Of a DNA stretch of 64,000 nt, positions 1 to 64,000 are shown piece after piece; the first letter of the stretch is position 1; the number at the start of each line of letters is the position of its first letter. Origin of the DNA: an uncultured Lachnospiraceae bacterium (GTDB taxonomy: Bacteria; Bacillota; Clostridia; Lachnospirales; Lachnospiraceae). The notes under the pieces are model-generated. The model did no database searches and was not told the DNA's origin. It saw only the letters and a program-made list of their open reading frames with translations. Both the position numbers and the translations under genes were made by a program. The stretch covers positions 79,758-143,757 of the forward strand of contig CANOVJ010000001.1 in the NCBI GenBank assembly GCA_947570615.1. Direction: 5' to 3'.

Positions 1-494
1 TTGTGCGCGCCAGAGGATGGCGGGCGGAGGTGAGCCATTTAAGGCATCTGGGGTTTTATCGGATCGACTATCAGCCGGATCTTCTGGCCTGCCGGGAGGA
101 TGTGGTGGTGATGGGAGGGAAGCTGATCGACCGGAAAAATAAAATAACGGGCGGGATATATACGTCGGAGGGGGAGGCGCTGTACCGGGGACTGCATAAG
201 GAATACAGCGGGTACATGCACGGGGCGGCCCTCGTCCAGGAGGCGCAGGCGGTGGACATCCGGTGTATGAAGGCCTCCCGGGAGGCGGAGAGGATTCTGG
301 AGGAGATGACAGGGCGTCCTTATCTGCAGCATTCCGGCACAGGGCGGTATGACTGGAGGGACTGCCTGAAGGACTGCGGTCTTTTGAGCGATCAGGATTA
401 TGTGGAACTGAGCTGTCGTTTCTGCGAGCGGGTTCGCAGAGCGGGCTTTCGCATCGTCTGGGATCCGGCCATGACGGAGAAGGAGAACGGATAA
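1..494 (+). CDS. Family 2 glycosyltransferase, C-terminal fragment (5' end outside window)
   Basis: The reading frame is open from the window edge, so the true start lies upstream. The visible 163 residues resemble the C-terminal half of GT-A fold family 2 glycosyltransferases: a GGKLID segment like the GAKL block that follows the catalytic core, then a late DYVELSCRFCERVRRAGF(R)I(V)W stretch matching the usual 'DxDFxxRxxxxGyrxxW' block of these enzymes. The nucleotide-sugar binding half is missing from view, so donor and acceptor cannot be proposed. The stop overlaps the start of the next glycosyltransferase by one base (TAATG), so the two are probably translationally coupled in a surface-polysaccharide operon. 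Confidence 0.7.
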   Translation, partial: VRARGWRAEVSHLRHLGFYRIDYQPDLLACREDVVVMGGKLIDRKNKITGGIYTSEGEALYRGLHKEYSGYMHGAALVQEAQAVDIRCMKASREAERILEEMTGRPYLQHSGTGRYDWRDCLKDCGLLSDQDYVELSCRFCERVRRAGFRIVWDPAMTEKENG

Positions 495-1459
495 TGGTCA
501 GAACCACCGTGGTGATACCCAATTACAATGGAATACAGTATATGGACGCCTGTCTGGCTTCCCTGCGGAAGGGGACGACGACACCGGAAATTCTTGTGGT
601 GGACAATGGCTCTGTGGATGGCAGCAAGAAGCTGGTGAAGGAGCGCTATCCCGGGGTAAGGCTCCTGGAATTTGAGGAAAATACCGGTTTTTGCAGGGCG
701 GTGAACGCGGGGATCCGGGCCTCGACCACGGAGTTTGTGCTCTTACTCAACAACGACACGGTGGCGGAGCCGGAGATGGTGGAGCGTCTGGAACAGGCGC
801 TTGAGGGGAACCGCCGCGTTTTCTCGGCGCAGGCCCGGATGATTCAGCTTCACTCTCCGGATAAGCTGGACGGGGCGGGGGATCTGTACTGCGCTCTGGG
901 CTGGGCCTTTTGCAGAGGGAAGGATGGGCCTGTATCCGCATATGAGAAGCCCTGCCGGGTCTTCAGCTCCTGTGCCGGAGCGGCCATCTACCGAAGGGCG
1001 CTGTTTGACGAAATTGGCTGCTTTGACGAAAATCATTTTGCCTATCTGGAGGATATGGATATCGGGTATCGGGCGAATATTTATGGATATCATAATAAAT
1101 ATGTGCCGGATGCCAGGGTATATCACGCGGGGAGCGCGGTGAGCGGCTCCCGTCACAACGATTTCAAGGTAAAGCTCTCCGCCCGCAACAATATCTATCT
1201 GATTTACAAAAACATGCCCGCTCTCCAGATCCTTTTAAACCTTCCGTTCCTGCTGGCCGGCTGGCTGATCAAGCTTCTCTTTTTCAGCGCCAGGGGACTT
1301 TGCGGCGCTTATCTGGACGGAAGCCTTAAGGGACTGCGCCTGTGCGCCGGCGGGAAGGGCAGAAAGCACAGGGTCAGATTCCGTTTCTCCCGTATGAAAA
1401 ATTACTTCTGGATCCAGGGCCAGCTCTGGGTGAACATTTTCAGGCGGCTGAGGGGATGA
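494..1459 (+). CDS. Family 2 glycosyltransferase (rhamnosyltransferase-like)
   Basis: This is a 321-residue GT-A enzyme. The N-terminus shows the nucleotide-sugar site: TVVIPNYNG (4-12), VVDNGSVDGS (35-44) and the DxD-like LLNNDT (about 85-90). A later ED(M)D block near residue 190 and a conserved H in VYHAGSA fit the acceptor side of WbbL-type transferases. Two hydrophobic stretches around 240-275 suggest membrane association. It would transfer a sugar from an NDP-sugar onto a growing lipid-linked or cell-wall polysaccharide. It starts one base inside the upstream transferase gene and is followed by about 100 bp holding a promoter for the glycosylphosphotransferase. The exact sugar cannot be told from sequence. 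Confidence 0.85.
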   Translation: MVRTTVVIPNYNGIQYMDACLASLRKGTTTPEILVVDNGSVDGSKKLVKERYPGVRLLEFEENTGFCRAVNAGIRASTTEFVLLLNNDTVAEPEMVERLEQALEGNRRVFSAQARMIQLHSPDKLDGAGDLYCALGWAFCRGKDGPVSAYEKPCRVFSSCAGAAIYRRALFDEIGCFDENHFAYLEDMDIGYRANIYGYHNKYVPDARVYHAGSAVSGSRHNDFKVKLSARNNIYLIYKNMPALQILLNLPFLLAGWLIKLLFFSARGLCGAYLDGSLKGLRLCAGGKGRKHRVRFRFSRMKNYFWIQGQLWVNIFRRLRG

Positions 1460-1478
1460 GGCCGTCCTGTTTTGGGAG

Positions 1479-1507
1479 TTGTACTTTCTGTAATAATATT
1501 GTAAAAT
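1479..1507 (+). promoter_or_regulatory. Predicted sigma-A promoter of the glycosylphosphotransferase gene
   Basis: TTGTAC (1479-1484) and TAAAAT (1502-1507) are separated by exactly 17 bp in the 100-bp gap before the gene at 1561. The match is good but not confirmed by any transcript data. Confidence 0.45.
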
Positions 1508-1560
1508 ATCCGTAACGATTCAGCGGAAGCCCATGGCTTCCGACCAGAAGGCAGCAGAAG

Positions 1561-2970
1561 ATGATTAAAGACAATCAGAAGTATTTTAATCGATTGCATT
1601 TGCTGATGGATGCCGTGGTGGTGGCAATTTCCTATCTGCTTGCATGGTATATCAAGTTCTGCACCATATTTGCCGATACGGAGCCGGGTGCAGGCGCTCT
1701 GGATATGGGAACCTATTTCAGCTTCCTGTATTTTGTGGTGCCTGAATATATTGTCCTTTATTACTTCTTCAACCTGTATGCGCCCAAGCGGGCCACCAGA
1801 CGAAAGGTGGAGTTCGCGGGGCTTTTGAAGGCCAACACGGTGGGGATTGTGGTCTTTATCGTTTTTCTCTATATGATCAAGCAGCAGGACTTCTCTCGCT
1901 TTATGATGGGCGCCTTCTACATTATCAATATTTCCTTCGCGACCATTTACCGCACGCTGATACGCAATCTCCTTCTCTATTTTCGAAAAAAAGGCTACAA
2001 CCTGAAATATATTCTGCTGATCGGATACTCCCGGGCGGCGGAGGAGTATATCACCAGGATTAACTCCAATCCCCAGTGGGGGTATGTAGTGCGGGGAATT
2101 CTGGACGACCGGATTCCCAGCGGTACGGTCTACAAAGGGGTAAAGGTGGTGGGGAGGATTGCCAATATCCGTTATATCCTGCCGGAGAACAGCCTGGACG
2201 AGATCGCCATCACGCTTGCCCTTAAGGATTACGACCGTCTGGAGGCCATCGTGGATCTGTGCGAGAAGTCCGGCGTCCACACGAAATTTATACCCGACTA
2301 TAATTCCCTGGTGCCCAGCCATCCCTATACGGAGGATCTGATGGGGCTTCCGGTGATCAATATCCGCTATGTGCCTCTGACCAACACCTTAAACTGGGTA
2401 TCCAAGCGGGCGGTGGATATCCTGGGATCGCTTGCGGGGATCATTGTCTCCTCGCCCATCATGCTTCTGGCAGCGCTGGCAGTGCGCCTTACCAGCCGGG
2501 GGCCTGTGATCTTCCGGCAGGAGAGGGTGGGACTCCACAACAAGACCTTTAATATGTACAAATTCAGGACCATGGAGATGCAGAGGCCCTCCGCGGAGCA
2601 GAAGGCCTGGACGGTTAAGAACGACCCCAGGGTCACCGGCGTGGGGAAGTTTCTGCGCTGTACCAGCCTGGACGAGCTGCCCCAGCTTTTCAATATTCTT
2701 GTGGGGGAGATGTCGCTGGTGGGGCCAAGGCCGGAGCGGCCCCAGTTTGTGGACAAATTTAAGGAGGAGATTCCCCGTTACATGATCAAACATCAGGTAA
2801 GGCCCGGACTTACCGGCTGGGCCCAGATCAACGGCTACCGGGGAGATACTTCCATCCGCAAGAGAGTGGAGTATGATCTTTTTTATATCGAAAACTGGAG
2901 TATGGGACTGGATGTGAAGATCATGTTTCTGACGCTGTTCAAGGGATTCATCAACAAAAACGCCTACTGA
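1561..2970 (+). CDS. Polyprenyl glycosylphosphotransferase (WcaJ/CpsE-like), exopolysaccharide initiation
   Basis: This 469-residue membrane enzyme would transfer a sugar-1-phosphate from a UDP-sugar to undecaprenyl phosphate, the first step of exo- or capsular polysaccharide repeat-unit assembly. The N-terminal third has four to five hydrophobic segments (roughly 15-35, 55-75, 95-115, 120-140), then a CoA-binding-like Rossmann region (about 150-260). The C-terminal bacterial sugar transferase domain starts with a hydrophobic segment near 290 and contains KFRTM, SLDELPQL and GEMSLVGPRPE motifs and the PGLTGWAQ block near 415. The length is normal for the WcaJ subfamily. A weak purine-rich ribosome site (AGAAGG) precedes the ATG. 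It sits between glycosyltransferase and LCP genes, as expected for a capsule locus. Confidence 0.92.
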   Translation: MIKDNQKYFNRLHLLMDAVVVAISYLLAWYIKFCTIFADTEPGAGALDMGTYFSFLYFVVPEYIVLYYFFNLYAPKRATRRKVEFAGLLKANTVGIVVFIVFLYMIKQQDFSRFMMGAFYIINISFATIYRTLIRNLLLYFRKKGYNLKYILLIGYSRAAEEYITRINSNPQWGYVVRGILDDRIPSGTVYKGVKVVGRIANIRYILPENSLDEIAITLALKDYDRLEAIVDLCEKSGVHTKFIPDYNSLVPSHPYTEDLMGLPVINIRYVPLTNTLNWVSKRAVDILGSLAGIIVSSPIMLLAALAVRLTSRGPVIFRQERVGLHNKTFNMYKFRTMEMQRPSAEQKAWTVKNDPRVTGVGKFLRCTSLDELPQLFNILVGEMSLVGPRPERPQFVDKFKEEIPRYMIKHQVRPGLTGWAQINGYRGDTSIRKRVEYDLFYIENWSMGLDVKIMFLTLFKGFINKNAY

Positions 2971-3238
2971 AGCTCTGGCGCGCATAAAATTTATTCCGGC
3001 GGCGGTCGGAGTGCGCCGAATCAATGTATAGAATTCTGTCAATTTACAAATCTTAAGAATGAAATCCAGAGGATAAAATCTTAAGGATAAATAAATTTCG
3101 CGGCAGGGGCTTGTCATAAGGGCCCTTTTGTGCGAAAATAGTATGTTGTGAGAAATCGCGGACGATAAAGCCCGAAAACAGAAAGATTTTATGCCGCAAA
3201 AGGCAGAGAGATTCATGTAAAAAGGGAGAGAGTGATTC
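2971..3238. other. Intergenic region before the LCP gene with a direct repeat
   Basis: No gene is seen in these 268 bp. The sequence is AT-rich and carries a perfect 10-bp direct repeat AAATCTTAAG at 3048-3057 and 3076-3085 (28 bp between starts), which could be a regulator site. A possible -35 TTGTCA near 3113 has only a weak -10 17 bp downstream. A ribosome site (GGGAGAGAG) lies just before the ATG at 3239. Confidence 0.4.
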
Positions 3239-4420
3239 ATGACCACAGAGAAAAAACCGGTTAAAAAGAAACCCGTAAATCATACGTCGTCAGGCCGCGC
3301 CGCAGGTCATGGCCCGGCGGGACAGGGGAGCAGGCCCAACCCAAAGAAAAAAGCGCCGGCTTCGGCAAAAAAGAAATCAAAGAAGAAGCGTTCCAAAATC
3401 CTTCTTTTTATATTTGAGATATTTATTCTGCTCATTATGGTGGTAGTGCTCTACAGTGTTCTAAAGATCGAGAACGTGGGGAAGGTGAATCTGCCCCAGG
3501 AGGAGATCGTGATCAACCCGGAGGTGGAACAGAAGGAAGAGACCGTCATGAAGGGGTACCGCAACGTGGCTCTGTTCGGTGTGGACTCCACATCGGGGGC
3601 ACTCACCAAGAATACCCGAAGCGATACGATCATGATCGCGTCCATCGATCAGGACAGCGGCGAGTGCAGGCTGGTCAGCGTCTACCGCGATACTTACCTG
3701 AACCTGAGCAACGATTCCTATAACAAGTGTAATTCCGCTTACGCAAAGGGCGGCCCCATGCAGGCCATCAATATGCTGAACATGAATCTGGATATGAATA
3801 TCACGGATTTCGTGACGGTAGGCTTTGCGGGGCTGAGCAATACCATCGACGCGCTGGGCGGAGTCATGATCGATGTGGACGACGCGGAGCTTAAGCATAT
3901 CAACAGCTACCAGATGACCATGGCCAAGGAGTTAAAGAGGGAGTATACGCCGGTCAGCAGTACCGGATACCAGCTTCTGGACGGCCTTCAGGCTACCGCC
4001 TACTGTCGGATCCGTTATACCAAGGGCGACGACTTCAAGCGGGCGGAGCGTCAGAGAGAGGTGCTTCTGGCCACGCTGGACAAGGCCAAGAGCGCATCCC
4101 CGGCTACGCTGACGGCGGCGGCCAACGCCATCTTTGACAATGACGAGATCTATACCTCCCTGGATATCACAGAGATTCTGGAGCTTCTGGGGGATATTGC
4201 AAACTACGAGGTGGTGGATCAGGGAGGATTCCCGGAGGAGTCCATGCGCACCACCGGGACCATCGGAGAAAAGGGAAGCTGTGTTGTGCCCGTCGATCTG
4301 GCGCAGAATGTTTCGTGGCTCCATAAGTTCCTCTTTAACGATCAGGATTATACGCCGTCCGACGCGGTGATGCAGTACAGCGAAAAGGTGAAGGCGGATA
4401 CCTCCAAATATGTGAAGTAA
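3239..4420 (+). CDS. LCP-family (LytR-CpsA-Psr) cell-wall glycopolymer ligase
   Basis: LCP proteins attach lipid-linked glycopolymers to peptidoglycan on the outer membrane face. This 393-residue protein has a very basic cytoplasmic tail (1-53, many Lys), one membrane anchor (about 54-75) and an extracellular LCP domain (about 105-290). Typical LCP motifs are visible: NVALFGVD, a NTRSDTIM block with the conserved Arg-Ser-Asp, VSVYRDTY, GGxxAI-like GGPMQAI, and RIRYTKGDDFKRAERQ with the conserved Arg pair. Position next to glycosyltransferases and a polyprenyl glycosylphosphotransferase suggests that it ligates the polysaccharide made by this locus. A terminator hairpin follows. Confidence 0.92.
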   Translation: MTTEKKPVKKKPVNHTSSGRAAGHGPAGQGSRPNPKKKAPASAKKKSKKKRSKILLFIFEIFILLIMVVVLYSVLKIENVGKVNLPQEEIVINPEVEQKEETVMKGYRNVALFGVDSTSGALTKNTRSDTIMIASIDQDSGECRLVSVYRDTYLNLSNDSYNKCNSAYAKGGPMQAINMLNMNLDMNITDFVTVGFAGLSNTIDALGGVMIDVDDAELKHINSYQMTMAKELKREYTPVSSTGYQLLDGLQATAYCRIRYTKGDDFKRAERQREVLLATLDKAKSASPATLTAAANAIFDNDEIYTSLDITEILELLGDIANYEVVDQGGFPEESMRTTGTIGEKGSCVVPVDLAQNVSWLHKFLFNDQDYTPSDAVMQYSEKVKADTSKYVK

Positions 4421-4460
4421 ACAAGGGATAGCGCGTCGCGCGAACGGTCTTTGTGTTAAA

Positions 4461-4492
4461 CAAACGCTGTCACGCCTGGCGCAACAGCTTAT
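4461..4492 (-). repeat. REP-like palindromic repeat, copy 1
   Basis: The reverse complement reads AAGCTGTTGCGCCAGGCGTG followed by ACAGCGTTTG. It shares the core [C]GC-x-x-GCGTG-x-CAGCGTTTG with copies at 7230, 35884 and, more loosely, 9774 and 35850. The repeat is imperfectly palindromic and lies between genes. Confidence 0.5.
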
Positions 4493-4497
4493 CGTAA

Positions 4498-4533
4498 TAA
4501 AAAGGGTCACTCTGTGCTGTGACCCTTTTTTCT
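4498..4533 (+). terminator. Rho-independent terminator after the LCP gene
   Basis: GGGTCAC (4504-4510) pairs with GTGACCC (4519-4525) around an 8-base loop, and the stem is extended by an A run on the left and a T run (4526-4531) on the right. It ends only about 25 bp before the next gene. Confidence 0.85.
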
Positions 4534-4557
4534 TAACAGAGAAGGGGAGGCATGATC

Positions 4558-5508
4558 ATGCAGGCTGATGTGATTATTCCGGTCTACAGGCCCACGGAAA
4601 AGCTTTTGCGACTGCTTGAAATGCTGAAAAAGCAGACTTATCCGGTGCATCAGGTGATCCTCATCAATACGGAGAAAAAATATTTTGATGATTTTGCCCG
4701 AAGGAACGGGCTGGAAAAGAGGTTCGGGGACTTCCTCCTGGTGAGACATATCTCCAGAGAGGAGTTCGACCACGGAAAAACGAGAAATTATGGGGTGTCT
4801 TTGTCAGAGACGCCTTATTTTGTCATGATGACGGACGATGCGGTGCCGGTGAATGAGGACCTGGTCCGGGAGCTCATGAGCGCTTTTGAGAATCCGGGAG
4901 TGGGAGTCAGCTACGCCAGACAGATTGCGGATAAGGGCTGCGGCGTTCTCGAGAGCTATACCCGCTCCTTTAATTATCCGGAGCATTCCTGTATGAAGTC
5001 GGCCCGGAATCTTGAGGATATGGGGATTAAGGCTTTTTTCGCCTCCAATGTATGCGCCGCCTACAGACGGGAGTTTTTTGATGAATTGAACGGGTTTACG
5101 GACCATACCATATTTAACGAGGACATGATTTATGCCAGGGGGCTTCTGGACGCCGGGTATCTGATCGCCTATCAGGCAGGGGCTATGGTCTTTCATTCCC
5201 ATAACTACAGCGCCCTGCGGCAGTTTCGCAGGAATTTTGATCTGGGCGTTTCTCATGCCCTGTACCCGCAGGTGTTTGCGCATCTGCCGGCCGAGTCCGA
5301 GGGGATCCGTCTGGTGAAGAAGAGCTGTGGATATCTTTTTTCAGTGGGCAGGCCCTGGCTGATCGTTAAGCTGTTCTGGCAGAGCGGGTTTAAGTATATG
5401 GGTTATTTTCTTGGAAAGCGCCATCAGAAGCTGCCGCGATTCCTGGTCAGAGCCTTTTCCCTGAACAGGCAATACTGGGCGGCGGGAGAGGAATGGGAAG
5501 GAAAATAA
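4558..5508 (+). CDS. Family 2 glycosyltransferase (RfbN-like rhamnosyltransferase type)
   Basis: This is a 316-residue GT-A transferase. The frame opens at 4552, but the strong ribosome site AAGGGGAGG (4542-4550) leaves only one base to that ATG and seven to the ATG at 4558, so 4558 is the better start. Motifs are ADVIIPVY, a FDHGKTRNYG segment and the MMTDDA metal-binding motif typical of the rhamnosyltransferase subgroup, then NEDMIYARG near residue 190 and a conserved HSHNY. Hydrophobic stretches near the C-terminus suggest membrane association. It has its own terminator-separated unit after the LCP gene but belongs to the same surface-polysaccharide locus. The sugar specificity is inferred from subgroup resemblance only. 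Confidence 0.85.
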   Translation: MQADVIIPVYRPTEKLLRLLEMLKKQTYPVHQVILINTEKKYFDDFARRNGLEKRFGDFLLVRHISREEFDHGKTRNYGVSLSETPYFVMMTDDAVPVNEDLVRELMSAFENPGVGVSYARQIADKGCGVLESYTRSFNYPEHSCMKSARNLEDMGIKAFFASNVCAAYRREFFDELNGFTDHTIFNEDMIYARGLLDAGYLIAYQAGAMVFHSHNYSALRQFRRNFDLGVSHALYPQVFAHLPAESEGIRLVKKSCGYLFSVGRPWLIVKLFWQSGFKYMGYFLGKRHQKLPRFLVRAFSLNRQYWAAGEEWEGK

Positions 5509-5600
5509 CAGAATCAACAAATTTTTGTCACATTTTGAACACATTTGGGAAATATACTTAAGACCATAGCAAAGGAATATAAGAGAGAGAGGGTATCGTT

Positions 5601-7130
5601 ATGTATGAAAATAATTATCCAAACAGCTACAATAACACCGAAGGGAATTCAGGAACGGAGACAAACAGTGTAAATAACACCAGTTACGGACAGGGGAACA
5701 ACAATACCTGGCATTACGGGAACAGCGGGAGCTTTAGCGGCGCATCCGGCTCCGACGCGGGATACCGCCAGAGCAGTTACGTCCAGGGTACCGGCCAGAA
5801 CGGGTATACAGGAAAGTCTGGCAGGGGGCACAGGCAGGGAACAGGAAAGAAGTTCGTCATAGCCACCTGCTGCGGTCTGTTTTTCGGGATCTTCGCAGGG
5901 CTGGGCTTCCAGGCCGTGGATTCGGCGACAGATTTCCTCAGAAGCAGGACGGAAAAGGAAGACAGCGCCCTTGCGGGGGAGGACCTTAACACGCAGGGCA
6001 GCGTCGGGGATGCGGCGGGCGGCGAGGCTCTTCTTCACAGCGGACTCAGCGAGGAGGATGTCAGGACCATTCAGGATCTGATCAGCAACCAGACGGTGCA
6101 GACCACAGTCACGGATGTGACGCAGGTGGTAAAGCAGGTGATGCCCGCGGTGGTGTCCGTCAACAACAGATACATTGAGAGGATGAGCTTTTTCGGGCAG
6201 GAGTACAGCCAGGAGGCCGGCGGATCAGGCTCGGGGATCATCGTGGGAAAGAATGACACGGAGCTTTTGCTGGTGACCAACTATCATGTGGTGGAGTCGG
6301 CGGAGGAGCTGACGGTTCAGTTTGTGGACGGAAGTCAGTCCCAGGCCCAGATCAAGGGCAGCGATGCGGATAAGGATCTGGCGGTGATCGCGGTACAGCT
6401 TACGGATATCGAGAGCGATACCATGGATCAGATCGCCATCGCAAAGCTGGGAAGCTCCGATGACCTTACGGTAGGCGAGCCGGTAATCGCCATCGGAAAT
6501 GCTCTGGGCTATGGGCAGTCCGTGACCACAGGCGTGATCAGCGCTCTGGACCGGGCCATCGACGCCAACGCCACACCCACCCAGGTGAGCGCCCAGACCG
6601 AGGACACAGAGATCAATACCTTTATCCAGACAGATGCGGCCATCAACCCCGGGAACTCAGGGGGAGCGCTTTTGAACAGCGCAGGAGAGGTGATCGGAAT
6701 CAACTCCAACAAGATCGGCGGCTCGGCCATAGAGGGAATGGGCTATGCGATTCCCATTTCCGATGCGAGACCCATCATTGAAAATCTGATGACGAAACAG
6801 ACCAGGCTTAAGGTGGACGAAGAGAAGAGAGGCTATCTGGGAATCACCGGGCTGGATGTGACCGCTGATCTGGTTCAGCTCTATGGCCTGCCCAAAGGCG
6901 TGTATGTCTCCAATGTGATGGAGGACACGGGCGCGGCCGCCGCCGGACTGGTGAGAGGCGACATTATCACTGCCATTAACGGGGAGGAGGTCACCTCCAT
7001 GGCGGAGCTGAAGGAGGAGCTTTGCTACTATGCGGCGGGAGAGACGGTGGAGCTGACGATTATGCAGGGAAGTCCCGTGGGATATCAGGCTAAATCGGTA
7101 CAGCTTACGCTGGGAAAGAGCTCCCAGTGA
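5601..7130 (+). CDS. HtrA/DegP-like membrane-anchored serine protease with PDZ domain
   Basis: This 509-residue envelope quality-control protease has a long cytoplasmic N-terminus rich in Asn, Ser, Gly and Tyr (1-80), one membrane anchor (about 85-106), an acidic linker and an extracellular trypsin-like domain. The catalytic triad is visible as His229 (TNYHVV), Asp259 (DKDLAVI) and Ser353 (GNSGGAL). A single PDZ domain occupies about 400-500, beginning with GYLGITG and containing GLVRGDIITAING. Family members degrade misfolded exported proteins under envelope stress. The ATG is preceded by AGAGAGAGGG. The gene stands alone between a glycosyltransferase and a VTC-domain gene, with a very strong hairpin after its stop. 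The low-complexity N-terminus is common in Firmicute HtrA proteins. Confidence 0.93.
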   Translation: MYENNYPNSYNNTEGNSGTETNSVNNTSYGQGNNNTWHYGNSGSFSGASGSDAGYRQSSYVQGTGQNGYTGKSGRGHRQGTGKKFVIATCCGLFFGIFAGLGFQAVDSATDFLRSRTEKEDSALAGEDLNTQGSVGDAAGGEALLHSGLSEEDVRTIQDLISNQTVQTTVTDVTQVVKQVMPAVVSVNNRYIERMSFFGQEYSQEAGGSGSGIIVGKNDTELLLVTNYHVVESAEELTVQFVDGSQSQAQIKGSDADKDLAVIAVQLTDIESDTMDQIAIAKLGSSDDLTVGEPVIAIGNALGYGQSVTTGVISALDRAIDANATPTQVSAQTEDTEINTFIQTDAAINPGNSGGALLNSAGEVIGINSNKIGGSAIEGMGYAIPISDARPIIENLMTKQTRLKVDEEKRGYLGITGLDVTADLVQLYGLPKGVYVSNVMEDTGAAAAGLVRGDIITAINGEEVTSMAELKEELCYYAAGETVELTIMQGSPVGYQAKSVQLTLGKSSQ

Positions 7131-7176
7131 GTGAGAACAGTTTCGATGACCGGGATTGAAACAGAGAAAAGGATAT

Positions 7177-7228
7177 GCAGGCAAAAGGAGGGGCGCCGCC
7201 CGGGGACGGTGCCCCTCCTTTTGCCTGC
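7177..7228. terminator. Strong bidirectional terminator-like hairpin after htrA
   Basis: An 18-bp perfect stem (7177-7194 with 7211-7228) contains AAAAGGAGGGGC and its complement, with a GC-rich 16-base loop. The T run is inside the right arm, as in bidirectional terminators. Confidence 0.75.
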
Positions 7229-7229
7229 G

Positions 7230-7258
7230 AACAGTTTACGAAGCATGACAGCGTCTGG
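7230..7258 (+). repeat. REP-like palindromic repeat, copy 2
   Basis: AACAGTTTACGAAGCATGAC followed by AGCGTCTG matches the spacing and most bases of the family core (AGTT-x-CG-x-AGC-x-TG-x-CAGCGT-x-TG). It lies just downstream of the htrA terminator. It is the most degenerate copy. Confidence 0.35.
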
Positions 7259-7354
7259 CGTTCAGGTTTATCTTAAAGTTTTTGCCGCTCACAGCTGGAA
7301 CTGCCATCGGAACTGGTGTAGAATAAAAGGAACAATCCCCATGAGGTGACGACA

Positions 7355-8035
7355 ATGAACTACAGGCATGAACTGAAATTTCTCGTCTCTGACGCCCAGC
7401 TTGCGCTGATCCGATACCGGCTGACGCCGCTGATGCGCCCGGACGTTCATCAGAAAAAGGGCGCTTATACGGTGAGAAGCCTCTATTTTGACGATTTTGA
7501 TAACACCTGTATGCGGGAAAACGAGGACGGGATCGACAACAGAAGGAAATACCGGATCCGTATCTATGACGCGGACCCTTCTGTGATCAGGCTGGAGAAG
7601 AAGATAAAATTCCGGGGCATGACCAGGAAGGTGAGCACGGGGATCTCCGTCCAGGACTGCCTCATTTATATGGCCGGCAGGGCGCCCTCTCAAGGGCCGG
7701 GGAGCGGGGAGCTGGAGAAGGAAATTTTTGCGCAGATAAAAGGCGGCGGAATGCGTCCGGTAAGCATTGTGGAGTACGAGAGAACGGCCTTTGTGGAGCC
7801 CAGAGGGAATGTGAGGATCACCTTTGACCGGAATATCAGAGGCAGTGAAAGGACACGGGAGTTTCTGGACAGAAGACTGTGCGCGGCCCCGCTCCTGCCT
7901 CGGGGAAGCCATGTGCTGGAGGTGAAATACGACGAACTGCTTCCGGAGTACCTTGCGGGGACTCTGGAGATGGGGACGCTTCAGCGGACGGCCTTTTCGA
8001 AATATTACCGCTCCAGAAACTGTAAATCGACATAA
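7355..8035 (+). CDS. VTC-domain (polyphosphate polymerase-like) protein
   Basis: This 226-residue protein has the VTC tunnel-fold domain (related to the catalytic core of the yeast polyphosphate polymerase Vtc4) over nearly its whole length. Visible family blocks are RHELKFLV at the N-terminus, VRSLYFDD, a RRKYRIRIY block with the basic residues that bind polyanions, RLEKKIK, VEYERTAF and the C-terminal VLEVKYDELLP. GAGGTG (7343-7348) sits six bases before the ATG at 7355, so that start is preferred over the GTG at 7346. The next gene is DUF4956, the usual partner of bacterial VTC-domain proteins. Bacterial members have been linked to polyphosphate or anionic polymers, but the reaction here is unproven. 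Confidence 0.85.
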   Translation: MNYRHELKFLVSDAQLALIRYRLTPLMRPDVHQKKGAYTVRSLYFDDFDNTCMRENEDGIDNRRKYRIRIYDADPSVIRLEKKIKFRGMTRKVSTGISVQDCLIYMAGRAPSQGPGSGELEKEIFAQIKGGGMRPVSIVEYERTAFVEPRGNVRITFDRNIRGSERTREFLDRRLCAAPLLPRGSHVLEVKYDELLPEYLAGTLEMGTLQRTAFSKYYRSRNCKST

Positions 8036-8135
8036 CGGCACAGGGCCGAAAACTGAATTTTCAATCAACGGGTTTGCGTCTGCGCGGCGTCCGCGAGCCT
8101 GTCATGTACATAAGCCGTGCAGAAATGAGGAGAAG

Positions 8136-8810
8136 ATGAATTTCAGCGACGTCATTAAAAAATCCGTGTTGGAGGGGTTTTCCTATGCAGATCTTTCCAC
8201 CGCCAAAATCATTGTCACCCTGGCGATCACCTTTCTGATCGCGCTGTACATCTTTCAGGTGTACCGTCTGGTGACCAGGAGCGCCTTCTATTTTAAGAGC
8301 TTTAACGTGTCCATGGCGATTATTTCCCTGGTGACGGCGGGGATCATTCTGGCCATGCAGTCCAGCATCGTGATTTCCCTGGGAATGGTCGGAGCCCTTT
8401 CCATTGTCAGGTTCCGCACGGCCATCAAGGATCCCATGGATCTTCTGTTTCTGTTCTGGTCTATCGGGACGGGCATTATCTGCGGGGCCGGGCTCTACAA
8501 GATTGCCATTATTCTGGCGATTCTGGTGACGGTGGGGATCATCATTCTGGACATGCTGCCGGTGAGGGCGGGGACGCGCCTTTTGATCGTCAACGCGGAT
8601 ACGAAGGAGGCGGAGGACGCCATAGAGGCCGCCGTGAAGGAGCTTTCGGGATCCTATAAGCTGAAATCCAAAAACATCACCGCAGACGGCATGGATCTGA
8701 TTCTTGAGATCAGGGAAAAAAATGAAAAGGAACTGATGGACAGACTCTCCGAAATGGAACAAATCACGTCGGTGTCCCTGCTGGCCCATGACGGGGAGGT
8801 AAAAAATTAA
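8136..8810 (+). CDS. DUF4956 multi-pass membrane protein, partner of the VTC protein
   Basis: This 224-residue protein has about four hydrophobic segments (roughly 24-44, 58-80, 85-100 and 112-145) followed by a soluble C-terminal domain of about 80 residues. The frame extends further upstream, but GAGGAGA (8127-8133) directly precedes the ATG at 8136 and the upstream extension looks non-protein-like. The central GALSIVRFRTAIKDPMD block is characteristic of DUF4956. DUF4956 and VTC-domain genes are frequently adjacent in Firmicutes, sometimes with CotH-like kinase genes; no CotH gene is seen here. A role in making or exporting an anionic polymer is inference. Confidence 0.85.
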   Translation: MNFSDVIKKSVLEGFSYADLSTAKIIVTLAITFLIALYIFQVYRLVTRSAFYFKSFNVSMAIISLVTAGIILAMQSSIVISLGMVGALSIVRFRTAIKDPMDLLFLFWSIGTGIICGAGLYKIAIILAILVTVGIIILDMLPVRAGTRLLIVNADTKEAEDAIEAAVKELSGSYKLKSKNITADGMDLILEIREKNEKELMDRLSEMEQITSVSLLAHDGEVKN

Positions 8811-8837
8811 GCGGAACGGGAAGGCAGTGCAAAGGCA

Positions 8838-8859
8838 GGGGCGGAGAAATTATCCGCCC
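8838..8859. terminator. Possible terminator hairpin between DUF4956 and the reverse-strand small gene
   Basis: GGGCGGA (8839-8845) pairs perfectly with TCCGCCC (8853-8859) around a 7-base loop between two convergent genes. The following T content is poor on both strands, so activity is uncertain. Confidence 0.4.
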
Positions 8860-9096
8860 TTAAAAGCCTGCCATCATCATTCCGATCAGCTGATCCCGCT
8901 GCACGGCGTCCTGAGAGCCCTTCACCCTGGAAGCTAATCCCTCAAGCTCCATCCTGCTGGCGGCAGTGCGCATAAGCTTCTCCTGGAACTCCCGTTTTTC
9001 TTTTTCAGCCTTTTCGGCCCTTCTTTCAGCCCTGGCCTGGTTTTGCACACGCAGGGTATGCTCCATGGAATACATCATCTGAGACAGATCGGTCAT
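8860..9096 (-). CDS. Small hypothetical coiled-coil protein
   Basis: I do not recognise this 78-residue protein. It is highly charged, with a long Arg/Lys/Glu-rich stretch (about 15-50) that should form a single helix or coiled coil, and a Met-rich hydrophobic end (GMMMAGF). The start is supported by a strong ribosome site, AAGGAGG, about six bases before the ATG on the reverse strand. It has no signal peptide and no membrane segment. It is convergent with the DUF4956 gene and divergent from the lipoprotein gene at 9260, so it is probably transcribed alone. Confidence 0.65.
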   Translation of the reverse strand: MTDLSQMMYSMEHTLRVQNQARAERRAEKAEKEKREFQEKLMRTAASRMELEGLASRVKGSQDAVQRDQLIGMMMAGF

Positions 9097-9259
9097 AGCT
9101 TGCCTCCTTAAAACAAAGACTCTTCAATAAATGGTTTTCACCGTATTTATCGGCAGTATGACAGCTTTATTATAGTGATCCGATGGTATTCTTTTTCATC
9201 TGTAGTCATAAAATTAGAAAAAGAAGGATGATCATCCGCTGGTTATGGAGAGGTATGGG

Positions 9260-9703
9260 ATGGAAATGAAAAGAAGGAGCTTTCAATCTGTCGGACGCAG
9301 ACTCTGTCTTCTGGCCGTTATACTGCTCTGCGCGCTGACAGGCTGCGCCGGTGAGAAGAAGGATACGCTGGAGAAAATAAAGGATCTGGAGTTCACGGTT
9401 CTGGCTGAGGAAAACATTCCGAAGGAGCTGAAGGCGGTCATAGAGGAGAAGAAGGGAAACACCTTTAAGGTGACCTTTCAGGACAACGGTTTTCTGTATA
9501 TCTGTGTGGGCTACGGGGAGCAGGTCAGCGGCGGCTACAGCATCACGGTAAACGATTTGTATCTGACGGAGAATGCCATCTATGTGGACACCACTCTCCT
9601 TGGCCCCCAGCCGGGCGAGGGGACAGGGAAAAAGGATACGCCGTCATACCCTTACATCGTGCTTAAGACAGAGTTTCTGGATAAGCCGGTGGTGTTTAAT
9701 TAA
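9260..9703 (+). CDS. PrcB-like lipoprotein
   Basis: This exported 147-residue lipoprotein has a basic N-terminus and hydrophobic core followed by the lipobox ALTGC (Cys29). Its C-terminal region (about 75-145), with GGYSITVNDLYLTE and a late SYPYIVLK block, resembles the PrcB C-terminal domain described next to PrtP proteases in spirochaetes. GGAGAGG (9247-9253) is six bases from the ATG at 9260, which is preferred over the ATG at 9245. The family function is poorly known, so protease association is only a hint from the name. A hairpin terminator follows. Confidence 0.75.
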   Translation: MEMKRRSFQSVGRRLCLLAVILLCALTGCAGEKKDTLEKIKDLEFTVLAEENIPKELKAVIEEKKGNTFKVTFQDNGFLYICVGYGEQVSGGYSITVNDLYLTENAIYVDTTLLGPQPGEGTGKKDTPSYPYIVLKTEFLDKPVVFN

Positions 9704-9726
9704 GGGAAAATCTGAAAAGATAAAGG

Positions 9727-9768
9727 AGAGGGCCGCTTCCGGGGATTGATTCCGGGAGGGGCTTTCTT
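9727..9768 (+). terminator. Terminator after the PrcB-like gene
   Basis: An imperfect stem (GGGCCGCTTCCGG with TTCCGGGAGGGGC) is followed by TTTCTTT. It lies right after the lipoprotein stop codon. Confidence 0.6.
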
Positions 9769-9773
9769 TGCAC

Positions 9774-9807
9774 AGGGACAGTTCGCCAGGCGTGCTGTCC
9801 CTTGTTG
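9774..9807. repeat. REP-like palindromic repeat, copy 3
   Basis: AGGGACAG pairs with CTGTCCCT around TTCGCCAGGCGTG, giving a compact hairpin. The core GGACAGTTCGC-x-A-x-GCGTGCTGTCC is nearly the same as the copy at 35850, and both are followed by TTGTT. Confidence 0.55.
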
Positions 9808-9825
9808 TTTGTATTTCGAGAACCA

Positions 9826-9854
9826 TTTGCAATCCTTCCGAAATATGTTATGAT
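9826..9854 (+). promoter_or_regulatory. Predicted promoter of the glycoside hydrolase cluster
   Basis: TTTGCA (9826-9831) and TATGAT (9849-9854) are spaced by 17 bp, about 125 bp before the GH3 start. This leaves a long leader in which no riboswitch or terminator was recognised. Confidence 0.45.
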
Positions 9855-9977
9855 TTCTGTAAATCATCTCTGCCGACGCCGGAAACGCCGGAAGGAAAAG
9901 CCCGGTCTCTGTGTCGGCGCCTGCGGCAGAGGAGGACGGAATTTTGCAGCCCTGCTGCGGAAAGTGAGGAATCGGAA

Positions 9978-12107
9978 ATGAGTAAGTACCGGGAGCGGGC
10001 CGCCAGTCTGGTAGCCCGGATGACACTGGAGGAGAAGGTGGGACAGACGCTGTACAATGCGCCTGCCATAGAGCGCCTTGGGATTCCCGCCTATAACTGG
10101 TGGAATGAGGCGCTGCACGGGGTGGCAAGAGCCGGGACGGCCACCGTCTTTCCGCAGACCATCGGGATAGCCGCCACCTTTGACGAGGAGCTGGTGGGAG
10201 AGATGGCCGGCGTGATCGCCACGGAGGCCAGGGCCAAGTACAACGCCCAGAAAAAGGCGCAGGACCGGGATATCTACAAGGGACTGACCTTCTGGTCCCC
10301 CAACGTGAATATTTTCCGGGATCCCCGCTGGGGGCGGGGGCAGGAGACCTACGGGGAGGATCCCTGGCTGAGCGGAAGAATGGGCGTGCGTTTCGTGAAA
10401 GGATTACAGGAGGAAAAGGACGGCTTTATGAAGGCGGCCGCCTGCGCCAAGCATTTCGCAGTCCATTCCGGCCCGGAAAAGCTTCGCCACTGCTTTGACG
10501 CACAGGTATCCGGCCAGGATCTGTACGAGACCTATCTGTCGGCCTTTAAGGCCTGTGTGCAGGAGGCGAAGGTGGAGGCCGTGATGGGCGCCTACAACCG
10601 CACCAACGGGGAGCCCTGCTGCGGAAGTAAAACGCTGCTTCTGGATATTCTGAGAAAGGAGTGGGGATTTAAGGGGCACGTGGTCAGCGACTGCTGGGCG
10701 GTGAAGGATTTCCATGAAAATCATAAGATTACGAAGACGCCCCTGGAATCCGCCGCCATGGCTATGAATAACGGGTGTGATGTAAACTGTGGCTGTATGT
10801 TCCCCAACCTTCTGGACGCGGTGCGCGGCGGTTATGTGGACGAGGAGCGGCTGGACGAGGCTGTGACCAATCTGATGGAATGCCGGATGAAGCTGGGCAT
10901 GTTCGAGGAGGAGGGAACGGTCTGTTTCGACGCCATCGGCTACGATCAGGTGGATTGCCCCGGACATAAGGAGCTGAATCTGGAGATTGCCAGAAAGAGT
11001 CTGGTGCTTCTCAAGAATGAGGATCATATCCTGCCCCTTGATCTTTCGAAAATCAGCTCCATCGGCGTGATCGGCCCCAACGCGGACTCCCGCAAAGCCC
11101 TGGTGGGCAATTATGAGGGGACGGCCTCCCGCTATATCACGGTTCTGGAGGGGATCGAGGACTATGTGGGGGATCGGGCCAGGGTTTATTATTCGGAGGG
11201 CTGCCATCTCTGGCAGGACAGAACCAGCACACTGGCACAGGAAAACGACCGGATCTCGGAGGTCAGGGCGGTATGCGAGGTCAGTGACGTGCTGGTGGCA
11301 GTGCTGGGACTGGATTCCTCCATCGAGGGGGAGGAAGGGGACGCAGGAAACGAGTTTGCCAGCGGGGACAAGGTGGATCTGCTCTTCCCGGGATTACAGC
11401 TGGAGATTCTCAGGGTGGCATATGAGAGCGGAAAGCCTGTGATTCTGGTGTCCATGACAGGCTCGGCCATGGCGCTTAAATGGGAGGATGAGCATATTCC
11501 CGCCATCATTCAGGCCTGGTATCCCGGCGCGGCGGGAGGCAGGGCGGTTGCGGAGCTGATCTTCGGCGCGTTCAGCCCTGAGGGAAAGCTGCCGGTCACC
11601 TTTTACCGTACCACTCAGGAGCTGCCGGAGTTCACAGACTATGCCATGAAGGGAAGAACCTACCGCTATATGAGTCAGGAGGCCCTTTATCCCTTCGGGT
11701 TCGGACGCTCCTACACCTCCTTTGAACTGAGGGACGTGAGCGCGGATTCGGATCAGATCACGCCGCAGGGAGAGATCAGGCTTCGCGCCACCCTCAAAAA
11801 CACCGGGACCATGGCGGGAGGCGAGAGTGTTCAGGTATATGTAAAGGCGCTGCGGGAGAATACCCCCAATCCCCAGCTCAAGGGCCTGAAAAAGGTATTT
11901 TTGCAGCCGGGCGAAGAAAAGCGGGTGGAGATCATTCTGAAAGGGGAGGCCTTTGCCCTTTATGACGGGGAGGCCCGGTTCGTGCTGGAGAAAGGTGACT
12001 ACGAGATCTGTGTGGGGATGCAGCAGCCGGATACAAGAAGCGCGGCGCTCACCGGACAGGAGCCGGTGCGCATCAGGATGACGGCGGCGGAGAGCGTGGA
12101 ATTTTAA
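9978..12107 (+). CDS. Glycoside hydrolase family 3 (beta-xylosidase/beta-glucosidase-like)
   Basis: This is a 709-residue cytoplasmic enzyme without signal peptide. The open frame extends upstream to 9768, but GTGAGGA seven bases before the ATG at 9978 and the family-typical N-terminus (ERAASLVARMTLEEKVGQ) fix the start there. Domain order is the GH3 barrel (about 10-290), the alpha/beta sandwich (about 330-560) and a C-terminal fibronectin type III-like domain (about 600-690). The catalytic nucleophile is predicted as Asp238 in VVSDCWAV. The sequence most resembles the group annotated as xylan beta-xylosidase or beta-glucosidase acting on oligosaccharides taken up by the cell. It is the first gene of a cluster with GH27-like and GH127 enzymes, so L-arabinose- or xylose-containing oligosaccharides are plausible substrates. 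Confidence 0.9.
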   Translation: MSKYRERAASLVARMTLEEKVGQTLYNAPAIERLGIPAYNWWNEALHGVARAGTATVFPQTIGIAATFDEELVGEMAGVIATEARAKYNAQKKAQDRDIYKGLTFWSPNVNIFRDPRWGRGQETYGEDPWLSGRMGVRFVKGLQEEKDGFMKAAACAKHFAVHSGPEKLRHCFDAQVSGQDLYETYLSAFKACVQEAKVEAVMGAYNRTNGEPCCGSKTLLLDILRKEWGFKGHVVSDCWAVKDFHENHKITKTPLESAAMAMNNGCDVNCGCMFPNLLDAVRGGYVDEERLDEAVTNLMECRMKLGMFEEEGTVCFDAIGYDQVDCPGHKELNLEIARKSLVLLKNEDHILPLDLSKISSIGVIGPNADSRKALVGNYEGTASRYITVLEGIEDYVGDRARVYYSEGCHLWQDRTSTLAQENDRISEVRAVCEVSDVLVAVLGLDSSIEGEEGDAGNEFASGDKVDLLFPGLQLEILRVAYESGKPVILVSMTGSAMALKWEDEHIPAIIQAWYPGAAGGRAVAELIFGAFSPEGKLPVTFYRTTQELPEFTDYAMKGRTYRYMSQEALYPFGFGRSYTSFELRDVSADSDQITPQGEIRLRATLKNTGTMAGGESVQVYVKALRENTPNPQLKGLKKVFLQPGEEKRVEIILKGEAFALYDGEARFVLEKGDYEICVGMQQPDTRSAALTGQEPVRIRMTAAESVEF

Positions 12108-12119
12108 AACAGTCATCAC

Positions 12120-12234
12120 GGAACTGGAAACAAAACAGCAATCGCGTGCAGGCGCATAGTTGTATTTTCGGACACGCAGGTGGCCGAAAACACAACTGTA
12201 GAAAATGTGCCGAAACGCGATTGCGGAACTGGAA
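12120..12234. repeat. Nested palindrome flanked by 10-bp direct repeats
   Basis: The outer stem is GCAATCGCGT (12138-12147) with ACGCGATTGC (12215-12224). The inner stem is AGTTGTATTTTCGG (12158-12171) with CCGAAAACACAACT (12184-12197), one mismatch. GGAACTGGAA occurs at both ends (12120-12129 and 12225-12234). It fills the gap between the GH3 and GH27-like genes and could be a small mobile element or an RNA structure. Confidence 0.6.
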
Positions 12235-12244
12235 TGGAGAAGAG

Positions 12245-13576
12245 ATGGACAAGAATACTTTTACAAATAACATGCCGCCCATGGGGTGGAACAGCTACGA
12301 TTATTATGACACCACCGTGACGGAGGCGCAGGTTAAGGAGAACGCCGACTTCATGGCGGCCCATTTAAAGGAATTCGGCTGGGAATATGTGGTGGTGGAC
12401 ATTCAGTGGTACGCCAACGACGCGGGAACCAGAAGGAAGGAATTCCAGTACATTCCCTTCGGGGACATGGAGATGGATCAGTGGGGACGCTTCATCCCCT
12501 CCCCTGCCCGCTTCCCCTCCTCGGCAGGAGGAAAGGGCTTTGGGCCGCTGGCGGACTATGTTCACGCTCTGGGGCTGAAATTCGGGATCCATATCATGAG
12601 AGGAATTCCCCGCCGGGCGGCGGAGCGGCATCTGCCGGTTCTGGGCTGTGACCGGACGGCGGATATGGTTGCGGATCCTTCCTCCATCTGCGGCTGGAAC
12701 GCGGACATGTACGGCGTGCGGCCGACGGATGCGGGGCAGGCATATTATGATTCTCTGTTAGAGCTGTATGCTCAGTGGGGCGTGGATTTTATCAAGTGCG
12801 ACGATATCTGCGACAGCTTCCTCAACCGGGATATTAAGACCTCCTATGGAGTGATTCCCTTCTCGGGATGGGAGGAGACCAGGATGCTGCACCGCGCCAT
12901 TCAAAAGTGCGGCCGTCCCATTGTGCTGAGCTTATCTCCCGGCCCCGCCCACATCGACCGGGCCTGGGAATACTGTAAATATGCCAATATGTGGCGGATC
13001 ACCGACGATTTCTGGGATAAATGGGAGCCTTTGAAGGCCATGTTTTTCCGGTGCGAGCTCTGGCAGGATCATGTGAAAAAAGGGTGCTATCCCGACTGCG
13101 ACATGCTTCCTCTGGGAAAGGTGGGAGCGGGCTTTGGGCAGGAGCGGACCACGGAGTTTACCAGAGAAGAGCAAAAGACCATGATGACCCTCTGGTGCAT
13201 GTTCCGCTCTCCCATGATGATCGGAGCCAGGCTCTCCGTCATGGACGAATGGACCCTTTCCCTGCTCACCAACCAAGAGCTCCTTAAGATGCTCAGTGAC
13301 ACCTGCCGGGGCACCCAGCTTATCAGGACAGATGAGATGGCGGTTTGGAAGAATAAAGATGAAAAAACGGGTGTTCTTCGTGTGGGACTGTTCAACCTGG
13401 GCGAAAGGGAGCAGGAGCTTTCCATCTCCCTTGAGGAGCTGGAGGAGGGTATCACAGCCCGGAAGGCCGGTCTTGTGGAGCTCTGGGATAAGCAGGAGAG
13501 CGAGGCGGTATCCGGAGAGATCCGCTGCCATGTGCCGGCCCATGGGGTGAAGGTTTTTCAGGTGACGACAGAATAA
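12245..13576 (+). CDS. Glycoside hydrolase family 27-like alpha-galactosidase/beta-L-arabinopyranosidase
   Basis: This 443-residue cytoplasmic enzyme has the GH27 signature at its start (PPMGWNSYDYY, residues 10-20), the VVVDIQWY strand and the KxD nucleophile motif, here FIKCDD with Asp186 predicted as nucleophile. The later LSLSPGPA and WRITDDFWD blocks are also typical, the second carrying the probable acid/base region. A short C-terminal beta domain follows. Family 27 holds alpha-galactosidases and also beta-L-arabinopyranosidases, so the substrate may be either galactose or arabinopyranose side chains; the neighbouring GH127 makes an arabinose-related role attractive. The ribosome site GGAATGGAGAAGAG overlaps the end of the upstream palindrome. 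Confidence 0.87.
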   Translation: MDKNTFTNNMPPMGWNSYDYYDTTVTEAQVKENADFMAAHLKEFGWEYVVVDIQWYANDAGTRRKEFQYIPFGDMEMDQWGRFIPSPARFPSSAGGKGFGPLADYVHALGLKFGIHIMRGIPRRAAERHLPVLGCDRTADMVADPSSICGWNADMYGVRPTDAGQAYYDSLLELYAQWGVDFIKCDDICDSFLNRDIKTSYGVIPFSGWEETRMLHRAIQKCGRPIVLSLSPGPAHIDRAWEYCKYANMWRITDDFWDKWEPLKAMFFRCELWQDHVKKGCYPDCDMLPLGKVGAGFGQERTTEFTREEQKTMMTLWCMFRSPMMIGARLSVMDEWTLSLLTNQELLKMLSDTCRGTQLIRTDEMAVWKNKDEKTGVLRVGLFNLGEREQELSISLEELEEGITARKAGLVELWDKQESEAVSGEIRCHVPAHGVKVFQVTTE

Positions 13577-13647
13577 ATAACATATGATATGCGTGTCTGC
13601 AGTCTCTGTGTGCGAGACAGGGCCTGCAGGCACAGACAGGAGAGGAA

Positions 13648-15663
13648 ATGGATAAAAGGAATTTTAATACCCCGTTATCTCTGCGGAATATGCAGATTAA
13701 GGATCCCTTCTGGAAAGGCGAGATGGAGCTGGTGCGCACAGAGGTGATCCCTTACCAGTGGAACGCCTTAAACGACCGGGTGGAGGGAGCGGCCCCCAGC
13801 TTTTGTATGAGAAATTTCAAGGTGGCGGGGAAGCTGAACCGACAGCGCAGGGAGCAGGGAGAGGCCTTTCAGGAGCCGGTCTACACCTTCCGGGGCTTTG
13901 AGGCGCTGCCGGAGGATATGGAGCATCTGGAGGATAAGTTTTACGGCTTTGTATTTCAGGACAGCGATTTTTCCAAATGGATCGAGGCGGTGGGATATTC
14001 CCTGACCCAGCACCCGGATCCGGAGCTGGAGAGGATTGCCGACGGGGCCATCGACGTGGTCTGCGCCGCCCAGCAGGAGGACGGCTATCTGGATACCTAC
14101 TACATTATCAATGGCAGGGATAAGTCCTTTACCAATCTGCGGGATCATCATGAGCTGTACTGCTTCGGACATCTTCTGGAGGGGGCGGTGGCCTACTATG
14201 AGGCCACCGGAAAGGATAAGCTTCTGAATGCGGCCAGGCGCTTTGCCGATTATATCGAGGGATATTTCGGTCAGGAGGAGGGAAAGTGCAAGGGCTATCC
14301 CGGCCACGAGATCGCAGAGATGGCTCTTGTGCGTCTCTATGAGACCACCGGGGAAGAAAAATATTTAAAGCTCAGCCGGTTTTTTATCGATGAGAGAGGG
14401 ACACAGCCGTACTACTTTGCCGGGGAGACGCATGAGGACCGGGACGATAAGGACGCTTTTACCAGGTATCAGTATTATCAGGCCCATCTTCCGGTGCGGG
14501 AGCAGGAGGAGGCGGTGGGCCATGCGGTGAGGGCGGTCTATCTGTACTCCGGGATGGCGGACGTGGCCCGGCTCACCGGGGACGAGGATCTTTATGGAGC
14601 GTGCCGAAAGCTCTGGGACAGCATCGTCAACGAAAAAATGTATGTGACCGCGGGGATCGGCGGAACCCATATCGGGGAGGCCTTTTCCTTCCCTTACGAC
14701 CTGCCGGACGACACCGCGTATGCGGAGACCTGCGCTTCTATCGGGCTGGCCTTTTTCGCCAGAAGGATGCTGGAAATTTCCCCGCAGGCGGAGTACGCCA
14801 ATGTGATGGAGAGGGCGCTGTACAACGGGATTTTGAGCGGGATGGCGCTGGACGGAAAGAGCTTTTTTTATGTGAATCCCCTTTCGGTGGATCCGCTTGC
14901 CTGCAAAAGGGATGAGCGGAAGTTCCATGTAAAGGCGGTGAGGCAGAAATGGTTCGGCTGCGCCTGCTGTCCGCCCAACCTGGCAAGGCTGGTGAGCTCT
15001 GTGGGCTCCTATGCCTTTTCCGAGAATGAGGATACCCTGTTCGTACATCTTTATATGGGCGCGGAGCTGAAAAAGCAGACAGGCGCGGGAACCGCGCAGA
15101 TCGGGATCGAGTCCGAACTTCCCTGGGAGGGGAATGTCAGGATCAGGGTGGCGGCCCGGGGAACCGGACTTGTGCTGGCGCTGCGCATTCCCGACTGGTG
15201 CGGGGCGTATACCCTGACCGGCTGCGATTCTTCGCAGAAGGAGGAAAAGAACGGCTATCTTTATATAAGAAAGGACTGGGAAGAGGAGGAGATTCTCACC
15301 CTTACCTTCCCGATGGAGGTGCGGCTGATGGCGGCAAACATTTCCGTGCGGGAGAATGTGGGAAAGGCGGCGCTCATGCGCGGGCCTGTGGTGTACTGCC
15401 TTGAGGAGGCCGACAACGGAAAAGGCCTGCATCTGCTCGCCCTGGATCCCCAGGGGAAGCCTCAGGTGCGTTCACAGGAGATCTGCGGGGTAAAGGCGCA
15501 GGCGGTTATCATGCCGGGCTTTAGGCAGAGGGAAGAAGAAGACGGACTCTATCATGAGTGGCGCAGGCCGGAATATGAGGAGAGGGAGCTTACATTTATC
15601 CCTTATTATATGTGGGCAAACCGCGGGGAGAATGAGATGCAGGTGTGGGTGAGAGTCAGGTGA
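13648..15663 (+). CDS. GH127 beta-L-arabinofuranosidase (DUF1680)
   Basis: This 671-residue enzyme matches the length and order of Bifidobacterium HypBA1: an all-alpha (alpha/alpha)6 barrel followed by beta-sandwich domains. The unusual zinc-cysteine active site is present: Glu360 and Cys362 in the AETCAS motif, and Cys440-Cys441 in the CACCPPNL motif, with the same spacing as Glu338/Cys340/Cys417/Cys418 of HypBA1. The predicted reaction is release of L-arabinofuranose from beta-1,2-linked arabino-oligosaccharides such as those of hydroxyproline-rich plant glycoproteins. There is no signal peptide, so it works inside the cell after uptake. GACAGGAGAGG precedes the start. It follows the GH27-like gene by 71 bp and precedes an oxidoreductase. 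Confidence 0.93.
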   Translation: MDKRNFNTPLSLRNMQIKDPFWKGEMELVRTEVIPYQWNALNDRVEGAAPSFCMRNFKVAGKLNRQRREQGEAFQEPVYTFRGFEALPEDMEHLEDKFYGFVFQDSDFSKWIEAVGYSLTQHPDPELERIADGAIDVVCAAQQEDGYLDTYYIINGRDKSFTNLRDHHELYCFGHLLEGAVAYYEATGKDKLLNAARRFADYIEGYFGQEEGKCKGYPGHEIAEMALVRLYETTGEEKYLKLSRFFIDERGTQPYYFAGETHEDRDDKDAFTRYQYYQAHLPVREQEEAVGHAVRAVYLYSGMADVARLTGDEDLYGACRKLWDSIVNEKMYVTAGIGGTHIGEAFSFPYDLPDDTAYAETCASIGLAFFARRMLEISPQAEYANVMERALYNGILSGMALDGKSFFYVNPLSVDPLACKRDERKFHVKAVRQKWFGCACCPPNLARLVSSVGSYAFSENEDTLFVHLYMGAELKKQTGAGTAQIGIESELPWEGNVRIRVAARGTGLVLALRIPDWCGAYTLTGCDSSQKEEKNGYLYIRKDWEEEEILTLTFPMEVRLMAANISVRENVGKAALMRGPVVYCLEEADNGKGLHLLALDPQGKPQVRSQEICGVKAQAVIMPGFRQREEEDGLYHEWRRPEYEERELTFIPYYMWANRGENEMQVWVRVR

Positions 15664-15756
15664 GACGGCCGTTGCTTTTGACTGGTCAGAATGCCGGCTG
15701 GCAGTGCTTTTGGTCTGGAATGACAGGAAAAGATATAAAAACATGAGGAAGAGGAT

Positions 15757-16836
15757 ATGGACAGAAAAGACGGAATGAATTATGCCCCGAAAGGGAAACC
15801 GGCTCCGGTAGTGGAGCCGGGGGCATTCAGTATCACGGCCATCGCGCTGGATCACGGGCACATCTACGGGATGTGCAACGGTCTTGTGGAGGCGGGAGCC
15901 AGGGTGAAGTGGGTTTACGACAGGGATCCGCAAAAGGTGGAGAATTTCAGAAAGGCCTTTCCCGAAGCCATGGCGGCACAAAGCGAGGAGGAGATTCTGG
16001 CGGACGGGGAGGTAAAGCTGGTCTGCGGCGCGGCGGTGACCAGCGAGAGATGCGCTCTGGGGCTGCGGGCCATGGCGGCGGGAAAGGATTATTTTACGGA
16101 CAAAGCTCCCCTGACCACCCTGGAGCAGCTTGATCAGGCCAGGGAGATGGTGAAAAAGACCGGAAGAAAGTATATGGTTTATTACAGCGAGCGGCTTCAT
16201 GTGGAGTCGGCGGTCTTTGCCGGGCAGCTCATCGCGGACGGAGCCATCGGAACGCCCATCCATATCGACGGATTCGGTCCCCACAGGATCGGCCCGCCAC
16301 AGAGCAGACCGGACTGGTTTTATCAGAAGGAGAAATACGGCGGGATCCTCTGCGATATCGGCAGCCACCAGATCGAGCAGTTCCTGTTCTACTGTGGTGT
16401 AAAGGATGCTCAGGTGCGGTATAGCCAGGTGGGGAATTACGCTCATCCGGATTATCCCGAGCTGGAAGACTTCGGGGATGCGGTGCTGGTGGGAGACAAC
16501 GGAGCCACCCAGCATTTCCGTGTGGACTGGTTTACCCCGGACGGCCTTTCAACCTGGGGGGATGGAAGAACCTTCATCCTGGGGACCAGGGGATACATAG
16601 AGCTTCGAAAGTATGTCAATGTGGGAACCGGCGACGGCACCTGCGACCATGTTTTTCTGGTAAATCAGGATGGGGAGCAGCATTTCCATGTGGCCGGCAA
16701 GGTGGGCTTTCCTTTCTTCGGACAGCTTATTCTGGACTGCATCAACCGCACGGAAAACGCCATGACGCAGGAGCATGCCTTTAAGGCGGCGGAGCTTTGC
16801 GTCAGGGCGCAGATGCAGGCGGTGAAGGTCAGGTAA
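15757..16836 (+). CDS. Gfo/Idh/MocA-family oxidoreductase
   Basis: This 359-residue NAD(P)-dependent dehydrogenase-like protein has an N-terminal Rossmann fold (about 28-150) and a C-terminal alpha/beta substrate domain (about 155-355). The usual EKP motif is replaced by TDKAPL near residue 115, which retains the catalytic Lys. The GGGILCDIGxH-like segment appears as GGILCDIGSHQIEQF (about 195-208). Members oxidise or reduce sugars, inositols or other polyols. Its place between GH127 and an aldo/keto reductase suggests processing of a sugar released by this cluster, but no substrate can be assigned. The family has many catalytically divergent members. Confidence 0.85.
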   Translation: MDRKDGMNYAPKGKPAPVVEPGAFSITAIALDHGHIYGMCNGLVEAGARVKWVYDRDPQKVENFRKAFPEAMAAQSEEEILADGEVKLVCGAAVTSERCALGLRAMAAGKDYFTDKAPLTTLEQLDQAREMVKKTGRKYMVYYSERLHVESAVFAGQLIADGAIGTPIHIDGFGPHRIGPPQSRPDWFYQKEKYGGILCDIGSHQIEQFLFYCGVKDAQVRYSQVGNYAHPDYPELEDFGDAVLVGDNGATQHFRVDWFTPDGLSTWGDGRTFILGTRGYIELRKYVNVGTGDGTCDHVFLVNQDGEQHFHVAGKVGFPFFGQLILDCINRTENAMTQEHAFKAAELCVRAQMQAVKVR

Positions 16837-16858
16837 TAAATAACGGAGGTTACAGGTT

Positions 16859-17776
16859 ATGAAAACAATAAAAATTCACGAAAATGTGCCGGAAGTCTCT
16901 GCCATCGGCTTGGGATGTATGCGGCTTGCGGGGCTGGGAGACGAGAAGGATGTCCGGGAGCTGGCAGAGGCTTCCATGGAGGCCGGAATCAACTTTTTTG
17001 ACCACGCGGATATCTACGGGGACGGGGAGGCGGAGGCCATCTTCGGCAGGGCGGTGACGCCTGAAATGAGAAGCCGGATGGTTTTGCAGACCAAATGTGG
17101 GATTCGTCCCGGGGTCTGTTATGATTTTTCCAGGGAGCATATCCTTCAGTCCGTGGACGGAAGTCTGAAACGACTGAACACGGATTATATTGATATTCTT
17201 CTTCTGCACCGCCCGGACGCGCTGATGGATCCGGAAGAGATAGCTTCGGCTTTCGATCAGCTTAAAAAAGAGGGAAAGGTGCGTTGCTTCGGGGTCAGTA
17301 ACCAGAATCCCATGCAGATGGAGCTGTTAAACAGTTATTTAAGCGAGCCCCTGGCGGTGAATCAGATCCAGTTTTCCGTGGCCCACTGTCCCACCATCGA
17401 CGCTGGCCTGAATGTGAATATGTGCAATGAATTCGGGTGCAGCCGGGATGGCGGCGTGATTGAATATTGCAGGCTGAAAAAGATTACGCTGCAGTCCTGG
17501 TCGCCCTTCCAGTATGGAATGATTCAGGGCGTTTATATCGGAAATGAAAAGTTCCCGGAATTAAACCGTGAGCTGACGCGACTGGCGGAAAAATACCAGG
17601 TGAGCGAGAGCGCTGTCGCGGTGGCATGGATCATGCGCCATCCCGCCGGGATCCAGACCATTGTGGGGAGCACGAGGGTCAGCCGCATTCAGGAGATCTG
17701 CCGGGCCTGCGAGGTGTCTCTGACCAGGGAGGAATGGTATGGTCTCTATCGATCTGCAGGAAAGAATCTGCCCTGA
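16859..17776 (+). CDS. Aldo/keto reductase (YdhF-like)
   Basis: This 305-residue TIM-barrel NADPH-dependent reductase has the catalytic tetrad of the superfamily: Asp in FFDHADIYG with the neighbouring Tyr, Lys in VLQTKCG and His in LLLHRPD. C-terminal cofactor residues are seen in IVGSTRVSRI. ACGGAGG precedes the ATG, and the gene follows the Gfo/Idh gene by 22 bp, so the two oxidoreductases are very likely co-transcribed with the hydrolases upstream. Together they could interconvert an aldose, keto-sugar or polyol. The substrate is not predictable from sequence alone. Confidence 0.88.
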   Translation: MKTIKIHENVPEVSAIGLGCMRLAGLGDEKDVRELAEASMEAGINFFDHADIYGDGEAEAIFGRAVTPEMRSRMVLQTKCGIRPGVCYDFSREHILQSVDGSLKRLNTDYIDILLLHRPDALMDPEEIASAFDQLKKEGKVRCFGVSNQNPMQMELLNSYLSEPLAVNQIQFSVAHCPTIDAGLNVNMCNEFGCSRDGGVIEYCRLKKITLQSWSPFQYGMIQGVYIGNEKFPELNRELTRLAEKYQVSESAVAVAWIMRHPAGIQTIVGSTRVSRIQEICRACEVSLTREEWYGLYRSAGKNLP

Positions 17777-17803
17777 GAATTTGCGGAAAGGAACCTGAAC
17801 AGG

Positions 17804-19090
17804 ATGGATGAAAAGCTTTATGAGAGTTATCTGGCTATTTTAAAGCAGGAGCTGGTTCCGGCGCTGGGCTGTACGGAGCCCATTGCGCTGGCCTATGGGG
17901 CAGCCACAGCCAGGGAGGTTTTTGGCGGTCTGCCGGAGCATATGGACATTTTCTGCAGTGGGAACATCATCAAGAACGTAAAGAGCGTGACTGTACCGAA
18001 TTCGGGCGGAATGCGCGGGATTGAGGCCGCCGCCGTGCTGGGAGCGGTGGGCGGATGCGCGGAAAAAAAGCTGGAGGTGCTGGAGGGCGTCACGGCCCTG
18101 CACAGGGAAAAGGCCAGGGAGCTGCTTGCCCGGGATTTCTGCACCTGCCACCTGGAGGAAGGGGTGGAGAATCTCTACATCCGCGTGGAAATGAGGGGAG
18201 GCGGCCACCTGGTGAAGGTGGTCCTGTGCGAAAAGCATACCAGGATCGACCACGTGGAGAAGGACGGAGAGGTTCTGAGCTCCGCCTCAGAGGAGGAAAC
18301 GCCCGGGAAGAAAGCGGACATACGCAGGCTCCTGAACGTGCGGGATATCCTGACCTTTGCGGACGAAGTGAGAATGGAAGATATTGAGGAAGTGATCGGG
18401 CGGCAGGTGGAGATGAACACGGCCATCAGCGACGAAGGGCTTAAAAACCCCTACGGGGCGCAGGTGGGAAGAACGCTGCTGGCGGTCTACGGCGACGATG
18501 TGAAGGTCAGGGCAAAGGCCCGGGCGGCGGCCGGCTCCGACGCCAGAATGAACGGCTGTTCTCTACCGGTGATTATCAACTCCGGCAGCGGTAATCAGGG
18601 GATCACCTGCTCCCTGCCGGTGATCGAGTTTGCCAGGGAGTGGAAAGCCTCAAAAGAAAAAATGTACCGCGCGCTGACAGTCAGCAATCTGGTGGCCATC
18701 CATCAGAAGAAATATATCGGAAGCCTTTCCGCCTACTGCGGCGCGGTGAGCGCGGCCTGCGGGGCGGGAGCCGCCATCACCTGGCTTTACGGGGGCGATT
18801 ATGAGGCCGTCTCCCGCACCATCACCAACACCATCGCCAACATGGGCGGCGTGGTCTGCGACGGGGCCAAATCCTCCTGCGCCGCCAAGATCGCCTCCTC
18901 CGTGGACGCGGCCATCATGGCCTTTCTCCTGGAAAACGCGGATCACTGCTTCCGCCCCGGGGAAGGCCTTGTGCGTGAGGATGTGGAGGACACCATCCGG
19001 AGCATGGGGTATGTGGGAAGAGTCGGCATGAAGGAGACGGATGTGACGATTCTGAATCTGATGCTGGAGCGGGAGGAGGATTCTCCTTAA
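17804..19090 (+). CDS. L-cysteine desulfidase family protein (CyuA/YhaM, UPF0597)
   Basis: This 428-residue Fe-S lyase of the L-serine dehydratase alpha-like fold would break L-cysteine to pyruvate, ammonia and sulfide. Family motifs are the N-terminal PALGCTEPIALAY block (about 19-31), SGNIIKN and VPNSGG, the central NGCSLPVIINSGSGNQG (about 246-262), and the C-terminal CDGAKSSCAAK near 360. These contain cysteines expected to bind the [4Fe-4S] cluster. It starts 27 bp after the aldo/keto reductase, with AAAGGAACC as a modest ribosome site, so it may share that transcript. The functional link to sugar use is not obvious; it could be the last gene of the operon by chance. Confidence 0.87.
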   Translation: MDEKLYESYLAILKQELVPALGCTEPIALAYGAATAREVFGGLPEHMDIFCSGNIIKNVKSVTVPNSGGMRGIEAAAVLGAVGGCAEKKLEVLEGVTALHREKARELLARDFCTCHLEEGVENLYIRVEMRGGGHLVKVVLCEKHTRIDHVEKDGEVLSSASEEETPGKKADIRRLLNVRDILTFADEVRMEDIEEVIGRQVEMNTAISDEGLKNPYGAQVGRTLLAVYGDDVKVRAKARAAAGSDARMNGCSLPVIINSGSGNQGITCSLPVIEFAREWKASKEKMYRALTVSNLVAIHQKKYIGSLSAYCGAVSAACGAGAAITWLYGGDYEAVSRTITNTIANMGGVVCDGAKSSCAAKIASSVDAAIMAFLLENADHCFRPGEGLVREDVEDTIRSMGYVGRVGMKETDVTILNLMLEREEDSP

Positions 19091-19137
19091 GGCTCCGATG
19101 TGGGAAAGAGGTGGCGGCAGGAACGGCATTTATCTGA

Positions 19138-19383
19138 ATACGGGAACTGAAAATTTCCGGAGACGATTCTTTTGCCACTCACCTCAACTACCGGACCCAG
19201 ACGGAGACTTATGAGCCTCTCAGGCTCTGCATCGACCTGGATGTGGATGGGCTTAAGGGAGCGGTCATTGATATGCCTGGAGGCGGCCCTTCGGCAGGAT
19301 GCGCAAAAGGTCGCGGAGCTGTAAAGGGCGCGATTGCCTGGATTAAAGACAGGCACTATATAGAAAAAATTGTAAAAAAATAG
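19138..19383 (+). pseudogene. Possible decayed gene fragment of unknown family
   Basis: A frame without a start codon is open from 19138 to the TAG at 19383 (81 codons). It reads protein-like (for example SFATHLNYRTQTETYEPLR and IAWIKDRHYIEKIVKK). I do not recognise the family. Sequence from 19091 to 19137 is open in other frames only. It is probably the 3' remnant of a deleted gene between the desulfidase and pyrC genes; no promoter or terminator was recognised in this 309-bp gap. Confidence 0.35.
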
Positions 19384-19399
19384 TTGTGTGGAGAAGACA

Positions 19400-20719
19400 A
19401 TGGATCAATTTACAAAAGGAGCCATGCTCCATATCAAAAACGGAACCCTCATAGATCCTGAGGAAAATGCGCTCTACCGGGCCGATTTACAGATAGAGGA
19501 CGGACATATTGTCCGGATTATCAGGGAAGAAGAAAAAAGGGCGACGGCATCGCCTGCGGATGTGCAGACCATCGACGCAGATGGTCTTATGATCGCGCCT
19601 GGGCTGGCGGACACCCACGCTCATTTCCGGGATCCGGGCTTTACCTGGAAGGAGGATATCCACACCGGGGCCGCCGCCGCTGTCAGAGGGGGATTTACCC
19701 AGATCGTGCTGATGGCCAACACCAGACCGCCGGTGGACAACCCGGAAACCCTCTCCTGCGTGCTGGAAAAGGGCAGACAGACAGGCATCCATATCCACAG
19801 CTGCGCCAACGTGACCCTGGGCATGGCTGGAAAAGAGCTGACAGACATGGCTCTTCTGTCACGGCACGGGGCGGCGGGCTTTACCGACGACGGGATCCCT
19901 CTGCTGGATGAAGCGTTGGTAAGAAAAGCCTTGCTCCGGGCGAAAAGCCTTGGAAAACCTGTCAGCTTCCACGAGGAAAATCCTGCCATGATAGAAAATA
20001 ACGGCATCAACAGGGGAAAGGCGTCGGCATTTTATCAGATCGGCGGTTCCCCCAGGGAGGCGGAGATCGATCTGGTAAGGAGAGACCTGGAGCTCGCCCG
20101 GCAGACCGGGGCGGAGGTGGTGATCCAGCATGTGAGCACCAGGGAGGCGGTGGAGCTGATCCGGCAGGCCAAAGCGAAGGGGGCCCATGTCCACGGGGAG
20201 GCCACCCCGCACCACTTTACCCTCACCGAGGAGGCTGCCATCCGGAAGGGAACCCTGGCCAAGATGAATCCCCCCCTGCGGCAGGAGGAGGACCGGCTGG
20301 CAATTCTGGAGGGGCTTAAGGACGGCACCATTGATTTGATCGCCACAGACCACGCGCCCCACAGCCGGGAGGAGAAGGACAGGCCCATCACTCAGGCCCC
20401 CAGCGGGATCATCGGTCTGGAGACAGCCCTGTCCCTGGGAATCCGGGAGCTGGTGGAAAAAGGGGTTCTCACCTGGCCTGAGTTGATCCACAGGATGAGT
20501 ACAGCCCCCTGCGTGCTCTACGGGTTAGACGGCGGAAGGGTGAAGGAGGGCGGAGCGGCGGATCTGGTACTGTTCGCGCCCGGGGAGAGCTGGACGGTAT
20601 CAGAGTTTGCGTCGAAGTCCGCCAACTCTCCGTTTATCGGGGAGGAGCTTCCGGGGGTGATTTATTACACCCTCTGCGGTGGGAGAATCGTGTATCAGAA
20701 AGGAAAAGATATCAGATGA
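19400..20719 (+). CDS. pyrC: Dihydroorotase
   Basis: This enzyme cyclises carbamoyl-aspartate to dihydroorotate in de novo pyrimidine synthesis. The 439-residue amidohydrolase shows the zinc-binding DTHAHFRDPG motif near residue 70, the conserved FTDDG block near 165, QHVSTREAVE near 245, and TDHAPHS near 315 with the catalytic Asp. I chose the ATG at 19400 over the upstream GTG at 19388, as GGAGAAG precedes it; an internal ATG at 19424 would also give a family-like N-terminus (MLHIKNGTLIDP). The stop overlaps the pyrK start by four bases (ATGA), so translation is coupled. Confidence 0.93.
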   Translation: MDQFTKGAMLHIKNGTLIDPEENALYRADLQIEDGHIVRIIREEEKRATASPADVQTIDADGLMIAPGLADTHAHFRDPGFTWKEDIHTGAAAAVRGGFTQIVLMANTRPPVDNPETLSCVLEKGRQTGIHIHSCANVTLGMAGKELTDMALLSRHGAAGFTDDGIPLLDEALVRKALLRAKSLGKPVSFHEENPAMIENNGINRGKASAFYQIGGSPREAEIDLVRRDLELARQTGAEVVIQHVSTREAVELIRQAKAKGAHVHGEATPHHFTLTEEAAIRKGTLAKMNPPLRQEEDRLAILEGLKDGTIDLIATDHAPHSREEKDRPITQAPSGIIGLETALSLGIRELVEKGVLTWPELIHRMSTAPCVLYGLDGGRVKEGGAADLVLFAPGESWTVSEFASKSANSPFIGEELPGVIYYTLCGGRIVYQKGKDIR

Positions 20720-21573
20720 GCAAAAGAAAGGTCAGAGCCAGCGTTCTCGCACAGAAAATGCTGGCGCCGGAAATCTATGATATGTGGCTGGCCACAGATC
20801 TGGCGCAGGAGGCCAGGGCGGGTCAGTTTATCGGGGTTTATCCGAAGGATAAGAGCCATCTTCTGCCCCGCCCCATCAGTATCTGTGAGGTGGACAGAGA
20901 GAGGGGCGCGCTTCGGATCGTGTACCGGGTGGCGGGCGCGGGAACGGCGGAGTTTGCCGCCTGGCAGCCGGGGCAGGAGGTTATGCTTCTGGGCGTTCTG
21001 GGAAACGGATTTCCCGTGGAGCAGGGAAAAGGGAAACGGGTGGTTCTGATGGGCGGCGGGATCGGCATCCCGCCCATGCTGGAGCTGGCCAGAGAGCTAT
21101 GGCAGCAGGACGCAGGCGCAGAGATGGCAGAGCCGGCAGCAGGCAGAGGACAGTTCGCGCAGACGGGGCAGTCGAAAACTGGGCAGGCCTCTGTGACGGC
21201 CATCCTGGGCTACCGTGACAGCCGCCTTTTCTTAAAGGAGGATCTGGAGAAATATGCCAGAGTGCTGGCGGCCACCGAGGACGGAAGCGTGGGCGTGCCC
21301 GGAAACGTGCTCACCGCCATGGAAAGGGAACAGGTGGAGGCCGATGTGATCATGGCCTGCGGCCCCATGCCCATGCTGCGGGCGATCAAGGCCTTTGCCG
21401 CGGAGAGAGGGATTCCCGCCTTTCTTTCTCTGGAGGAGCGGATGGCCTGCGGGGTGGGAGCCTGTCTGGGATGTGTGTGCAAAACCACCCGCAGGGACGC
21501 CCACTCCCACGTAAACAATGCCAGAATCTGTACGGAAGGACCGGTTTTCGAGGCAGGGGAGGTGGAGATCTGA
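20716..21573 (+). CDS. pyrK: Dihydroorotate dehydrogenase electron transfer subunit
   Basis: This 285-residue subunit passes electrons from the class IB dihydroorotate dehydrogenase to NAD+ through FAD and a [2Fe-2S] cluster. The FAD-binding region contains LLPRPISICEV, and the NAD-binding region GGGIGIPPMLELA. The C-terminal ferredoxin-like motif CGVGACLGCVC, with a later ARIC, provides the four cluster cysteines. Residues about 133-160 (QQDAGAEMAEP and following) form a Gln/Ala/Gly-rich insertion that interrupts the usual NAD domain and makes the protein longer than typical PyrK. It overlaps pyrC by four bases and pyrD by one. Confidence 0.93.
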   Translation: MSKRKVRASVLAQKMLAPEIYDMWLATDLAQEARAGQFIGVYPKDKSHLLPRPISICEVDRERGALRIVYRVAGAGTAEFAAWQPGQEVMLLGVLGNGFPVEQGKGKRVVLMGGGIGIPPMLELARELWQQDAGAEMAEPAAGRGQFAQTGQSKTGQASVTAILGYRDSRLFLKEDLEKYARVLAATEDGSVGVPGNVLTAMEREQVEADVIMACGPMPMLRAIKAFAAERGIPAFLSLEERMACGVGACLGCVCKTTRRDAHSHVNNARICTEGPVFEAGEVEI

Positions 21574-22487
21574 TGGAAAAGAGAAATACAGGGGTAACGA
21601 TCGCCGGAGTGGACTTTAAAAATCCCGTTATGACGGCCTCGGGAACCTTCGGCTCCGGCATGGAATACAGCGATTTTGTGGATTTGAACAGACTTGGCGC
21701 GGTGGTCACCAAGGGGGTGGCCAATGTCCCCTGGCCCGGCAATCCCACTCCCCGGGTGGCGGAGGTCTACGGCGGTATGCTCAACGCCATCGGCCTGCAG
21801 AATCCCGGAATCGACGTGTTCCTGGAACGGGATATTCCCTTTCTTAAGCAATTTGACACCAGAATCATCGTCAATGTCTGTGGAAAGAGCGTGGAGGATT
21901 ATCTGGAGGTGACGGAGCGCCTTGGGGACGCGCCGGTGGATATGCTGGAGATCAACGTCTCCTGCCCCAATGTGAAGGAGGGAGCCATCGCCTTTGGGCA
22001 GAAGGCAGAGAGCCTCTATGATATCACCTCCCGGATCAAGACAAAAGCCAGGCAGCCGGTGATCATGAAGCTCAGTCCCAACGTGACCGATATCGCCGAG
22101 CTGGCCAGGGCGGCGGAGGCGGCGGGGGCGGACGCCATCTCCCTGATCAACACCCTTACCGGGATGAAAATCGACGTCCACAGGCGCGCATTCGTGCTGG
22201 CCAATAAGACAGGAGGCCTTTCCGGCCCCGCCATCAAACCGGTGGCCGTGCGGATGGTATACCAGGCCAGCCACGCTGTAAAGATTCCAGTGATCGGTAT
22301 GGGCGGAATCGCCACCGCAGAGGATGCCATCGAATTCCTTCTCGCCGGAGCCAGCGCCGTAGCCGTGGGGGCCATGAATTTCGTTAACCCTTACGCCACA
22401 ACAGAAATCATAGAGGGGATCGAGGCCTATATGGAGAAATACGAGATCGACGATATCCATGAGCTGATCGGCGGCGTGAGAGAGTAA
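21573..22487 (+). CDS. pyrD: Dihydroorotate dehydrogenase, class IB catalytic subunit
   Basis: This 304-residue FMN-dependent TIM-barrel enzyme oxidises dihydroorotate to orotate. Visible family motifs are NPVMTASGTFGSGMEY near the N-terminus, the active-site loop NVSCPNVKEG (the Cys here acts as the base in class 1B enzymes), VIMKLSPNV, and GGLSGPAIKPVA. The frame is open upstream inside pyrK, but the ATG at 21573 overlaps the pyrK stop (TGATG) and gives the standard N-terminus. With pyrC and pyrK it forms a three-gene operon that ends here; the next 480 bp are non-coding remnants. Confidence 0.95.
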   Translation: MEKRNTGVTIAGVDFKNPVMTASGTFGSGMEYSDFVDLNRLGAVVTKGVANVPWPGNPTPRVAEVYGGMLNAIGLQNPGIDVFLERDIPFLKQFDTRIIVNVCGKSVEDYLEVTERLGDAPVDMLEINVSCPNVKEGAIAFGQKAESLYDITSRIKTKARQPVIMKLSPNVTDIAELARAAEAAGADAISLINTLTGMKIDVHRRAFVLANKTGGLSGPAIKPVAVRMVYQASHAVKIPVIGMGGIATAEDAIEFLLAGASAVAVGAMNFVNPYATTEIIEGIEAYMEKYEIDDIHELIGGVRE

Positions 22488-22489
22488 GC

Positions 22490-22775
22490 TTCAGGCTGAC
22501 GGTTCCATTGGATATTATGACGATCTCCTTAAAGCTCACAGGCTGATGATGAACGGCCATGTGCCAGAGAACGGAAGATTCCGCTCCGGCGGCGTGGGTG
22601 GCTCTGACGGCAAGGCGCTGATCCACATGGCGCCTCCGGATGAGTTCGTACCGGAACATATTTATAACCTGTTCGCATGGTATCAGCAGTCAGAACTTCA
22701 TCCGCTGATTAAAGCGCTGTTTTCCATTACGAGTTTGAATTCATCCATCCCTTTGCAGATGGGAATGTAACATGG
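22490..22775 (+). pseudogene. Decayed Fic-domain protein gene (left remnant)
   Basis: Translation gives a Fic-family body without its N-terminus: YYDDLLKAHRLMMNGHVPE, then RFRSGGVGG and the HMAPPDEFVPEHIYNLF block. A one- or two-base frameshift near 22713 moves the frame so that VFHYEFEFIHPFADGN continues at 22718-22766, which is the start of the catalytic HPFx[D/E]GNGR motif. The coding sequence breaks off right there (next residues VTWRHL are unrelated), so the AMP-transfer site is incomplete. Fic proteins modify target proteins, often with AMP. This copy is clearly non-functional and marks the left edge of the AT-rich island. Confidence 0.8.
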
Positions 22776-22840
22776 AGACATTTGCAGAAAGCGGCGTAAC
22801 AGCGGCAAACTGCTCTGTACATAAAATTTGCCAGAGAAAA

Positions 22841-22888
22841 ACCAAAAGGGCATTTACGAGATTGTGCGTAAATGCCCTTTTGGTTTGC
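22841..22888. terminator. Strong hairpin terminator upstream of the AAA+/subtilase operon
   Basis: ACCAAAAGGGCATTTACG (22841-22858) pairs perfectly with its complement at 22867-22884 around an 8-base loop. A-run and T-run arms make it work in either direction. It isolates the island promoter from transcription reading through from the pyr genes. Confidence 0.8.
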
Positions 22889-22890
22889 TG

Positions 22891-22914
22891 TTTTTGTCCC
22901 AGTATTGACAAAAA
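22891..22914. promoter_or_regulatory. Perfect inverted repeat over the -35 box of the ATPase/subtilase promoter (putative operator)
   Basis: TTTTTGTC (22891-22898) and GACAAAAA (22907-22914) form an 8-8-8 perfect palindrome. The right arm covers the TTGACA -35 box, an arrangement typical of repressor sites. Confidence 0.55.
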
Positions 22915-22933
22915 TGTCCCAAGGAGTTATGAT
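22905..22933 (+). promoter_or_regulatory. Predicted sigma-A promoter of the ATPase/subtilase operon
   Basis: TTGACA (22905-22910) and TATGAT (22928-22933) are spaced by 17 bp, about 40 bp before the ATPase start codon. Confidence 0.7.
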
Positions 22934-22970
22934 TAGAGTATAGAGAAAAATGAGAAGGAGAGTACGTATC

Positions 22971-24020
22971 ATGAAGAAAAAAAATGTGATAAGCTTAATA
23001 AAATATTATACGGAAAAGAATGATGCGGGCTTTCGGAATGAAGCTTATGAAATCGCTAAAGGATTTGATGCTTCTGGAGATTATCAGCTTTCAGAGTATA
23101 TTATGTCCTTATTGTCCAATGTGAATACGTTTGTACCGCAGATATCGGAGAATGCTTCTCCCTTTTTTGAAAAAATTGGTGGGAAGGAAGATATGCTGTT
23201 ACTTCCGGATGTAATTACCAGTGATTTATTGGGCGTAGTAAATGCAATTGAACATCATATTGGAATTAATAAGTTTTTGTTTCAGGGGGCACCAGGAACA
23301 GGGAAGACGGAGGCAGTTAAGCAACTTGCACGAATATTGAATAGAGAAGTTTTTATGGTGGACTTTTCAGCAGTGATTGATAGTAAGCTGGGACAGACAC
23401 AAAAGAATTTATCTATGTTGTTCAAGGAAATAAATAGTTTCGTTCAACCGAATAAGGTAATAGTTATGTTTGATGAAATCGATGCCTTGGCTTTAGATCG
23501 AACGAATCAGAATGATCTGCGGGAAATGGGACGGGCAACTTCTGCTATGTTGAAGGGATTTGACCGGATGAATGAAAATGTGGTTTTAGTTGCCACAACT
23601 AATCTGTATAAATATTTTGATAAAGCACTAATCAGAAGATTTGATTCAGTCATTGATTTTGATAGATATACCAGGGAAGAGCTTCTTTCGATTTCAGAGA
23701 AAATGTTAGATCAATATCTTGATAAATTAAAGCTGGCAAATAGAGATATCCGCTTGTTCCGTAAAATAATGAAACTAATGCCACAGATACCGTATCCTGG
23801 GGAATTGAAAAATATGATTAAAACGTCTGTTGCATTTAGCAATCCACGTGATGGCATGGACTATTTTAGAAGACTTTACTATGCAGTCTGCAATGAAAAA
23901 CCGGAAGATTTAAAAAAACTTCAGAGCCAGAAATTTACAGTTAGAGAAATAGAAATTCTGGTTGGGAGATCAAAAAGCAGTGTTGCAAGAGATTTGAAAG
24001 AAGGTGTAATGAATGAATAA
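22971..24020 (+). CDS. AAA+ ATPase, IetA-like
   Basis: This 349-residue AAA+ protein has a helical N-terminal region (1-75), a classical AAA core and a small C-terminal helix-turn-helix-like end. Walker A is GAPGTGKT (106-113), Walker B is IVMFDEID (164-171), sensor 1 is ATTN (Asn211) and the predicted arginine finger is Arg222-Arg223. The last 25 residues (EIEILVGRSKSSVARDLKEG) look like a recognition helix. The ATG at 22971 is preceded by GAAGGAGAG. Its stop overlaps the start of a subtilase gene by eight bases. AAA+ ATPase plus subtilase is the make-up of IetAS, first described for plasmid stability/incompatibility in Agrobacterium and later listed as an anti-phage system. Base composition is strikingly AT-rich relative to both flanks, which implies transfer. 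Confidence 0.85.
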   Translation: MKKKNVISLIKYYTEKNDAGFRNEAYEIAKGFDASGDYQLSEYIMSLLSNVNTFVPQISENASPFFEKIGGKEDMLLLPDVITSDLLGVVNAIEHHIGINKFLFQGAPGTGKTEAVKQLARILNREVFMVDFSAVIDSKLGQTQKNLSMLFKEINSFVQPNKVIVMFDEIDALALDRTNQNDLREMGRATSAMLKGFDRMNENVVLVATTNLYKYFDKALIRRFDSVIDFDRYTREELLSISEKMLDQYLDKLKLANRDIRLFRKIMKLMPQIPYPGELKNMIKTSVAFSNPRDGMDYFRRLYYAVCNEKPEDLKKLQSQKFTVREIEILVGRSKSSVARDLKEGVMNE

Positions 24021-26280
24021 CATTTTACAATTAAAAGGAAGATTTGAACAAAGACCTAACAGCTCCAAACCGGGATCTCCGAAACTTCCGAAGGGAAAAA
24101 GTGTGTCTTCGTTCCATCTTATTGAATTATCTGAGCAATTGAAAAGAATTTTTCAATACTGGAAAACAAATACAGATATTAGTGGAGCTCTGGTTAGCGT
24201 ACACTATACACATATTGTTGCAAAGAGTAATAGATTGAAGATTTTGTTGTCTGAGAATAGTAAATCTCCTGCGGAATCTATTAGAGGAGTTAAGTTTATC
24301 TGGGAACCAGACGAGGATGGTAAAGAGATACAAAAACATGTATTTACCCATTATGTTTCGCTTAAAGCGATTGAAAAAGCAATCGAAGTTTTGAGTGAAA
24401 CAATATCTGTTATTGAAAAATATTTTAATGGTATTATTACTGGCGAGGAAACGGAAAAGATCGCAGGGACACCGGCGGATAGATTTAGTGAATTTTATAA
24501 ATCCAATTTTTTAAACGCTGTGGTGGATGGATTTTACGTTGAAAGCTTTGATATTGATCGAGCTACAGAAGAGATAACAGGGGAATCTATTATAACAATT
24601 TATCAGACCGGGATTGAAACGAAGAAATTGTTGTCAAAGTTTGGAATTCATATCGTTGATGAACGTATTATTGATGGCACTACATTAAGACTTAATCCAG
24701 ATGAAGCGAAACTGCTATATAATCGTGCTTCGTATCTGATTGCGATGAGTGTCACTGATTTTTCTCAGCTTACAAGAGACGAGGTGTTGGAGGATAAGGC
24801 GGAGATCAGTAATGAAGAAGGCCTGATACCCCATCCGACCAACGAACCTGTAATAGGAGTTATTGATACACAATTTAATGAAAAGGTGTATTTTCATGAG
24901 TGGGTGGAATATAGAAATTTACTTGATCCGAATATTCCATTGACTGCAAAAGATTATGAGCATGGGACAGAAGTAAGTTATATCATTGTAGATGGTCCGC
25001 AGGGTAATCCGGCACTTGATGATGGGTGTGGCAGATTCCGAGTACGTCATTTTGGTGTTGCAACACATAGAGGTTTCAGTTCATTTACCGTGTTAAAAAT
25101 GATACGAAACATTGTTGCCTTAAACAGGGATATTAAAGTATGGAATTTATCATTGGGTTCCAAACTCGAAATCAAGCCTAATTTTATTTCTCCAGAGGCA
25201 GCAGAACTTGACCGTATACAAAGTGAGTATGATGTTATTTTTGTTGTTGCAGGAACAAATATTCCGGATGGTGAAACAAAAAAGGATATGAAAATTGGAT
25301 CGCCAGCAGATTCACTGAATTCTCTAGTAGTTAATGCTGTAGACTTTAGAGGAAAATCAGCATCTTATACTAGAGTTGGTCCTGTATTATCTTTTTTTCA
25401 TAAGCCTGATATCAGTTATTATGGCGGAGACGGTTCCAACTATAAGGATAAAATGGTTGTATGTCGTGATGATATGGGGGCAGCATATGTAAGCGGAACA
25501 TCATTTGCAGCGCCGTGGATTTCAAGAAAACTGGCATATTTAATTCACATTATGGGACTGAGCAGAGAAGTTGCGAAAGCGTTATTGATTGATGCTGCCG
25601 CGGGATGGAATAGGAAAGATGATGTTTCACATAGTATCGGTTATGGTGTTGTTCCAAAGCATATTAATAATATTATGAAATCATCAAATGATGAGATACG
25701 TTTTATTTTGACTGGTGCATCAGAGGAATATGAGACATATACATATAACCTGCCAGTACCGATTGTAGATAATGCACATCCATTTTATGCAAGAGCAACG
25801 TTAGTATATTTCCCGCAGTGTGATCGTAATCAGGGGGTTGATTATACAAGTACCGAAATGGATATACATTTTGGCAGAGTTGTTGTCGAAAATAGACAAG
25901 CCAGAATAAAATCAATAGATAATAACCAGCAATCGGAAGATAAGTTGATTACCCTTTATGAAGAAGATGCAAGAAAAATGTATCGGAAATGGGATAATAT
26001 CAAGCATATTAGTGAAGAGATTAAAGAAAGAAGAATTCCAAGGAAAGCATATGATTCTGGTCTTTGGGGGCTTAAGATAAATACGAAAGAACGTTTGCAG
26101 AGAAGAAAAGAACCACTTCAATTTGGAGTAGTTGTAACATTGAAGGAAATGAATGGTGTAAATCGCATTGACGATTTTATCAAAATGTGTATGGCGCGTG
26201 GCTGGCTGGTTAATCAGTTGGATATTGAGAACCAGTTGGATGTATATGCGAAGGCAGAAGAAGATATAGTATTCGAGTAA
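24013..26280 (+). CDS. Subtilisin-like serine protease, IetS-like partner of the AAA+ ATPase
   Basis: This is a 755-residue S8 protease without signal peptide or membrane segment, so it acts in the cytoplasm. The first 270 residues are a non-protease region, probably for regulation or ATPase contact. The triad is Asp285 (GVIDTQF), His317 (YEHGTEV) and Ser497 (SGTSFAAP), with Asn416 in VVAGTN as oxyanion-hole candidate, so the protease should be active. A C-terminal region of about 230 residues follows the catalytic domain. The gene overlaps the AAA+ gene by eight bases. By analogy to IetAS, the ATPase may hold the protease in check or feed it substrates, with cell damage upon triggering; that is inference. 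Codons are AT-rich like its partner. Confidence 0.85.
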   Translation: MNNILQLKGRFEQRPNSSKPGSPKLPKGKSVSSFHLIELSEQLKRIFQYWKTNTDISGALVSVHYTHIVAKSNRLKILLSENSKSPAESIRGVKFIWEPDEDGKEIQKHVFTHYVSLKAIEKAIEVLSETISVIEKYFNGIITGEETEKIAGTPADRFSEFYKSNFLNAVVDGFYVESFDIDRATEEITGESIITIYQTGIETKKLLSKFGIHIVDERIIDGTTLRLNPDEAKLLYNRASYLIAMSVTDFSQLTRDEVLEDKAEISNEEGLIPHPTNEPVIGVIDTQFNEKVYFHEWVEYRNLLDPNIPLTAKDYEHGTEVSYIIVDGPQGNPALDDGCGRFRVRHFGVATHRGFSSFTVLKMIRNIVALNRDIKVWNLSLGSKLEIKPNFISPEAAELDRIQSEYDVIFVVAGTNIPDGETKKDMKIGSPADSLNSLVVNAVDFRGKSASYTRVGPVLSFFHKPDISYYGGDGSNYKDKMVVCRDDMGAAYVSGTSFAAPWISRKLAYLIHIMGLSREVAKALLIDAAAGWNRKDDVSHSIGYGVVPKHINNIMKSSNDEIRFILTGASEEYETYTYNLPVPIVDNAHPFYARATLVYFPQCDRNQGVDYTSTEMDIHFGRVVVENRQARIKSIDNNQQSEDKLITLYEEDARKMYRKWDNIKHISEEIKERRIPRKAYDSGLWGLKINTKERLQRRKEPLQFGVVVTLKEMNGVNRIDDFIKMCMARGWLVNQLDIENQLDVYAKAEEDIVFE

Positions 26281-26452
26281 TAATGTCGAAAAATGCATAT
26301 GGAAATAGAAGATAGTTATATGGTAGATCACCTTTTATTTAATGACAGATATCTGCCTGATGGCACCGAATAAATACAAAATATATTTGGATTATTTTGG
26401 GATTGAATTTGGCAAATCCATGGCTGGAAGCTTATTATGGGTAGGGAGATTC

Positions 26453-27517
26453 ATGATGACAGAAGCTTTTTCTGCTGTTCCGGAATTCATGTGGAACAAT
26501 ATTTTCACAGTGATAAACACATTAATCTGTGGGCTGATCGTTGCTTTTTTTACTTCAACCTTTCTCAAGAAGAAGGAGGAGCGTACCCGGATTGCCGGGG
26601 TGATCGTGGAGAAACGGATTAACAGTGAGCAGGACGTGTTGCATTTCTTAGAACATGAGCTATTTAAGGAAGAAATCAATATTGAAAACAGCAGCAAATA
26701 TGATGCGCTTTTTTCAGATGTGTTAAGAACCTATGGACTACCGGATCCGCATGAGGGTCATATTCAGTATGCGCGTATTTTTCTTTCCATAGATCAGTTT
26801 GAACCGTTTTTTCATGCGTTTGAAGAGAAGATTTTGACCCATAAGCTGTGGCTGGATACGAAGGTGAGGACGCATCTGGTGTTTATGCAGATGTATTTCA
26901 GTGTGTTTATCTCGATTCCACTTATGGTGAAGAGAATTCCCCTTCCTAAGGGCAAGGAACTGACGAACGAAGAGTTTGGACATGTCTACAATCAGGTGCT
27001 TCGTCTGCTGGGGATCAGCTGTGATGGTGAGATCAATAGATTTATGTCAGAGCTGGATGAGCTGATTGTGGATTCGGTATATAAGCTGGAGCTGAGACGT
27101 CCGCGAAAGAGTATGATGCGTGACGACATGTACAATGTAGATATGGCAAAATGCCAGAAACGGCTTATGAGAAAAACGATTCTGGGGATGAAGCAAGAAA
27201 ATATTTTTTATCTGGTTATGGATACGGTGTATCAGATTAAGGGCATAGATTTGTCCGGGATGACGGATGAGGAATATGGGAAGTTTGTCAGAGAGACTGA
27301 CCCAGAAGCATATCAGGAAATGCAGGAGAAGCTGCAGGCTTTTAAAGAAAATTTGGAGAAGATGGCGGGAGAAAAGGGGGTAAAAATTGTCAGTAAAAAG
27401 AATCTGGGGAAGTATTATGGACAGTATGGAATTCCACTCAGGGATATTCTGGAGGGGGGAGATATTCAGAAAGTGGATGACTTGGCAGAACGTGATCATA
27501 CAGATGGTATTTCATAA
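26453..27517 (+). CDS. Unrecognised membrane-anchored protein in the IetAS-like island
   Basis: I do not recognise this protein. The frame opens at 26342 (391 residues), but no ribosome site precedes that ATG, whereas AGGGAG lies before the ATGs at 26453 and 26456; the shorter form is 354 residues. It has one hydrophobic segment near its N-terminus (about 18-37, ending in ...FLKKKEE). By the positive-inside rule this leaves a large, helical, charged cytoplasmic domain of about 310 residues. There are no nuclease, protease or nucleotide-binding motifs that I can see. It begins about 170 bp after the subtilase stop on the same strand, with base composition between that of the island and of the host. 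It could be an effector, a sensor or an unrelated cargo gene. Confidence 0.65.
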   Translation: MMTEAFSAVPEFMWNNIFTVINTLICGLIVAFFTSTFLKKKEERTRIAGVIVEKRINSEQDVLHFLEHELFKEEINIENSSKYDALFSDVLRTYGLPDPHEGHIQYARIFLSIDQFEPFFHAFEEKILTHKLWLDTKVRTHLVFMQMYFSVFISIPLMVKRIPLPKGKELTNEEFGHVYNQVLRLLGISCDGEINRFMSELDELIVDSVYKLELRRPRKSMMRDDMYNVDMAKCQKRLMRKTILGMKQENIFYLVMDTVYQIKGIDLSGMTDEEYGKFVRETDPEAYQEMQEKLQAFKENLEKMAGEKGVKIVSKKNLGKYYGQYGIPLRDILEGGDIQKVDDLAERDHTDGIS

Positions 27518-27586
27518 GAACTTGTTTCTGGGACAGGCGAAACTCTGTGTCCAGCCCGGAGATTACCCTTTTGAGTACGTATGACG

Positions 27587-27713
27587 CATGTTTCAAAACT
27601 ATACAATCCGGATATTGCAAGAGTATTTTATTGTGCCGAATATATTGAAGGGCAAGGGGATAATAGAGCGTAAAGGTGGTAAACGATACGGCTATTGGGA
27701 AATTTGTGAATAG
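27587..27713 (+). pseudogene. Remnant of an ATP-binding transcriptional regulator/RecG-like (COG2865-type) gene
   Basis: One frame (27587-27673) reads HVSKLYNPDIARVFYCAEYI, like the 'NPxIAxVFyxAGYIExWGRG' block of AlbA/HATPase_c_4 proteins. A second frame (27663-27713) reads IERKGGKRYGYWEICE then stop, like their C-terminal winged-helix end. The two pieces are out of frame and the middle is deleted. Similar remnants occur at 62476-62786. Confidence 0.6.
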
Positions 27714-27725
27714 CTTTTTATTCCC

Positions 27726-27824
27726 ATCATACCATTCCCGGACGGCAACGGTCGTATGGGGCGGATGTGGCACAGCCTCCTGCCCGGCAAGTGGAACGAC
27801 CAGGCGACTTCTCTTCGCGCCCGG
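27726..27824 (+). pseudogene. Remnant of a Fic-domain gene (right remnant)
   Basis: The frame reads IIPFPDGNGRMGRMWHSLL then PGKWND, the catalytic Fic motif [I/V]HPFxDGNGRxxR with the motif His changed to Ile, followed by an early stop at 27822-27824. Only about 30 codons remain. The DNA differs from the left remnant over the shared motif, so the two pieces came from different fic genes. It marks the right edge of the AT-rich island. Confidence 0.7.
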
Positions 27825-27903
27825 TGATGAAACGTTATCGGTTACTGAGCTTATTTAATTGTATGATCTCCTCCTCCGGGCATAAATTCCCTCCCCCCCA
27901 CAT

Positions 27904-27929
27904 ATATTTACGGTAAGCAGACGTAAAAT
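27904..27929 (+). promoter_or_regulatory. Possible sigma-E-type sporulation promoter of sipL
   Basis: ATATT (27904-27908) and CGTAAAAT (27922-27929), spaced 13 bp, resemble the sigma-E consensus (xATATT / CATACAAT) with two mismatches in the -10. The downstream gene belongs to the mother-cell programme, which is why I looked for it. Confidence 0.3.
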
Positions 27930-27953
27930 ATAGACCCCAGGGAGGTATTTTTG

Positions 27954-29525
27954 GTGGAGCTGATCAAACGAAACATACATATGGACAGTATCAGGTGCAA
28001 AGCGCAGACACAGATGACCCTTGAGGACGACGTGATCATATCCGATTCCAGGCCGGACGCCGCGAGGCTGATTATGGATAGAGGAAATGTAGTGGTAGAA
28101 GAGGTAAAGGTGACGGACGATCATGTCAGCGTAAAGGGGCGGCTGGCCTTTCATGTGCTCTATCTCACGGAAAGGGTCACGGCGGACGCAGGAAGAGGCG
28201 ACGTGGCCTTTATGGAGGGGGACATTCCCTTTGAGGAAATGATCTTTATGGAGGGGATCCGGGGCGGAGACAGTGTGAACGTTAACTGGGAGCTGGAGGA
28301 TCTGACCATCGGCCTGATCAATTCCAGAAAGCTGAGCGTACAGTCGGTTCTGACGCTCTCTCTCACCTGTGAGGAGATCTGCGACGAGGAGACGGCCGTG
28401 GATTTATACAGCGAGGAGCCGGTGGAGTTCCGCAAAAGGACGCTGGATATCGCCTCCATGGCTATCCGGAAAAAGGATATTTTCCGGGTAAAGGAGGAAG
28501 TGGAGATTCCGGGGAGCTTTCCCAATATTCTGAACATGATCTGGTCGGAGATCCAGCCCGAGGCGGTGGAATTTAAGGTGCTGGAGGATAAGATCGGCGT
28601 ACAGGGAGAGCTGCGGGCCTTTTTCCTCTACAGAGGGGAAGGGGAGGAAGAGGAGATCTGCCATTATGAGACCACGCTGCCCTTTGCCGGGAGTCTGGAC
28701 TGTCCCGGTGCGCAGGAGGGGATGATTCCTGAGATCCGTTTCTGCAGCGAGGAGCGGGAGGTGGAGGTGCGGCCTGACTTTGACGGCGAGGAGCGGGTGA
28801 TCACCTTTGAGCAGTGTCTGGATCTGGATATCTGCATCTACGAGGAGGAGCGGATCGATATCCTCTCGGATGTGTACGGGGTTGTAAAGGAGGTTACAGC
28901 CGTAGAGAAAAATGCGGATTTCAGAAGGCTTCTTGCAAGGAGCAGCGGAAAAACCAAGCTGTCAGGCCATTTTAAGTGTGAGGACGAGAAGGCGATGCTG
29001 CACAAGATCCTGCATACGGCCAGTGCGCTCCAGCTCACGGGAGAGAATATCACGGCGGGGGGGATCGAGCTCACCGGTGTGGTGAACATGCAGATTTTTT
29101 ATGAGAGCAGCAGCGAGAACGACAGGTACGGCGTGATCAGGGGCGTGATTCCCTTCCAGTATGTGCTGGAGGCTGAGGGGATCAACGAGAGCTGTATCTA
29201 TCCCGTGCAGGCCTTTGTGGATCAGGTGACGGTGGCCATCATTGACACCGGAGAGGTGGACGTGAAATGTGTGCTCTATTTCCGGTCCAATGTCTATCAG
29301 AAATGGCAGGAGCGGATCGTGGAGCAGGTTATTGTGACGGAGCCGGATATGGAAAAGATGGAGTCCCTGCCGGGAATCGCCGTGTACATGGTCAGGGAGG
29401 GCGACAGCCTCTGGGATATCGGCAAGCGCTACTATGTGCCGGTTTCGGTGATCCGCCAGACCAACGAGCTTTCTTCCGACGAGGTGAAGGCGGGCGACCG
29501 GATTCTGATCGTAAAAAATATGTAG
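27954..29525 (+). CDS. sipL: SipL-like spore morphogenesis protein (SPOCS/DUF3794 and LysM)
   Basis: SipL binds the coat ATPase SpoIVA and anchors the spore coat around the forespore in Clostridia. This protein (about 523 residues) has three repeated DUF3794/SPOCS domains (about 25-150, 180-290, 325-455), the first with the FHVLYLTE strand. It ends in a LysM domain (about 474-520) beginning VREGDSLWDIGKRY. GGAGG at 27941-27945 is eight bases from the GTG at 27954 and five from the TTG at 27951; either may be used. It stands alone, with a terminator after it. Its presence shows that the organism can probably sporulate. Confidence 0.92.
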   Translation: MELIKRNIHMDSIRCKAQTQMTLEDDVIISDSRPDAARLIMDRGNVVVEEVKVTDDHVSVKGRLAFHVLYLTERVTADAGRGDVAFMEGDIPFEEMIFMEGIRGGDSVNVNWELEDLTIGLINSRKLSVQSVLTLSLTCEEICDEETAVDLYSEEPVEFRKRTLDIASMAIRKKDIFRVKEEVEIPGSFPNILNMIWSEIQPEAVEFKVLEDKIGVQGELRAFFLYRGEGEEEEICHYETTLPFAGSLDCPGAQEGMIPEIRFCSEEREVEVRPDFDGEERVITFEQCLDLDICIYEEERIDILSDVYGVVKEVTAVEKNADFRRLLARSSGKTKLSGHFKCEDEKAMLHKILHTASALQLTGENITAGGIELTGVVNMQIFYESSSENDRYGVIRGVIPFQYVLEAEGINESCIYPVQAFVDQVTVAIIDTGEVDVKCVLYFRSNVYQKWQERIVEQVIVTEPDMEKMESLPGIAVYMVREGDSLWDIGKRYYVPVSVIRQTNELSSDEVKAGDRILIVKNM

Positions 29526-29535
29526 AAGGCGCGCA

Positions 29536-29580
29536 GGAAGGGCTGTGGAGTGAAAAGATCCGCGGCCTTTCCTTTTTATT
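29536..29580 (+). terminator. Terminator of sipL
   Basis: A 13-bp stem with G-T wobbles (29536-29548 with 29560-29572) is followed by CTTTTTATT. It starts ten bases after the sipL stop. Confidence 0.75.
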
Positions 29581-29658
29581 ATAAGGATGTCATGGGAGCA
29601 TTTTTTGCAAGAAACGACATAAAAAACGAACAAAAACAAACATTATCTTTAAAATGAA

Positions 29659-29687
29659 TTGACAGATCCGATTTACACGGGTAAAAT
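29659..29687 (+). promoter_or_regulatory. Consensus sigma-A promoter of the opp operon
   Basis: TTGACA (29659-29664) and TAAAAT (29682-29687) are separated by exactly 17 bp, about 107 bp before oppB. Confidence 0.8.
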
Positions 29688-29704
29688 GTTAAAGCTATAA
29701 AGTG

Positions 29705-29740
29705 AACGATAGCGTTTGCTGAAAACTCTATCGTTTTTTT
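29705..29740 (+). terminator. Leader terminator (attenuator candidate) before oppB
   Basis: AACGATAG (29705-29712) pairs with CTATCGTT (29728-29735), followed by a run of seven T. It lies 18-53 bases after the -10 box, hence inside the transcribed leader, so it would stop most transcripts unless bypassed. Confidence 0.7.
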
Positions 29741-29794
29741 ACATTATTTATTGTATACAAGTATATCTGGAGACAAAATCAAGGAGTAGCTGGT

Positions 29795-30712
29795 ATGTTG
29801 AAGTATATTGCGAAGCGGATCGGCCTGGCAGTGGTCACGATATGGGCGGTCGCTACCATCACATTTTTTCTGATGAACATGGTGCCGGGCGGGCCGTTCC
29901 TCTCCGAGAAGGCCATCAGTCCCCAGGCCACGGCGGCGCTGGAGGCCAAGTACGGGCTGGACAAGCCTCTGCTCCAGCAGTATTTTACATATCTCACGGA
30001 CGCCCTGCACGGTGATTTCGGGGACAGCTTAAAGCAGAGAGGGCGTACCGTTACTTCCATAATCCTGATGAAATTTCCGGTTTCCGCCAGAGTGGGCGGC
30101 GTTTCTGTGCTGACCGCGCTTCTGATCGGGATCCCTCTGGGATGTATCGCGGCCCTCAAAAGGGGTAAGTTCCTGGACAGCCTGATCAGTGTGGTGGCGA
30201 CCTGCGGGATCGCGGTTCCCGGCTTCGTGATCTGTACGGTGCTTCTGTATTTTCTGGGAGTGAATTTGAAGCTCCTTCCCACCATGGGGCTGAATTCTCC
30301 GAAGCACTATGTGATGCCGGTGATGGCGCTGTCCTTTTATCCCACCGCCTATATCATGAGGCTGATGCGCTCCTCCATGCTGGACGTTCTGGGGCAGGAT
30401 TATATGCGCACGGCCAAAGCCAAGGGTGTTTCGGGTTTTATGAGTCTGTTCAAACACGCTCTGCGCAACGCAGTTCTTCCGGTCATCACCTACGTGGGGC
30501 CCATGCTGGCTTATACTGTGACGGGCAGCTTTGTGGTGGAGAAGATTTTTACCATACCGGGGCTGGGAGGCGAATTTATCACCGCCATCAGCGGACGGGA
30601 TTATACCCTGATCATGGGGACCACCATTTTCCTTGCCACTCTGATTGTGCTGATGAATGTGGCAGTGGATATTGTTTATAAGATTGTAGACCCCAGAATC
30701 CAGTTAAAGTAA
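29795..30712 (+). CDS. oppB: Oligopeptide ABC transporter permease
   Basis: This 305-residue inner-membrane permease of the OppB/DppB type has about six membrane segments. The first is at residues 9-30 and is followed by the typical extracellular loop with GPFLSEKAISP and LxxQYxxYL-like (LLQQYFTYLTD) features. The EAA loop that contacts the ATPases is DYMRTAKAKGVSGF, around residue 210. CAAGGAGTAGC precedes the start. It is the first gene of a five-gene peptide importer (oppBCDF, then oppA), behind a consensus promoter and leader terminator. Confidence 0.95.
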   Translation: MLKYIAKRIGLAVVTIWAVATITFFLMNMVPGGPFLSEKAISPQATAALEAKYGLDKPLLQQYFTYLTDALHGDFGDSLKQRGRTVTSIILMKFPVSARVGGVSVLTALLIGIPLGCIAALKRGKFLDSLISVVATCGIAVPGFVICTVLLYFLGVNLKLLPTMGLNSPKHYVMPVMALSFYPTAYIMRLMRSSMLDVLGQDYMRTAKAKGVSGFMSLFKHALRNAVLPVITYVGPMLAYTVTGSFVVEKIFTIPGLGGEFITAISGRDYTLIMGTTIFLATLIVLMNVAVDIVYKIVDPRIQLK

Positions 30713-30729
30713 GGAGCGTAGTTATACAT

Positions 30730-31776
30730 ATGAAGCCTGATACGTTCAGTTTCCAGTTAAAACTAAATCCGGAGGATTTCCTGCCCGCCACCGAGGAGGA
30801 GAAGCAGAGCCAGGTGGTCATGCGGGAGAGCGTGAGCTTCTGGAAGGACGGTATGCGCCGTCTTGTGAAAAACAAGGTGGCCATGGCGAGCATCGCGGTG
30901 ATCATACTGGTAATGATATTTTCCTTTATTGTTCCCGCCTTTTATCCATACAGCTACAAACAGCAGATCAAGGGCTCCAACAACCTGGCGCCCATGGAAT
31001 ATTCGCAGCAGGAGCAGGAAAGGATCGATGCCGGGGAAAAGGTCTTTCCTCATATCTTCGGCACGGACAAGATGGGGCGCGACTATGCCATCCGCGTGAT
31101 GATGGGGAGCCGTATTTCCCTTCTGGTAGGCCTGATCGCCACCGGGATCATTCTGGTGATCGGCTCCGCGTACGGGTCCATCGCGGCGTTTTTCGGCGGA
31201 TGGGTGGATCTGATCATGATGCGTATCGTGGATATCATCTACACCATTCCCGATATCCTTCTCATCGTGCTTTTATCCTTTGCCCTGAAAGCACCTCTGG
31301 GGAGTCTTAAGGATGTGCCCGGCTTTGGCTGGGTGGGCGTCGTGGGAGAAAACCTGATCAGTATTTTCGTAGTGTTTGCCCTTCTGTACTGGGTGGGCAT
31401 GGCCAGAATGGTCAGAAGTCAGATCCTGATGCTCAAGGAGAGCGAATATGTGACGGCGGCCAGGGCTCTTGGGGTGGGCAACGGCAAGATCATCAGAAAG
31501 CATCTGCTCACCAACTGCATCGGTACGCTGATCGTTACGACCACGCTGCAGATTCCTTCCTCCATCTTCACGGAGAGCTTTTTAAGCTTCCTGGGAATGG
31601 GTGTGGCGGTTCCGCTTCCCTCCCTGGGGAGCCTTGCCAGCGACGCGATCAACGGTATGAATACCTATCCATATCTTTTGTTTATCCCGGCCCTTCTGAT
31701 CAGCCTGATTATTCTGAGCTTTAACCTGCTGGGGGACGGGCTGCGGGATGCGTTTGATCCGAAGCTGAAGAATTAG
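30730..31776 (+). CDS. oppC: Oligopeptide ABC transporter permease
   Basis: This 348-residue permease is the OppC/DppC partner of OppB. It has a cytoplasmic N-terminus of about 50 residues, a first membrane segment (about 57-78), an extracellular loop containing FGTDKMGRDY (the family signature HxxGTDxxGRD), and five further segments. The EAA loop is YVTAARALGVGNGKI near residue 245. Only 17 bp separate it from oppB, and AAGGAGCG lies a little far from the ATG. The assembled transporter imports peptides captured by OppA. Confidence 0.94.
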   Translation: MKPDTFSFQLKLNPEDFLPATEEEKQSQVVMRESVSFWKDGMRRLVKNKVAMASIAVIILVMIFSFIVPAFYPYSYKQQIKGSNNLAPMEYSQQEQERIDAGEKVFPHIFGTDKMGRDYAIRVMMGSRISLLVGLIATGIILVIGSAYGSIAAFFGGWVDLIMMRIVDIIYTIPDILLIVLLSFALKAPLGSLKDVPGFGWVGVVGENLISIFVVFALLYWVGMARMVRSQILMLKESEYVTAARALGVGNGKIIRKHLLTNCIGTLIVTTTLQIPSSIFTESFLSFLGMGVAVPLPSLGSLASDAINGMNTYPYLLFIPALLISLIILSFNLLGDGLRDAFDPKLKN

Positions 31777-31863
31777 GAAAGAGACTGACAAAACGCAGAT
31801 TTTTCAACCGGCTGCCTGGCGGCGGCACAGGGCCTGCCGGTTACGGAAAGGCACAGGTATTGT

Positions 31864-32877
31864 ATGTCGGAATATCTTGTTGATATAAAAAACGAACGGT
31901 TGTCCTTCTTTACCCCGGCAGGGGAGGTGAAGGCGTTAAACGACGTTTCCATCCGTTTAAAGGAGGGAGAGGTGCTGGGAATCGTGGGAGAGAGCGGCTC
32001 GGGCAAGTCTGTGACGGCTTACAGCCTGATGGGGCTCACCGCCCATCCCGGAAAGCTCATCGGCGGCGCCCTGGAATTCAACGGGCATCAGATCGAAAAA
32101 ATGACGGAGCGGGAAATGAGGGCCATCAGGGGGAACGAGATCTCCATTATCTTCCAGGATCCCATGACCAGCTTAAATCCCGTTTATACCATAGGGAACC
32201 AGCTCTCGGAGGCGATCCGCCTCCACACGGACAAAAACCGTTCTCAGGCTAAGGAGAGGGCAAAGGAGCTGCTGGAGCTGGTGGGGATCAACGAGCCTGT
32301 CAGGCGTCTTCGGCAGTATCCTCATGAGCTCTCAGGCGGAATGCGCCAGAGGGTGATGATCGCCATGGCGCTGGCCTGTGAGCCCAGGCTTCTGATCGCG
32401 GACGAGCCCACCACGGCCCTGGACGTGACCATCCAGGCCCAGATCCTCGAGCTGATGATGGAGCTTAAGGACAGGCTGGGGATGGCGATCATCATGATCA
32501 CCCACGATCTGGGGGTGGTGGCCAGCATGTGCGAGCGCATCGCGGTGATGTACGCGGGAAAGATCGTGGAGTACGGCACGGCGGACGACATTTTTTATAA
32601 TCCGAAGCATCAGTATACCAGAGGCCTTCTCCGCTCCATTCCAAGGATTGATACCAGAGAGCATGAGAGGCTGATTCCCATCGAGGGGACGCCTGTGGAT
32701 CTCTTAAACCCGCCGGCGGGCTGTCCCTTTGCGCCCAGATGCGAGGCGTGTATGAAGATCTGTCTGCGGGAAATGCCCCCGGTGACGGAGTTTGGAGAGA
32801 TTCACCATACCCAGTGCTGGCTGAACCAGAAGGAAGAGATGGAGAGGGATAAGGCCGGAGAAAGGAGCCGCGGATGA
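31864..32877 (+). CDS. oppD: Oligopeptide ABC transporter ATP-binding protein
   Basis: This is a 337-residue ABC ATPase. Walker A is GESGSGKS (about 41-48), the Q-loop is [11 protein letters not shown], the signature is LSGGMRQRV, Walker B is [12 protein letters not shown] and the H-loop is ITHDLGVV. The C-terminal oligopeptide/dipeptide transporter extension (about 235-320) includes CPFAPRC and neighbouring cysteines expected to bind an Fe-S cluster in many OppD proteins. It follows oppC after 87 bp and overlaps oppF by four bases. It hydrolyses ATP jointly with OppF to drive peptide import. Confidence 0.95.
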
Positions 32878-33863
32878 GTGAAAATCTGGTTCAGATCGAA
32901 CATTTAAAGCAATACTTTTCTGCCGGCGGCTATGGCAGGAAAAAGAGATATATCCGGGCGGTGGACGACGTTTCCTTCACCATTTCCAGGGGAGAGACCC
33001 TGGGGCTTGTGGGGGAGTCCGGCTGTGGGAAGACCACCACGGGGCGCACGTTGCTGCGGCTCTATGAGCCCACCGGGGGACGATTCGTCTACGACGGCGA
33101 CGTGATTTTTGATGTGGAAAAAAAGACTTATGCGGATATGCTCCCTTACCGCAAAAAAATGCAGATCGTGTTCCAGGATCCGTATGCCAGTCTGGATCCC
33201 CGTATGACGGTGGGAGACATTGTGGGGGAGGCCATCGACGTCCATAAGATGGCGGCCAGTAAGCAGGAGCGCTACGAGATCATCCAGGAGATGCTGCGCA
33301 GAGTGGGGCTCAATTCCGAGCATGCGAACCGCTATCCCCATGAATTTTCCGGCGGGCAGAGGCAGCGGGTGGGCATCGCCCGGGCCCTGGCGGTGAGACC
33401 GGAGTTTATCGTCTGCGACGAGCCCATCTCCGCCCTGGACGTTTCCATCCAGGCCCAGGTGATCAACATGTTTGAGGATTTGCAGGCGGAAATGGGGCTG
33501 ACCTATCTTTTTATCGCCCATGACCTGTCGGCGGTTAAGCATATATCCAACCGGATCGGCGTGATGTATCTGGGAAGGATGGTGGAGCTGGCGGAGAGCT
33601 ATGAGCTGATCACAAGGCCTCTTCACCCCTACACCCGGAGCCTGATCAGCGCCATTCCCATTGCGGACCCCAAAAAGGCCAGGGAGAGTAAGCGAATCGT
33701 GCCCCAGGGGGATGTGCCAAGTCCCTTAAACCCGCCCTCGGGGTGCCGGTTCAGAACCAGATGCCCCTACGCCGACGAGCGCTGCGCCGCAGAGGCTCCG
33801 GAGTGGAATGAGGTGGAAAAGGGACATTTTGCGGCCTGCCACCATATCGACAGGGTGAACTGA
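32874..33863 (+). CDS. oppF: Oligopeptide ABC transporter ATP-binding protein
   Basis: This 329-residue ABC ATPase pairs with OppD. Walker A is GESGCGKT (about 43-50), the Q-loop is [12 protein letters not shown], the signature is FSGGQRQRV, Walker B is [12 protein letters not shown] and the H-loop is IAHDLSAV. The C-terminal extension contains [15 protein letters not shown]. Its ATG overlaps the oppD stop (ATGA). An interrupted hairpin separates it from oppA, which may set a different level for the binding protein. Confidence 0.95.
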
Positions 33864-33870
33864 CAACGGT

Positions 33871-33925
33871 AAACACAGACAGGCGTTATTATGACGGGAG
33901 AATCCTGTCACTTGCCTGTGTGTTT
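33871..33925 (+). terminator. Hairpin between oppF and oppA (partial terminator or processing site)
   Basis: AAACACAGACAGGC (33871-33884) can pair with GCCTGTGTGTTT (33914-33925) with a two-base bulge and a 29-base loop. The T content after it is modest. It may lower read-through or protect upstream mRNA. Confidence 0.5.
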
Positions 33926-33963
33926 ATAATAAATTATATTTCATCAGAACAGGAGGAAAGATT

Positions 33964-35757
33964 ATGAAAAAGAGAGTATTAGCGCTCTTACTGGCAGCGA
34001 CCATGGTCTTCGGACTGGCTGCCTGCGGCGGCAGCGACAGTGGAACTGCCACGGACAATGCCGGTGACGCCGCGACCACAGATGACGCTGCCGCCACAGA
34101 CGACGGGGCGGATTCAGAGGATGCCGGCGCCACAGACGACGCGGCGCAGACGGAAGGCGATACCACCGCTTCCACGGGGGAGAAGATTTTATCCGTGCAG
34201 GTGGGCCCTAACCCTGAGACCATTGACCCTGCGCTGAACAGCGCGGTAGACGGCGGAAACATGCTGCTGCACTCCTTCGAGTGTCTGCTGGCGGTAGACC
34301 AGGACGGCAAACTGATCCCCGGACAGGCCGAAACCTGGGAGACCTCTGAGGATGGCCTCACATGGACCTTCCATTTAAGAGACGGCCTTAAGTGGTCCGA
34401 CGGAACAGACCTCACAGCCAATGATTTCGTTTACAGCTGGAAGAGAGTGTGCGATCCCATGGTAGCCGCTCCTTACGCTGAGACGGTTCTCGGCATGGTG
34501 GCAGGCTACGAGGACGCGATCACAGGCGATCTGGACGCCCTTCAGGTAGTAGCACAGGACGATAAGACACTGGTTGTTACCCTGAACGCGCCCTGCTCCT
34601 TCTTCGGAAGCTTGGCTGCATTCGCAACCTTAAGCCCGGTTCAGCAGGCGACCATCGACGCCAACGGCGACGCCTGGGCGACATCCGCCGAGACCTATAT
34701 CTCCAACGGACCTTTCTATGTTTCCGAGTGGGTACCCAGCTCCTATATCATGATGAGCAAGAACCCCAACTACTGGAATGCGGACGCCATCAAGTTAGAC
34801 GGAATCAAGTTTAACCTGATTGAGGATTCCAACGCTGCCTACAGTGCATACCAGACCGGAGAGGTGTTATTTATCAAGGATGTTCCCACAGAGGAGATCC
34901 CTACGCTGAGCGGGAATCCCGATTTCTATGTGGATCCCATCATCGGAACCTATTATCTGAGCGTAAACTGCAATAAAGAGCCCTTTAATGATCCCGCTGT
35001 CCGTAAGGCATTAAGCCTTGCCATCGACCGCGAGTATGTTGCAGGAACTCTGATGCAGGGTACATATTCCGCAGCCAGCAACTTCATGGGTCCCGGCTGG
35101 ATTGACACCGACGGAACACAGTTCATGGACAATGCAAACGGTGGAGCTCCCTACATTGACACGGCCAACTATGAGGCGAACCTTGCGGAGGCGAAGCAGA
35201 TCCTTGCAGACGCCGGTTATCCCGACGGCGAAGGACTTCCTTCCATCACATACTCCACCAACGACGCCGGATACCACAAGGTGGTAGCCGAGTATTTACA
35301 GCAGGCCTGGGGAGAGCTGGGAGTTGACCTCAACGTGGATATCGTAGAGTGGGCGAGCTTTACTCCCATGCGTCGTAACGGCGACTATGACGCTTCCCGT
35401 AACGGCTGGGTAGGCGACTACAGCGATCCTTCCAACATGCTTGATCTGCTCTACTCCACCAACGGAAACAACGACGGTAAGTTCAGCAACGCGGATTATG
35501 ACGCGGCCATGGAGCTTTCCAGAACGACCCTGGACGCTGCAGAGCGCTCCGAGGCTCTTCATAAGGCGGAGGATATCCTGATGGAGGAGACCGCATGTAT
35601 TCCGGTTGCCTACTACAATGACTTCTGGTTACAGAGCGATAAGATCACCGGTTCCTGGCATTCACCTTACGGATACTGGTACTTCATGTACGCAGATATC
35701 GCTGACGGCGCCGCTGAGGACAGCGCCGAGGGCGCCACGGAGGATGTGGCCGAATAA
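33964..35757 (+). CDS. oppA: Oligopeptide-binding lipoprotein (SBP family 5)
   Basis: This 597-residue extracellular binding lipoprotein has a signal peptide ending in the lipobox GLAAC (Cys21). A low-complexity Asp/Ala/Thr-rich linker follows (about 25-70), then the SBP_bac_5 domain (about 75-590). Domain features include NPETIDPALN, WKRVCDP and the late GWVGDYSDPSNMLDLLY segment typical of OppA proteins. It captures peptides for the OppBCDF transporter encoded just upstream. AGGAGGAAAG precedes the ATG. The acidic linker and an acidic Ala/Glu-rich C-terminal tail probably span the cell wall. A strong terminator follows. Confidence 0.95.
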   Translation: MKKRVLALLLAATMVFGLAACGGSDSGTATDNAGDAATTDDAAATDDGADSEDAGATDDAAQTEGDTTASTGEKILSVQVGPNPETIDPALNSAVDGGNMLLHSFECLLAVDQDGKLIPGQAETWETSEDGLTWTFHLRDGLKWSDGTDLTANDFVYSWKRVCDPMVAAPYAETVLGMVAGYEDAITGDLDALQVVAQDDKTLVVTLNAPCSFFGSLAAFATLSPVQQATIDANGDAWATSAETYISNGPFYVSEWVPSSYIMMSKNPNYWNADAIKLDGIKFNLIEDSNAAYSAYQTGEVLFIKDVPTEEIPTLSGNPDFYVDPIIGTYYLSVNCNKEPFNDPAVRKALSLAIDREYVAGTLMQGTYSAASNFMGPGWIDTDGTQFMDNANGGAPYIDTANYEANLAEAKQILADAGYPDGEGLPSITYSTNDAGYHKVVAEYLQQAWGELGVDLNVDIVEWASFTPMRRNGDYDASRNGWVGDYSDPSNMLDLLYSTNGNNDGKFSNADYDAAMELSRTTLDAAERSEALHKAEDILMEETACIPVAYYNDFWLQSDKITGSWHSPYGYWYFMYADIADGAAEDSAEGATEDVAE

Positions 35758-35792
35758 GGCATTACGCCAGTCCGGCGCTTCACCTTTATATG

Positions 35793-35837
35793 TTTGCCCC
35801 TGTTTTGGCCCTTACGAGCCGAAACAGGGGCAAATTA
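35793..35837 (+). terminator. Terminator of the opp operon
   Basis: A 17-bp stem with one wobble pair (35793-35809 with 35818-35834), containing TTTGCCCCTGTTT and its complement, has an 8-base loop. Confidence 0.85.
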
Positions 35838-35849
35838 TTATTAACATAA

Positions 35850-35880
35850 GGACAGTTCGCGAAGCGTGCTGTCCGTTGTT
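35850..35880. repeat. REP-like palindromic repeat, copy 4
   Basis: GGACAGTTCGCGAAGCGTGC then TGTCC forms a hairpin nearly identical to the copy at 9774 and, like it, is followed by GTTGTT. Confidence 0.55.
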
Positions 35881-35883
35881 ATA

Positions 35884-35915
35884 ATAAGCTGACTCGCGGA
35901 GCGTGGCAGCGTTTG
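35884..35915 (+). repeat. REP-like palindromic repeat, copy 5
   Basis: ATAAGCTGACTCGCGGAGCG then TGGCAGCGTTTG matches the reverse complement of copy 1 (4461-4492) over most positions, including both ends (ATAAGCTG and CAGCGTTTG). It sits four bases after copy 4, forming a pair. Confidence 0.55.
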
Positions 35916-36092
35916 ATTCAACTTATTGAGAAACCGTAAACAGCGAATAAAATAAACCATGTTCGTCTGTTGTCCGGCCTGTGGGTTACAAGCCTGTTTC
36001 TGTAAGATGATGCAACTCTGATGCAAAAATGATACAAGTCGGATGTGCCTTTCGTGTAGAATAAGAAAAAAGGCGAAAGAGGGGGCAGATCG
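35916..36092. other. Intergenic region between the repeat pair and the next gene
   Basis: No gene is seen. The region is AT-rich. A possible -10 TAGAAT lies at about 36056, about 37 bp before the GTG start of the next gene, but I could not find a convincing -35. Confidence 0.3.
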
Positions 36093-37046
36093 GTGGACGA
36101 AAGAGCAGACGTACAGGGAAAGAGGGAAAAGCGAAGCAGGAACAGGAGGATTCTGGCGGTCGGTTCCGCAATGCTGGCGGCGGTCTGTGTAGTCAGTATC
36201 GGCATTATGATTTTCCGGAGGATTTCCCCGAAGGGGTATTGGGACTACACCGTACAGAAGGAGCAGTATTTTGTGGAGTATTCGGAGGAATACGACTACG
36301 GGGAGGTGCTCACGGTGGAGTATCCTGTCCTTGAGGGAATCGGGCAGGAGACTCAGCAGAAAATCAATGAGCGGATGTATGAGACGGCTATGGACCGGGT
36401 GAATTACTGGCATCTTCATCCCGGCCAGGAGGTCCGCTCGTTCCAGGAGGAGCACTTTTCCATTTTCTGCAGCGATGTCACCGCTGACGTGACTTATCAC
36501 AGCCAGTATCTTGTGAGCGTGGACTTTTACGAGCTTTATTCGGCGGGAAATCCCCTCTGGTACACCAACATTACGGAAAGGGCACTGACGGCGGATCTTC
36601 TGACGGGGGAGATCTATGGACTTTCGGATATTCTGGAGATTAACCGGGATTTTGTGGAGCTGTGGGGGGAGCGCTGCAGCGCAGAGACGGGAGGGGAGCC
36701 CTGGGATGAGGAGTCTCTGGATCTGCTCTGCTCCTGGTTTTTGCAGGAGGATGAGGAGCTGGAGGAATATGAGAGCCGTCCTTTCTTTTATGTGACGGAG
36801 GATGGGGCGTTCGTGGTCGGTCTCTCCCTGGATCCGGTTCTGTATGCGGCGATCACTTATGAGCCCACGGCCAGGATCCTGAGCGCGGTCATGAAGCCGG
36901 AGGAGCTTACGCCCTTTAAGAGGGAGAGCAGATTCTGGGACAGATACGAAAGGTCACAGACCGCGGGGGAGGTTTTGCCCTGTGAGGATAAAAAGGAAAA
37001 TATCTGGCTGGGAGAAGGGGCGAGCATATGGGACTGGGAGTATTAA
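36093..37046 (+). CDS. Membrane-anchored protein with DUF3298/RsiV-like extracellular domain
   Basis: This 317-residue protein starts with GTG. It has a basic cytoplasmic tail, one membrane segment (about 21-41) and an extracellular domain. The extracellular part begins with LTVEYPVLEGIGQETQQKIN, and the later YTNITERALTADLLTGE stretch and SDIL motif resemble the DUF4163/DUF3298 module found in RsiV anti-sigma factors and PdaC-like proteins. The C-terminus is rich in Glu and Trp. No enzymatic residues can be named. The gene overlaps the downstream LysM protein gene by 19 bases, so both are co-translated and probably act together at the cell envelope. The domain call is by eye and moderate. 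Confidence 0.6.
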   Translation: MDERADVQGKREKRSRNRRILAVGSAMLAAVCVVSIGIMIFRRISPKGYWDYTVQKEQYFVEYSEEYDYGEVLTVEYPVLEGIGQETQQKINERMYETAMDRVNYWHLHPGQEVRSFQEEHFSIFCSDVTADVTYHSQYLVSVDFYELYSAGNPLWYTNITERALTADLLTGEIYGLSDILEINRDFVELWGERCSAETGGEPWDEESLDLLCSWFLQEDEELEEYESRPFFYVTEDGAFVVGLSLDPVLYAAITYEPTARILSAVMKPEELTPFKRESRFWDRYERSQTAGEVLPCEDKKENIWLGEGASIWDWEY

Positions 37047-38176
37047 AGCGCATATCGGGCGTGGCGGCGCTCAGTATTGTGATCGGGATATTGTTTTCCG
37101 GGAGTGTGGCGCTGGCGGAGGAAAGAGCCGGGGCAGAGAGGGATTTTTCACAGGAGTATTCAGAGGGGGAAATGAGCTCCGGTGAAGACGTCGGTCCGGC
37201 CGGCGCAGCCGGGACGCAGGAGAATTCCCGGAAGGAATATGCACAGGAGGAATATCCTCTTTTATATGGAACATGGGCGGGCGCTGCGGGCGGCGCGATG
37301 GAGCTCTGGGAGATCGGGAAGGAATATGAGGTGCTTCCCGGGGACAGTCTCTGGGATATATCTGAAAAGCTGTGGGGCGACGGCTGGTGGTACGGAGAGC
37401 TTTTGGCAGCCAACGAGGATATGATTGAGAACCCGGGTCTTATTTATCCCGGAATGTGTCTGCAGACGGGCAGGCGGGGCTGTATCGTCAGAAAAGAGGC
37501 GAAATATGGCGGGATGCAGATGGGGGATTATTCCATGGATATTCCCGGAGAATGGACGGTGGGGACAATTTCCTGCGGGGAGGCATGGGCCAACCTTGCC
37601 CTGTCAGGGGAGGGCTTTAAGTGGATCGCCGTTCTGGCGCAGGATAAGAAGGAGGAGACGGTTCAGACCACGCAGGACTGGGAGGCGTGTACCCGGAGGA
37701 TACGGGATTATGTGGGGAAATATCACAGTGAGAATATCTCGGACCTTGCCTTTGAGCATTATCGGATGGGGGAGGGGGAGGAGGTCTTTGTGTATTCCTT
37801 CCTCTGGCAGATGGATCTTTCAAATGGAAGACAGGCCCAGGTGAGAGCCTGTATGGGAATGAAGCTGACGGAGCAGATTCAGGCGGAGTTTCTGGGCGTT
37901 GCCGCCAGTTACGATATTCACGGCACTGTCCGCTATGTGGCGGCCAGCTTTGAGGAAAAGGAGGGGTATGACCCGCAGACCTCCTCCGTCAACGATTCCA
38001 ATATGTCCATTCAGCCCCAGGCCGACTGGGAGATGGAGGGGATGCTCAATCCTTTTGCGTGGGTGGAAGAGTTCTTCACCGCCCTGATAGAGGAGGCGGA
38101 GGGGACGCAGCCGGAGCCGGCAGATACGCGGGAAGGGCTGATGGAGCGGATCAGCAGGCCGGGGGGCAGGAGATGA
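37028..38176 (+). CDS. Exported LysM-domain protein of unknown function
   Basis: This 382-residue protein has a signal peptide (about 1-30, ending VALAEE), an acidic low-complexity linker and one LysM domain (about 98-145: YEVLPGDSLWDISEKLWGDG to GLIYPGMCLQ). LysM domains bind N-acetylglucosamine in peptidoglycan. The remaining 235 residues form a domain I do not recognise, rich in aromatic and acidic residues. AGAAGGGG inside the previous gene serves as ribosome site. It is coupled to the RsiV-like gene (19-base overlap) and converges with the TetR gene, whose stop is five bases away. Confidence 0.75.
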   Translation: MGLGVLKRISGVAALSIVIGILFSGSVALAEERAGAERDFSQEYSEGEMSSGEDVGPAGAAGTQENSRKEYAQEEYPLLYGTWAGAAGGAMELWEIGKEYEVLPGDSLWDISEKLWGDGWWYGELLAANEDMIENPGLIYPGMCLQTGRRGCIVRKEAKYGGMQMGDYSMDIPGEWTVGTISCGEAWANLALSGEGFKWIAVLAQDKKEETVQTTQDWEACTRRIRDYVGKYHSENISDLAFEHYRMGEGEEVFVYSFLWQMDLSNGRQAQVRACMGMKLTEQIQAEFLGVAASYDIHGTVRYVAASFEEKEGYDPQTSSVNDSNMSIQPQADWEMEGMLNPFAWVEEFFTALIEEAEGTQPEPADTREGLMERISRPGGRR

Positions 38177-38181
38177 GACGG

Positions 38182-38742
38182 CTATGGCGTAAGTCCGATC
38201 CCATTTAAGATCAGCCGCAGGGTAAGCCTGATCATCTCCTCCATGGGTTCTCTGCGGCCGCTTCTCACCCACTGTTTATAAATCTCGGAGAGACAGCCGT
38301 TGATATAGACCAGAAGAAATCTCTTTTCACTCATGGGAAGATGATCGTAGGACGCGTCAAAGCAGACGATATCCGTATTTTCGATATCCGGTTCGGCAAT
38401 GGGGAAATGCCCTTTGCTGCTGAAGATCTTCTGATCGAGAGTGTCCGAGGCCTCCGAGCATTCGTAGCAGTTTCGCACGATCTTTTCAAGGTCAGAGGGA
38501 ATCCGGGCGTCTTTAACCGGCTCAAAAAAGCGCTCGAGCATGTCCTTTTGCAGTTTATAGAGCAGATCATCCATGGACGGATAATGCAGATAGAAGGTTT
38601 TGCGGTTGATCTGGGCGCGGTCTGCCAGCTCCCGTATGGTGATTTGCAGGTAATCCATCTCTGAGAGCATTTCACGGAAGGTTTTCTGAATCAGCGCCTC
38701 CGTTTTTTGTACCGCAGGTCCTCCTGCGTTTTTTTCTGACAT
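38182..38742 (-). CDS. TetR/AcrR-family transcriptional regulator
   Basis: This 186-residue one-component repressor has the TetR DNA-binding domain at about 10-58. The helix-turn-helix is TIRELADRAQINRKTFYLHY, and the ligand-binding region is C-terminal (about 65-186). It is encoded divergently from a MATE efflux pump, and an 18-bp imperfect palindrome covers the pump's -35 box, so it very likely represses the pump until an effector binds. A poor ribosome site precedes the start; a shorter start within the first ten residues is possible. Confidence 0.88.
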   Translation of the reverse strand: MSEKNAGGPAVQKTEALIQKTFREMLSEMDYLQITIRELADRAQINRKTFYLHYPSMDDLLYKLQKDMLERFFEPVKDARIPSDLEKIVRNCYECSEASDTLDQKIFSSKGHFPIAEPDIENTDIVCFDASYDHLPMSEKRFLLVYINGCLSEIYKQWVRSGRREPMEEMIRLTLRLILNGIGLTP

Positions 38743-38860
38743 GGGGAAGTGTTATTCATGATGGCTCCTTTGTCTGTCTGTGAGCGGGAACGGCCATATC
38801 TGCGCCGTTGCTTTTAATCCACATTTTTTTCCAAATGATGAATAAGAAACAGATTTCAAT

Positions 38861-38878
38861 ACCTGACCATTGTCGGGT
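38861..38878. promoter_or_regulatory. Putative TetR operator over the MATE promoter
   Basis: ACCTGACCATTGTCGGGT is an imperfect palindrome of pattern ACC-x-GAC-x-A-x-x-GTC-x-GGT. It overlaps the -35 box TTGTCG in the gap between the divergent regulator and pump genes. Confidence 0.5.
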
Positions 38879-38898
38879 GAATTTGTCATGATTATAAT
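38870..38898 (+). promoter_or_regulatory. Predicted sigma-A promoter of the MATE gene
   Basis: TTGTCG (38870-38875) and a perfect TATAAT (38893-38898) are spaced by 17 bp, about 42 bp before the start codon. Confidence 0.65.
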
Positions 38899-38939
38899 AC
38901 AATAATGAGTATTAAGCAACAAAGAGAGAGGATGATTTT

Positions 38940-40295
38940 ATGACAAACGAGAACAGGGAGCTGATGGTGGAGAAGCCTGTCCCCAAAGCGATTCTGACGC
39001 TGTCCATCCCCACGGTGTTATCAACGATCGTATCCCTTCTTTACAATCTGACGGATACATACTTTATCGGACTGTTGGACGACCCTGTGCAGCTGGGGGC
39101 GATTTCACTGGCGTTTCCTGTCTTTATGGTGATTCAGGCAATCGGAAATATTTTCGGGAACGGCGCTCCTTCCTATGTATCGAGATGCCTGGGCGCAGGG
39201 CGGGAGGAGCAGGCCCGCCGGACAAGCGCGGTTTCCGCTTACATTTCTGTTCTCACCACGCTGGCGGTGACGGTATTGTGCTTTGTGTTTCTGGAACCGA
39301 TTCTGCGGGCGCTGGGAACAAGCCCGGCCACCATTGCGCCCACCAGGGCTTATCTCAGGATTGTAATGGGATTCAGCTTCCTGCTCACATTGCAGGCGGT
39401 GCTCCCGGCGCTTTTGCGCTCGGAGGGAAAGGTCAGGCAGGCGGTCATCGGCATGGTGATCGGCACCGGACTGAATATTATCCTCGACCCGGTTTTCATT
39501 CTGGCGTTGGGGCAGGGAGTGGCGGGCGCGGCCTGGGCTACGATTATCGGCAATTTTTTTGCTGTTCTGTATTATATTGTCGTGTTTTTGAAGGGAAATA
39601 CCTCCCTTTCCATTTTTCCACGGGATTTTCGCCCGGACAAAAGGATTATCGGGGAGGTGCTCAAGATTGGACTGCCCAGCTCCGTTTCCCAGATCATCAT
39701 GAGCTTTTCCAATGTGATGCTGAATAATCTGGCGGCGGGCTACGGGGATCATGTGATTTCCGCCTACGGGGTCGCGGGAAAGCTCACCTCCATGGTGTTT
39801 ATGATCACGGTGGGATATGTTTCCGGGTATATGCCCTTTGCGGGCTATAATTATGGCGCGGGAAATGATAAAAGGATGCTTTCCGCCCTCAGATTTATTC
39901 TGCTCTCCGGCACCTGCCTGTGTCTGGTGCTTCTGGTTCCCTTTCTGTGGCTGGCGCCCGGCTTTATGAGGGTTTTTACCAGCGATACGCAGATTATAGA
40001 GGTGGGGATACGGTTTCTGCGGGCCTATGCCTGGGTGGTTCCCTTCATGGCGGTTCAGATGGCCATGATGTGTACCTTTCAGGCGGTGGGGGACGCGCTG
40101 CGGGCGATGCTGATTAACCTTGGCCGCCAGCTGTTATTTTATATCCCGTTTCTGTATCTGTTCAACCGCCTGTGGGGCCTCTCCGGTCTGATATATGCGC
40201 AGACTGCGGCGGACGTATGCACCACGGCGCTGGCTCTGGCGGTGGGGATCCCGCTTCTGCACCGGCTGGGAATGCGGCAGAGGGCAGAAGAATAG
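38940..40295 (+). CDS. MATE-family multidrug/cation efflux transporter
   Basis: This 451-residue membrane protein has twelve hydrophobic segments in two halves of six, as in MATE pumps. The first half carries SIPTVLSTIVSLLYNLTDTYFIG, matching the family N-terminal block, and the second half GLPSSVSQIIMSFSNVMLNN. It would export drugs or toxic metabolites in exchange for Na+ or H+. The ATG is preceded by AGAGAGAGG. Regulation is probably by the divergent TetR protein. The substrate is unknown. Confidence 0.93.
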   Translation: MTNENRELMVEKPVPKAILTLSIPTVLSTIVSLLYNLTDTYFIGLLDDPVQLGAISLAFPVFMVIQAIGNIFGNGAPSYVSRCLGAGREEQARRTSAVSAYISVLTTLAVTVLCFVFLEPILRALGTSPATIAPTRAYLRIVMGFSFLLTLQAVLPALLRSEGKVRQAVIGMVIGTGLNIILDPVFILALGQGVAGAAWATIIGNFFAVLYYIVVFLKGNTSLSIFPRDFRPDKRIIGEVLKIGLPSSVSQIIMSFSNVMLNNLAAGYGDHVISAYGVAGKLTSMVFMITVGYVSGYMPFAGYNYGAGNDKRMLSALRFILLSGTCLCLVLLVPFLWLAPGFMRVFTSDTQIIEVGIRFLRAYAWVVPFMAVQMAMMCTFQAVGDALRAMLINLGRQLLFYIPFLYLFNRLWGLSGLIYAQTAADVCTTALALAVGIPLLHRLGMRQRAEE

Positions 40296-40411
40296 AGGGC
40301 GGATTCCATGGCTGTTCTCATGCCATGGCCATTCTCATGCCGGCAGCGGGCAGTACGCTCTGCGGACTGCCCTTATGTTAATAAAAAACAAAGGAAAGAG
40401 AGGAAAAAAGT

Positions 40412-40735
40412 ATGGGTAAAATTGAAAAGATCGGGAAACTTGCAGAGAAAGGGAAGGCGGAAAAGATTGTAGCGTTTGTCAGGGATAAGGATAAACAGGT
40501 GAGTCTGGCGGCAATCACGGCGCTTGGAAAGATGGCGGATAACGAGGATGCGAAAAATACCCTGGTAAGTATGGTGGAAAACGAGGACGCGGATATCCGC
40601 AGGGCTGCCGTCACATCCCTGGGGGGGGCGTCGGGAAGCTATGTGGAGACAAGGCTGCGGTATTGTCTGGCCAACGAGAAGGATCCGCAGGTTCTGGCGG
40701 CGCTCAGGAAGGCGCTGGAGGGGATGAAGAAGTAG
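40412..40735 (+). CDS. Small HEAT-repeat protein
   Basis: This 107-residue all-helical protein has about three HEAT-like repeats, each with the Asp-x-x-(V/I)R-x-x-A-(A/V) pattern: DKQVSLAAITALGKM, DADIRRAAVTSLGGA and DPQVLAALRKALEGM. Such repeats make a scaffold for protein contacts; phycobilin-lyase-type members are irrelevant here. There is no signal peptide. GAGAGGAAAA precedes the ATG. It follows the MATE gene by 116 bp, with no terminator recognised between them, so it may be co-transcribed. Confidence 0.75.
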   Translation: MGKIEKIGKLAEKGKAEKIVAFVRDKDKQVSLAAITALGKMADNEDAKNTLVSMVENEDADIRRAAVTSLGGASGSYVETRLRYCLANEKDPQVLAALRKALEGMKK

Positions 40736-40828
40736 GACGGAGAGAAGACTTAAAGGAGTAATGACCTTCGACTTCAACTTCAGACTGTGGGCGGCTACTT
40801 CTGCCGCATAAGCCTGCGCGCACAAAAA

Positions 40829-40857
40829 GGGACGCTCCGCCGCACACGGAGCGCCCT
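40829..40857. terminator. Terminator between convergent genes
   Basis: GGGACGCTCCG (40829-40839) pairs with CGGAGCGCCC (40847-40856), one mismatch, around a short loop, with an A run on its left side. The T run therefore serves the reverse-strand gene at 40879-41475. Confidence 0.7.
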
Positions 40858-40878
40858 GCTCTTCTATCAGTTCAACGT

Positions 40879-41475
40879 TTATGCATCAATCCCGGCGTCC
40901 TGTGCCATCTTGTCGAAGCCCTTCATAACAGCGTCATAAGTCTGACGGGAAATATCCGGAAGGCTGCCGCCCCACTTCTTCTCCGCAAGCTTATAGCCCT
41001 TCTCGAACGCGCCGCGCATCTCCTCGATCTTGCTGGGATCGCCGCCGGTCAGAGCGGTGGCAAAGTCAAGAATGCGCTGTGAGGTCTGGGAAACGCCCCA
41101 GTAGCCGTCCTCTGCGATATCGGCCTGTGCCTGTGCTTTGGTGGCGGGATCTACGGTAAAGTTTCCGCCTGCCAGAAAGCTCCAGATATCGTTGGCCTTT
41201 CCGTAGGTCTGGCCCTGCTTGCTGAGCATCCGCTCCACCAGGCTTCTCATCTGAGAGGTTCTGGCGTCTGCGTCCGCTTTCATTTTCGCGATCATCTGGG
41301 TGTCAGGTTTATACTTTTTAGTGGCAGCAGCCTTCTGAGAAGGCTCGTACACTGCCCCGGAGCTGGCGGAAGCTGTGGTTTCCTTCGAATCTGTCTTTGC
41401 ATCCGTGCTTTTGGTCTGGGTAGCAGGATAGGTGTTGTAGGCGCTGCCTGCTCCGGTAACTCCATTTACGCTCAT
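40879..41475 (-). CDS. Hypothetical protein (Lachnospiraceae-type, unknown function)
   Basis: This 198-residue protein has a Ser/Thr/Ala-rich disordered N-terminus (1-55) with no signal peptide, then a helical region of about 140 residues. Recognisable blocks are MLSKQGQTYGK and the EDGYWGVSQTSQRILDFATAL segment. I have the impression that similar proteins are common in Lachnospiraceae and carry uninformative annotations; I cannot assign a function. A strong ribosome site, AAGGAGGG, precedes the ATG on the reverse strand. Confidence 0.75.
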   Translation of the reverse strand: MSVNGVTGAGSAYNTYPATQTKSTDAKTDSKETTASASSGAVYEPSQKAAATKKYKPDTQMIAKMKADADARTSQMRSLVERMLSKQGQTYGKANDIWSFLAGGNFTVDPATKAQAQADIAEDGYWGVSQTSQRILDFATALTGGDPSKIEEMRGAFEKGYKLAEKKWGGSLPDISRQTYDAVMKGFDKMAQDAGIDA

Positions 41476-41781
41476 AATTTTACCCTCCTTGGTTTCAATT
41501 AGTTTGTAAGCATTTTTCTATCCTTTTTATCGGCAGATTTTTCCGGAAAGATTAGTCAGGAAAAGGATTTCGGGACAAAATGTACTGAAAGGCGGAAAAA
41601 TGGTCGTGAAATGTATCACGGGGCAGGCCAGGCCGATTGTAATCCGTTCCCTGCGTCTGGCAGGCGGACATCACCCTTTACAGGCGCTGTTTGAAGGCGT
41701 CAGCCAGGCGAGGAAGTCATGAATCCAGAATCACAGCTGTGCTCGCCCGGCGCTTCTTTATAGATGTAGTCGGACTCCTTC
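41476..41781. other. Intergenic region without recognised gene
   Basis: These 306 bp lie between the unknown gene (divergent side) and the end of the Lpl-type permease gene. I see no ORF of note, no clear terminator for the ABC operon and no convincing promoter on either strand. Confidence 0.4.
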
Positions 41782-42678
41782 CTACTCCTTGATGGAGCCA
41801 ATCATAACGCCCGCCACGAAATATTTCTGTACAAATGGATAGATGCAGAAGATGGGCAGCGTGCCCACCACAATGACGGCATAATTCACTACCTTTGTGA
41901 GCATCACCGTAAGTCCCGAGCTTCCGCCGCCCGACTGGGAGGAAAGGATGGCCGCGCCCTGGGCGGTGGCGATCAGATCCTTGAGCACAAGTTGCAGGGG
42001 CCACAGATCTCTGTCCTGTAAGTAGATCATGGCGATGAAATAGCTGTTCCACTGGGCTACGATCAGAAACAGGGCGATCACAGCCAGGCTGGCTTTGGAC
42101 AGGGGATAGTAGACGGTGACGAGTATTTTAAAGGCCCCGGCTCCGTCCAGCTTCGCGCTCTCCTCCAGAGAGTCCGGGATGGAGCTGAAAAAGGTCCGCA
42201 TGATGATCAGATTCATGGGAGTGATACAGCCGGGAATGATTACCGACCATATGCTGTCCAGCAGGCCCAGCCTGGACATCAGGACGTAGTTGGGGATCAG
42301 CCCGCCATTGAACATCATGGTAAAGCTGATCAGGAACATGGCCGGGTTTTTAAACGCCAGATATTTTCTGGACAGGACATAGGCTCCCAGGGAGGTGAAG
42401 AAGACCCCGAGAACGGTCTGCACGGATACATACAGTAAGGTGTGGGCGTACCCCTTCCACACGGAGGAGGCTTTCATGACCTCCCGGTATCCGGCCAGGG
42501 AAAACTTTTTCGGCCACAGGACCAGCCCCCGGCTGGTGGAGAGCGCCACCGGGTCGGAGAGGGAGGACATGATCACGTGAATGATGGGAACCACGCAGAC
42601 AACGGAGATCAGGATAAGGATCACCGCGTTGGCCGCGAGAAATATTTTTCGGCTGGTGCTTTCTGTTCTCATACGCAT
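41782..42678 (-). CDS. Carbohydrate ABC transporter permease (LplC/YtcP type)
   Basis: This 298-residue permease has six membrane segments, the first at about 14-36. It has the EAA loop SIPDSLEESAKLDGAGAFKI near residue 170, which contacts the ATPase. It is typical of the LplC/YtcP group that pairs with LplB-type permeases and large LplA-type binding proteins. It is the last gene of a reverse-strand operon: binding protein, LplB, LplC. No ATPase gene is present nearby; such systems often share a common MsmX-type ATPase encoded elsewhere. The start is 11 bp from the LplB stop. Confidence 0.92.
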   Translation of the reverse strand: MRMRTESTSRKIFLAANAVILILISVVCVVPIIHVIMSSLSDPVALSTSRGLVLWPKKFSLAGYREVMKASSVWKGYAHTLLYVSVQTVLGVFFTSLGAYVLSRKYLAFKNPAMFLISFTMMFNGGLIPNYVLMSRLGLLDSIWSVIIPGCITPMNLIIMRTFFSSIPDSLEESAKLDGAGAFKILVTVYYPLSKASLAVIALFLIVAQWNSYFIAMIYLQDRDLWPLQLVLKDLIATAQGAAILSSQSGGGSSGLTVMLTKVVNYAVIVVGTLPIFCIYPFVQKYFVAGVMIGSIKE

Positions 42679-42688
42679 ACTCCTCCCG

Positions 42689-43615
42689 CTAGAACAGACT
42701 GGTGTCGCTGAACTTCTTCGCCAGTTTGTTGGTGATCAGTATCAGGGCAAAATTGATGACAGAGTTAAACATACCCACGGCGGTGGAATAACCGTAGTTG
42801 AATTCCTGCAGGCCTTTCCGGTAGACGAAGGTGGAGATCACGTCCGCCGTCTCGTAGATATTGGCGTTGTAGATCAGAATAATCTTTTCCGCTCCGATGG
42901 CAAGGAGGGATCCGCACTTAAGGATCAGCATGATAATGATGGTGGAGGAGATGGAGGGCAGTGTGATATGTAAGGTCTGCTTCCAGCGCCCCGCGCCGTC
43001 GATGGCGGCGGCTTCGTACAGATCCGGATTGACTCCTGAGAGCGCCGCCACGTAGATGATGCTGGAATACCCCAGTCCCTGCCACAGCTCGCTGATAATC
43101 ATGATGGAGCGGAAATACCGGGAATCCGAGAGCAGGTTTACCGACTGTCCGGTGACCATGCGCATGATGGTGCCTCCTACAAGTCCGTCGGAGGAGGTAA
43201 AGTCGATGATGATACCCGCCAGAACCACAAGGGAGATAAAGTAGGGCATGTAGGTGATGGTCTGGACGGCTTTCTTAAATCTCAGGCGCTGTACCTCGTT
43301 CAGCAGCAGCGCGAAGATGATCGGAAGAGGGAAGCAGATCAGCAGGCTCAACAGACTGAGTACCACGGTATTACGCAGGACTCTGGTAAAATAAACGCTC
43401 TGGAAGAAATCCTGGAAATTTTTCAGTCCCACAAATTTGCTCCCCAAAATCCCCTGGGCGGGCCTGAAATTTTCAAAGGCGATCACGAGGCCTCCCATGG
43501 GAATATAGGAAAATATGATAAAGTAAACTAAAACCGGCACAAGCATGAAATAATAGGCGCGGTTTTTCTTTAAATCGTGAATGAGGTAATGCTTCTTTTT
43601 CAAAGGGGCCTCCAT
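42689..43615 (-). CDS. Carbohydrate ABC transporter permease (LplB type)
   Basis: This 308-residue permease has six predicted membrane segments, the first at about 20-40, after a short basic cytoplasmic tail. The EAA loop is NPDLYEAAAIDGAGRWKQT around residue 215. It forms the heterodimeric channel with the LplC-type permease encoded 11 bp downstream. The upstream binding-protein gene is separated by a long hairpin (43725-43775), which could make the binding protein more abundant than the permeases. The sugar is unknown; the neighbouring GH43 and sialidase-like genes suggest plant or host glycan fragments. Confidence 0.92.
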   Translation of the reverse strand: MEAPLKKKHYLIHDLKKNRAYYFMLVPVLVYFIIFSYIPMGGLVIAFENFRPAQGILGSKFVGLKNFQDFFQSVYFTRVLRNTVVLSLLSLLICFPLPIIFALLLNEVQRLRFKKAVQTITYMPYFISLVVLAGIIIDFTSSDGLVGGTIMRMVTGQSVNLLSDSRYFRSIMIISELWQGLGYSSIIYVAALSGVNPDLYEAAAIDGAGRWKQTLHITLPSISSTIIIMLILKCGSLLAIGAEKIILIYNANIYETADVISTFVYRKGLQEFNYGYSTAVGMFNSVINFALILITNKLAKKFSDTSLF

Positions 43616-43724
43616 ATTCCGCCGACGCTCTGAAAGGAGCCGTTACCCGCAGGGGCATTGTCCTTCAGATATCAGCTTCTGAGAGAAGGGAACCTGACTG
43701 GGAAGCCGGATTCCCGTATGGCGT

Positions 43725-43775
43725 GGTGCGCGCGGCCTGCGGAGCCGAGAGCGCCGCAGATCCCGGCCGCACACC
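43725..43775. promoter_or_regulatory. Long GC-rich hairpin between binding-protein and permease genes
   Basis: Outer arms GGTG(CGC)GCGGCC (43725-43737) and GGCCGC(A)CACC (43765-43775), together with inner arms CTGCGG (43737-43742) and CCGCAG (43754-43759), form a stable stem without T run. It fits an mRNA-stabilising or processing element. Confidence 0.45.
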
Positions 43776-43782
43776 GGAGCGC

Positions 43783-45531
43783 CTATCTGTTGTTGTAGCG
43801 GTCGTACCCATCCTGATAAATCTGAATGGCGTTTTTGATTCCCATGGAATAGATTTCCTCTACCGTGCTGTCCCAGGCCGCCAGCGCCGCGTCGTCGATG
43901 ATGCACTTGATGGTCTGCTCCTGTACATAGGTGGAAATGTCGTTCATGATGGAGGCCGCCTCCAGCTCCTCGTCGGAGGTAAGGCTGTATACGGTGCTGT
44001 ACTGCTCAACGGATTCCGTCCAAACGCGATCCCATTCCTGGATACTTGCATCCTTGAACTGGAGATTTCGGTTTTTTTCCTGTCCGACGATACACAGGGC
44101 CAGAGCGCTGTACAGACGCCATGCGTCGGACGATCCTGTTTCAGCGTTCAGGACCAGGTCTGTGTAGGTGGGAATCCCGTTTTTCATGATATAGGCATCC
44201 CCTTCCACGCCGTAATTTGTTATGAGGATTCCTTCTTCGGAACAAAGGTAATCCAGAAATCTTATGGCCAGTTCTATATCTTTACAGTTGCTGGTAACTG
44301 CGATCCAGTTATTGCCGCCCGCATAAAGTTTTCCGACGGAAGTCCTCGCCAGACTGCCGTCTGCCAGCCTGGGGGCGGGAACGGCAACGGTTTCCCCTTT
44401 TTCGTTCTCGCTCTCCAGGGCGGCCACCATGGTGGGAAGGATTCCGTCCAGAGAGTAAACCGAACCGATTTCTCCGGAGCCGTACATGGCATAGATTGTA
44501 TTGGAGACGGATATCCAGGACCTGGTCATGAACTCAGGGTCAAGCAGACCTTCCTTATACCACCGGTTCATCATGGTCAGATAGTCCTTATAGCCTTCCT
44601 CAATGGCTCCATAGGTGATGGTTCCGTCCTCCTTTGCATAGAAGTTAATGTTGTTCATCCAGTCAACAGGAGCCTTGCAGATGCCAAAGGCGGCCAGAAG
44701 GGCCTGATCCATACCGGTACAGTTGATCATGGAGTAAGGAATTTCCACACCATGGTCTTTCATGGCGAGCAGAACCTCTTCCCATTCCTCCACTGTTTCG
44801 GGGACATTCAGACCAAGCTCATCAAGGATATCCTTCCGGATGGCCTGTCCCCACCACTGCAATTCCTTGTCATCATATTCCGGTTCATATAAATAGAAGG
44901 CGCAGGGGATTCTGTTGTTTAAAGTGGTCGCCTCCTTCCAGACCTGATCGTTTGCAGTGATTTCTCTGTAGTAGTTGGGCATCAGATCCTCCGCATAAGG
45001 TGTCAGGTCCACAAAGCACCCGTCGTCGATGGCCTGATCGAATCCTCCGGGATAGGCTATGGAGTTGTTTCCAATGATGAGATCAGGATAATTGCCGGAA
45101 GCGATCAGAAGATTGAACTGCGATTCCGACTCTCCATTGGCAGGAACGATGAAGTCAATCTCCACGTTTGTATCCTCGAAGAGCTTCTTATAAGCCTGGT
45201 TGTTTTTGATAATATCCTGCGTAAATGTCCCCGTAGTGAAGGGCGAAGAGCTTGCTACAAAAGCGGTAAGCGTCGTCTTCTCCTCGCATAAGGGAAGTTG
45301 TACGGTCGCGGAGGATGTTCCTTCCGTATCGGCAGTGTCTTCGCCCGATTCAGCTTCCGCAGCCTGCGATGCGCCGCCGGCCGTATCCTCCGTCTGTGCC
45401 TCGCCGCCTGACGCATCCTCGCTCTGACTGCTGCCCTGCGTCGTCTCAGTCTGGCCGTTTCCGCATCCGCTCAGCCCGGCCATGCAGATCACAAGGCCAA
45501 GGGCGATCCATCTTTTCAGTTTCTTTCTCAT
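43783..45531 (-). CDS. Extracellular sugar-binding lipoprotein (LplA type)
   Basis: This 582-residue binding lipoprotein of an ABC sugar importer has a signal peptide with lipobox GLSGC (Cys23) and a long Ser/Glu/Ala/Thr-rich linker (about 25-75). The family 1 extracellular solute-binding domain follows (about 80-580). The frame extends to 45648, but GGAGGT lies five bases before the ATG at 45531, which also gives a perfect signal peptide. It heads the reverse-strand operon with LplB and LplC permeases. The regulator gene upstream on the same strand ends about 160 bp away, with a terminator between. Expression is probably controlled by that membrane AraC regulator. Confidence 0.92.
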   Translation of the reverse strand: MRKKLKRWIALGLVICMAGLSGCGNGQTETTQGSSQSEDASGGEAQTEDTAGGASQAAEAESGEDTADTEGTSSATVQLPLCEEKTTLTAFVASSSPFTTGTFTQDIIKNNQAYKKLFEDTNVEIDFIVPANGESESQFNLLIASGNYPDLIIGNNSIAYPGGFDQAIDDGCFVDLTPYAEDLMPNYYREITANDQVWKEATTLNNRIPCAFYLYEPEYDDKELQWWGQAIRKDILDELGLNVPETVEEWEEVLLAMKDHGVEIPYSMINCTGMDQALLAAFGICKAPVDWMNNINFYAKEDGTITYGAIEEGYKDYLTMMNRWYKEGLLDPEFMTRSWISVSNTIYAMYGSGEIGSVYSLDGILPTMVAALESENEKGETVAVPAPRLADGSLARTSVGKLYAGGNNWIAVTSNCKDIELAIRFLDYLCSEEGILITNYGVEGDAYIMKNGIPTYTDLVLNAETGSSDAWRLYSALALCIVGQEKNRNLQFKDASIQEWDRVWTESVEQYSTVYSLTSDEELEAASIMNDISTYVQEQTIKCIIDDAALAAWDSTVEEIYSMGIKNAIQIYQDGYDRYNNR

Positions 45532-45593
45532 AGTTACCTCCATTTCTGTTTCTGGTGTCGTGTCCTGTCTGGAACATCTAAAAACTAACATAT

Positions 45594-45634
45594 AAAAAAT
45601 CCCCTTTCCAGTTTCAAATACTGGAAAAAGGGCC
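45594..45634 (-). terminator. Terminator of the AraC/YesN regulator gene
   Basis: Read on the reverse strand, CCCTTTTTCCAG pairs with CTGGAAAGGGG around TATTTGAAA and is followed by ATTTTTT. The sugar-binding protein promoter may overlap it (TTGAAA, 17 bp, TATATG). Confidence 0.65.
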
Positions 45635-45643
45635 AAAAAAAAT

Positions 45644-45663
45644 GACACTTTCCGGAATGTGTC
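45644..45663. promoter_or_regulatory. 20-bp palindrome upstream of the sugar-binding protein gene
   Basis: GACACTTTCCGGAATGTGTC is an imperfect palindrome. A related half, GTCCGGAAAGCGTC, lies next to it (45671-45684). A nearly identical palindrome occurs at 60394-60413. Position upstream of a predicted promoter fits an activator site. Confidence 0.4.
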
Positions 45664-45693
45664 AGAATCAGTCCGGAAAGCGTCCGAAAAATG

Positions 45694-47757
45694 TCATTTC
45701 TTTACTTGTTTTCTGTATTCGCTGGGGGTGAGCTCCTCGTACTGGCGGAAAATACGGATCATGGTGCGGTAGGAGTAAAAGCCCGCCTGTTCGGAGATCT
45801 CACGGATGTTCAGATCTGTGTGCTCCATCAGGTATTTGGTGTGAGCCACCCGCTTGCGGTTGATATAACCGGATACCTGCATGCCGTAATCCTTTTTCAC
45901 CAGCCGGGACACATACCCTTCTGTAATCTGAAACTCTGCAGCGATCATGCCCAGGGAGAGATTGGGGTTGAAGATGTTCTGGTCGATAAATTTCAGGATA
46001 TCCTGCGTCCTTTTGGCGGAGCCCTTTCCCTTCTCCGGAGAAAGCTCTGAAAGCGGCGGGATCTGTGCGCCGTCCGCATCCTCCTCCTCTTTTCCTGACG
46101 GAGAAAAGAAGCGGCCCGGTTCCGGTTCTTCTTCCCCGTCGCGATCGTCTGTCCTTGCGGCAGGCGGCGGGCTGTTCCAGTTCCCCATCTCCGAAAGGCA
46201 GTCCATGTAGGCATCCTTAAGCTGGAAGGCTCCGAAATACACTTTACTGGTAAAACAGGTGATATCCAGATTGAATTTTTTCTTAAGGATCCCCCTGATC
46301 CGGCTGTTTAAGACGGAGAGCTCCTTTTCCAGACGACGTTCATCCGGCCCGGAGGGGTAATTGAGGATGAAAATAATCTGGTTGTCGCACTCCACCGGAT
46401 AGACGAAGTCGAATTTTTCCCGCAAACACTCCTCGCCGATATTCTGGATCAGAAAGTGCAGAAGATCCACCGTGCCCGCCTCCGCGACGGGATTTTCCTC
46501 AAAAAACAGGTTGGAGTAGTCGTCCACAGACCAGAGGGCGATTCGGTAATTTTCATGGGGAAAGGACAGCTCATACTGCCCCAGGCTTTCGAGAATGTCC
46601 GACTCTTCCTTATAATATCCCTTCAGCATCCGGTTGAAAATATTGTTGGTGATGATGGCCTTCTCCTGCTCTAACTGATTTTTCAGCATATATTTTTCAC
46701 GGATCAGCTCACGGTAGGACTCCTCCAGATAGTGGAAGGTGATATCGTTGTGGGAGAGATTGTCCATTCGCTCCCTGCGGATGCTCTCAGCCAGCTTCAG
46801 AACCGGATTAAAATTTTTGCGGGCGAGGTGGAAGGCCGCCGCCACGCAGATCAGCAGGCTCATGATGAAATAAAATCCGTACAGGTACCGGCTCTTTTTC
46901 AGATCGCTGAAAAACAGATCCCTTCTGACGCCGTAATAGTAGCGCCAGCTTCCCGCCTGGGAGGGCTCCTGGGTGATCAGCCAGGAGCTGCCGTCCAGGA
47001 AGAGATTCTGCCGTTTCCCTGTCCTGTCCAGCGCGCCGGAGGTTTCCCCGCTCTCCAGCCGGCGGTTTCGGATATCCCAGGCCTGTCCGCCGCTTATCAG
47101 AATACCGCCCATCCGTCCGTCCGACTCGGAAAAGACGTCCTTTCCCGGCAGGCAGGAGATGAGGATATATCCGGTGGGATTGCGGATATCGTCTGTGACG
47201 ATCACACTGTAAAAGTAAAGACTGGAAGCGCCCTGCTCATTTTCAAATACCAGCACGGGGGAGGTCGTGGTTTTGAGAAGCTCCCAGAACGCCTCCCGGT
47301 CCATCCCGAAAATATCCTCGTAGTGAAAAAGGGCGGTGTCCTGGGCGTTGGCTCCGTGAGCGGTGGAGATCAGATATCCGTTTTTCTCGGAGAAGAGATA
47401 AATATCCTCGATGGCGGTATCCTGGGCCTTGTTGGTGCGCAAAAAGTCAAAGGCAGCCTTTGTGTTGATCCTCTCGTCCGCGTTCAGCACGCTTTCGCTG
47501 TCCAGAAATCTCACCACATGCTCTTCCTTTATGATGCTGGAAATCCTCTGCTGAACGGACCTGATTTCCCCGTCGCAGATATACTTCATCTGTAATACCG
47601 CTTCCCGCTCCAGATTGTAAAGCTCGCTCTTTAAAAGCCGGTCGCTGAAGGCTTGCAGCAAAACGCTCAGCAGCATGGGGATGCTGAAAATAATGATATA
47701 GGAGATGAGCCAGGAATATAAAACCTTCCCGGCGTATTTCTTTCGCAGGCCTCTCAT
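45694..47757 (-). CDS. Membrane-bound AraC-family regulator with extracellular sensor (YesN-like)
   Basis: This 687-residue one-component regulator has a membrane segment at about 14-36, an extracellular sensor domain of about 250 residues and a second membrane segment (about 290-312) followed by a HAMP-like stretch. The large cytoplasmic region ends in an AraC-type double helix-turn-helix (about 585-685). The HTH blocks are LSLGMIAAEFQITEGYVSRL and LNIREISEQAGFYSYRTMIR. Proteins of this build sense extracellular sugars or binding-protein complexes and activate adjacent ABC transporter genes. GGAGGGACC lies before the ATG. The sialidase-like frame upstream on the same strand runs 311 bases into this gene in another frame, which is unusual. 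Confidence 0.9.
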   Translation of the reverse strand: MRGLRKKYAGKVLYSWLISYIIIFSIPMLLSVLLQAFSDRLLKSELYNLEREAVLQMKYICDGEIRSVQQRISSIIKEEHVVRFLDSESVLNADERINTKAAFDFLRTNKAQDTAIEDIYLFSEKNGYLISTAHGANAQDTALFHYEDIFGMDREAFWELLKTTTSPVLVFENEQGASSLYFYSVIVTDDIRNPTGYILISCLPGKDVFSESDGRMGGILISGGQAWDIRNRRLESGETSGALDRTGKRQNLFLDGSSWLITQEPSQAGSWRYYYGVRRDLFFSDLKKSRYLYGFYFIMSLLICVAAAFHLARKNFNPVLKLAESIRRERMDNLSHNDITFHYLEESYRELIREKYMLKNQLEQEKAIITNNIFNRMLKGYYKEESDILESLGQYELSFPHENYRIALWSVDDYSNLFFEENPVAEAGTVDLLHFLIQNIGEECLREKFDFVYPVECDNQIIFILNYPSGPDERRLEKELSVLNSRIRGILKKKFNLDITCFTSKVYFGAFQLKDAYMDCLSEMGNWNSPPPAARTDDRDGEEEPEPGRFFSPSGKEEEDADGAQIPPLSELSPEKGKGSAKRTQDILKFIDQNIFNPNLSLGMIAAEFQITEGYVSRLVKKDYGMQVSGYINRKRVAHTKYLMEHTDLNIREISEQAGFYSYRTMIRIFRQYEELTPSEYRKQVKK

Positions 47758-48970
47758 GGTGGTCCCTCCGTTTCAGGTGTTGATTTCTCTGTCCGGGCCG
47801 GGGCGAACTCACCTCCGGCAGGGAAGGGTCTCCCTCCGCTCCGGGAAGCGTCCTCTCTCCCCGGATCCAGGCCTCGTCCACGCAGACATATTTAATACAG
47901 CGGCGCTCCCTCCAGCTGTAGGCGGCGTGGATTTTGCCGTCCTTTCCCTGCATCATCACAGGATACTCATATCGTCTGTTGTTGATGTCGTTGTGTTCCC
48001 CAACGAAGCCCTCGCCCATCTCAATGATCCGCTTATAGGGCCAGGTCCTGCCGCCGTCGTCGGAGATGGCGAAGGTGACGGGGCAGCGCTGGTGGGGCCA
48101 TACCGCCCTGGAGGGATCGTCGTTAAAGAGCAGCGCGTTGTAGACGATGACCAGACTCCCGCTCTTTAGCCGGATGGCGGAGATGGAGGAGTTGTTGTTG
48201 GGCAGGCAGGTGCGCACGGGCTCGCTGAAGGTCTCCCCGAAGTCCTTGCTGAGAGCCATGTAAATATTGTCCGCAAAGCGGCTCCTGAAAAACGCGGTCA
48301 CTTCTCCGGGGGCGGTCTCAACGAGGTTGGCGTGTACCCGCCCCGCGCTGCCCGGGATCTCCACAGCCCGCCAGGATCCGCCCTGATCGTCGGAAATCTG
48401 CACCAGAGAGATATCGCTGGCGCATCTGGTCTCATCCGGGAAACAGATCCAGTTTCCGAAAATCCATCTTCCGTTGGAAAGAATCTGGATTTTCTGGCGG
48501 CAGAAGGAGCCGGGGCGGGAAAACAGGGTTTGGGAAGGTCCCCAGGTATATCCGTTGTCCGTGGAGATCTGCCGGCGGATTTCTGCGGTGTACTGCAGAT
48601 TAAAGTAAGGGGTATTCTCCGGCGCGATGGCCTTCTGGGCGGTATAGATCAGCCAGATCTCCCCGCCCGGCGTAAGGAAAAGGAAGGGATTCTGCTCCGG
48701 GCGGGAGGGATCGTCGGAGACGACCTTCCCCATGCTCCATGCGCTTTCCCCGGCCTTCAGTCTGGAAACCACGATGGAGATGTCCGCCTTTCCCTCGTCG
48801 CTTCCCGCGAACCAGCAGGCCAGCAGATCCCCGTCTGGAAGCTCCGGCAGATCGGCCGCGTGGACGGACGCAAACTGGTTGGGGATCAGCGCCTCCACCG
48901 TTTCCGGAAGGTTGTTGTGACAGAGCCTGCCATCCTGCGGCAGGACGCCCGTTTCCATGTATTGTCTCAT
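47447..48970 (-). CDS. Sialidase-like BNR-repeat protein (exo-alpha-sialidase family)
   Basis: This cytoplasmic protein has no signal peptide. A beta-propeller (about residues 10-395) carries four Asp-box motifs of type S-x-D-x-G-x-(T/S)-W/F: STDNGYTW, SDDQGGSW, SKDFGETF and SDDGGRTW. Such BNR_2 proteins are annotated as sialidases, but several act on other uronic or deoxy sugars, and I cannot confirm sialidase active-site arginines. The natural domain end is near KYVCVDEAWI (about 47870). After that the frame continues another 135 residues of low-quality, His/Arg-rich sequence into the regulator gene. The real stop may have been lost by a frameshift, or the tail is an artefact. An upstream extension of the frame antisense to GH43 was discarded; the start at 48970 is a best guess. 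Confidence 0.75.
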   Translation of the reverse strand: MRQYMETGVLPQDGRLCHNNLPETVEALIPNQFASVHAADLPELPDGDLLACWFAGSDEGKADISIVVSRLKAGESAWSMGKVVSDDPSRPEQNPFLFLTPGGEIWLIYTAQKAIAPENTPYFNLQYTAEIRRQISTDNGYTWGPSQTLFSRPGSFCRQKIQILSNGRWIFGNWICFPDETRCASDISLVQISDDQGGSWRAVEIPGSAGRVHANLVETAPGEVTAFFRSRFADNIYMALSKDFGETFSEPVRTCLPNNNSSISAIRLKSGSLVIVYNALLFNDDPSRAVWPHQRCPVTFAISDDGGRTWPYKRIIEMGEGFVGEHNDINNRRYEYPVMMQGKDGKIHAAYSWRERRCIKYVCVDEAWIRGERTLPGAEGDPSLPEVSSPRPGQRNQHLKRRDHHERPAKEIRREGFIFLAHLLYHYFQHPHAAERFAASLQRPAFKERALQSGAGSGITDEVYLRRGNQVRSAEDFQHHKGRACGEISGQRKRAERGREDQHKGCL

Positions 48971-49180
48971 AAAACTGCATGCCCCTTTCCGAAAAAACTG
49001 ATTATTTATATTATTACAATTTAATTTGTAAATAGCAACATAAAAACGGATGCAATTCACAGGGGATATGATAAAATAAAAGACAGCCGGGCAAGTGGGC
49101 CGGCAGGATGCGCCCGGAGTGAAGGGCTGATATAAGGAATCTTTTAACTGACGCTGCCCGCGCGGCAGAAGGGAGCATAT

Positions 49181-50848
49181 ATGAGCGAAACCATCAAAAA
49201 CCCCATCCTCCGGGGATTCCACCCGGATCCTTCCATCATTCGAGTGGAGGACGACTACTACATTGCAACCTCCACCTTTGAGTGGTGGCCGGGGGTGCGT
49301 CTGCACCATTCCAGGGATCTGATCGCCTGGGAGCTGATCGGGTATCCTCTGACCCGCATTTCCCAGCTCGATCTGCGGGGCGTGGGCGCATCCCAGGGAA
49401 TATGGGCACCCTGCCTGACATACGATCAGGGAATCTTTTATCTTGTGTACACCATTGTAAAATCCTTTTACTGCAACATGTACGACACGGAAAATTATCT
49501 GGTGACGGCCAGAGACATCCGCGGCCCCTGGTCGGAGCCGGTCTTCCTCAACAGCTTCGGGTTTGACCCTTCCATGTTCCACGATGAGGACGGGCGCAAA
49601 TATATCGTCAGCATGGCGACAGATCACCGGGTTCCGCAGAAGTACGCCGGACGGCTGACGCTTCAGGAATATGATCCGGTGAAAAAGGCCATGGCGGGCC
49701 CTGCCAGGGATATTTACAGGGGAGAGAGGATCTTTCTTGAGGGGCCCCATATTTTCAGGCGTCAGGGCTGGTACTATCTGTTCGCGGCGGATTCGGGAAC
49801 CGGTGAGGCCCACGGACAGTCCATTCTCCGCTCCCGCAGTGTGTGGGGGCCCTATGAAATGTTCCGGGATGACTTTATGGAGAGAACGGATGAGAACGAG
49901 GCGTATTCCATCCTGACCAGCAGACATCATGAGGATATCCTGCTGCAGAAGAGCGGCCACTGTGATCTGGTGGAGACGAAGAATGGCGAATGGTACATGG
50001 TACACCTGTGCGGCAGAGCCTGCGCAGACCGAAATCCAGAGGACGCCAGGCGTTTTCCGGGAAGCCGCCGTTATATGATGGGGAGGGAAACCGCCATACA
50101 GAAAATCAGATGGAGAGAGGATGGCTGGCCGGTGCTGGAGGCGGGAGGGGTGACGCCCCGCAGTGAAGTGCCCGCTCCGGATTTGCCCGCTCCGGGCATG
50201 GATTCGGGAGAGGGGAACGGGTCTTTCGCGGAGCCCTTTGTCCGGGATGATTTTGACGGCGGGATACTTTCCCTGGACTATCAGTCTCTGCGCGTCCCCA
50301 TGGACGGGCATTACCTGTCCCTGTCCGCCAGGCCGGGATGGCTTCGGATGTACGGGCGCAGCGGCCTCTCCTCCCGATACTCCCAGACGCTGATCGCCCG
50401 CAGGATGAGGGAATATCATATGAGCGCGTCCGCCTGCCTGGAGTTTGAGCCGGATATTTTCAAGCAGATGGCAGGACTGATCTTTCTCTATGATTCGGAC
50501 AACTATCTGTATCTCCACGTATCCAGGGACGAGGACGTTGGAAAATGCATCACCCTTTTAAGGGCGGAGAACAAAAAATACGAATACCTTGCAGATTATC
50601 TTCCTGTCAGGGAAAATGAGGCTGTGTATCTCAGGATGGAAACGGAAAATGCCTGGACGCAGTTTTTCTACGGTTACTCGGAAACGGAATGGCAGGCCAT
50701 CGGGCCGCGGGTGAACGCCAGCTTTTTATCCGACGAGGCCTGCGACGAGGGCTGGTTTACCGGGGCGATGATCGGGATCTGCGCTCAGGATCTGACCGGG
50801 TTCGGGAAGCATGCGGATTTTGACTGGTTTGAGGTAAAGACGTTATAA
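49181..50848 (+). CDS. Glycoside hydrolase family 43 (beta-xylosidase/alpha-L-arabinofuranosidase-like)
   Basis: This 555-residue enzyme has no signal peptide. The five-bladed propeller (about 1-320) begins with NPILRGFHPDPSI, in which the Asp is the catalytic base. It continues with SFGFDPSMFHDEDG (pKa-modulating Asp) and FLEGPHIF with the general-acid Glu. A C-terminal beta-sandwich (about 350-555) is typical of the xylosidase subfamilies. It would act inside the cell on xylo- or arabino-oligosaccharides. GAAGGGAGC precedes the ATG. It is transcribed divergently from the sialidase-like/AraC/Lpl group, and the about 210-bp divergent gap presumably holds shared control. Confidence 0.92.
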   Translation: MSETIKNPILRGFHPDPSIIRVEDDYYIATSTFEWWPGVRLHHSRDLIAWELIGYPLTRISQLDLRGVGASQGIWAPCLTYDQGIFYLVYTIVKSFYCNMYDTENYLVTARDIRGPWSEPVFLNSFGFDPSMFHDEDGRKYIVSMATDHRVPQKYAGRLTLQEYDPVKKAMAGPARDIYRGERIFLEGPHIFRRQGWYYLFAADSGTGEAHGQSILRSRSVWGPYEMFRDDFMERTDENEAYSILTSRHHEDILLQKSGHCDLVETKNGEWYMVHLCGRACADRNPEDARRFPGSRRYMMGRETAIQKIRWREDGWPVLEAGGVTPRSEVPAPDLPAPGMDSGEGNGSFAEPFVRDDFDGGILSLDYQSLRVPMDGHYLSLSARPGWLRMYGRSGLSSRYSQTLIARRMREYHMSASACLEFEPDIFKQMAGLIFLYDSDNYLYLHVSRDEDVGKCITLLRAENKKYEYLADYLPVRENEAVYLRMETENAWTQFFYGYSETEWQAIGPRVNASFLSDEACDEGWFTGAMIGICAQDLTGFGKHADFDWFEVKTL

Positions 50849-50902
50849 ATCAGTCCCGGTCTGTCCCTGATACAACGGATCGAAAAACAGGAGGGAACAA
50901 AA

Positions 50903-51811
50903 ATGTCAGTCAACAATATATATGAAGAATGTCCGGTTTACGAAACAGCGTCTTTTGTACTGCGTCTGGTCAGAGAGGAGGACGCCGGGCCCCTGCTGGC
51001 CTGCTATTCTGATAAAAAGGCCGTGGCAAAAATGAACGCCGACAACTGTACGGGGAATTTTTATTTCGCCACAGTCAGGGAAATGGAGGACTGTATCCGG
51101 TTCTGGTTAAAGGAATATGGGGAACGCAGGTATGTAAGATTTGCCATCATTCCCCGAACGATCGGTTATGCGGTGGGTACGGCTGAAGTTTTTGGCGGGG
51201 AGGACGGCGTTCTGAGAATCGATCTGGCGGCAGATTATGACAGGGAGGAGTATCTGGAGGAATTGGTAAGACTTGCCGTCCTGCGCTGGATCAGAGATTT
51301 TGGGATCGGAAGCCTGAAGATAAAAGCCCTTAACACGCCCGAAAGGATTCCCTTATTGAAAAGGTATGGCTTTGTCCCCTCCACTGCGTTCCGGCCCGGA
51401 GAGGGATATTTTGAACGGCCGGTTATAAAAGCGTTTGATGGGGATAAGGGAATCGCGTTCTGTGGGCTTGCATGCTGTGTCTGCAGCGAAAATACGGACT
51501 GCGACGGCTGCAAAAAGGACGGCTGTCAGGACAGGGGGAGCTGCGAAAACTATATTTGCTGTAAATCAAAGCGTCTGGAGGGGTGCTGGGAGTGCGGCGA
51601 TTTTCCCTGTGAGAGCCCGATGTTGGGTAAGCCGCGCGTCAGGGCTTTTGCGAAATATGTGGCGGAAAATGGTGTGGAGCGTCTGGTCAGAGCATTGAAG
51701 AAGAACGAGGAGTGCGGGGTGCTCTATCACTACAGCGGACAGCTTATCGGGGATTATGATTTATTTCAGACCCAGGAGGAGATCATTGAGTTTATTAATC
51801 GCGGTTTGTAG
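50903..51811 (+). CDS. GNAT acetyltransferase fused to a DUF3795 cysteine-rich domain
   Basis: This 302-residue two-domain protein has an N-terminal acetyltransferase-like fold (about 10-170), with the (R)LVREEDAGPLLACYSDK opening and a late IPLLKRYGF segment typical of GNAT proteins. It is joined to a C-terminal Cys-rich DUF3795 region (about 183-240) containing CGLACCVCSE, DCDGCKKDGC and CWECGDFPCE. The latter is expected to bind metal. The classical acetyl-CoA loop (Q/R-x-x-G-x-G/A) is not obvious, so catalysis is uncertain. AGGAGGGAAC precedes the ATG. The fusion is less common than either domain alone. Confidence 0.75.
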   Translation: MSVNNIYEECPVYETASFVLRLVREEDAGPLLACYSDKKAVAKMNADNCTGNFYFATVREMEDCIRFWLKEYGERRYVRFAIIPRTIGYAVGTAEVFGGEDGVLRIDLAADYDREEYLEELVRLAVLRWIRDFGIGSLKIKALNTPERIPLLKRYGFVPSTAFRPGEGYFERPVIKAFDGDKGIAFCGLACCVCSENTDCDGCKKDGCQDRGSCENYICCKSKRLEGCWECGDFPCESPMLGKPRVRAFAKYVAENGVERLVRALKKNEECGVLYHYSGQLIGDYDLFQTQEEIIEFINRGL

Positions 51812-51825
51812 TTTGGTTTTGTACA

Positions 51826-51855
51826 TTGACGAATCTCCCTGGATTGTTCTATAAT
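51826..51855 (+). promoter_or_regulatory. Predicted sigma-A promoter of the ispE operon
   Basis: TTGACG (51826-51831) and a perfect TATAAT (51850-51855) are spaced by 18 bp, about 60 bp before the ispE start. Confidence 0.7.
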
Positions 51856-51868
51856 AAATACAATCTGG

Positions 51869-51883
51869 TGTATAATGTATACA
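51869..51883. promoter_or_regulatory. Perfect palindrome just downstream of the ispE -10 box (putative GntR operator)
   Basis: TGTATA-ATG-TATACA is a perfect 6-3-6 inverted repeat centred about 20 bp after the -10 box. A GntR/FCD regulator is encoded in the same operon, so autoregulation is plausible. Confidence 0.45.
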
Positions 51884-51917
51884 GAGCGCGCAGACGGCCG
51901 CGCGGAAACGAGGAAAA

Positions 51918-52844
51918 ATGGACTGTGTGAAGAGAAAGGCTTACGCCAAGATCAATCTGGGGCTGGACGTGCTGCGCAGGCGTCCGGACGGATACCATGA
52001 GGTGAGAATGGTCATGCAGACGGTGGATATCACGGATCTTCTTACCTTCCGGAGGACGGACAGGCCGGGGATCCTCCTGCGCACGGATAAAGAGGAGCTG
52101 CCCTCCGGGAAGGACAATCTGATTTACCGGGCGGCGGAGGCTGTTTTCCGGGAACAAACCCAATGTGGCGCTATCCCCCGGGGACAGGGCGTGGAGATCA
52201 TCCTGGAGAAGAGGATCCCCATCGCGGCGGGCATGGCCGGGGGAAGCGCCGACGCGGCGGCTGTGTTCCATGGGCTCAACGAGCTGTTCGGGCCTGGTAT
52301 GTCCCTTTCGGATATGCAGCGGATGGGCGTGAAGCTTGGAGCGGATATTCCCTATTGTCTGATGGGGGGGACAGCCCTGGCGGAGGGGATCGGAGAGAAG
52401 CTGCGCGCGCTTCCTGAGCCGCCCCGGGCAGTCCTGACAGTGGCGAAGCCGGATATCGACGTATCCACGAAATTTGTCTACGAAAATCTCCACGCTGATC
52501 AGCTGAAGGAGCATCCGGATATCGACGGGATGGTACAGGCGATCCGGCAGGGCAGTCTTGAGGGCGTCACAGGCAGGATGGGGAATGTGCTGGAGACGGT
52601 CACTGTCAGGGCGTATCCGGTGATCGATCAGATCAAAAAAACCATGCTCGGGGAGGGAGCCGAAAACGCGCTGATGAGCGGAAGCGGGCCTTCTGTCTTT
52701 GGGGTTTTCAGACAAAGGGAGAGGGCGCAGGCGGCCGCGGAGCAGATCAGGAGAGCAGGGCTTGCCGGAGAGGTTTTTGTGACGGAATTTTACAGCCCGC
52801 CGCGGATGCAGAGGCCTGCGGGGGAGGATTTTTCTTTGGAATAA
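51918..52844 (+). CDS. ispE: 4-diphosphocytidyl-2-C-methyl-D-erythritol kinase
   Basis: This GHMP-family kinase of the non-mevalonate isoprenoid pathway phosphorylates CDP-methylerythritol. The 308-residue protein starts RKAYAKINLGLDVL, the family opening. Its ATP-binding glycine-rich loop is PIAAGMAGGSADAAA (about 97-111), and the third GHMP motif is MSGSGPSVFG near residue 255. GAAACGAGG precedes the ATG. It stands at the head of a likely operon with a GntR regulator (41 bp downstream), small membrane protein and murI, behind a consensus promoter. Confidence 0.96.
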   Translation: MDCVKRKAYAKINLGLDVLRRRPDGYHEVRMVMQTVDITDLLTFRRTDRPGILLRTDKEELPSGKDNLIYRAAEAVFREQTQCGAIPRGQGVEIILEKRIPIAAGMAGGSADAAAVFHGLNELFGPGMSLSDMQRMGVKLGADIPYCLMGGTALAEGIGEKLRALPEPPRAVLTVAKPDIDVSTKFVYENLHADQLKEHPDIDGMVQAIRQGSLEGVTGRMGNVLETVTVRAYPVIDQIKKTMLGEGAENALMSGSGPSVFGVFRQRERAQAAAEQIRRAGLAGEVFVTEFYSPPRMQRPAGEDFSLE

Positions 52845-52884
52845 GTAAAAACCGTTGGTTTTGGAAAGGAGGGCGCCTGGCAGG

Positions 52885-53571
52885 ATGGATGGAAAGCTGC
52901 AGATAGAAATGGATGAGTTTTTGCCCCTTCGGGATGTGGTGTTCAACACGCTGCGCAGGGCAATTTTAAACGGAAAGCTAAAGCCTGGTGAACGTCTGAT
53001 GGAGGTTCATCTGGCGAACCGTCTGGGGGTCAGCCGTACGCCCATCCGGGAGGCCATCCGGAAGCTGGAGCTGGAGGGGCTGGTGATCATGATCCCCAGG
53101 CGGGGGGCCGAGGTGGCGCGGATCACGGAAAAAAGCTTAAAGGACGTGCTGGAGGTGCGAAGAGCCCTGGACGCCCTGAGCGTGGAGCTGGCCTGCGAGC
53201 GGATCACCCAGCCGGATCTGGAGCGGCTGGGGGAGGCCTGCCGGAATTTCGAGAGAGCGGTGCGGGGGGAGGACGCGTCGGTGATCGCCAGCGCGGATGT
53301 GGCTCTTCACGATATCATTGTCGAGGCCACCGGAAACCGGCGTCTGCAGCAGCTTGTGAACAATCTCTCGGAGCAGATGTACCGTTTCCGGTTTGTATAT
53401 ATAAAGGAAGAAAATCAGCACGATAACCTGGTTGCCGAACACCGGGAGATTTACGAGAGTATCTTAAACTGCGACAGGGAGCGTGCGGCGGCCGCGGCAA
53501 GGCTTCACATTGACAACCAGGAAAAGTCCATCATCAGACAGATCCGGCTGGAGAACGAAAGGCGGCCGTGA
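52885..53571 (+). CDS. GntR-family regulator, FCD (FadR) type
   Basis: This 228-residue regulator has the winged helix (about 10-75), with helix-turn-helix EVHLANRLGVSRTPIREAIR, and an FCD ligand domain (about 85-220). The metal/ligand histidines are seen in ALHDIIVEATGN, AEHREIYES and RLHIDNQEKS. FCD proteins sense organic acids or sugar acids. The frame opens at 52855; I prefer the ATG at 52885, although the best ribosome site (AAGGAGG) lies 12 bp upstream of it. A perfect palindrome at the promoter of the ispE operon may be its own target. Confidence 0.9.
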   Translation: MDGKLQIEMDEFLPLRDVVFNTLRRAILNGKLKPGERLMEVHLANRLGVSRTPIREAIRKLELEGLVIMIPRRGAEVARITEKSLKDVLEVRRALDALSVELACERITQPDLERLGEACRNFERAVRGEDASVIASADVALHDIIVEATGNRRLQQLVNNLSEQMYRFRFVYIKEENQHDNLVAEHREIYESILNCDRERAAAAARLHIDNQEKSIIRQIRLENERRP

Positions 53572-53722
53572 GAGGGTGCCCGGCTATTCATGCGCGGCCG
53601 GCCGAATAAGCCCGGGCAAACTGGAAATACTCATATCAGAGAGCGGCTCTTTAAGACGCGCATCCGGCAGAGCTTAAGGCTCCCGGCATTCGCAGTCAGG
53701 AGCGCCGCGGAAAGGTATGAGT

Positions 53723-54124
53723 ATGATAAAAAAGGTGTACGAGGCAGCGTTACTGTTTGTGGGAACCCTGGGATGGTGGGGATTCGTGTATCCCGAGCTT
53801 TGCCCTGACGGGCAGGTTTATGAGGAGGAAGCCCTCCCGGAGGAGAAGGAGGACGAAATCCCGGAGGAAATGCGCTTTCCCGGGCAGCGGGCCCTGCAGG
53901 AAAAAGGGAGCGCGCTGACGGAGTCCCCGAAAGCATCGTCCGTGCCCGCCCAGAGTGAAACCACAGCGGATTTGGCAAAACGGGCCGATTCAGAGGAAAA
54001 AGGCGAAGCCGCCTTACCAGAAACGGAAGATCCGGGCTGGGAGCTGGGGGAAATCCGTATAAAGAGCCGTCTTATGGAATATGTATGTGAAATGAAAGAA
54101 AACCGGCAAAGGAAAAGAGAGTGA
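53723..54124 (+). CDS. Small membrane-anchored acidic protein, unknown function
   Basis: I do not recognise this protein. It is about 133 residues: a single membrane segment near the N-terminus (about 6-22, AALLFVGTLGWWGF) and then an extended Glu/Pro/Ala/Ser-rich acidic tail with no clear fold. GGAAAGG (53709-53715) is seven bases from the ATG at 53723, which is preferred over the ATG at 53717. It is three bases before murI and therefore in the same operon; a role at the cell envelope is only suggested by that context. Confidence 0.6.
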   Translation: MIKKVYEAALLFVGTLGWWGFVYPELCPDGQVYEEEALPEEKEDEIPEEMRFPGQRALQEKGSALTESPKASSVPAQSETTADLAKRADSEEKGEAALPETEDPGWELGEIRIKSRLMEYVCEMKENRQRKRE

Positions 54125-54127
54125 GAG

Positions 54128-54949
54128 ATGAGAGACAGAAACGCGCCTGTGGGCGTCTTTGACTCCGGAATAGGGGGGCTGACGGTGGCGAGAGAGATCA
54201 TGCGTCAGACGCCGGGGGAGAGAATCGTTTATTTTGGAGATACCGCCAGGTTGCCTTACGGGAGTAAATCGCAGGAGACGATCCTGCGCTACTCCCGTCA
54301 GATTGTCCGTTTTCTGAATACGCAGCGGGTGAAAGCGATCGTGGTGGCCTGCAATACGGCCAGCGCCTATGCGCTGGACGAACTGGAAAAGGAGACGGAC
54401 ATCCCCATGATCGGAGTGATCCGGCCGGGAGCCAGGACGGCGGCGGCTTCTTCCGCCAACGGAAGGATCGGCGTGATCGGCACGGAGGGAACCATCGCCA
54501 GCGGCATTTATACCCGGTACATAGAGGCGATCGATCCGAAAATAAAGATCACCGGAAAGGCATGTCCTCTCTTCGTCCCGCTGGTGGAGGAAGGCCTCTG
54601 GCAGGATCCTGTCACCGATGAGATTGCCAGACGCTATCTCGGAGAGCTGATCGATATCGGGATCGACACCCTGATCCTGGGATGCACTCACTACCCTCTG
54701 ATCCGCTCCACTGTGGGGAAGATCATGGGAGATAAGGTCACGCTGGTAAATCCCGCCTACGAGACGGCCAGAGAGCTGAAAGCGCTGCTGAAGGAGCGTG
54801 ATATGGAGAATGATGAAAAGCCGGGGATTCTGGACGACAGATACCGTTTTTATGTCAGCGATGCGGCGGAGAAATTCAAGCGCTTTGCCAATTCCATCAT
54901 AAAGTACGGCATCCTCTCCGCCAGGGCGGTAAACATAGAAGAATACTGA
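54128..54949 (+). CDS. murI: Glutamate racemase
   Basis: This 273-residue racemase makes D-glutamate for peptidoglycan. Both catalytic cysteines are in place: Cys in VACNTASA (about 76) and Cys in LGCTHYPL (about 187). The N-terminal VGVFDSGIGGLTVAREI and GDTARLPYG motifs are characteristic, with the Asp and Ser that bind substrate. The start lies four bases after the previous gene, with GAGAGTGAGAG as ribosome site. It is followed by a DUF1934 gene after 61 bp. Confidence 0.96.
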   Translation: MRDRNAPVGVFDSGIGGLTVAREIMRQTPGERIVYFGDTARLPYGSKSQETILRYSRQIVRFLNTQRVKAIVVACNTASAYALDELEKETDIPMIGVIRPGARTAAASSANGRIGVIGTEGTIASGIYTRYIEAIDPKIKITGKACPLFVPLVEEGLWQDPVTDEIARRYLGELIDIGIDTLILGCTHYPLIRSTVGKIMGDKVTLVNPAYETARELKALLKERDMENDEKPGILDDRYRFYVSDAAEKFKRFANSIIKYGILSARAVNIEEY

Positions 54950-55010
54950 AAAGGGATTTTGATTGATGCGCTGCCACAGGCAAAGCCTGCGGTATGCAGG
55001 GAGGACAGGT

Positions 55011-55454
55011 ATGACGAAAGAGGTGCTTCTGTCTCTTAAGGGACTTCAGATGGAGCAGGGCGACGGGGCCGAAGAGCTGGAAACCATAACGCCCGCCAGA
55101 TACTACCACAAAAACGGCAGCCATTACATAGTTTACGAGGAAATGACGGAGGGCTTTTCGGATACCACCCGGAATATTATCCGCGTGCAGGATTCCTGTG
55201 TGGAGGTATCCAAAAAGGGGCTGGTGAACGTGCGCATGCTTTTTGAACAGAATCGGAAAAATATCACCAGTTATCTTACACCCTACGGAAATATTCTTAT
55301 CGGTGTGGACACGGAGTCCGTTCAGGTGCAGGAAAAGGAAAACCAGATAAAGGTGGAGGTGGCCTACACTCTGGAGGCCAACTACCAGTATCTGGCGGAC
55401 TGTAAGATCGAGATGGAGCTGCGCCCCAGGGAGGAAGGAATCCGGCTGATGTAG
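55011..55454 (+). CDS. DUF1934 (YwiB-like) protein
   Basis: This 147-residue protein is a predicted small beta-barrel of the calycin type, with no signal peptide. Family features are the opening VLLSLKGLQ, a YYHKNGSHYIVYEE segment and the late VEVAYTLEAN block. Its molecular function is unknown. GGGAGGAC lies just before the ATG at 55011; the frame opens earlier, but no ribosome site supports that. In Firmicutes such genes often lie near murI or argS, in line with this context. Confidence 0.8.
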   Translation: MTKEVLLSLKGLQMEQGDGAEELETITPARYYHKNGSHYIVYEEMTEGFSDTTRNIIRVQDSCVEVSKKGLVNVRMLFEQNRKNITSYLTPYGNILIGVDTESVQVQEKENQIKVEVAYTLEANYQYLADCKIEMELRPREEGIRLM

Positions 55455-55480
55455 AACTGCGCATGTGCGGGCCCGCGCAT

Positions 55481-55515
55481 AAAAAGAGACTGCCGACAGA
55501 AAAAATGGTCAGCAG
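55481..55515 (-). terminator. Terminator of the reverse-strand membrane protein gene
   Basis: On the reverse strand CTGCTGAC (55515-55508) pairs with GTCGGCAG (55497-55490), one mismatch, followed by TCTCTTTTT. It starts 45 bp after that gene's stop. Confidence 0.55.
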
Positions 55516-55559
55516 CCCCCGCTTCGTGACTGTTCAGCTCAAAGTATAACACACGCTAT

Positions 55560-56036
55560 TTATTTCAGAGGCTTCGCCCCCGCCTTTTCCTGCGCTTTCT
55601 CGAGGGCACGTTTGAAGAAGCCCTTCTTTTTGGCGGGAACCGGAACGGATTTGCCGTGCAGGCCCTTTACGTCCGTAATATAGATTCCGCTGATCACTGC
55701 CTTTACCTCCTTTTTGACAGGGACGGAATCAAAGATCCGCTCCTCGCACACCAGAGACATGATCTGCGGCCCGATCTTCGCCTTGACGATGGGCATTTTG
55801 GAGGAACGCAGAAGCTTTGGCGTCTGATCGATGACCATCTGGGGGAGACCGGAATCCTTAATCTTCATCCGCTTCTTATCTATAATCAGCATGGAAACCG
55901 TCTGTTTCATTGCGTTGATCTGCTGTTGTTGCTGTTCCTGACGCTTCTGGGCCTTTCTTCCGAGGAAATATAATACCACCAGGGCAACGATCAAAACCGC
56001 GAGAATGACCAGCAAAACAATTGTTATTTTGCTCAT
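55560..56036 (-). CDS. Membrane-anchored hypothetical protein
   Basis: This 158-residue protein has a single N-terminal membrane segment (about 4-26) and a short Gln/Arg-rich coiled-coil stretch (30-42). A soluble domain of about 90 residues follows, with SMLIIDKKRMKIKDSGLP and KAKIGPQIM segments, and it ends in a basic Lys/Ala-rich tail. I do not recognise a named family. The tail and the Cys in LVCEERIF offer no catalytic clue. GGAGGGTTC precedes the ATG on the reverse strand. It is flanked by convergent DUF1934 and divergent PPIase genes. Confidence 0.7.
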   Translation of the reverse strand: MSKITIVLLVILAVLIVALVVLYFLGRKAQKRQEQQQQQINAMKQTVSMLIIDKKRMKIKDSGLPQMVIDQTPKLLRSSKMPIVKAKIGPQIMSLVCEERIFDSVPVKKEVKAVISGIYITDVKGLHGKSVPVPAKKKGFFKRALEKAQEKAGAKPLK

Positions 56037-56308
56037 GTGAACCCTCCTTCACGCCGGCGTCAAATTTTGGATAAATCCGGCAACGACAGTTAATATTTTA
56101 GCACTTTGGCAGGAAACAGGCAAGGGCTTTTGGGATTTCCCCAAAAAGTTTCTGAAAAGATGAATTATTTATAAAATCCGGGACAAAGCCTTTCGCGGGA
56201 CGTGTTTTTGTGATATAAAAAAGAAGGAAAAAAATATTATGCCTGCGCAGACCACACCCGGTGTGCATGAGGATTCGCAGGCTGTGGAAGGAAACAGGTA
56301 TTTTGAGA
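56037..56308. other. Divergent intergenic region before the PPIase lipoprotein gene
   Basis: No separate gene is supported. An ATG at 56239 with a good ribosome site (AAGAAGGAAA) opens a 70-codon frame that is out of phase with the lipoprotein and has no protein character. AT-rich stretches at about 56090-56235 may hold promoters for both divergent genes; no consensus could be fixed. Confidence 0.35.
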
Positions 56309-57388
56309 ATGAAAAATCGAAAAACAGGCAGCAGAGCCAGCAGAAAATTTCCGGCGGCCGTTGTGGCGATGGCCGCCGCTGCAGGGATAGCGGGGCTTCT
56401 GACGGCGTGCGGAAAGTCCCCGGAGGAAATGAAATATGTGTCGGATCTTAAGGCGAAGGATTATGTGATCCTGGGAAATTATGACACGGTGGAGGTGGAG
56501 CTGGAACCCGCCCAGGTGTCGGACGAATACCTGGACGCCTACATTACCTTTCTCATGATGGGCAGCCAGACCTATGAGCCCGTGACCGGACGTGCCATAG
56601 AGGAGGGGGATAAGGTAAACTTTGACTTCCAGGGGAAGATCGACGGCGAGGCCTTTGACGGGGGAAGTGCCAGCGACTATGAGCTTGTCATCGGCTCCGG
56701 CGGATTTATCGACGGATTCGAGGACGGCATGATCGGGATGGAGATCGGGGAGACCAGGGATCTGAACCTGAAATTTCCGGATCCCTACAAGCACAACCCT
56801 GATCTGTCGGGCGTCCCCGTGGTCTTTACCGTGACGGTGAACGGCATCAGCGAGCCGAAGTCGGTGGAGCTGACGGATGAGTATGTGGCGGGCCTGGACA
56901 TGGAGGAATATACGACCGTGGAGGAGTACAGGGATTTTGTCCGGGACAGGCTTATGGAGCAGGCGCAGATCAGCTATGAGGGGAGGAAGGTGGACGCCGT
57001 CCTTGCGGCGATGTGTGAGAAGAGCGTGTTTGAGGAGCTGCCCTCCGGTATGGTGGAGCGTCTGTATACTACGCTCATGGACAATGCGAAGGCCTACGCG
57101 GAGATGAGCGGGATGGAGCCGGGAGAATATGTGGCCGCCGCCTATGGCGGGGAGGCCGCGGATTATGAAGAGACTCTGCGCGGGGAAGCTCTCAGAATGG
57201 CCCAGGAGAATGTGATGGCATCGGCCGTCGCGGATAAGGAAAAGATCACGGTGACGGACGCAGAGCTTGAGGAGAGCACCGGCGGAAGAAGCGTGGACGT
57301 GGAGGCATACAGGGAGTTTCTGCTCACTCAGAAGGTGGGAGAATTTCTGGCCGGGAGGGCTGTGGTGAGCGAGCCCGGCGCGCAGTAG
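56309..57388 (+). CDS. FKBP/trigger-factor-type peptidyl-prolyl isomerase lipoprotein
   Basis: This is a 359-residue exported foldase candidate. It has a basic N-terminus and hydrophobic signal with lipobox LLTAC (Cys34), then an FKBP-like isomerase domain (about 95-180) opening with EEGDKVNFDFQGKIDGE and containing IDGFEDGMIGMEIGETR. A helical C-terminal region (about 190-350) is like the substrate-binding part of trigger factor. It would assist folding of secreted proteins outside the membrane. The start is uncertain: GTG at 56261 and ATGs at 56267 and 56309 are in frame, and none has a strong ribosome site; 56309 gives the best signal peptide. Confidence 0.85.
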   Translation: MKNRKTGSRASRKFPAAVVAMAAAAGIAGLLTACGKSPEEMKYVSDLKAKDYVILGNYDTVEVELEPAQVSDEYLDAYITFLMMGSQTYEPVTGRAIEEGDKVNFDFQGKIDGEAFDGGSASDYELVIGSGGFIDGFEDGMIGMEIGETRDLNLKFPDPYKHNPDLSGVPVVFTVTVNGISEPKSVELTDEYVAGLDMEEYTTVEEYRDFVRDRLMEQAQISYEGRKVDAVLAAMCEKSVFEELPSGMVERLYTTLMDNAKAYAEMSGMEPGEYVAAAYGGEAADYEETLRGEALRMAQENVMASAVADKEKITVTDAELEESTGGRSVDVEAYREFLLTQKVGEFLAGRAVVSEPGAQ

Positions 57389-57427
57389 ACGAGAGATTGA
57401 ATGGCGGGGTGTAAGTAAAAATTGCGG

Positions 57428-58753
57428 ATGAAAAAAAGGGGTGTCAGATTTCTGGGGGCTTTGCTGGTCCTTATGCTGGCGGGGGGGACTGCAAGGCCGG
57501 CGGCGGCCGCATCCATCTCTGACCTGGAGCGGGAAAAGAAGGCGCTGGAGGAACAGAAGAAGGAAGCCGATGCCAGGAGACGGCAGGAGCAGCAGAACTA
57601 TAATAACGCTTCCGGAAAGGTGAATTCCATCCAGTCCGAGGCGGACGAGGTGGCGGGAGAGATCGACGAGATCGACGCCGCCCTGGTGGAGACCATCGCC
57701 AGCGTGGAGATGATCGAGGAGGAAATTACACAGAAAGAGGATCAGATAGAGGAAACCACCGCGCAGCTTGAGGAGGCCCAGGCAGTGGAGCGGCAGCAGT
57801 ATGAGGCCATGAAGCTCCGAATCAAGTTCCTGTACGAAAAAGGGGACACCACTTATCTGGAAATCATTTTGAGCGGCAAGAGCTTCGGCGATATTATGAA
57901 TAAGGTGGAGTATGTTGAAAAGCTCTACGAATATGACCGGAAGGTGCTGGGGGACTATCAGCAGGCCAGAGAGGCTGTGGAGGTCTTAAAGCAGAGGCTG
58001 GAGGAGGAAATGGCGGAGCTTGAGGCCCAGCAGCACGAGCTTCTGGAGGAGCAGGAGAGCCTTGAGATCATACTGGAGGAGAAGCAGGCTCTTTATGACG
58101 ATTATGAAGTCCAGTTAGCCAGGGCCAGACAGGAGGCGGCGATTTACAAGGCGAATATCAAAAAACAGAACGACGCCATCCGAAAGCTGGAGGCGGAGGC
58201 GGCCAATAAGGAGTCGGAGATCGAGGCGGCCAGAAAGGCGGAGGAGGAGGCCAGAAGAGCCCAGGAGCTGGCCCTGCAGAGACAGGCCCAGGAGCAGTCT
58301 GATGGCGGGCAGGACAGTTCCTCCTCTGACGATTCGTCCTCCGGCGGTTCGTCAGGCTCCTCCGGTAAATCCTCGGGCTATGCCTCGGCGTCCAGCTATT
58401 CCGGCTCCGGGGGAAAGGGACAGCAGATCGCCAGCTATGCCTGCCAGTTCATCGGGAATCCCTATGTGCCGGGAGGGACCAGCCTCACAGAAGGGGCGGA
58501 CTGTTCCGGCTTTGTGTGGAGAGTGTATCAGGACTTTGGCTACAGCGTTCCCAGAACCTCCTATTCCCTGCGCAGTACGGGAACCGGGGTATCCTATTCG
58601 GAGGCCCAGCCCGGCGATGTGATCTGCTACGCGGGCCATGTGGGGATTTACATTGGCAACGGTCAGATCGTCCACGCCAGCACCCAGCGGACGGGGATCA
58701 AGATCACCCACGCGACCTACAAGGAGATTCTTTCGGTGAGGAGAATCGTGTAA
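57428..58753 (+). CDS. Secreted NlpC/P60 peptidoglycan hydrolase with coiled-coil domain
   Basis: This 441-residue protein has a signal peptide (about 1-28, ...ARPAAAA), a long coiled coil (about 30-275) of the PcsB/CwlO type, a Ser/Gly-rich linker (about 285-325) and a C-terminal NlpC/P60 domain. Its catalytic residues are Cys359 (ADCSGF), His404 (AGHVGIYIG) and His416 (IVHAST). Such proteins cut peptide stems during cell elongation or division and are usually activated by FtsEX. It follows the PPIase gene after 39 bp, so that foldase may help its secretion. The ATG at 57428 is chosen over the TTG at 57422; neither has a strong ribosome site. Confidence 0.92.
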   Translation: MKKRGVRFLGALLVLMLAGGTARPAAAASISDLEREKKALEEQKKEADARRRQEQQNYNNASGKVNSIQSEADEVAGEIDEIDAALVETIASVEMIEEEITQKEDQIEETTAQLEEAQAVERQQYEAMKLRIKFLYEKGDTTYLEIILSGKSFGDIMNKVEYVEKLYEYDRKVLGDYQQAREAVEVLKQRLEEEMAELEAQQHELLEEQESLEIILEEKQALYDDYEVQLARARQEAAIYKANIKKQNDAIRKLEAEAANKESEIEAARKAEEEARRAQELALQRQAQEQSDGGQDSSSSDDSSSGGSSGSSGKSSGYASASSYSGSGGKGQQIASYACQFIGNPYVPGGTSLTEGADCSGFVWRVYQDFGYSVPRTSYSLRSTGTGVSYSEAQPGDVICYAGHVGIYIGNGQIVHASTQRTGIKITHATYKEILSVRRIV

Positions 58754-58788
58754 CATAACAGGGCTTTGAAAGGAGCATAATTATAAAT

Positions 58789-60390
58789 ATGTCAGACTTT
58801 GATGAGAGAGATAAAGAAGAAATGAAAGAAACGCACGATTCGGACCGGGAGAATTCCCTTTCTGAGCGCTCAGACGGGGAGGGAGCGGACGGGGGTCTGA
58901 CCGCGTCGGATGCAGCCGGAAAGCCGGACCGTGAGAAAAACGATGGCCAGGGAGAGAAGAAGAGCAGCGATTATGAGGACGTCTGCTTTATGTGCCGCCG
59001 CCCGGAGAGTAAGGCCGGGAAGATGTTCCGGCTTCCCAACAATATCACTGTGTGCAACGACTGTATGCACAAGACTATGGACACGGTGAGTCAGTTCGAC
59101 TATCAGGGTATGTTGAACAACCCCGCTCTGATGGAGGATCTGAATAAGAATTTAAGCGGAAAGGGCTTTCCCAACATTCGCTTCGTGAATATTACGGATT
59201 TGCAGGGCGAGGGGGGAATCCCCTACAAACAGCGGATGAAAAAGAAAAAGCCCAAAAAAGAGGAGGAGCCGGTTCTGGATATCCGCAATATTCCGCCACC
59301 CCACAGAATTAAGGCCCAGCTCGACGATTATGTGATCGGACAGGAGCATGCAAAGAAGGTGATATCCGTGGCCGTGTATAACCATTACAAACGGGTGGCC
59401 ACAGACACCATGGACGATATCGAGATCGAAAAGTCCAACATGCTGATGATCGGCCCGACCGGCTGCGGCAAGACCTATCTGGTGAAGACGCTGGCAAGGC
59501 TTCTGGATGTGCCCCTTGCCATCGCGGACGCCACATCCCTGACCGAGGCCGGATATATCGGCGACGATATTGAGAGCGTGATTTCAAAGCTTCTGACCGC
59601 CGCCGACAACGACACCGAAAAGGCGGAGCGGGGGATTGTTTTTATCGACGAGATCGACAAGATTGCCAAAAAGAAAAATACCACCAACCGGGATGTGAGC
59701 GGAGAGAGCGTACAGCAGGGGATGCTGCGGCTGTTAGAGGGAGCAGACGTGGAGGTGCCGGTGGGAGCCAACAGCAAAAACGCCATGGTTCCCCTTGCCA
59801 CCATCAACACACGCAACATTCTCTTTATCTGCGGCGGCGCGTTCCCGGATCTGGAGGAGATCATCAAGCAGCGCCTGAAAAAACAGACTTCCATTGGCTT
59901 TAACGCGGAGCTGAAGGATAAGTTCGACAGGGAAAAAAATATTTTGAGTCAGGTGACTGTGGAGGATCTGCGTAAGTTCGGCATGATACCGGAATTTATC
60001 GGGCGGCTTCCCATCATTTACACCCTTGCGGCGCTGGATAAGGCCATGATGGTGAAGATTTTGAAGGAGCCCAAAAACGCTATACTGAAGCAGTACCAGA
60101 AGCTTCTCGAGCTGGACGAGGTGAAGCTGGAGTTTGACGACGGGGCCCTGGAGGCCATCGCGGAGAAGGCCATGGAGAAGGATACCGGCGCGAGAGCCCT
60201 GCGGGCCATCATCGAGGAGTTCATGCTGGATATCATGTATGAGATTCCCAAGGACGACAATATCGGACGGGTGACCATCACCAGGGAATATATTGAGGGG
60301 ACGGGAGGGCCTATCATCGATATCCGCAGTACCAGCGGGGAAAACCCGGATCATCTGCGGGCCATTGAGGCGAAGGAACAGAATTCTTAA
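58789..60390 (+). CDS. clpX: ClpX-like AAA+ unfoldase with long N-terminal extension
   Basis: This 533-residue ATPase feeds proteins to ClpP or acts alone. An acidic disordered N-terminus (1-62) precedes the zinc-binding domain (Cys66, Cys69, Cys89, Cys92). A linker of about 70 residues with a Lys-rich KKKKPKKEEE run follows, then the AAA+ core: Walker A GPTGCGKT (222-229), pore loop GYIGDD (255-260), Walker B VFIDEID (284-290), and the ClpP-docking IGF loop (369-371). Standard ClpX is about 420 residues, so this one is about 100 longer at the N-terminal side. Neither clpP nor lon is adjacent; instead a cytoplasmic subtilase gene follows by 60 bp. It may be the main ClpX or a second copy. Confidence 0.88.
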   Translation: MSDFDERDKEEMKETHDSDRENSLSERSDGEGADGGLTASDAAGKPDREKNDGQGEKKSSDYEDVCFMCRRPESKAGKMFRLPNNITVCNDCMHKTMDTVSQFDYQGMLNNPALMEDLNKNLSGKGFPNIRFVNITDLQGEGGIPYKQRMKKKKPKKEEEPVLDIRNIPPPHRIKAQLDDYVIGQEHAKKVISVAVYNHYKRVATDTMDDIEIEKSNMLMIGPTGCGKTYLVKTLARLLDVPLAIADATSLTEAGYIGDDIESVISKLLTAADNDTEKAERGIVFIDEIDKIAKKKNTTNRDVSGESVQQGMLRLLEGADVEVPVGANSKNAMVPLATINTRNILFICGGAFPDLEEIIKQRLKKQTSIGFNAELKDKFDREKNILSQVTVEDLRKFGMIPEFIGRLPIIYTLAALDKAMMVKILKEPKNAILKQYQKLLELDEVKLEFDDGALEAIAEKAMEKDTGARALRAIIEEFMLDIMYEIPKDDNIGRVTITREYIEGTGGPIIDIRSTSGENPDHLRAIEAKEQNS

Positions 60391-60393
60391 AGA

Positions 60394-60413
60394 GACACTT
60401 TCCGGAAACTGTC
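60394..60413. promoter_or_regulatory. 20-bp palindrome between clpX-like and subtilase genes
   Basis: GACACTTTCCGGAAACTGTC is a palindrome with 18 of 20 matching positions. It shares its first 14 bases with the palindrome at 45644-45663. Without a T run it is not a usual terminator. Confidence 0.4.
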
Positions 60414-60450
60414 ATATAGATAGAGTAATGGAAACGGAAGCAGGCCAAAA

Positions 60451-62151
60451 ATGACAGATCGGGAAAGAGCCATTTCAGATGATTTTTATGATATTATCAC
60501 GGATTTTATCCTGCCGGGAGGAGTGGAGGTCAATCCGGCCAACGCGGCCATCCAGCCGGTGGGCGGAGATATCAGGATCATATACTTAAGCCGGGCGGAG
60601 GTGGAGGCCGTAAATATCAGCAATTTCACCTACCCGGTGATTCCGAAGCTGTACGGGCTGATGCAGCAGGAGAGCTTTGACCCCTCGGCGCTGATCAGCA
60701 GCGGAATCAGCCGGGTGCAGGGAGGGAGCCTGAACCTCACGGGAAGAGGTGTGGTCGTAGGGTTTATCGATACCGGGATCCGCTATGAGGAGGAGGTATT
60801 CCGCAGAGAGGACGGGAGCTCCCGCATTCTGGGCATCTGGGATCAGACCATACAGACCGGGGAGCCTCCGGCAGGGATTCTTTACGGGACGGAATACCGT
60901 CAGGATGTCATCAATCTGGCGCTTCGGAGTGAAAATCCCGGGGAGATTGTGCCGAGCACGGATACGGACGGGCATGGGACCGCTCTTGCCAGCGTGGCGG
61001 CGGGGAGCTCGCTGGGGGGCGGGAGGCGCTTTCAGGGCGCCGCGCCGGAGGCGGATATTGTGATGGTGAAGCTTCGTCAGGCGAAGCCCCATCTGAAGGA
61101 TTTCTATCTGGTGTCCCAGGATACCCAGGCTTACGCGGAGAGCGATATTCTGGTGGCGCTGCGCTATCTGGAGAGCTTTGCCGTTACGCTGGTAAGACCG
61201 CTGGTGATCTGTTTCGGGCTGGGAACCAATATGGGCGGCCATGAGGGCCAGTCCGTGCTTTCCAATTATCTGAATCAGATTGCCACCAGACGCAGCCGGG
61301 CGGTGATCGTGTGCGGGGGAAACGAGGGAAATGCGGCCCATCACTACTGGGGAAGATCCATCGAAGGGCTCTCTGAGACCGTTGACAATGTGGAGATCCG
61401 GGTGGACGGGAACCAGCAGGGATTTGTGGCGGAGCTGTGGGGGAGTGTGCCCGCCAAGCATGCCATCTCCATTCGCACGCCGGGAGGCGAGGTCACACCC
61501 AAAGTGGACTTCAGAGAGCAGAGAAGCCGGGAGTTTATCTTTATTTATGAGCAGGCCAGGGTGCAGGTGGATCACGTGCTGGTGGAGCAGAGCTCCGGGG
61601 AGGAGCTGATCTTCTTCCGGTTCATCACGCCCACACCGGGGGTGTGGACCATTCAGGTGACCATCACCGGAGGAAGCGCCCAGAACTGCTTTCATATGTG
61701 GCTGCCTCTTACGGAGTTTTTGCAGGGCGACACTTATTTTCTGCGGCCCTCGCCCTATACCACCCTGACCGAGCCGGCCAATGCCAGGGAGGTGATCACC
61801 GTCACCACCTACAACGATGAAAACGGAAGCTTCTGGGCGGAATCGGGGCGCGGCTATTCACGGACCGGGCGGGTGAAGCCGGATCTGTGCGCGCCGGGCG
61901 TGAATATCAGTACCATACTCGGCCCGCGGACCGGCTCAAGTATGGCGGTGGCCCTGACCTCGGGAGCATCCGCCCTGTTTCTGGAATGGGCGGTGGTGCG
62001 CCGCAATCAGACCAGGGTGGAGAGCCGGGAGCTGAAAAATTATCTGATCCGGGGAGCGAACCGGAAGCCGGGGGAGAGCTATCCCAGCCGGGAGTGGGGC
62101 TACGGAACGCTGGATATCGGAGGAACCTTTGACGAGCTGGCGGGGGTGTGA
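60451..62151 (+). CDS. Subtilisin-like S8 peptidase (clostridial Csp-like type)
   Basis: This 566-residue protease has no signal peptide. The triad is Asp107 (GFIDTGI), His175 (DGHGTAL) and Ser497 (TGSSMAV, in place of the more usual GTSxA), so activity is expected. Between His and Ser is a long insertion (about 325-440) with beta-rich character, the 'jellyroll'-containing layout of clostridial Csp germination proteases. The N-terminal 90 residues may be a prodomain. Csp proteins process the cortex hydrolase SleC in spores, but other family members exist, so a role in germination is only a possibility here. It lies 60 bp after the ClpX-like gene on the same strand. Confidence 0.88.
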   Translation: MTDRERAISDDFYDIITDFILPGGVEVNPANAAIQPVGGDIRIIYLSRAEVEAVNISNFTYPVIPKLYGLMQQESFDPSALISSGISRVQGGSLNLTGRGVVVGFIDTGIRYEEEVFRREDGSSRILGIWDQTIQTGEPPAGILYGTEYRQDVINLALRSENPGEIVPSTDTDGHGTALASVAAGSSLGGGRRFQGAAPEADIVMVKLRQAKPHLKDFYLVSQDTQAYAESDILVALRYLESFAVTLVRPLVICFGLGTNMGGHEGQSVLSNYLNQIATRRSRAVIVCGGNEGNAAHHYWGRSIEGLSETVDNVEIRVDGNQQGFVAELWGSVPAKHAISIRTPGGEVTPKVDFREQRSREFIFIYEQARVQVDHVLVEQSSGEELIFFRFITPTPGVWTIQVTITGGSAQNCFHMWLPLTEFLQGDTYFLRPSPYTTLTEPANAREVITVTTYNDENGSFWAESGRGYSRTGRVKPDLCAPGVNISTILGPRTGSSMAVALTSGASALFLEWAVVRRNQTRVESRELKNYLIRGANRKPGESYPSREWGYGTLDIGGTFDELAGV

Positions 62152-62252
62152 AATCTGTATAGCTTTTCGGCTCCCAATTCGTTTATCCTGCCTTCTCCAT
62201 GAGAAATATAGTTCAGGGTATTTTTTCTGGTATTGAAAACAATAGATATACA

Positions 62253-62301
62253 AAATCTCACAGTTCCTATATAATAAATATAAGAATTGCGAGATTTTTT
62301 T
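62253..62301 (+). terminator. Terminator of the Csp-like subtilase gene
   Basis: AAATCTC-x-CA-x-TTC (62253-62266) pairs with the arm ending GAGATTT (62297), one mismatch and one wobble, with an inner TATAT/ATATA stem and a run of seven T. Confidence 0.7.
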
Positions 62302-62475
62302 GTGAAAGCAGGTTTGCAGTAGCAAGTCAAAGCAGTTGGCAATAACAGGGGTGATTATAGCGAAAAGATCAAATGATATATGGAGGCTAAAATGAAATAT
62401 TGAAGGAGTATATCTGCGCGTATCCGGCACAACAAGAAAAGCGGCAATATATCAGATTCAGGAGATGACGTTATC

Positions 62476-62786
62476 GGCCAGAAACCGGAGCTTGTGGACA
62501 TGGGGAGCGACTTTCGGATTAATTTGTATCGCAGACCGGTGGTTGACTCATATGGAGTAGTTGAACCAAAATATGTAAACGAGCGCGAGATATTTTAGAC
62601 GCTAAGGATGGTGCTAAAGTTGGAACCGATGGTGTTATTTCCAGCGAGACTATGACAGACGAAGAAAAATTAATCTCTGTGATTCGTGGGAATGGTGAGA
62701 TCACACAGAAACAAATGAGCCAGAAAACCGGACTGCCGCCCCCCGTTTTATATTTTTTCACATGGAGAGGATTTTGTGGTGTATAA
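62476..62786 (+). pseudogene. Remnant of an ATP-binding COG2865-like gene
   Basis: One frame (62476-62598) reads GQKPELVDMGSDFRINLYRR and continues with SYGVVEP before a stop, like the region just before the C-terminal domain of AlbA/HATPase_c_4 proteins. A second frame (62601-62786) reads MTDEEKLISVIRGNGEITQK and QMSQKTGLPP, like the winged-helix end. The frames are shifted and the 3' end is replaced by recombinase remnants. The same family is found as debris at 27587-27713. Nothing was recognised in 62302-62475. Confidence 0.55.
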
Positions 62787-63006
62787 TACTGATTTCAATG
62801 TACTCGGCAATCCGGCGGAACTCGTCCGCAAACTTGAAATGAACGCTGATATTGCCGTTTTCGTAAATCAGCCGGGCCGGCACATCCGCAAGCCCGGCGG
62901 CCTGTCGTTCATAATCGGCTTTCATATCCCGGTATTCCTGTCGGGTGATTTCCCCGTCTTTCCAATCTTGATACAGTGACTGCCTGTAGCGGGTGATTTT
63001 CGTCAA
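62758..63006 (-). pseudogene. Remnant of a large serine recombinase (DUF4368-type C-terminus)
   Basis: An 82-codon frame reads ITRYRQSLYQDWKDGEITRQ with EYRDMKADYERQA, then jumps to LIYENGNISVHFKFADEFRR and IAEYIE. These two blocks belong to the C-terminal region of Tn-type site-specific serine recombinases, normally separated by about 60 residues that are missing here. The resolvase catalytic domain is absent. It is the scar of a mobile element. Confidence 0.7.
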
Positions 63007-63075
63007 TTCCTTTTCCTTTTAGGTGATACTATGCGCTCAAAAATTCTTTGTGGGTTTTGGAGAATGGATGGCTGA

Positions 63076-63441
63076 AACGGAAGAAGTAGTCGTTCATTTA
63101 GAGGGGCTTATCAATCATATAACAGAGACGCAATATTTGAGTTAAAATATTATGATTATTTATTATACGATTTAAAAGAATCAGAGCGACCGAATATACG
63201 TTTGTATCATATATTATTTGATCAAAAAACATTAATGGATTATAGGTTTAAATATTTGGAAACATTAAAAGAACAATTTGATCCGGATAAAATGCAAAAG
63301 CTTATTACTATGAATACACAATTGATTGGTGATTCATTAGAACTGCGAAATTGCGCTTTGAAATATAATTCAGGTCATAGTGCTAAGGCATACAGCAGAG
63401 TAGAAAACAGGATAAAAAATTTAAAAAGAGTTAGAACTTAA
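63076..63441 (+). pseudogene. Unidentified C-terminal protein fragment before the ABC transporter
   Basis: The frame is open from just after a TGA (63073-63075) to the TAA at 63441, with no ATG and no ribosome site at its left end. An internal TTG at 63202 is the only simple start (79 residues). The sequence is AT-rich, Tyr/Leu/Lys-rich and protein-like (DAIFELKYYDYLLYDLKESE; later MNTQLIGDSLELRNCALKYN). I do not recognise it. It ends 14 bp before the ABC exporter start, so the intact ancestor was probably part of the same operon. Confidence 0.45.
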
Positions 63442-63455
63442 TTTAGGAGAGGAAA

Positions 63456-64000
63456 ATGAAGAAAGTACGTTTTGAGAAGAAAAAGTATACATATTTGGAT
63501 TCCCTGAGATTTTCTATAATCAGTTCACCTGTGTGTACGATATTGTATTTGATTCTGTCTCTTGCTGTTGCAATTCTGCCAACCTGCCAGGTTATTATTA
63601 ATGCAAGATTTATTGATAATGCGCTGGGACTTATAGACGGCTCCGCGACAAAAAGAGCGGTATATATTTCACTGGCGATTGTTATCGGGATTATAGCATA
63701 TCAATGGCTTGTTGAGCCCATAAAGGCATATCTTGCCAACAAAATCGAGATGGATATGCGGGTCAGTCTTAAGGGCGCATATGTTGAAAAATGTTCAAAG
63801 ATTGAGTTTAAGTATGTCGAAAATACGGACAGTATAGATTTAATGAACCGTATTGCAGACACAATGGAACATAAGTTTATAGACGGTTTTGCAAATGTGA
63901 TCAATCTGATATCGCTGTTTATGACAATTGCGGGACTTCTTATTATCCTTATTACACAGATTGCCTGGGTTGCACTGATTATTATAGCTGTTGCCATACC
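63456..64000 (+). CDS. ABC exporter (membrane-ATPase half-transporter), N-terminal part
   Basis: The gene runs off the right edge. The 181 visible residues start at the ATG at 63456, preceded by TAGGAGAGG. After a basic tail they contain hydrophobic segments at about 28-48, 65-85 and 150-175, separated by the cytoplasmic stretch MDMRVSLKGAYVEKCSKIEF, which matches the first intracellular helix of type IV (exporter) ABC transmembrane domains. The ATPase domain must lie beyond the window. The AT-rich composition and the recombinase scar next to it suggest that it belongs to transferred DNA, perhaps a peptide or bacteriocin export locus, but that is a guess. Confidence 0.7.
   Translation, partial: MKKVRFEKKKYTYLDSLRFSIISSPVCTILYLILSLAVAILPTCQVIINARFIDNALGLIDGSATKRAVYISLAIVIGIIAYQWLVEPIKAYLANKIEMDMRVSLKGAYVEKCSKIEFKYVENTDSIDLMNRIADTMEHKFIDGFANVINLISLFMTIAGLLIILITQIAWVALIIIAVAI

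Follow-up and report, generated by a model that had tools for sequence, protein, structure and literature searches.

An IetAS-like ATPase–subtilase pair in a small recombinase-less cassette within a broken Fic gene of a Lachnospiraceae bacterium

The founding function of IetAS is plasmid maintenance, and this family, formed by an AAA+ gene followed by an S8 subtilase gene, is named anti-phage in NCBIfam (as IteAS; NF042959, NF042956) and listed in PADLOC. Mobile DNA also includes cis-mobilisable elements, abbreviated as CIMEs. In SgiAT, whose founding function is the maintenance of Salmonella Genomic Island 1, an S8 toxin and an AAA antitoxin have been shown (PMC5006074). How SgiAT is regulated is, according to the published description, yet to be worked out. 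The target of TndX, the recombinase type of Tn5397, is Fic-coding DNA with a central GA (PMC4430133). In the literature covered, with few subscription papers among it, no link was found between Fic/TndX sites and either IetAS or defence cassettes.

The locus described here lies in a stretch of 64,000 nucleotides from an uncultured Lachnospiraceae bacterium (hereafter, the window) and shares features with each of these systems (Table 1). A sequence-only reading had noted two overlapping genes of IetAS type; the mobile cassette, the Fic target, the third gene, and the operator are new with respect to it.

Table 1. Features of the ietAS cassette and its borders (window positions).
Feature	Position	Strand	Description
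Fic N-side relic	22489..22757	+	frame-shifted; last codons HPFA, abutting the cassette
Left end (LE), attL-like	22758..22894	+	begins at core GATGGGAATG
Terminator-like hairpin	22839..22886	+	20-bp stem plus T run; -33.1 kcal/mol, z -8.8
Operator-like direct repeat	22895..22921	+	TGTCCCA-N13-TGTCCCA
Predicted promoter	22905..22933	+	TTGACA-17-TATGAT; 11/12 consensus bases; -35 between operator halves
ietA-like	22971..24020	+	349 aa; AAA+ ATPase, C-terminal helix-turn-helix-like segment
ietS-like	24013..26280	+	755 aa; S8 subtilase
Older Fic C-terminal tail remnant	26343..26409	+	TDICLMAPNKYKIYLDYFGIE; 88-89% DNA identity to L031/L032
Gene 3	26453..27517	+	354 aa; one predicted membrane segment (hydropathy); rare
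Right end (RE), attR-like	27610..27740	+	decayed ORF tail plus ...TACCATTCCC
Fic C-side relic	27741..27829	+	DGNGRMGRMWHSLLPGKWNDQAT...; putative, read by eye

The ORF check reproduced the coordinates of both genes and the 8-bp overlap that had been reported. The start of ietA is the ATG at 22971, directly preceded by AGAAGGAGAG; a second in-frame ATG occurs upstream, at 22950. As in IetAS/IteAS, the ATPase gene comes first, and the PADLOC models, with matches graded by E value instead of PADLOC's own thresholds, match strongly in the same order: PDLC02196 (IetA) over the ATPase core, positions 107-351 of a 356-aa reading (2.4e-37), and PDLC02197 (IetS) over protease residues 225-743 (5.3e-64). 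The subtilase also matches PF00082 (Pfam; 1.1e-30), and PHROG 3757 and 3964 match IetA and IetS with 226.7 and 410.8 bits, respectively. Unlike IteAS, the pair falls far under the NCBIfam equivalog cut-offs (103.8 of 510 bits for IteA and 158.5 of 900 bits for IteS); therefore, the name IetAS-like is fitting and, judging from these profiles, the pair represents a divergent IetAS-type clade and no IteAS equivalog. The contrary outcome, namely no similarity to IetA/IetS together with a conserved housekeeping context, was not found. In each of the 11 congeners retrieved, pyrD lies next to the sipL-like gene without the pair, and relatives of ietAS are also plasmid-borne (54 records). Moreover, IetS proteins 98% identical to that of the window are encoded within other Fic genes in two other genera, with PyrD identities of just 80% and 71%, which suggests past movement.

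The gene order is well conserved, with ietA directly upstream of ietS in 85 of 87 loci (the exceptions being L107 and L080, the latter truncated where its contig stops) and an overlap of 8 bp in 52 of the 85 loci with an ietA found. Both active sites had been considered intact, and this holds across the aligned sequences. Asp285, His317, and Ser497 of IetS are invariant, as is Asn416, in the 70 sequences of alignment A2 (out of 85 usable rows, near-duplicates being removed by hand). The same procedure left 63 of 82 usable rows for IetA (alignment A3), in which G106, P108, G109, G111, K112, T113, D168, E169, N211, and R222/R223 are invariant; the residues from G106 to T113 are taken here to be the Walker A motif, D168/E169 Walker B, and N211 sensor-1. 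No membrane segment was detected in IetS by hydropathy, and the protein would be cytoplasmic by its sequence. Its residues 1-270 lack a recognised fold, as previously claimed (no Pfam match; best E value against solved structures 0.33); they are nonetheless part of the family architecture, since the PHROG 3964 match spans residues 2-746.

Among solved structures, the best matches of the IetA profile are ATPases of the Cdc48/AFG2 type. This, along with the combination of an AAA+ protein and a protease, would suit a Clp-like unfoldase which feeds IetS, so that the pair would be an ATP-dependent protease and IetA no antitoxin. Such an arrangement is unlikely given that SgiA neutralises SgiT in E. 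coli (PMC5006074), although both roles may coexist.

The putative control region of the operon is also conserved. In 80 of 81 loci, allowing up to two mismatches in 14 bases, the -35 box lies between the halves of a direct repeat, TGTCCCA-(13/14)-TGTCCCA, compared with 0 of 81 reverse-complement controls and 4 of 4050 Markov-resampled sequences; for this count, six of the 87 loci were dropped for having less than 200 bp upstream or containing N. Both repeats are exact in 47 of 84 loci, L080, L114, and L131 being too short. This element likely represents an autoregulatory operator, and IetA, which bears a conserved helix-turn-helix-like segment at its C-terminus, may be the repressor that binds it. 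Recognition of the repeat by a different regulator of the host or the element is fairly improbable. In favour of such a regulator, the support for the operator is conservation, and related loci are not independent; against it, the exact repeat has its single occurrence in its own genome in front of ietA, travels with the operon in distant hosts and on a Carnobacterium plasmid, and is absent from two Macrococcoides relatives in which the C-terminal IetA segment differs too (two related cases only). In the one Acidovorax iteA inspected, neither the operator nor the C-terminal segment of the window clade was seen. As in SgiAT, the S8 protease and AAA pair resides on an integrated mobile element, a likeness of organisation drawn without direct sequence comparison; what differs from the published account of SgiAT is the conserved operator-like repeat seen in the window clade.

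The pair sits in a small recombinase-less mobile cassette of about 5 kb (22758-27740) within a broken Fic gene. The AT-rich island proposed earlier agrees only in part with these limits: ietA and ietS (35.5 and 36.7% GC) are indeed AT-richer than their flanks (57.5% in the pyrD part and 54.9% in the sipL-like gene), and, among all 3310-bp stretches in the window, the one with the least GC begins at 23101, but the island is longer, extending to about 27740 with a third gene. Upstream of the cassette, PF02661 matches 22489-22755 with 28.9 bits (Pfam cut-off 24), and HPFADGN is readable in another frame. A GA core is present at both 22758 and 27741, and the GA-containing core shared by the cassette ends corresponds to the part of the Fic motif HPFxDGN that encodes Asp-Gly-Asn. 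The LE region is 96% identical to L031/L032 from 22721/22757 onward, and the RE is 79-90% identical to the right end of L032/L058, with further copies at G000:C74 and G392:C73. The hairpin within the LE could insulate the ietAS operon from Fic read-through. The Fic tail behind ietS is the trace of an earlier insertion; in L031, the same tail closes a longer ORF, Fic-like on visual inspection. The ORF check detected no recombinase gene in 22758-27740, and no transfer genes were seen either. In its sequence the cassette thus resembles a CIME, with attL- and attR-like ends and neither recombination nor transfer genes.

The same target is found in other genomes. In a search that scored two LE candidates per genome, 15 LE copies that include the terminal core were obtained, 12 of them directly following the HPFx codons in Fic genes, at one codon, and three outside any recognised Fic gene. 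The set was restricted to junctions with this core, which sets aside LE copies lacking it (L182, L052, L066, and G703), LE-less IetAS loci (L055, L065, L059, and L069), 21-base matches in G004 and G381, and hairpin-only matches. Close IetAS copies are among those with a truncated LE (L052 and L066) or without LE (L055 and L065). No match to the LE sequence was found on the plasmids searched. In 11 of the 12 interrupted genes, the sequence ahead of the cut attains the Pfam cut-off for Fic, with L054 below it (13.0 bits). The C-terminal halves are too short for Pfam, scoring below the cut-off of 24 (17.7 and 17.6 bits) or, in G035, not at all. The picture of the right ends is incomplete: visual reading suggests a Fic-like frame behind the RE in the window and in L057, L058, and G000:C74; in L054 it is degenerate, in L053 it was not seen, and in G392:C73 no Fic frame follows the RE.

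Homologous recombination between Fic genes, with no site-specific integration, might also place cassettes at such positions, since a genome may contain more than one interrupted Fic gene and some cassettes have Fic-like tails of older origin nested inside them. It is highly improbable, as 12 of the 15 junctions share one codon despite the widely differing Fic genes that are interrupted, and Fic DNA with a central GA is the known target of TndX (PMC4430133). Furthermore, in two genomes (G035 and G013:C19) a TndX-type large serine recombinase gene ends exactly where the Fic frame resumes. The recombinase of G035 is 71.6% identical to an annotated TndX. In these two relatives, the stretches enclosed by the LE and the TndX-type recombinase lie within Fic genes and measure about 66 and 70 kb.

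The window cassette therefore shares with Tn5397 the insertion into Fic-coding DNA and the GA core, and LE-sharing relatives have the recombinase. Unlike Tn5397, compared by features and not base by base, it is only about 5 kb long and has no recombinase and no transfer genes seen; its right end is also unlike the one seen on the two TndX intervals. Its own genome (94.8% complete) yielded four PF07508 recombinases, none of which exceeds 32% identity to TndX; the recombinase comparison covered the 25 of 35 places that had loci. Because a similar LE is present on two long TndX-ending intervals, the cassette would most likely have spread as a CIME-like deletion derivative of TndX-type elements, or would have been moved in trans.

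The cargo behind these left ends varies, including IetAS, Dodola (DolA, 2.1e-73; DolB, 3.5e-123), AbiE (AbiEi/AbiEii), and a methylase/DUF262 pair (methylase plus NsnA-like). In the sister cassette L032 (= L058), Dodola lies between ietS and the right end, and L057 carries the same Dodola DNA stretch; in the window, in contrast, gene 3 is found in place of DolA/DolB. Defence-like companions, together with the anti-phage naming of the family, speak against a module devoted only to addiction or stabilisation, which would retain mobile elements with incidental effects on phages. Maintenance is, on the other hand, the founding function of both IetAS and SgiAT, ietAS is here the cargo of an integrated cassette, and it has relatives on plasmids. 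AbiE is also able to stabilise elements, so defence-like cargo does not separate defence from addiction. On balance, a role in stabilisation only is doubtful.

The explanation preferred here, with a probability of roughly 0.6, is that of a mobile, autoregulated defence/addiction module, IetS being the toxin and IetA the antitoxin, which forms the cargo of a small cassette without a recombinase that spread with TndX-type elements. The two roles are assigned by analogy with published experiments on SgiAT and IetAS. Free IetS, a subtilase, would harm the cell, and the AAA+ ATPase IetA would restrain it and, through its C-terminal segment, repress transcription from the shared promoter by way of the TGTCCCA repeat. 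Phage infection or loss of the operon would upset IetA, so that IetS would be both freed and derepressed and either the cell or the phage would be stopped; by this route the window pair may provide anti-phage defence. A bolder proposal, for which the chances are somewhat less than even, is that Fic genes are a standing dock for short, exchangeable recombinase-less anti-phage cassettes deposited by TndX-type elements, and that the antitoxin ATPase IetA is itself the repressor. If IetA were the repressor, drawing it from the DNA or from IetS would leave the protease at once derepressed and unleashed. If true, this proposal would join the preference of TndX for Fic DNA with the gap in the regulation of ietAS/sgiAT. 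For the IetAS kind, the cassette is a tangible vehicle within gut Clostridia: its left end is placed to the exact base, its target is defined, and differing defence-like genes stand behind one identical left end. The presence of the operator-like motif in nearly all clade loci turns ietAS/sgiAT regulation into a simple binding and reporter question.

The neighbourhood survey for defence genes suggested earlier gave no clear signal: among 80 loci, a PADLOC scan of 138 nearest and 97 farther ORFs, counted per family, revealed no fixed partner and no clear excess near ietAS. The nearest ORFs, a set from which one of more than 900 aa had been excluded, were also scanned against Pfam. The top families were DolA among the nearest ORFs (4/138, the cassettes' own cargo) and mad3 among the farther ones (4/97); with such counts enrichment cannot be claimed, and fixed defence neighbours were rejected. 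Gene 3, whose start was picked by eye on the upstream GGTAGGGAG, gave only weak sub-cut-off matches in Pfam and NCBIfam (26342-27514) and none in PADLOC or PHROG. It was likewise rejected as a conserved IetAS partner, being rare and not found behind ietS in the 98% identical L031 and L032. Among 299 genomes, it occurs in its own and in five others, where it is weak or partial. Fragments of gene 3 are contained in L052.

The ietA and ietS genes of the window belong to an already known kind of system; novel here are the putative vehicle, with its Fic gene target and exchangeable cargo, and a conserved putative operator. The two overlapping open reading frames match the Pfam families AAA (5.8e-25) and Peptidase_S8 (1.1e-30, IetS residues 278-545), as well as the PADLOC profiles for IetA (2.4e-37) and IetS (5.3e-64). 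The NCBIfam models IteA and IteS give 103.8 of 510 bits and 158.5 of 900 bits, respectively, both under the equivalog cut-offs, and the best-fitting profiles are two unnamed phage families: PHROG 3757 for IetA (226.7 bits, residues 8-351 of the 356-aa reading) and PHROG 3964 for IetS (410.8 bits, residues 2-746). Asp285, His317, Ser497, and Asn416 of IetS are invariant (70/70 aligned proteins), and the ietA-ietS stretch has the highest AT content for its length anywhere in the window. The sequence-only reading, which had claimed an IetAS-like AAA+/subtilase module in an AT-rich island, is thus borne out in genes, kind, and composition. It had also stated that the first 270 residues of IetS lack a recognised fold and may hold the specificity. 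The first part stands: this is the least conserved part of the protein (mean majority frequency 0.545 vs. 0.741 for residues 271-560), with invariant Y65, K71, S72, R74, G92, F95, H109, and D172, and is a conserved family region without known fold; with a role in specificity these data are consistent, which is not proof. Both proteins are likely cytoplasmic, since hydropathy reveals no strong hydrophobic segment in either. A second subtilase-like protein of other type (566 aa, 60451-62151, by eye), unrelated to ietAS, and a further AT-rich stretch (63001-64000, 34% GC) with an ABC-transporter-like frame running off the window edge (by eye) were also noticed.

Features of the ietAS cassette (window positions)
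Feature	Position	Description	Remarks
Left end	22758-22894	attL-like	
Hairpin	22839-22886	terminator-like, upstream of ietA promoter	-33.1 kcal/mol, z -8.8
Operator-like repeat	22895-22921	two TGTCCCA copies upstream of ietA	start-to-start distance 20 or 21 bp across loci
Promoter	22905-22933	11/12 consensus bases	-35 box TTGACA
ietA	22971-24020	AAA+ ATPase, 349 aa counted from ATG 22971	overlaps ietS
ietS	24013-26280	subtilase, 755 aa	overlaps ietA
Older tail	26343-26409	trace, Fic-like	directly behind ietS
Gene 3	26453-27517	354 aa, one predicted membrane segment, rare, no family match above cut-off	window cassette's cargo in place of Dodola
Right end	27610-27740	attR-like	

The ietAS block of this genome, which runs from just past pyrD to about 27870 and contains two Fic gene fragments, arrived recently. 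Two other genera (genomes G273 and G013) carry an IetS of 98% identity, while their PyrD is just 80% and 71% identical to that of the window. The sipL-like gene that follows the block is present in 11 of 12 congeners searched, and in all 11 the ietA, ietS, and third cassette genes are absent between it and the adjacent pyrK-pyrD; pyrD and the sipL-like gene are separated by 61-117 bp in eight of them, and the other three have gaps of 512 bp, 552 bp, and about 3.2 kb. The 512- and 552-bp stretches (loci L258 and L260) resemble inverted-repeat inserts, unlike most other congeners, and are perhaps small mobile elements.

The DNA common to the window, G273, and G013 extends from 22721/22757 to near 26349, and a second shared segment reaches 26409. 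It is directly preceded by a broken Fic gene that ends in HPFA (28.9 bits against Pfam Fic), and Fic-like coding picks up again after 27740 with DGNGRMGRMW (by eye); GAYGGNAA is common to both cassette ends, at 22758 and 27741. A similar left end occurs in 11 of 397 family genomes (in two by 21 bases only), also at sites without IetAS. Among the 15 copies keeping the terminal core, 12 lie directly behind HPFx codons. For 11 of the 12, the sequence preceding the cut passes the Pfam Fic cut-off; the matches stop at position 80-81 of the 93-position profile in ten cases and at 72 in the window relic, which is frame-shifted. The twelfth, L054, scores 13.0 bits, below the cut-off. The interrupted Fic genes differ from one another in sequence before the cut. 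The remaining three left ends are outside any recognised Fic gene: L181 gives no Pfam Fic match, and the stretches at L056 and L179 are too short for this test. The identity of the C-halves as Fic is less well shown and rests on the DGNGR motif and reading by eye, because they cover no more than the last dozen Pfam model positions and either score below the cut-off of 24 (17.7 and 17.6 bits) or give no match.

Different genes are found behind these left ends. In a sister cassette (L032, the same as L058), DUF6414 and ClpA-like AAA genes between ietS and the right end match PADLOC DolA (2.1e-73) and DolB (3.5e-123), i.e., Dodola, and L057 carries this Dodola-region DNA at 94% identity. Without IetAS, left ends are followed by AbiEi/AbiEii (L178; also L182, with truncated left end), by a C5-methylase and a DUF262-like NsnA match (L175, in the same genome as the window), or by a PDC-M62A/B pair (L181, not in Fic); plasmid- or ICE-like genes follow in L176, L177, and L180 (by eye), and in L179 and L183 the sequence ends too early to identify the cargo. 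The Fic position is thus a site of exchange for defence-like cargo, and the older Fic-like tail suggests nested insertions. Fragments of the third cassette gene are also seen behind ietS in L052 (10276-10452). The window's own genome has a second left end (L175, G000:C71:3489-3586) within a different Fic gene, alongside HTH, C5-methylase, and DUF262-like genes. It also has an additional right end, together with a Fic-like C-half, at a contig edge (L184, G000:C74:19998-20075); these two ends may bound one element.

A candidate mover is found in the one-contig genome G035, where about 66 kb beyond a left end (C1:1544844, 80% identical) a large serine recombinase of 537 aa, with Resolvase, Recombinase, Zn-ribbon, and DUF4368 domains, ends exactly where a Fic-like frame resumes. 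The same layout spans about 70 kb in G013:C19, with a recombinase 91% identical to the former and another recombinase gene inside; each interval is inferred to be a single element. The G035 protein shares 71.6% identity, across 99% of its length, with Enterococcus plasmid proteins annotated as TndX, and at most 38% with the other recombinases compared; none of the four recombinases found in the window's genome exceeds 32% identity to TndX. A review gives Fic-coding DNA as the insertion target of TndX from Tn5397 and a central GA as present in every target (PMC4430133); the window cassette likewise is in a Fic gene, with GAYGGNAA at its ends. On these grounds, we interpret the window unit as the remnant, or a cis-mobilisable derivative, of a TndX-type element, its link to the TndX intervals being the similar left end, while the right end of IetAS cassettes is of another type.

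The TGTCCCA copies flank the -35 box. With up to 2 mismatches in 14, the pair is found in 80 of 81 loci (46 perfect), which are related and do not represent 80 independent events, against 0/81 reverse-complement and 4/4050 Markov-resampled controls; it is kept while IetA drops to 49% identity and the motif-gene distance varies. In eight genomes, the exact pattern has seven matches, five at ietA copies, including the sole one in the window's genome; since the reversed pattern also gives two matches there, the two stray ones (G106:C6 and G042:C196, with unlike spacers) are at background level. The C-terminal end of IetA, FTVREIEILVGRSKSSVARDLKE, looks helix-turn-helix-like by eye, R325, S336, and R340 being invariant (63/63) and T323, E326, and I327 nearly so. 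Both this segment and the operator, the latter with one mismatch, are kept in a Carnobacterium plasmid copy; in two Macrococcoides copies the segment differs and the operator is absent, and one Acidovorax iteA has neither. This co-occurrence points to IetA as a candidate repressor at the operator. The hairpin could shield the operon from transcription of the Fic gene. In SgiAT of SGI1, which its authors compare to IetAS of pTiC58, toxin and antitoxin are described as the S8 and the AAA protein, respectively, and regulation as remaining to be identified (PMC5006074); according to a 2023 paper, the mechanism of ietAS still awaited description (PMC9958689). By analogy with SgiAT, IetA would restrain IetS and repress the operon, and phage takeover or operon loss would set IetS free.

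Some IetS match exists in 25 of 299 same-family genomes, the window's included, with 16 full-length copies in 15 of them (hand count of listed places). Within the genus, 6 of 37 genomes match; besides the window's own, two copies are full-length, only 44% identical, and three are partial. Relatives are also encoded by 26 stretches of viral contigs, and matches occur in 10 phage and 54 plasmid records. Scanning genome contigs by pattern yielded 447 confirmed relatives; the best 80 of these were kept, and their general neighbourhood showed no fixed partner gene. The ietA gene is directly upstream of ietS in 85 of 87 loci, with an 8-bp overlap in 52 of the 85. Close relatives occur as fragments without full gene in L030/L048 (G273:C121), L017 (G029:C82), and L020/L029 (G251:C110), a sign that the module also gets lost. 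On plasmid p1-T1 of Acidovorax sp. T1 (L271), iteA-iteS adjoins IS21 and is flanked by a site-specific integrase and a Shedu nuclease gene.
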